Made by a program: the position numbers and the translations under genes. This document shows, piece after piece, positions 1-18,359 of a DNA stretch of 18,359 bases (positions within the stretch are counted from its first letter, which is position 1; each line of letters opens with the position of its first letter). Under the pieces are notes generated by a model, which had not been told where the DNA came from, made no database searches, and saw only the letters and a list, made by a program, of their open reading frames with translations. This DNA comes from an uncultured Flavihumibacter sp. (lineage in GTDB: Bacteria; Bacteroidota; Bacteroidia; Chitinophagales; Chitinophagaceae): the NCBI GenBank assembly GCA_946482545.1, contig CAMLRX010000105.1, forward strand, positions 1 through 18,359, read 5' to 3'.

Positions 1-297
1 GAAACAAAACACAACTTCGGAAAGATCAAACAAGGTGTTCCCGTTGAATATGAATTTAAGTTCACCAACGTGAGCGGCAAACCCGTTATCATCGAAAACG
101 CGTTGGCCAGTTGCGGCTGCACCACACCAACCTGGCCACAACAACCCATTATGAACGGCAAAACCGGCACCATCAAAGCAGGCTTCAACGCCGCGGCTCC
201 CGGTCCGTTCGACAAAACCATCACGGTGAAAATCAAAGGGGTTCAACTTCCGGTTGAAGTAAGGATTTCAGGAGAAGTGGTAGCTGGAGGGAAGTAG
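1..297 (+). CDS. DUF1573 domain protein, C-terminal part (5' truncated by window edge)
   Basis: An open frame runs from the first base to a TAG at 295-297, giving the last 98 residues. It starts with ETKHNFGKIKQGVPVEYEF and continues through a SCGCTTPTWP segment to a GPFDKTITVKIKG strand. This is the usual layout of the DUF1573 immunoglobulin-like fold: an HxFGxIxxGxxV entry, F-x-N-x-S, a SCGCT turn and a final beta strand. These proteins are common in Bacteroidota, usually exported, and their biochemical role is not established. The start and any signal peptide lie outside the window. An intrinsic terminator follows at 378-408, so this is probably the last gene of its transcript. The family call is firm; the function is unknown. 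Confidence 0.85.
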   Translation, partial: ETKHNFGKIKQGVPVEYEFKFTNVSGKPVIIENALASCGCTTPTWPQQPIMNGKTGTIKAGFNAAAPGPFDKTITVKIKGVQLPVEVRISGEVVAGGK

Positions 298-307
298 TTT
301 ATCGTTC

Positions 308-335
308 GGGATGATGAATGATGAATGTTGGATTG
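308..335 (-). repeat. ATTCATCATTCA repeat, left copy (inverted relative to 955-980)
   Basis: Read on the minus strand this stretch is CAATCCAA, one C, then ATTCATCATTCA and a short tail. It matches the plus-strand sequence at 955-980 (CAATCCAA followed by ATTCATCATTCA), so the two form an imperfect inverted pair about 620 bp apart. The ATTCATCATTCA core and the CAATCCAA block are exact in both. Confidence 0.55.
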
Positions 336-377
336 TTCCAAGATTTGAAGCATCTGAATTTTTTGAATAGAATATAC

Positions 378-408
378 AGGGTGTGGCTGAGGCTGCACCC
401 TTTTTTTT
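378..408 (+). terminator. Intrinsic terminator after the DUF1573 gene
   Basis: The arms AGGGTGTGG (378-386) and CTGCACCCT (393-401) form a 9-bp stem with two G-U pairs and a CTGAGG loop, directly followed by a run of eight T (401-408). It lies about 80 bases after the DUF1573 stop on the same strand. Confidence 0.75.
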
Positions 409-954
409 GGCTGTTTCTATTTCTGAACACGAACAATCGAAGAAGTTAATTTCAGAAAAAACACCATCAGACACTACCACTGGAATAAGTTTCAACAATA
501 GCTAATCAGCCAATACGCTTCATGCGCTTGCAGCCAGTGCTGGCAAGTATGGGTTTCAATAATACCTATCAGTTAATGCCTCTAAAGCCGGGCGGGGATT
601 CTTGCGTTAAGGAGTGGGTGAAAATCTTCTTATTGAAAAGGTATTTAAACGGAGGAAGAATTGGTTTAGAAGAATACCCCAGGGGAAGATATACTTATCT
701 TGGTTCAGAAATCGGTGCCACCGACGTTGTTTTCCCAAGGATGCATCCGTTGAAACACAGCAGGCCAAATCGTGTTTCATCTCCAGATAAAAGGTGAAAA
801 AACTTCAACTTTCGACCATATATCCAACTTACTTTTTGGAAAATCTATTTGTACCTGAGGATTAAGTTGATATCTGTTTACAGAATGGTGCACAACAAAA
901 TAGCCTCCAACAAAACACACTACTGAAAACACAACCGCTCACCTCCCATCCTCC

Positions 955-1077
955 CAATCCAAATTCATCATTCAAAATCCAAAATTTCAGACTTAAAATT
1001 CTGGATTCCTGAGCCCGATTCATCCATTGCCCTTCACTATTCATCCAAAATTCAACAGCCAACATTTAAAATTCAAA
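955..1077 (+). repeat. ATTCA/AAAATTC-rich degenerate repeat tract
   Basis: The motif ATTCA or AAAATTC recurs irregularly (for example in ATTCATCATTCAAAATCC, TTAAAATTCTGG, ATTCATCC, CCAAAATTCAACAG and TTTAAAATTCAAATAC), with little else present. The tract runs directly into the -7 promoter element of the aminotransferase gene. From memory, similar A/T-rich ATTCA tracts occur between genes in Chitinophagaceae-like genomes; no function is known to me. Confidence 0.5.
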
Positions 1078-1085
1078 TACCTTTG
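1078..1085 (+). promoter_or_regulatory. -7 promoter element (TACCTTTG) of the aminotransferase gene
   Basis: TACCTTTG is an exact match to the Bacteroidota -7 consensus TAnnTTTG. It ends only four bases before the proposed ATG at 1090, so transcription would begin at or very near the start codon and the message would be leaderless or nearly so. No good TTTG/TTG -33 element is found 19 bases upstream, which lowers confidence. Confidence 0.55.
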
Positions 1086-1089
1086 CGCC

Positions 1090-2286
1090 ATGCTAACAAT
1101 CAGCCAACGCGGCTATGAAATGCCCGCCTCCCCCATCAGAAAACTTGTTCCGTATGCTGAACAAGCCAAAAAAAAGGGGCTCACGGTGTTCCACCTGAAC
1201 ATCGGTCAGCCCGACATTGAAACGCCCAAGCCGGTACTGGATGCCGTGCGGCAATCCGATTTCAAAGTACTGGAATACAGCCACAGTGCAGGCAACGAAA
1301 GTTACCGGAAGAAACTGGTGCAGTATTACGCCGGAAAAGGCATTGACGTGAACCACCAGCAGATCATTGTGACCACAGGCGGTTCCGAAGCCATCCTTTT
1401 CGGATTTATGGCCTGCCTCGATCCGGGCGATGAAGTGATTATCCCCGAACCGTTTTACGCCAACTACAACGGATTCGCGGTGGAAGCGGGTGTGAAAGTG
1501 GTGCCGATCACCGCTTCTATTGAAACAGGATTTGCCCTGCCTCCTATCGCCGATTTTGAACAAAAGATTACCCCACGTACTAAAGCCATCATCATCTGTA
1601 ACCCTAATAACCCTACAGGTTATTTGTACAGCAGGGAAGAACTTGATACCCTGAAAGAGATTGTGAAGAAACACAACCTCTACCTGTTCTCCGATGAGGC
1701 TTACCGTGAGTTCTGCTATACCGGTTCACATTTCAGTGCGATGCAACTGGAAGGAATCGAAGACCATGTTTTGCTGATGGACACCATTTCCAAACGCTAT
1801 AGCGCCTGCGGCGGAAGAATCGGCGCGTTGGTGACCAAAAACCAGGCAGTACTGGATGCCGTAATGAAATTTGCGCAGGCCAGGCTCAGTCCGCCCTCCT
1901 TCGCTCAGATCGCCGGAGAAGCCGCCATTGATCTGCCCGAAAACTATTTCGACACCATCAAAGAAGAATACCTCCGCAGGAGAGACGCTGTTGTCTCAAG
2001 GCTGAACGCCATGCCGGGCGTAACCTGCCCCAACCCGGGCGGCGCGTTTTATGCGGTGGTGGAATTGCCCATTGCAGATTCGGATCATTTCTGCCAGTGG
2101 CTGCTGGAATCTTTCGAACACAACGGCGCCACGGTAATGATGGCTCCTGCAACCGGGTTCTACCAAACGCCAGGACTGGGTAAAAAAGAAGTGCGCATCG
2201 CTTATGTTTTGAACGAGGAATCCATTCACAAAGCAATGGATTGCCTGGAAGCGGCGCTTAAAGTGTACCCGGGAAGAACGTTATAA
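1090..2286 (+). CDS. PLP-dependent aminotransferase, class I/II (COG0436 type)
   Basis: A 398-residue fold-type I aminotransferase, full length for the family. Visible landmarks are the N-terminal NIGQPDIETP substrate loop (38-47), TGGSEA (97-101) for phosphate binding, NPNNPTG (171-177), SDEAYREF with the pyridine-binding Asp202, the Schiff-base Lys235 in SKRYSACGGRIG, and Arg369 in VRIAY for the substrate carboxylate. It transfers an amino group between an amino acid and a 2-oxo acid in the cytoplasm; the substrate cannot be read from sequence and could be aspartate or an aromatic amino acid. The frame extends upstream to 1027, but the TACCTTTG element at 1078-1085 and the match to family N-termini favour the ATG at 1090. 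It stands alone, followed by a strong terminator. Confidence 0.93.
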   Translation: MLTISQRGYEMPASPIRKLVPYAEQAKKKGLTVFHLNIGQPDIETPKPVLDAVRQSDFKVLEYSHSAGNESYRKKLVQYYAGKGIDVNHQQIIVTTGGSEAILFGFMACLDPGDEVIIPEPFYANYNGFAVEAGVKVVPITASIETGFALPPIADFEQKITPRTKAIIICNPNNPTGYLYSREELDTLKEIVKKHNLYLFSDEAYREFCYTGSHFSAMQLEGIEDHVLLMDTISKRYSACGGRIGALVTKNQAVLDAVMKFAQARLSPPSFAQIAGEAAIDLPENYFDTIKEEYLRRRDAVVSRLNAMPGVTCPNPGGAFYAVVELPIADSDHFCQWLLESFEHNGATVMMAPATGFYQTPGLGKKEVRIAYVLNEESIHKAMDCLEAALKVYPGRTL

Positions 2287-2307
2287 TAAATTTCATTTCA
2301 TATCCTG

Positions 2308-2340
2308 AACCGGCCATCCACAGTGGCCGGTTTTCTTTTG
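2308..2340 (+). terminator. Intrinsic terminator after the aminotransferase
   Basis: A perfect 9-bp stem AACCGGCCA (2308-2316) / TGGCCGGTT (2324-2332), loop of seven bases, followed by TTTTCTTTTG. It lies 21 bases after the stop codon. Confidence 0.9.
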
Positions 2341-2467
2341 CCCCACCAAACACATATAATTTAAAATAATCTAATTAATTTTTAATCAATGATTCGTTTT
2401 TAAGTTGAATAGCTTCTAAAATCTCACATTATCGTAAAAAATATTTATCTGTTATAAAAGTTTTACT

Positions 2468-2475
2468 TTTCTTTG
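2468..2475 (+). promoter_or_regulatory. Possible -7 element upstream of amt
   Basis: TTTCTTTG matches TAnnTTTG at five of six fixed positions and lies 44 bases before the amt start. No clear TTTG is present at the -33 spacing. The surrounding 2341-2470 stretch is very A/T-rich, as expected of a promoter region. Confidence 0.3.
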
Positions 2476-2519
2476 CTTCATCATCATCAAGCTGAACAGA
2501 CTTTAATATCTACGCAACT

Positions 2520-3842
2520 ATGTCAATGAGCCGTCGACTGGCCATGCTGCCCTTTGGGCTGCTGCTGGCCGTATTAGTTCTTAGTTTTATTTTTCCGGGC
2601 AACCCGGTGAATGGCATCAACCAGGAAGGTATCAGTTTTCCCGATACGGCCTGGATGCTGACTTCCACCGCCCTGGTACTGATTATGACGCCTGGTCTGG
2701 CATTCTTCTACGGAGGAATGGTGAGTAAGAAGAACGTGATTTCCACCATGCTGCAGAGTTTTATCTGCATGGCCGTGATCTCGATTCTGTGGGTAGTACT
2801 GGGTTTCAGCATGGCTTTTGGAGATTCCAACGGCGGTGTGATTGGGAATCCCGGCACCTTCTTTATGATGCAGGGTGTGCTGGGCGGAAAACCCTGGGAG
2901 TTGGCGCCCACTATTCCGTTGGTACTTTTCGCTATGTACCAGTTGAAGTTCGCCATCATCACACCAGCTTTAATAACGGGTGCGTTCGCAGAGAGAATAA
3001 GGTTTACATCTTATATATTATTTATAGTTCTTTTTTCGCTCTTTATTTATTGTCCGCTGGCACACGCCACCTGGCATCCGGAAGGCATCCTTTTTAAACT
3101 TGGGGTGCTCGACTTTGCAGGTGGAACGGTAGTACACATGAGTGCGGGATGGGCCGCCCTGGCAGGCGCATTGTACCTTAAAAAAAGGAACGAGCCCAGC
3201 CACAATCCTGCACGCGTAACGTATGTATTACTGGGTACGGGTTTGCTGTGGTTCGGATGGTTCGGTTTCAATGCCGGTTCCGCCTTTGGCGCAAACGGCC
3301 TGGCCGCCACCGCTCTCGCCACCACCAGTGCCGCCTCGGGTTCCGCCGCTTTCGCCTGGATCATCTTTGATGCCATCCGGGGCAGAAAGCCCTCAGCCAT
3401 GGGCACCTGCATCGGAGCAGTAGTAGGACTGGTAGCCATAACACCGGCAGCCGGTTTCGTCACCATCTCCCATGCACTGGCCATCGGCATCATCAGCAGC
3501 ATTGTAAGCAACCTGATGGTGGAACTGAGGACCCGCAGAACCAATATCGATGATACCCTGGATGTATTTCCATGCCATGGCATCGGCGGTATCACCGGTA
3601 TGATCCTCACCGGCGTGTTCGCCAGCAAAAACGTGAATGCCAACATCGCGGAGAATGGACTGGTGTACGGAGAAACACACCTGTTCAGTGTACATCTCCT
3701 CGCGATGGTGGGCGTTTCACTCTTCGCTTTCTTCGGCACACTGCTGCTGTTGAAAGTGACCGATCTCATCACCCCACTCCGCGTTTCAGACGAGGAAGAG
3801 CGTGAGGGACTGGACCTCAGTCAGCATGGAGAAAGACTCTAG
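2520..3842 (+). CDS. amt: Ammonium transporter, Amt/Mep/Rh family
   Basis: A 440-residue polytopic inner-membrane protein, the normal Amt length. An N-terminal hydrophobic segment (about 8-26) may be a signal or extra helix. The core begins at DTAWMLTSTALVLIMTPGLAFFYGG (42-66). The family signature is DFAGGTVVHMSAG (198-210), with the first pore histidine His206; the twin His353 is in DVFPCHGIGG. The C-terminus EGLDLSQHGERL is the cytoplasmic tail that contacts PII proteins in this family. It moves ammonium/ammonia into the cell. No glnB/glnK gene is beside it, although the two are often paired. ATG at 2520 or in-frame ATG at 2526 are both possible. A stretch at 2994-3053 uses codons very unlike the rest of the gene (see findings). 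Confidence 0.95.
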   Translation: MSMSRRLAMLPFGLLLAVLVLSFIFPGNPVNGINQEGISFPDTAWMLTSTALVLIMTPGLAFFYGGMVSKKNVISTMLQSFICMAVISILWVVLGFSMAFGDSNGGVIGNPGTFFMMQGVLGGKPWELAPTIPLVLFAMYQLKFAIITPALITGAFAERIRFTSYILFIVLFSLFIYCPLAHATWHPEGILFKLGVLDFAGGTVVHMSAGWAALAGALYLKKRNEPSHNPARVTYVLLGTGLLWFGWFGFNAGSAFGANGLAATALATTSAASGSAAFAWIIFDAIRGRKPSAMGTCIGAVVGLVAITPAAGFVTISHALAIGIISSIVSNLMVELRTRRTNIDDTLDVFPCHGIGGITGMILTGVFASKNVNANIAENGLVYGETHLFSVHLLAMVGVSLFAFFGTLLLLKVTDLITPLRVSDEEEREGLDLSQHGERL

Positions 3843-3895
3843 CTGACCACAAACAAGGCGTAGATATACAGTCATAATGGCAAGCAATCGTAGAC

Positions 3896-3924
3896 TCCCC
3901 CCATTTCTATGGGGGGACCTTTTT
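3896..3924 (+). terminator. Intrinsic terminator after amt
   Basis: The arms TCCCCCCAT (3896-3904) and ATGGGGGGA (3909-3917) form a perfect 9-bp stem with a TTCT loop, followed by CC and five T (3920-3924). It is 53 bases past the amt stop. Confidence 0.85.
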
Positions 3925-4063
3925 AAAAGCCAGCAAAAACATTTTCGCTTACCGAATGGTGCCCTTTTTAAACCTATCCTCCCTGTTACCAACCAACTGC
4001 TTTTCCGGGACAACCCGGGCTTCAACCAACCTGTTTTAACCAAGACCAATTGCTTAGTAAAGC

Positions 4064-4100
4064 ATAAGCCGGATTCGTGTGGGATCCGGCTTATTTATTT
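4064..4100 (+). terminator. Second intrinsic terminator-like hairpin in the amt-tRNA spacer
   Basis: A perfect 11-bp stem ATAAGCCGGAT (4064-4074) / ATCCGGCTTAT (4084-4094), nine-base loop, followed by TTTATTT. It is stronger than needed as a backup for amt, whose own terminator is 140 bases upstream, so it may end an independent short transcript. Confidence 0.65.
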
Positions 4101-4344
4101 GGTATTGAAATTATGCAGATCATCAGAAATCAAGCATGTGCTATTATTTACTGCACAATCACTTTAAATAGAATTGATTTTAATTCAGAAAGAAAAAAGG
4201 TCACATTTCTTCATAGTCAGAATAGCTTTGAATCTATAACACCGAAAGCCTTATCAGAACAGGATTACAACGAAGCAGGATTCATAGGGAAATTTCAATC
4301 CCTGGTACCTTTTCTGCTACCTCTAAAAAATAAATACACCAATA

Positions 4345-4380
4345 AAAAAAGCCCGTAGAACTAACTTCTACAGGCTTTTT
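4345..4380 (-). terminator. Terminator of the tRNA-Met transcript (bidirectional)
   Basis: AAAAAGCC and GTAGAA (4346-4360, separated by one unpaired C) pair with TTCTAC and GGCTTTTT (4366-4380, separated by one A), loop CTAAC. On the minus strand the stem is followed by a T run (complement of 4344-4350). It begins 10 bases after the tRNA 3' end; the T run on the plus side means it can work in both directions. Confidence 0.85.
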
Positions 4381-4390
4381 CTCTCTATTG

Positions 4391-4464
4391 TAGCGAGGAG
4401 CAGACTTGAACTGCCGACCTTCGGGTTATGAATCCGATGCTCTAACCAGCTGAGCTACCTCGCC
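4391..4464 (-). tRNA. tRNA-Met, anticodon CAT
   Basis: Read on the minus strand the 74 bases fold as a complete cloverleaf: acceptor GGCGAGG/CCTCGCT, D stem GCTC/GAGC with loop AGCTGGTTA, anticodon loop TTCATAA (anticodon at 4428-4430), T stem GGCAG/CTGCT with loop TTCAAGT, discriminator A at 4391. CCA is not encoded. The GGG/CCC anticodon-stem pairs of initiator tRNA are absent, so this is elongator Met, or possibly the isoleucine tRNA whose C34 is converted to lysidine. The first acceptor pair is G-U, and the anticodon stem closes with an A-C mismatch. It has its own promoter and terminator. Confidence 0.95.
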
Positions 4465-4474
4465 AAAAGGAGTG

Positions 4475-4482
4475 CAAAGATA
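4475..4482 (-). promoter_or_regulatory. -7 promoter element of the tRNA gene
   Basis: On the minus strand this is TATCTTTG, an exact TAnnTTTG match, ending 10 bases before the tRNA 5' end. The predicted start site would fall just ahead of the mature tRNA. No clear -33 TTTG is seen. Confidence 0.65.
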
Positions 4483-4602
4483 AAAGTATTTACCTTAAAA
4501 CTCCATATCCTTTCCTAACTTTTTTTTAGGGCTCATTTTCAACCAATAGCCTGATAGTCAATTACCCACAAAACTCATTGCTCCGAAACGCGCACTTTCA
4601 AC

Positions 4603-6012
4603 CTACTTTTTAAACAACCAGTAATCAAAATTGAACAGCTCCCTTCCCGCAGTAACATTTTGTCCCTTGAATGAAAAATACACATCGTGCACCCCCGTAA
4701 CCGAATTAGCCACCGTTTCCGTAAAAGTCTTCCAGGCATCCCAACCTCCCGTGCGCGACACATTAATAGCAACGATTTTCGTTCCACCCACGCTATCGGC
4801 ATATACTTCCAGCACACCGCCACCCAATCCCGCGGCAATAGATGCCGTGAACGTTTTAGGCGCTTCTTTTCCAAAATCAACATTGCGCACTTTGATGTAC
4901 CCGCCATTCCTGACATCCGATACAAAAACACCTGTCTTCGGATGCTGGTCCGTTTTACAGTTTACCGCCCACGCGATAGTTTCAGCCTCTGTTTTCTGGT
5001 AAGGATTCAACACGCCTACCGGTGCCGGCCCTTCCTTCGAGATGTTAACCTGCGGAATAGTACCATCCGGATTATAACTAAACGACTCTATCGAACTGGA
5101 GCGCCCGTAACTACCGCCACCTTTCAACAATGCTGTGTGGTAAAACAAATATGACTTCCCTTTATAATCAATGATACCACCATGGTTGGTAAAACTGTTC
5201 GTCGGCTGCTCGGTCATGATTTTGCCTTTGTACACCCAGGGACCGGTGGGGCTCTTGCTCATGGCATAAGACAAACACTCCTTCCCTTTCTCCATACCGG
5301 CATACATCATATAATAGTTGCCGTTCCGCTTATAAAACCAGGGACCTTCTACATACATATCCTTGATTTCCGGCCGCTTCTCGTTCGCGTTGGGCGCATT
5401 GCCATTACCGCGCGGCGGCCGCACGCCGCCAAAAGTTTCAACAGTTTGAGGGATTTCATTGATCGCTCCGGAATAGGAAATCATGTCCTTGTTCAACTTC
5501 ACGTAATACAGGTTCGGATTCCCCCAATAGAGATATGCCTGCCCATCGTCATCCACAAAAACCGTGGGGTCGATATTGTACCAGGTTCCTGTGGTGATCA
5601 GCGGCTTGCCGAGGGCATCCTTAAAAGGCCCGGTGGGACTATCCCCAACAGCCACACCAATAGACATATTGTTCTGTTCCGTTTGCACACAGATGTACCA
5701 ATAAAATTTTCCATTGCGTTCAATACATTGCGCAGCCCAGGCCCGGTCGCGCGCCCAACTGAAAGATTCCAGCGCCAGCGGAATACCGTGGTCCGTCCAG
5801 TTCACCATATCGGATGAAGAAAATACGCGCCAGCGGGTCATGTAATAAAAATCAAACCCGGGAATATCATCACCGGTGTACATGTACACTTTGTTGTTGT
5901 ACACCATGGGAGCCGGATCGGGCGTATAGGAAGTCTGAACAACGGGATTTTGCGCATTGGCATGCAGCCCCGTCAACGAAATGGCCAGCGCCATTAAAGC
6001 ATTTCTTTTCAT
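4603..6012 (-). CDS. Glycoside hydrolase family 43 enzyme with C-terminal CBM6-like module
   Basis: A 469-residue secreted protein. Residues 1-20 are a signal peptide (cleavage likely after HANA). Residues about 25-330 form a five-bladed GH43 catalytic domain with the three expected acids: Asp32 (general base, YTPDPAPMVY), Asp148 (NIDPTVFVDDDGQ) and Glu222 (general acid, MYVEGPWFY). Residues about 339-469 begin QKTEAETIAW and end ELFNFDYWLF, the pattern of a CBM6-type carbohydrate-binding module. The VFSSSDMVNWTDHG segment resembles the arabinofuranosidase/xylosidase branch that trims arabinoxylan; exact activity is uncertain. It follows susD on the same strand, but a terminator (6192-6223) separates them, and a LacI-type operator (6098-6111) lies 86 bases upstream of its ATG. 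I find no good terminator between it and the tRNA. Confidence 0.9.
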   Translation of the reverse strand: MKRNALMALAISLTGLHANAQNPVVQTSYTPDPAPMVYNNKVYMYTGDDIPGFDFYYMTRWRVFSSSDMVNWTDHGIPLALESFSWARDRAWAAQCIERNGKFYWYICVQTEQNNMSIGVAVGDSPTGPFKDALGKPLITTGTWYNIDPTVFVDDDGQAYLYWGNPNLYYVKLNKDMISYSGAINEIPQTVETFGGVRPPRGNGNAPNANEKRPEIKDMYVEGPWFYKRNGNYYMMYAGMEKGKECLSYAMSKSPTGPWVYKGKIMTEQPTNSFTNHGGIIDYKGKSYLFYHTALLKGGGSYGRSSSIESFSYNPDGTIPQVNISKEGPAPVGVLNPYQKTEAETIAWAVNCKTDQHPKTGVFVSDVRNGGYIKVRNVDFGKEAPKTFTASIAAGLGGGVLEVYADSVGGTKIVAINVSRTGGWDAWKTFTETVANSVTGVHDVYFSFKGQNVTAGRELFNFDYWLFKK

Positions 6013-6097
6013 ATTGCGTTTGTTGAGTATCGTTAGATGGTTTATGAAAGGGTTATTGACATAGAAACGACCGATTTATACGGATTTTAATCCAAAA

Positions 6098-6111
6098 TGA
6101 AATCGGTTACA
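6098..6111 (-). promoter_or_regulatory. LacI-family-type operator upstream of GH43
   Basis: TGAAATCGGTTACA on the plus strand matches the general LacI/PurR/CcpA-type operator pattern TGnAAnCGnTTnCA at all ten fixed positions, and the symmetry extends to AAATG...CATTT (6095-6114). It is nearly identical to the site at 16740-16753 (12 of 14 bases when that one is reverse-complemented) and has the same orientation towards its gene. The regulator is not in this window. Confidence 0.65.
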
Positions 6112-6134
6112 TTTCTACCGGAACGCAATATAAA

Positions 6135-6161
6135 AAATAAATGTAGAAAGTACATTTATTT
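6135..6161. repeat. Perfect 11-bp A/T-rich inverted repeat upstream of GH43
   Basis: AAATAAATGTA (6135-6145) and TACATTTATTT (6151-6161) are exact complements around GAAAG. On the minus strand it is followed by further T residues, so it might act as a weak second terminator. Its place between the susD terminator and the LacI-type operator fits an operator for another regulator equally well. Confidence 0.6.
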
Positions 6162-6191
6162 AAGATTTTTTATCTGAAGCAAGGAAGTTTA

Positions 6192-6223
6192 TAAAACAAA
6201 ACCAGCGGAGAGAACTCCGCCGG
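6192..6223 (-). terminator. Intrinsic terminator after susD
   Basis: On the minus strand CCGGCGGAG pairs with CTCCGCTGG (one G-U) across a TTCT loop, followed by TTTTGTTTT. It lies 28 bases after the susD stop and separates the import genes from GH43. Confidence 0.85.
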
Positions 6224-6251
6224 TACGATTGAAAATTGCTATAAAAGAAAA

Positions 6252-7883
6252 TCAGTAGCCCGTATTCTGGGAAAGATTTTTATTGATGTCCCTTTCCGAT
6301 TGCGGGATGGGCCACAACTCGTTGGTTCCTGCTATAAAATTCCGTTTGTGCAACAGGAAGTACCCTTCCGCATCCACGGGAAACTTCGTATAATTACCGG
6401 GATTGGTGGTCAGTTTCATGCCGGTGAACTGCCTGTTGAGTTCCTGAGCCGCGATGCCCCAGCGCAGGATATCATAGTACCGCAGTCCTTCAAAAGCGAA
6501 CTCCACCCTTCTTTCCCTGCGGATGATTTTCATAAGTTCGGTGGTATTCGTGGTGGCAACAGCCGGCATGTTAACCGTGGCGCGTCCCCTAACCAGGTTG
6601 ATCGTATTGTTCAGCAAAGACTGGTCTATTGTTTTTCCGGACTCCACCATACTTTCAAGATAACTCAGCAACACTTCAGCATAACGGATGATGGAGAAAT
6701 TCCCGCCATAGTTCATGAGGTTACCCGAGAAGCCTTCGTCCATGAATTTGCTGATGCAATACCCGCTCCACACGGCATATTTGTTCATCCTGTCGGGGGA
6801 GGAAGTGGAATCAGGGTGCGCTTTGTACACCTGTCCTTTGAATACTGATCTATCGGAAATGAGCAGGGTATAATCAAGGCGGGGATCACGGTTCTCGTAA
6901 GGCTTATCCGGATTATACAACGGCGATTCAGTAACCGGTTTACCATCGGTGCATTCAAATTCCTTCGCGAGTTCGTTGTAAGGAGAAAACTGGTGCCATC
7001 CGCCCCATGCTTCGGGGTAGAGGTATTGCAGCATTACATGGCTGTACACATCCTGCTGGAACTGCGAACTGAGCACCACTTCATTGTTCAGTTCATTGGC
7101 CTGCCAGAAAAGGCCCTTGTAATAAGGTTGAATGCTGTAAACATTGTTGTCGATAATAGTTTTGTAAGTGGTTACCGCATCTTCCCATTTTTTTGCGGCC
7201 ATCTGCAACCTCCCGAGAATGGCGAGCGCCGCGCCGGCTGTAATACGGCCATTTTCAGCGGCCGGTCTGGAAGGGGGCAATACCGGAGCGCTTTCTTTGA
7301 GTTCTTTTTCCGCGAAGGCCCATACTTCATTCTTAGCAGTTCTGGACACACTGTTCGCTTCATCCACCGTGAGCACTTTTGTAACCAGTGGCACATCGCC
7401 GAAATATAAAGCCAGGTTGAAGTATTCGTATGCCCGGAGTGTTCGCACTTCAGCCGTAAAAATGGCTTTTTTATTGGCGTCCATCGTGATGGCATCAATG
7501 TGCGACAGGAAGTTGTTGCAGGTGGCGATCTTTGCGTAGGAACTCTGCCAGTAACCACGGGTCACCCAGTAATCGGAAGTGAGTGTTCCGTCTGTTACGT
7601 GGTCGGGGATCAGTTCTTTCTCCGATCCGTTGCCGGCCATGAGGTCAAGATACAACAAACCTCTGGGCATCCAGAAGTCCTCTCCTTTCCAGCCGCCGCC
7701 TGTATTGTAACACCCTACCAACGCCAGTTGCGCATCGTTTTCTGTTTTCCAGAACGTGGCGTCGGAAACAGCGTCCAGCGGTTGTTTGTCGAAAAAATCT
7801 TTTTTACATCCGGCCATCCACATGGTCATGGTTAACAAAAGGGCACCGAAAGTATATTGCTTTATGACAAGTAATTGTTTCAT
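6252..7883 (-). CDS. SusD/RagB-family outer-membrane glycan-binding lipoprotein
   Basis: A 543-residue lipoprotein, typical SusD length. The leader ends in a lipobox-like MAGC with the acylated Cys26, followed by KKDFFDKQPLDAVSDATFW, the characteristic start of SusD proteins. The N-terminal half carries the TPR-like helices (for example VRTLRAYEYFNLALYFGDVPLV), and the C-terminal half the SusD_RagB region with RRERRVEFAFEGLRYYDILRW and the closing LWPIPQSERDIN. It sits on the cell surface as the lid of the SusC channel and delivers oligosaccharides to it. It begins 18 bases after the susC stop, so the two are co-transcribed. The bound glycan cannot be read from sequence. Confidence 0.95.
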   Translation of the reverse strand: MKQLLVIKQYTFGALLLTMTMWMAGCKKDFFDKQPLDAVSDATFWKTENDAQLALVGCYNTGGGWKGEDFWMPRGLLYLDLMAGNGSEKELIPDHVTDGTLTSDYWVTRGYWQSSYAKIATCNNFLSHIDAITMDANKKAIFTAEVRTLRAYEYFNLALYFGDVPLVTKVLTVDEANSVSRTAKNEVWAFAEKELKESAPVLPPSRPAAENGRITAGAALAILGRLQMAAKKWEDAVTTYKTIIDNNVYSIQPYYKGLFWQANELNNEVVLSSQFQQDVYSHVMLQYLYPEAWGGWHQFSPYNELAKEFECTDGKPVTESPLYNPDKPYENRDPRLDYTLLISDRSVFKGQVYKAHPDSTSSPDRMNKYAVWSGYCISKFMDEGFSGNLMNYGGNFSIIRYAEVLLSYLESMVESGKTIDQSLLNNTINLVRGRATVNMPAVATTNTTELMKIIRRERRVEFAFEGLRYYDILRWGIAAQELNRQFTGMKLTTNPGNYTKFPVDAEGYFLLHKRNFIAGTNELWPIPQSERDINKNLSQNTGY

Positions 7884-7901
7884 GATTTTTCTTTTTAATC
7901 C

Positions 7902-10900
7902 TTAGAATTTCACATTCACGCCAAAAGTGTACACGCTGGTGATGGGATAGAACGGACTATTATCACCTGTTGACTGGCTCATTTCCGGATCCCATCCCTG
8001 GTAGAAATTGTTGATAGAGAAAAGGTTCTGACCGCTGAAGAATATGCGGCACCTTTCAATACCGGCTTTTCCAACCACCGAGGCGGGAAGTGTATAGCCC
8101 AACTGGATATTTTTCACCCGGAGGAAAGACGCGTTCCTGTTCCAGAAAGTGGAAGTAAGAATGGTTCCGCTCCCCATGTTCAGTTTACTCATTTTAATAT
8201 ACTGCGCATTGGGATCAGGATTATCCGTAGTCCAGCGGTTATCCGCCTGCCAACGTTGTACCTGGCCGCTGTTGTAGAACGCGAAAGCCTGGTAGGAACC
8301 CATTTGTTTTTCGAAGCCACCCAGTCCGTGCAGCAATACCATCAGGTCGAACCCTTTGTAATCCGCGGTGAGTGTGGCGCCAAAGGAATATTTGGGAAAG
8401 GTGGAGCCGATGATGGTACGGTCGTAAGTAGCATCTACTTTTCCGTCGGGAATACCATCGGGACCACTGATGTCTTTGTATTTTACGAAACCGGGTTCGG
8501 CCGCGTAAGGTTGTGCCGGTGACCTCGCAATATCTGCGGCATCAACAAATAGGCCATCCGCCACATATCCATAGATCGCGTTCATCGGGCTGCCAACGAA
8601 CAATCCCTTACTGATATCTTCCTCTAATCCCCCGCCGAGTTTCGTGATGCTGTTCTTTACATAAGAGAAGTTGGGTGAGATGCCAAAATTGAAATCACCG
8701 ATCCTGTCCCGGTAATTCAGCAACAATTCAAAACCGGTATTCTTCACTTCTCCCGCGTTCACTTCAGAAGTTCCGAGTCCCAGCACACTGGATACCGTGA
8801 TGTTGTAAAGAATATCAGAGGTGGTTTTATTGAAATAATCGAATACCAGTCCCAGTTTTCCGTTGAAGAAATCTGCATCCAGTCCAATGTCTGTCACCTG
8901 TGTTTTTTCCCAGGTAATGTTGCCGTTCGCGAGTGTTGTCACCCTTGCACCGGAAGCCAGAGCGCCGCCGAAAGTATAGTTCTGCCCCAGGCTTAACAGG
9001 TTCTGGTAGGGATAGTTTCCTACATTCTGATTACCCAGTTTACCCCAGGAAGCGCGGAGTTTCAGGTTGTTGATCCAAGATACGTTATCGCGCAGAAAGT
9101 TTTCTTCAGAAATTCTCCAGCCTGCGGAGAAGGAAGGGAACACACCCCATCTTCCTTCTGATGGAAACCTGGAAGTACCGTCATACCGGGCATTTGCTTC
9201 CAATAAATATTTGCCGTTGAAATTATAATTGATGCGTCCGAAGTACGACCGGAGCGCCCACTCGGAGCCGGAACCGAAGGCCTGCATGTTGCTGGCCGCT
9301 CCGGCATTTATTTCGTACAATTCATTATTGGGGAAATTATCCCTGAAAGCGCGTGTCCAGTCTTCCCGGAATTCTTCCTGCGAAAAACCCGCGAGCGCAC
9401 TGATGGTATGGTCACCAAAAGTTTTGGTATAGTTGGCGAGCGCCTGCAGGGTGAGTAAAGAGTTGTCTCCGGACTGAACGGAAAGATTACTTGGCCCTAC
9501 GGTTTTGAACTGATCGAACACGAAGGTGGAAGCGAAACTGTTGTCGGCATAATTCGTATAGTTGTAGCCCGCTTTTCCGGTAAGCGTGAACCCTTTGAAT
9601 GCTTCCCAGGCCAGTTCGGCACCGCCGAGGAAGAATTTGTTTTTACGGTTCACGAATGATTTACTGTCGAGCCAGGCTTCAGGACTGTAGTTGTCCTGGT
9701 AACCGTAAGTGCCGTCTGATTTTTTTCCCGCGAAAATCGGTCCCTGCCTTACGGCGAAACCAATCATGCTGGTCATTTCGCCATCGTATTGCCGGGGTTC
9801 ATCGGTATTCGCGGCGTTCCCACTCAAGTTCACGCGCAGCGTAAGGTTATCTTTCAGCTTGCTGTCGAAGTTGAGGAGAATATTGTATTTATTGTACGTA
9901 TTCTTTCTTACCAGACCATCCTGCGACAGGTATCCCACAGAGAACAAATAAGTATTCTTCGCGTCGCCACCCGTAAAACTCAGGTTGTGGTTGGTCTGAA
10001 ATCCGGAACCTGAGTTGAGCAGGTTTTTAAGGTGCGGCACATTGGGAAAATTATCAGGATCTGAACCATCGCGGAACTTCTCAATATCGCTGGTGCTATA
10101 GGTTGGTGATTGTCCGGCATTCACGTTGGCTTCGTTGGTGAGCGTGGCGAATTCCCATGATGGCACAAAATCGGGGAGTTCGGTCACTTTCTGCCAACCC
10201 ACGTAACTGTTGTAACTGAGTTGAAGTTTGCCCCGTTGCCCCCGTTTAGTTTCGATGAGGATAACGCCGTTGGCGGCACGTGTTCCGTATATGGAAGCGG
10301 AAGCGGCATCCTTCAGCACGGAAATACTTTTGATGTTGTTCGGATCCACATCATTGATGGAGGAAGCGAGTCCGTCCACCAGTATCAATGGACTGTTGCC
10401 TGCACCGGAAAAGGTGCCCAATCCCCTGATGGTAATGCCGGCGCCATCGTTTCCCGGCCTTCCTGAACCCTGTGCTATTGTTACCCCACTGGCAAGTCCC
10501 GCAAGGGCTTGTGAAGCCTGGGTAATAGGCCTGTTTTCAATATCTTTCGCGGACACACTCGACACTGCTCCGGTAAGGTTTACTTTTTTCTGTGTGCCGA
10601 AGCCCACCACTACTACATCGTTCAAACTATTGGCAACAGGTGTGAGCACCACCGTAACGGTTGCCGCGCTGCCCAAGGGTACTTCTTTGGTTTCGTAACC
10701 AACGGCACTTACCACCAGCACACCTTTATCGCCGGGAATATTCAGTTCAAAAGATCCGTCGGCCGAAGTCGCTGTACCAATACCGCTTTCCTTCTCCTGC
10801 ACGGTAGCACCTTCCACCGGCGCACCATCCGCAGCCAGCACTTTACCTGTGAGCGTTCTTGCATTCATGGTACCCGCGTCCGGCTTCTCCTTCGAAGCCG

Positions 10901-11264
10901 CTGCATCAGTTATCCTGGTGAGAAATACCCGCGCCCGCTCATCTACATCCACCCTTATGTTCAGGGGCGTGAGCATCCTTGCGAATAATGTTTCAAGGCG
11001 TTCATCCTTTGCTTCTACGGTGATCCGCCTGTCTGTCATGATTAATTCAGGACTGTAATACAAGCGTACACCCGTTTTCGTTTCCACCTCTCTTAATACT
11101 TTTTTCAAAGCCGCTTCTTTTACGGAGAGCGTCACTTTTTTGCTGAGTGGCGACTGGCCCAGGGTTTCGCTCGCAAACGAATTGAGGAAAGTGAGCAACA
11201 CGATGAGTGGAATAGCAGAAATTTTCATAATGGCGATACCAATGGAAATAATTGAATTTCTCAT
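7902..11264 (-). CDS. SusC/RagA-family TonB-dependent transporter with N-terminal STN signalling domain
   Basis: A 1120-residue outer-membrane transporter. In order: signal sequence (to about 37, ending ASETLGQ); STN domain (about 43-120, beginning KKVTLSVKEAALKKVLREVE); CarboxypepD_reg-like beta sandwich (136-210); the SusC hallmark DVVVVGFGTQKKVNLTGAV (216-234); plug with SVLKDAASASIYGTRAANGV (315-334); then the 22-strand barrel ending FGVNVKF. The STN domain is the part that contacts FecR in cell-surface signalling, so this protein probably both imports glycan and reports it. The frame is open up to 11378, but the extra N-terminus is not leader-like. I chose the ATG at 11264 (MRNSIISIG); the ATG at 11228 (MKISAIPLI) is a real alternative. 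It lies 173 bases after fecR. Confidence 0.95.
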   Translation of the reverse strand: MRNSIISIGIAIMKISAIPLIVLLTFLNSFASETLGQSPLSKKVTLSVKEAALKKVLREVETKTGVRLYYSPELIMTDRRITVEAKDERLETLFARMLTPLNIRVDVDERARVFLTRITDAAASKEKPDAGTMNARTLTGKVLAADGAPVEGATVQEKESGIGTATSADGSFELNIPGDKGVLVVSAVGYETKEVPLGSAATVTVVLTPVANSLNDVVVVGFGTQKKVNLTGAVSSVSAKDIENRPITQASQALAGLASGVTIAQGSGRPGNDGAGITIRGLGTFSGAGNSPLILVDGLASSINDVDPNNIKSISVLKDAASASIYGTRAANGVILIETKRGQRGKLQLSYNSYVGWQKVTELPDFVPSWEFATLTNEANVNAGQSPTYSTSDIEKFRDGSDPDNFPNVPHLKNLLNSGSGFQTNHNLSFTGGDAKNTYLFSVGYLSQDGLVRKNTYNKYNILLNFDSKLKDNLTLRVNLSGNAANTDEPRQYDGEMTSMIGFAVRQGPIFAGKKSDGTYGYQDNYSPEAWLDSKSFVNRKNKFFLGGAELAWEAFKGFTLTGKAGYNYTNYADNSFASTFVFDQFKTVGPSNLSVQSGDNSLLTLQALANYTKTFGDHTISALAGFSQEEFREDWTRAFRDNFPNNELYEINAGAASNMQAFGSGSEWALRSYFGRINYNFNGKYLLEANARYDGTSRFPSEGRWGVFPSFSAGWRISEENFLRDNVSWINNLKLRASWGKLGNQNVGNYPYQNLLSLGQNYTFGGALASGARVTTLANGNITWEKTQVTDIGLDADFFNGKLGLVFDYFNKTTSDILYNITVSSVLGLGTSEVNAGEVKNTGFELLLNYRDRIGDFNFGISPNFSYVKNSITKLGGGLEEDISKGLFVGSPMNAIYGYVADGLFVDAADIARSPAQPYAAEPGFVKYKDISGPDGIPDGKVDATYDRTIIGSTFPKYSFGATLTADYKGFDLMVLLHGLGGFEKQMGSYQAFAFYNSGQVQRWQADNRWTTDNPDPNAQYIKMSKLNMGSGTILTSTFWNRNASFLRVKNIQLGYTLPASVVGKAGIERCRIFFSGQNLFSINNFYQGWDPEMSQSTGDNSPFYPITSVYTFGVNVKF

Positions 11265-11268
11265 AAAT

Positions 11269-11282
11269 TGCAATCGTTTAGT
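11269..11282 (-). promoter_or_regulatory. Partial LacI-type operator match just before susC
   Basis: On the plus strand TGCAATCGTTTAGT fits TGnAAnCGnTTnCA at eight of ten fixed positions and shares the octamer TGCAATCG with the reverse complement of the 16740-16753 site. It sits 4 bases upstream of the chosen susC ATG, an odd place for an operator unless it blocks elongation, so it may be chance. Confidence 0.25.
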
Positions 11283-11437
11283 TGATTGTTGAAGATTTAC
11301 TGAACAAGCCGTACGGCGCAACCACGCTTTAGTACAGCACCGGGCCTGTAATGCTTCCAACATTGCGGGCCCTTTCATAAAGGGAATTCTCTTTTACAAC
11401 AGTTGTCCTGGTTTTATGGTGAAGGAATAAAATACAC

Positions 11438-12574
11438 TTACCTACAACCTTTCGAATACACCACCACATTGCCGTCCACCACCTCGTAGCGGGCGTTGAT
11501 AATACGGCATACCACATCCAGTTTTTCATAGAAAGGTTCATCTTCCAGCACAGCCGTTACCGAACATTGTGCCATGATGTTTTCATCAAAAAGAACCGGG
11601 ATACCATAAGCATGTTCCAGTTGTTGAAACACTTCTGCCGCGGGCCTGGCCTCAAACCTGGTCACAATAGGGCTGCCACCTAAAACAACGGGACTTCCCA
11701 CCACATCTTTCTCCAGCAACAAGGTTTTTGCGTTCAATTTCACTTGCTGGTTTGGCATCAGTAATATTCCGCCGGGCTGTGTTCCTTTCTTCTTCGCCGC
11801 AACAAATGCTTCGGCCTTAAAAACAGAAACCTTTCCGGTTTTCACCTTTACCCCCACTTCATTCGAGCCTGCACCGGCATTTACCCAAAAGCTTGTGCCC
11901 AAAACCCTGGTTACTATTTTCCCGGTGTATACCACAAAAGGATGGTCCTGGTCTTTGATGACATTGAAGAAAGCCGCGCCTTCCAGGAAAACCGCTCTTT
12001 CCCCATTGGCGCCATTCCTGTTGCAAACAAGTCTTCCGCCCTTCATCAGTTCCACCTTGGAGCCATCTTTCAATACCACAGCCATTACCGTATCCGTATT
12101 GTTTACATATTCCACATTTCCGCTGGTTGTAGCGGCACGGAAAGATTCGAGTGAAAGTTCCCGCGCAACTGAATTATCCTGATAACCACGCAACGCCAGC
12201 CAACCGGCCAACAATAAAATACTTGCAGCGGCCCACCAGTATTTCCTAAACGAAAGCATGACTTTAGAACGCCCGGTATTACGGAGTTCTGGCAATGCTG
12301 CGGCAACCGGCACTTCGTGTGCCTCCTCATCCGCAATGCGCGCCATCAGTTTTTCCACCTCAACTTCCACTTCAGCAGGAGACAATTCTTCCTGCGCGGA
12401 AACAAGTGTTCGTACCACGAGGTTGGCCGTGGCCACCCATTCAATCTTATCGGGATTTTCAGCGAGCCATTGTTGCCATAGCAGGGCATCTTCCTCGCTG
12501 TTATCAAGGATCCATCTTCTGAAAGAAGCGCTGGCTATAATGTCGTCGATATTCCTGATGATGGGTTGTGGCAT
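11438..12574 (-). CDS. FecR-family anti-sigma factor
   Basis: A 378-residue single-pass inner-membrane protein. Residues 1-110 are cytoplasmic and acidic and should bind the sigma factor. A membrane helix YWWAAASILLLAGWLAL spans about 112-128. The periplasmic FecR domain covers about 150-255 (VVLKDGSKVELMKGGRL, FLEGAAFFNV, PFVVYTG, RVLGTSFWV, TGKVSVF). The last ~70 residues (VTRFEARPAAEVFQQLEHAYGI onward) are the DUF4974-type domain of Bacteroidota FecR proteins, which resembles STN. It follows the sigma gene by 71 bases and precedes susC by 173. Its role by family is to hold the ECF sigma until the STN domain of SusC signals substrate. Confidence 0.93.
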   Translation of the reverse strand: MPQPIIRNIDDIIASASFRRWILDNSEEDALLWQQWLAENPDKIEWVATANLVVRTLVSAQEELSPAEVEVEVEKLMARIADEEAHEVPVAAALPELRNTGRSKVMLSFRKYWWAAASILLLAGWLALRGYQDNSVARELSLESFRAATTSGNVEYVNNTDTVMAVVLKDGSKVELMKGGRLVCNRNGANGERAVFLEGAAFFNVIKDQDHPFVVYTGKIVTRVLGTSFWVNAGAGSNEVGVKVKTGKVSVFKAEAFVAAKKKGTQPGGILLMPNQQVKLNAKTLLLEKDVVGSPVVLGGSPIVTRFEARPAAEVFQQLEHAYGIPVLFDENIMAQCSVTAVLEDEPFYEKLDVVCRIINARYEVVDGNVVVYSKGCR

Positions 12575-12645
12575 CTGAAAAAACTACAATGGTCTCTATT
12601 CAATACACCGGCAACCGGAATATCTAACCATTCAATTTGATTTTT

Positions 12646-13257
12646 TTAGAAAAAAAGTATTCCAAACGCAAGCAGCATCAACTCATGCCCATTTGCGCGG
12701 AAAGAAAGACGTTTCAGTCTGGTGATGGAAAGGTGAAGCAGGTTATACACCGCTTGCCTGCTTAATCCCATGATCCTGGCGATCTCGTCATGGTCGGCCT
12801 CCAGGTAAAAACGGAGGTAAATAATTTCCTGCTGGCGGCGCGAAAGCGTGCCGAGGATGCGAAACACAAGTGCGCTTCTCGCGGTACTTTCTTCCTGTAA
12901 AGTCCGCAACAACTCAGGAGATTCAATATCGGCAGGCAGAAAGTGTTCAAATTCCAGGGGCACGGCCAGGGTGCCTTTTTTTGCGTTCAGCAAACGTTCG
13001 ATTTTCCGCCGCAACGCTTTAAACAGGTAGTTCCTAACGGACGCCGTTTCGCCGATGTTGGCCCTGTTCTTCCACAATACCAGGAACAATTCCTGGATGG
13101 CGTCTTTCACAAGTTCGGGATCGCTGGTGAATTTTTTACCGTAATCGTACAGCAGCGCGTAATGCTTTTTTACAAGCTGCTCCAGGCACGACTGGTCTCC
13201 GTTTCTAAAACCTGTCCACAATAATTCATCGCCGTTCCTCACTTCCATGGCAAACAT
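12646..13257 (-). CDS. ECF-type RNA polymerase sigma factor (SusC/FecR-linked)
   Basis: A 203-residue ECF sigma-70 factor with region 2 at about 24-90 (DQSCLEQLVKKHYALLYDYG, DAIQELFLVLWKNR) and region 4 at about 133-185 (LGTLSRRQQEIIYLRFYLE, then the helix-turn-helix EIARIMGLSRQAVYNLLHLS). It probably directs transcription of the import genes downstream (fecR, susC, susD) when released by FecR. ATG at 13257 is used; in-frame ATG at 13248 is as likely. The last residues, ELMLLAFGILFF, are strongly hydrophobic, which is unusual for a soluble sigma and could tether it to the membrane or to FecR; this is inference. Confidence 0.93.
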   Translation of the reverse strand: MFAMEVRNGDELLWTGFRNGDQSCLEQLVKKHYALLYDYGKKFTSDPELVKDAIQELFLVLWKNRANIGETASVRNYLFKALRRKIERLLNAKKGTLAVPLEFEHFLPADIESPELLRTLQEESTARSALVFRILGTLSRRQQEIIYLRFYLEADHDEIARIMGLSRQAVYNLLHLSITRLKRLSFRANGHELMLLAFGILFF

Positions 13258-13321
13258 GATTTAATTAACCAGGGGAATTTCCATTTCACTGTATGTTCTT
13301 CACATCAGTATATACAGCGCA

Positions 13322-13329
13322 CAAAAATC
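13322..13329 (-). promoter_or_regulatory. Possible -7 element of the sigma-fecR-susCD transcript
   Basis: On the minus strand GATTTTTG matches TAnnTTTG at five of six fixed positions, 64 bases before the sigma ATG. No TTTG at -33. A short inverted repeat (CTGTAT 13289-13294 / ATACAG 13312-13317) lies between it and the start codon. No comparable match was found for the divergent GH29 gene in 13258-13515. Confidence 0.3.
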
Positions 13330-13515
13330 CTGTTAATTTTCCAGAGCGGCATGTGGCATAGTCACTAAAACTTGCACTATATTAACGTAGCAATCACCAA
13401 GCGGAAATACTTTAATAAATTGCCTTAAACTTAGGTGGAGCAATAGGGCTTACTGATAAATATCCCGCTACATCCAGCCCATTCATTCAACAATAATCCT
13501 TCATAAACATACAGC

Positions 13516-15162
13516 ATGAAAAGACGGACTGTTATCAAAACGATTGCCGGCGCGGCGCCCGCAGCCTTTCTTTCCAGATTCCTCCAGGATGAACTGATCA
13601 GTTTTCTGCCCTCAGGTGAAGAAGCCTTTGCCAAAGGCCCATTCAAACCAGATTGGGAATCACTGAAACAATATAAAACACCAGACTGGTTCATCAATGC
13701 CAAGTTCGGCATCTGGGCGCATTGGGGCCCGCAGTGTCAACCGGAACGCGGCGACTGGTATGCGCGGCACATGTACGACGAAGGATCGGACCAATACAGG
13801 TACCACGTAGAAAAATATGGCCATCCTTCCGAATTCGGCTTTAAAGATGTAATCCATGAATGGAAAGCCGAAAAGTGGAACCCCGACGAGCTGCTGGCGC
13901 TCTATAAAAAAGCAGGTGCCCAGTATTTTGTGGCCCTCGCCAACCACCACGACAACATGGACTTATACGATTCAAAGCATCAGCCCTGGAACTCCGTTAA
14001 AGTGGGTCCGAAAAAAGACCTGGTGGGCGGATGGGCAAAAGCAGCCCGCAAACATGGCCTGCACTTCGGTGTAAGTGTGCACGCGGCCCACGCCTGGAGC
14101 TGGATGGAAACAGCACAACGCTCCGACAAAAAAGGACCGAAAGCAGGCATTCCTTATGATGGCAACGTTACAAAAGCCGATGGCAAAGGAAAATGGTGGG
14201 ATGGTATGGACCCGCAGGAACTGTATGCGCAAAACCACCCACTGTCTAAGAACAGTGAAAACACCGGCACCATTCACAGCCAATGGAACTGGGGCAACGG
14301 CGTTACGCCACCCAGCAAGGAATATTGCGAAAAGTTCTACAAACGAACCATCGAACTCATCAACAAATACGACCCCAAACTTGTGTACTTTGATGATACC
14401 GCACTTCCGCTATGGCCCGTAAGTGATGCCGGATTGCGCATCGCCGCGCACATGTACAACCGCAGTATTAAAAAGCACGGTAAACTGGAAGCAGTAATCA
14501 ACGGAAAAATTCTGGACGAAGAACAGCGCAAAACCATGGTATGGGACATTGAACGCGGACAAAGCGACAAGATCGAACCCCTACCCTGGCAAACCTGCAC
14601 ATGCATCGGTAGTTGGCATTACGACAGAAGAATCTACGACAACAATCATTATAAGTCTGCCCAGACTGTGATCCACATGCTGGTGGATATCGTAAGCAAA
14701 AACGGGAATCTGCTGCTCAGCGTGCCGCTTCGCGGCGACGGCTCTCTTGACGATAAGGCGAGGAAAACAGTAGAAGGCATTGCCACCTGGATGCAGGTGA
14801 ACAGCGAAGCAATTGTTGGCACCCGCCCATGGAAAACTTTCGGCGAAGGCCCCTCCCTCGCAAAAGCAGCACCACTCACGGCCCAGGGCTTCAACGAAGG
14901 AAAAGCCGGACCTTCCACGCATGAAGATGTGCGCTTCACCAGCAAAGGCGATACACTTTACGCGATCGTAATGGGCAGACCCGCCAACAATATTTTCCGG
15001 ATCAAAAGTTTAAAGCAGGGCAATCAATATGGGAAAAACATTACTTCAGCCACCCTGCTGGGTACAGGCAACGTGAAAATGACCAATGGCAGCGAAGCGC
15101 TTACCCTCGAAATACCCGCATCGGCACCGGACCAGGTAGCTTACGTTTTCAAACTCAGTTAA
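13516..15162 (+). CDS. Alpha-L-fucosidase-family glycoside hydrolase (GH29)
   Basis: A 548-residue exported enzyme. The start MKRRTVIKTIAGAAPAAF has the twin-arginine pattern RRxhhK, suggesting Tat export. The GH29 barrel runs from about 45 to 410: FGIWAHWGPQ (64-73), ALANHHDNMDLY (140-151), the nucleophile strand LVYFDDTALP with Asp293, and NGNLLLSVPLRGDGSLDD (396-412), followed by a small beta-sandwich domain to 548. By family it releases alpha-L-fucose with retention. The nucleophile motif FDD replaces the more common WFDG, and a long insert (about 200-265, WWDGMDPQELY...NWGNG) precedes it, so the substrate may differ from simple fucosides. It is transcribed divergently from the sigma gene and ends at a terminator shared with the AraC gene. 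Confidence 0.9.
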   Translation: MKRRTVIKTIAGAAPAAFLSRFLQDELISFLPSGEEAFAKGPFKPDWESLKQYKTPDWFINAKFGIWAHWGPQCQPERGDWYARHMYDEGSDQYRYHVEKYGHPSEFGFKDVIHEWKAEKWNPDELLALYKKAGAQYFVALANHHDNMDLYDSKHQPWNSVKVGPKKDLVGGWAKAARKHGLHFGVSVHAAHAWSWMETAQRSDKKGPKAGIPYDGNVTKADGKGKWWDGMDPQELYAQNHPLSKNSENTGTIHSQWNWGNGVTPPSKEYCEKFYKRTIELINKYDPKLVYFDDTALPLWPVSDAGLRIAAHMYNRSIKKHGKLEAVINGKILDEEQRKTMVWDIERGQSDKIEPLPWQTCTCIGSWHYDRRIYDNNHYKSAQTVIHMLVDIVSKNGNLLLSVPLRGDGSLDDKARKTVEGIATWMQVNSEAIVGTRPWKTFGEGPSLAKAAPLTAQGFNEGKAGPSTHEDVRFTSKGDTLYAIVMGRPANNIFRIKSLKQGNQYGKNITSATLLGTGNVKMTNGSEALTLEIPASAPDQVAYVFKLS

Positions 15163-15194
15163 AAAAGCAGGGCGTCCCATTGCGGGACGCCCTG
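15161..15194 (-). terminator. Shared terminator between GH29 and the AraC-type gene
   Basis: A perfect 11-bp stem CAGGGCGTCCC (15168-15178) / GGGACGCCCTG (15184-15194), loop ATTGC. On the minus strand it is followed by CTTTTTT, canonical for the araC-type gene; on the plus strand it follows the GH29 stop directly, with only a weak TTAT tail. Confidence 0.9.
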
Positions 15195-15219
15195 TTATAA
15201 AAATGGGAAGACCTTGTAT

Positions 15220-16125
15220 TTACGATGCCGCTTCGTGGTGAAAAGCTTTTTTATATTCACGCGGCGACTTAAACATCACCTGTTTGAACTGGTGGTTGAA
15301 ATGCGAAATATTATTGTACCCGCACATAAAACTGATTTCAGACACCGTAAGGTCATCTTCCAGCAATAACCTGCATGCGTTCCAGACCCGAACCTCCGTA
15401 AGGAACTGGAAATAACTTTTGCGCGTGCGGCTCTTGAAAAAACGGCAAAAAGAATGTGGCGACATGTGCACCAACGCAGCCACTGATTCGAGAGAAATCT
15501 TATCGCCGTAATTGCTCATCGTATAATCGAACACTTTCGATATCCTGGATTGATCGGGAATACTTACATGGTTGGAATACCCGTTGGCAGACAATAACGT
15601 ACCGCTATTTTCTTCTGCCATCCGCTCCAGCAAAGTAAACAGCAGAATAAGCCGTTTCACTGGTGTTGCAGCCACCATTTCCTCCATCAGTCCCGCAACC
15701 TCTTCCGCCAACGCGCCTGTAAGCCGGATGCCATTGCAGGCGGCCTGGAACAATTTCCGGATAGAAGCCGTTTCAGCACTGTTCAGAAAAGTACCCCCCA
15801 TGATGCCGGGTAAAAACTTCACACATACGCTGCCACCGTTATTCATACCCGTTTCATCCAGCACCACCGGTTCGTGGTGGAAACAATGCGGCAGATAAGG
15901 ACCCAGCAAGAATACATCTCCTTTACTGAAACGCCCCGCATGGTCGCCGATCAAACAAACACCTTCTCCCTTTTTCACATACACGATTTCCAGCTCGGGA
16001 TGGCAGTGCCAGTTGTTGGCAAGATCTTCCTCCAACTGCTCACGTACCGCAAGTGTCGCTTCCTGTATGGGCATTGACCACATCAGGTCCTGAGGGATAT
16101 TCGTAAAATGTTTCTGATCCATCAC
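15220..16125 (-). CDS. AraC-family transcriptional regulator with cupin sensor domain
   Basis: A 301-residue regulator. The N-terminal cupin (about 36-85) shows WHCHPELEIVYVKKGEG and FSKGDVFLLGPYLPHCF, the usual sugar-sensing fold. The C-terminal ~100 residues carry two helix-turn-helix units: ISLESVAALVHMSPHSFCRFF (210-230) and LTVSEISFMCGYNNISHFNHQF (259-280), closing with the family FKSPREYKK. It likely activates neighbouring PUL genes on binding a sugar. It is flanked by GH29 (convergent) and the esterase operon (divergent, 770 bases away), so either or both may be targets. No TAnnTTTG promoter is apparent; start ATG at 16125 or the adjacent ATG at 16122. Confidence 0.95.
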   Translation of the reverse strand: MMDQKHFTNIPQDLMWSMPIQEATLAVREQLEEDLANNWHCHPELEIVYVKKGEGVCLIGDHAGRFSKGDVFLLGPYLPHCFHHEPVVLDETGMNNGGSVCVKFLPGIMGGTFLNSAETASIRKLFQAACNGIRLTGALAEEVAGLMEEMVAATPVKRLILLFTLLERMAEENSGTLLSANGYSNHVSIPDQSRISKVFDYTMSNYGDKISLESVAALVHMSPHSFCRFFKSRTRKSYFQFLTEVRVWNACRLLLEDDLTVSEISFMCGYNNISHFNHQFKQVMFKSPREYKKAFHHEAAS

Positions 16126-16272
16126 TTAAAATTTTGAGTTCACTTCCTGCCATCCGTTTTCTAACTTATATCACTCCTTGTACGCAGCAGTCAGACCCGG
16201 ATTATCTTCCAGATCAAGGCACAAGCAATAACGCTTAATTGCTGCCAGGATTTAAATGGTAAAAGAATGCGG

Positions 16273-16299
16273 ACATGTTGCAAGTAAACATTGCAATGT
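16273..16299. promoter_or_regulatory. Paired TTGCAA motifs with a 12-bp palindrome, candidate regulator site
   Basis: ACATTGCAATGT (16288-16299) is a perfect 12-bp palindrome; a related sequence ACATGTTGCAA starts at 16273. The two TTGCAA cores begin 13 bases apart. The location, about 150 bases upstream of the AraC-type gene, would suit autoregulation, but no experimental motif supports it. Confidence 0.3.
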
Positions 16300-16710
16300 A
16301 TCATCCTGAACATGCGGCTGTTTTTATAAAGAAGAAGCGGGAAAAACGCCACAGAAAATGGCTGGAGATATAGCATTGGCAAATCGTTTATTATGAACAT
16401 AGCGGCAACCAGTGTAGCATTCGTTTATACATATCCGTCTTAACGTGTATTCACCCCACGATTCCATAAAAAAGAAAAGGAACTACACCAATCACAAAAC
16501 ACACATAAATGCTGCAAAAGCAACCTTGAGACCACAACAAATTTATCGCCATCTCATTAGCTATCTTTATCCTAAACAGACTTTCTATTATACAAAAGAG
16601 ACCCTTCCCCTTAACCACAAAGCGCACAGCACACCTTCACAAGAGAATTAACTTATGGCATAAAACACCATAACGTTCATCAGCAGTAACCCCTGCTTTC
16701 CGAAAAAAAA

Positions 16711-16741
16711 TTTGCAGGAACCAATCAAAACAATAGTTTTG
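16711..16741 (+). promoter_or_regulatory. Consensus Bacteroidota promoter of the esterase operon
   Basis: TTTG (16711-16714), a 19-base spacer, then TAGTTTTG (16734-16741), an exact match to TTTG-N19-TAnnTTTG, the housekeeping-type promoter of Bacteroidota. It is the best promoter in the window. The start site should fall a few bases downstream, inside the LacI-type operator. Confidence 0.75.
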
Positions 16742-16753
16742 AAACCGATTGCA
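16740..16753 (+). promoter_or_regulatory. LacI-family-type operator overlapping the esterase promoter
   Basis: TGAAACCGATTGCA matches TGnAAnCGnTTnCA at all ten fixed positions. Its first two bases are the last two of the -7 element, so a bound repressor would cover the transcription start. It shares 12 of 14 bases with the reverse complement of the GH43 site (6098-6111), and both read AACCGATT-n-CATTTT towards their gene. Confidence 0.7.
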
Positions 16754-16841
16754 TTTTAGGAGTACGGGAATTTCTCCAGGAATAGTTCAGGACCTGCCTT
16801 GCCAGTTACGCCAATGAATCCACCACTTTATTTAACCATAA

Positions 16842-18044
<1,203 letters not shown>

Positions 18045-18073
18045 ACCAACTATTCCCTCAAAAACGATCCGCC

Positions 18074-18359
18074 ATGCGCCCACACCATTTTCTTGTATGC
18101 GTAGTAATCCTTATTTCCGGTTCACTCCTGGCCCAGCCACCCAGAGGGCCGATGGTGATTTCACCACAGGTCCATCCTGATAAGAAAGTCACTTTCCGAT
18201 ACCTGGCCCCACTGGCAAAAGAAGTAAAGCTGAGCGCCCAGTTCGAGAAAGCCCCGCTTTCCATGACCAAAGATTCCATCGGCATTTGGAGCGTAACTAC
18301 CAACTCGGTAAAGCCAGATATCTATCCCTACAGCTTTGTAGTAGATGGCATTACCGTGA
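18074..18359 (+). CDS. Second CE1-type esterase, N-terminal part (3' truncated by window edge)
   Basis: An open frame from the ATG at 18074 runs off the window, giving 95 codons. It has a signal peptide (MRPHHFLVCVVILISGSLLA, then QPPRG) and an E-set domain (VTFRYLAPLAKEVKLSAQFE, GIWSVTTNSVKPDIYPYSF, VVDGITV) like the gene before it. The catalytic part is outside the window, so the esterase call rests on the shared N-terminal domain and tandem position. It starts 29 bases after the previous stop with no terminator between, so both belong to one operon. Confidence 0.75.
   Translation, partial: MRPHHFLVCVVILISGSLLAQPPRGPMVISPQVHPDKKVTFRYLAPLAKEVKLSAQFEKAPLSMTKDSIGIWSVTTNSVKPDIYPYSFVVDGITV

Follow-up and report, generated by a model that had tools for sequence, protein, structure and literature searches.

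PULs of Bacteroidota are usually read as self-contained blocks under one local switch, and a tandem susC-susD-susC-susD/GH10 xylan PUL with an HTCS is a known architecture. In Xanthomonas, a LacI-type XylR with the box TGGTAGCGCTAACA controls scattered xylan genes, TonB-dependent importers included. Local LacI regulons of the RegPrecise collection are described, in the passages of PMC4052901 that concern them, as controlling sugar-use genes, with autoregulation in 72% and with more than 75% of the sites located 30-140 bp before start codons. At the locus studied here, a GH43 gene and a group of esterase genes are probably co-regulated by a LacI-family repressor of (arabino)xylan use, two predicted sites being its operators.

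The window (the whole stretch of DNA analysed, 18,359 bases) was scanned on both strands for exact matches to the LacI-type pattern TGNAANCGNTTNCA and two were found, both intergenic and 10.6 kb apart: a putative operator of GH43 at 6098-6111, reading TGTAACCGATTTCA on the minus strand, and a putative operator of the esterase operon at 16740-16753, reading TGAAACCGATTGCA on the plus strand. The exact scan agrees with the first-pass annotation, which had reported at these positions two full LacI-pattern sites sharing 12 of 14 bases and facing their genes in the same orientation: the gene-strand sequences are identical at 12/14 bases, the asymmetric core ACCGAT is equally oriented towards the gene in both, and both are even palindromes with a central CG, a feature of LacI operators. 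Neither the identity nor the orientation was retained as evidence, 112 pairs of 14-mers in the window's intergenic DNA being equally alike, and equal orientation weighing little because the site is near-palindromic and is reversed in the relative G1079. The evidential weight comes from two full LacI-type palindrome matches, both intergenic and both before xylan-type enzyme genes. In an order-1 simulation, 0.035 exact matches were expected in the whole window and none of 400 simulated windows held more than one; with the simulation confined to the 3,526 intergenic bases, 0.005 were expected and 1 of 4000 held two or more. When two mismatches were allowed, 12 matches were found for 11.74 expected, which is chance level. 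The start codon of GH43 is 85 bp from its operator, inside the 30-140 bp range of the LacI collection, and that of the esterase 142 bp, just outside it.

The GH43 gene (4603..6012, minus strand) encodes an enzyme of xylan type with a CBM6 module (PF04616, 1.7e-52; PF03422, 2.1e-24), whose best solved relative is a xylan 1,4-beta-xylosidase (8hcj). The window's importer, SusD (6252..7883; PF07980) and SusC (7902..11378; TIGR04056), is on the same strand and outside the proposed regulon; that strand also carries a FecR anti-sigma gene (11438..12574; PF04773) and an ECF sigma gene (12646..13257; PF08281, TIGR02937), both of which likely control susCD. The plus strand carries a CE1-type (feruloyl) esterase gene (16896..18044; PF00756), the first of its operon, with solved relatives 6mou and 7b5v (carbohydrate esterase family 1) and 6rzo (ferulic acid esterase), followed by the start of a second esterase gene (18074..18359), an open frame cut by the window end, the counterpart of which in the close relative G869 matches PF00756. 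Pfam matches also identify a class I aminotransferase gene, an ammonium transporter gene, an alpha-L-fucosidase gene (plus strand) and an AraC-type regulator gene (15220-16125, minus strand). Labels such as CE1, CE6, GH51 and GH29 are in part the customary equivalents of the Pfam families. Through their solved relatives, the GH43 enzyme and the esterase both point to feruloylated arabinoxylan, which we infer to be their target.

In the esterase promoter, a TTTG at 16711..16714 (plus strand), which we take to be the -33 element, places its TTG 19 nt before a perfect TAnnTTTG -7 box, TAGTTTTG, found by script scan at 16734..16741, and the operator overlaps this TTTG-N19-TAGTTTTG arrangement. With the Flavobacterium -7 box TAnnTTTG placed at -12 to -5, as given in the pertinent passage of PMC9723704, the predicted span of the esterase operator is -6..+8. 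For GH43, the script scan gave a weak and tentative -7 box of TAnnTTGY type, TATATTGC (6125..6132, minus strand), identical in G869 and with no TTG at 18-20 nt spacing from it; given this box, the GH43 operator would tentatively fall at +10..+23. Just upstream of the box stands a perfect inverted repeat, AAATGTA-N5-TACATTT (6139-6157), with arms kept and spacer altered in G869, possibly the site of another regulator. Two conserved stretches of 25 and 17 nt (16560-16602), some 140-180 bp ahead of the esterase operator, are perhaps a site of the neighbouring AraC-type regulator. An intrinsic terminator with a 10-pair stem and a T-rich tail is predicted between susD and GH43 (6201..6224, minus strand), inside a 36-nt stretch identical in G869; one terminator-like stem was found in this gap against 0.4 expected in shuffles. 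This terminator suggests that GH43 is most likely a transcript separate from susCD, with some read-through conceivable. The same conserved stem (6224-6201) speaks against membership of GH43 in the window's susCD operon.

G869, a 4.8-Mb genome of a close relative reached via class and family searches, is the one genome of its genus in the comparison set. Its GH43 and esterase proteins are respectively 96% and 98% identical to those of the window and both window operators are unchanged in it (C1:2923610 and 2936019). In the alignment of the esterase intergenic region (813 columns, 70% identity), the promoter-operator block forms the longest identical run, 36 nt (P = 0.00075 for such a run in a simulation with independent columns). 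The GH43 intergenic region is 82% identical over 257 columns and holds the operator in an 18-nt identical run; longer runs of 36 nt (the terminator), 30, 28 and 22 nt are present as well, so the conservation of the GH43 site is consistent with function, but not distinctive. G869 carries two additional open frames (L208 7117-9707) that separate its ammonium transporter gene from GH43 and are missing from the window.

The general pattern occurs 19 times in G869 against once for the reversed control. A crude frame caller places 8/19 sites inside frames; one of the eight is the esterase site, the frame there being an upstream extension of the esterase gene itself. A longer, 18-bp motif, WWTGNAAYCGRTTNCAWW, was derived from the flanks of 16 G869 sites, and with at most one mismatch it is found at 24 places in this genome (control 1), a count that is partly fitted because the motif was extended after viewing G869, which makes the relatives the fairer test. 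The surroundings of 22 of these 24 places were examined, 3404592 and 3848223 being left out, and 14/24 places precede 11 carbohydrate or lacI units. These units are the window's GH43, the window's esterase operon, a second GH43-CBM6 gene, an arabinofuranosidase gene (GH51 type), GH67, GH115 (two sites), GH97, a unit with GH31 as third gene, a susC-susD pair (two sites, one of them in a 111-aa frame taken as spurious), the divergent HTCS/tandem susCD-GH10 promoter (two sites) and a lacI gene of the clade described below. The places 917098, 1438056 and C17:128677 are in coding frames, 279420 lies between convergent genes, behind an amylase gene, 3023321 stands before a TonB receptor/DUF4249 run, and 3605613, C17:37630 and C17:217234 have neighbours not assignable to such units. 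Among 13 relatives, TGNAAYCGRTTNCA was found 81 times in total against 10 for the control and exceeded it in 12/13, the exception being G1079 (2 against 3). In four more distant genomes the counts of general pattern and control were 12/4, 5/8, 9/6 and 15/6, thus clearly above the control in two, slightly in one and not in one. A different LacI-type site pair, TGAAAACGTTTTCA-like, surrounds a lacI and a pfkB sugar kinase gene in G869 (C1:2393140 and 2395942) and probably marks a separate sugar regulon.

A lacI gene was found within 300 bp downstream of 7/35 sites, in six genomes, where 0.022 would be expected under uniform placement, a lenient null since operators lie between genes. The count covers 35 of 38 sites, with three further sites of G1056 omitted and G869 excluded, and its six genomes are the relatives for which lacI genes were also listed. 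The G846 site C1:389625 was rejected as lacI-adjacent and is outside the seven, the adjoining gene not being lacI, which is the next one. All seven site-adjacent lacI genes group in a single clade (support 100/98), with 18 rows in a tree of 28. The tree is limited to lacI genes from fetched stretches, many of which were chosen for holding a site; the seven genomes in which lacI genes were listed have 90 PF00356 matches. Clade proteins start with TIYDIA or TIYDLA, as does one row outside the clade, from G846. An exact site is present in the own promoter of 8/18 clade lacI genes, most of the stretches having been fetched for holding a site. In G1056, three clade lacI genes within 16 kb (C1:608387, 609517 and 623595) are each preceded by an identical TGCAACCGATTGCA.

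A matrix was trained solely on seven sites that stand beside lacI genes in other genomes, namely six from the count above and one from G860. On the window it gave 22.0 for the esterase operator and 21.1 for the GH43 operator, with the next best position at 11.5, and 2 Mb of simulated sequence held no position scoring 20 or above. Another matrix, built on 12 sites with a smaller pseudocount, reached 22.9 in 1/60 simulated windows; across matrices, the GH43 operator scored 21.1-23.6 and the esterase operator 22.0-22.3. Taken together, the lacI proximity, the single clade and the independent matrix indicate that the binder of both window sites is very probably a LacI protein of this clade. G869 has 11 PF00356 matches, three of which are in the motif-linked clade, and clade LacI proteins are located at L211:14089-15123, L210:18859-19923 and L181:8946-9974. 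The G869 protein 3047964 has GH67, GH115, an MFS sugar transporter, GH43 and GH3 in its neighbourhood, 3031879 has two weaker sites in its own promoter and the promoter of 110818 is without a site of note. The candidacy of 3047964 as sole regulator is weakened by the sites in the 3031879 promoter.

The idea that both palindromes would be conserved in the upstream regions of orthologous PULs, put forward by the first-pass annotation as a check, was borne out in part: both sites are intact in G869, but the exact site is found in the own promoter of 0/12 other GH43 orthologs examined. Among the sites listed, an exact one of the class lies within 30 kb of the GH43 ortholog in 6/12 genomes (G1079, G846, G943, G1015, G1165 and G948), this cut-off having been chosen after viewing the data. 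No site was found in the 40 kb read around GH43 in G1056 and G834, and no matrix hit of at least 15 in the 40 kb around GH43 in G841, G1010 and G938, despite a clade lacI 14-21 kb away. The G1083 esterase (73%), the only other close one among 394 genomes, is without a site. In 80 GH43 loci, mostly of Bacteroidales (1.42 Mb), there was no exact site, with two matrix hits of at least 15 and none of at least 20, and the plasmid collection gave no match.

At the head of a same-strand gene run in G1079 stands a single site, in reversed orientation; the run begins with a CE1-type esterase gene, continues with BD-FAE, GH8, a double esterase, an arabinofuranosidase and a SASA esterase, and ends with the GH43 ortholog. 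In G1015, G943 and G846, the GH43 ortholog directly follows a susC-susD-susC-susD-lipoprotein run, and in G1165 it is further along from the tandem-susCD run. The orthologous five genes are present in G869 (45-54% identity), followed by GH10 with CBM4_9, at 3.15-3.17 Mb, about 230 kb from the G869 GH43 ortholog, which is at the window's locus. In the G1015, G943, G846 and G1165 loci, the best matches of the window SusC reach only 25-31% identity. The site pairs of G1015 and G943 stand at an HTCS gene that shares 42-43% identity with the G869 one. LacI-class site pairs at HTCS genes (G869 C1:3165088/3165230, L246 10086/10163 and L247 9155/9233) are spaced by 142, 77 and 78 bp in the three genomes, suggesting a LacI layer over the HTCS. 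Two GH43 paralogs of G948 have between them a frame (L188 14521-15561) that by eye looks transposase-like, a possible route of GH43 mobility.

The first-pass annotation had also described the enzyme regulon as distinct from the import genes. For the window this stands, its susCD being without an exact site, separated from GH43 by the predicted terminator and preceded by ECF sigma/FecR genes, but two other susCD loci, in G869, have the operator class in front of them, and all 14 bases of the window's GH43 site recur in G1165, 206 bp before a susC. This distribution fits a separation from import that is true only for the window's ECF/FecR susCD and not for the regulon as a whole.

The grouping of GH43 with the esterases as one regulon, on the other hand, is well supported at the sequence level by the lacI-adjacent operator class, the conservation in G869 and the G1079 run, and the two very probably belong to a common xylan regulon. 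When no sugar is available, the LacI repressor would occupy both operators, covering the end of the -7 box and the start point at the esterase promoter and probably blocking just downstream of the start at GH43. Upon xylan breakdown, an effector, probably xylose, a xylo-oligosaccharide or an aldouronate, would release the repressor and allow joint transcription of GH43, on a transcript of its own and not as a tail of susCD, and of the operon of three CE1-type esterases, GH3 and GH97, the GH3 of the G869 esterase operon being above the Xyl3A cut-off. GH43 adjoins the tandem-susCD PUL in three relatives and is elsewhere here, where it would keep its membership of the regulon through its own operator; relocation is the presumed direction of change, and the acting repressor would be one of the three paralogs. 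The system, as predicted, is like a local LacI regulon in the way it works, most of the LacI-operator features tested being present.

As to the repressor itself, two or three LacI paralogs of the same clade may share a common motif, with GH43 and the esterases mainly under different ones in overlapping regulons. This is a tenable proposal, if one that falls well short of an even chance, and its probability overlaps with that of a shared LacI repressor because it is a sub-case compatible with LacI control. It draws on the three clade members in G869, on motif-class sites around two of them (beside GH67/GH115 for 3047964 and in its own promoter for 3031879) and on the identity in 14/14 bases between the GH43 site and the 3023323 site, which heads a run upstream of the 3031879 lacI. 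However, the window sites differ from each other at 2/14 bases, both of them N positions of the pattern, which leaves little to tell paralogs apart, and G1079 puts both enzymes behind one site. It is also conceivable, but unlikely, that the main control is exerted by the AraC-type gene (15220-16125), an HTCS or a Crp-like factor and that the LacI sites are minor. The conserved block 16560-16602 upstream of the esterase promoter and the perfect inverted repeat 6139-6157 before GH43 imply that more factors probably act, and systems with TonB-dependent transporters for beta-1,4-xylan are regulated by LacI-family proteins or HTCS according to the statement made on them in PMC12125979. These blocks, compared by eye, are nevertheless not common to both promoters, whereas the LacI-type site is.

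Slightly less likely again is the binding of a LacI-family protein that acts as an activator or as a global, CcpA-like catabolite regulator and not as a local xylan repressor. CcpA or RbsR models give the best scores for the three clade proteins of G869, although all are below cut-off (191.6-204 bits for a curated CcpA cut-off of 442.35), the nearest solved chains to 3047964 are those of CcpA, and a G948 site lies between lacI and a transketolase gene. For activation, LacI genes of Roseithermus located near hemicellulase genes are upregulated on xylan and are called activators by the authors in the corresponding passage of PMC7409140. The esterase operator, on the contrary, overlaps the -7 box and the start point, which is a position for repression, and the identified G869 units are mostly hemicellulose genes. 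Finally, that the two matches are due to chance is very improbable: the pattern with two mismatches is indeed at chance level and one of the 60 simulated windows did score 22.9, but there are two independent exact sites, both are conserved in G869, and a matrix trained without them selects these two and no others.

If a shared LacI repressor controls GH43 and the esterases, as we prefer, an enzyme gene adjoining susCD appears to be part of another, genome-wide regulon, so adjacency alone would mislead on both the substrate of the importer and the control of the enzyme. A broader proposal comes close to an even chance without reaching it: a LacI master repressor may gate the whole xylan programme of the lineage through paired operators in the divergent HTCS/tandem-susCD/GH10 promoter, a short, portable operator having let enzyme genes such as GH43 leave the PUL. 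If this were true, the usual HTCS switch would itself be under a monosaccharide-type repressor, and GH43 would have settled beside an unrelated ECF/FecR importer yet still be xylan-responsive. The motif together with the LacI clade offers a tool for predicting hemicellulose regulons in Chitinophagaceae-like bacteria, Niabella being the source of the nearest named proteins.

No regulon of this kind appeared among the listed titles and abstract openings of open-access papers. The Xanthomonas XylR resembles the present case in its LacI-type control of xylan genes and differs in its box (TGGTAGCGCTAACA) and its phylum. The LacI regulons of RegPrecise, as presented in the passages of PMC4052901 on this family, share the even palindrome with central CG and the control of sugar-use genes, whereas the collection had one Bacteroides group, and the Bacteroides LacI regulators named in these passages, UxaR, UxuR and KdgR, serve uronates and not xylan. 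XylR of Bacteroides thetaiotaomicron (BT0791) likewise controls pentose use but is an NrtR-family protein in the account given in the part of PMC3878776 that treats it, unlike the LacI-type palindromes found here. In Gramella flava, likewise of the Bacteroidetes, a xylan PUL includes lacI among xylanase, xylosidase, susCD and xylose genes; the passage in PMC5306329 names the lacI gene only, with neither an operator nor a regulon. The tandem-susCD/GH10 architecture with HTCS is present in G869 at 3.15-3.17 Mb and differs from the known one by the two LacI-class sites in its divergent HTCS/susC promoter and by a GH43 ortholog located elsewhere. The newer part would be a putative LacI layer over an HTCS/susCD xylan PUL, and a GH43 gene that seems to have departed from the PUL with its own operator.
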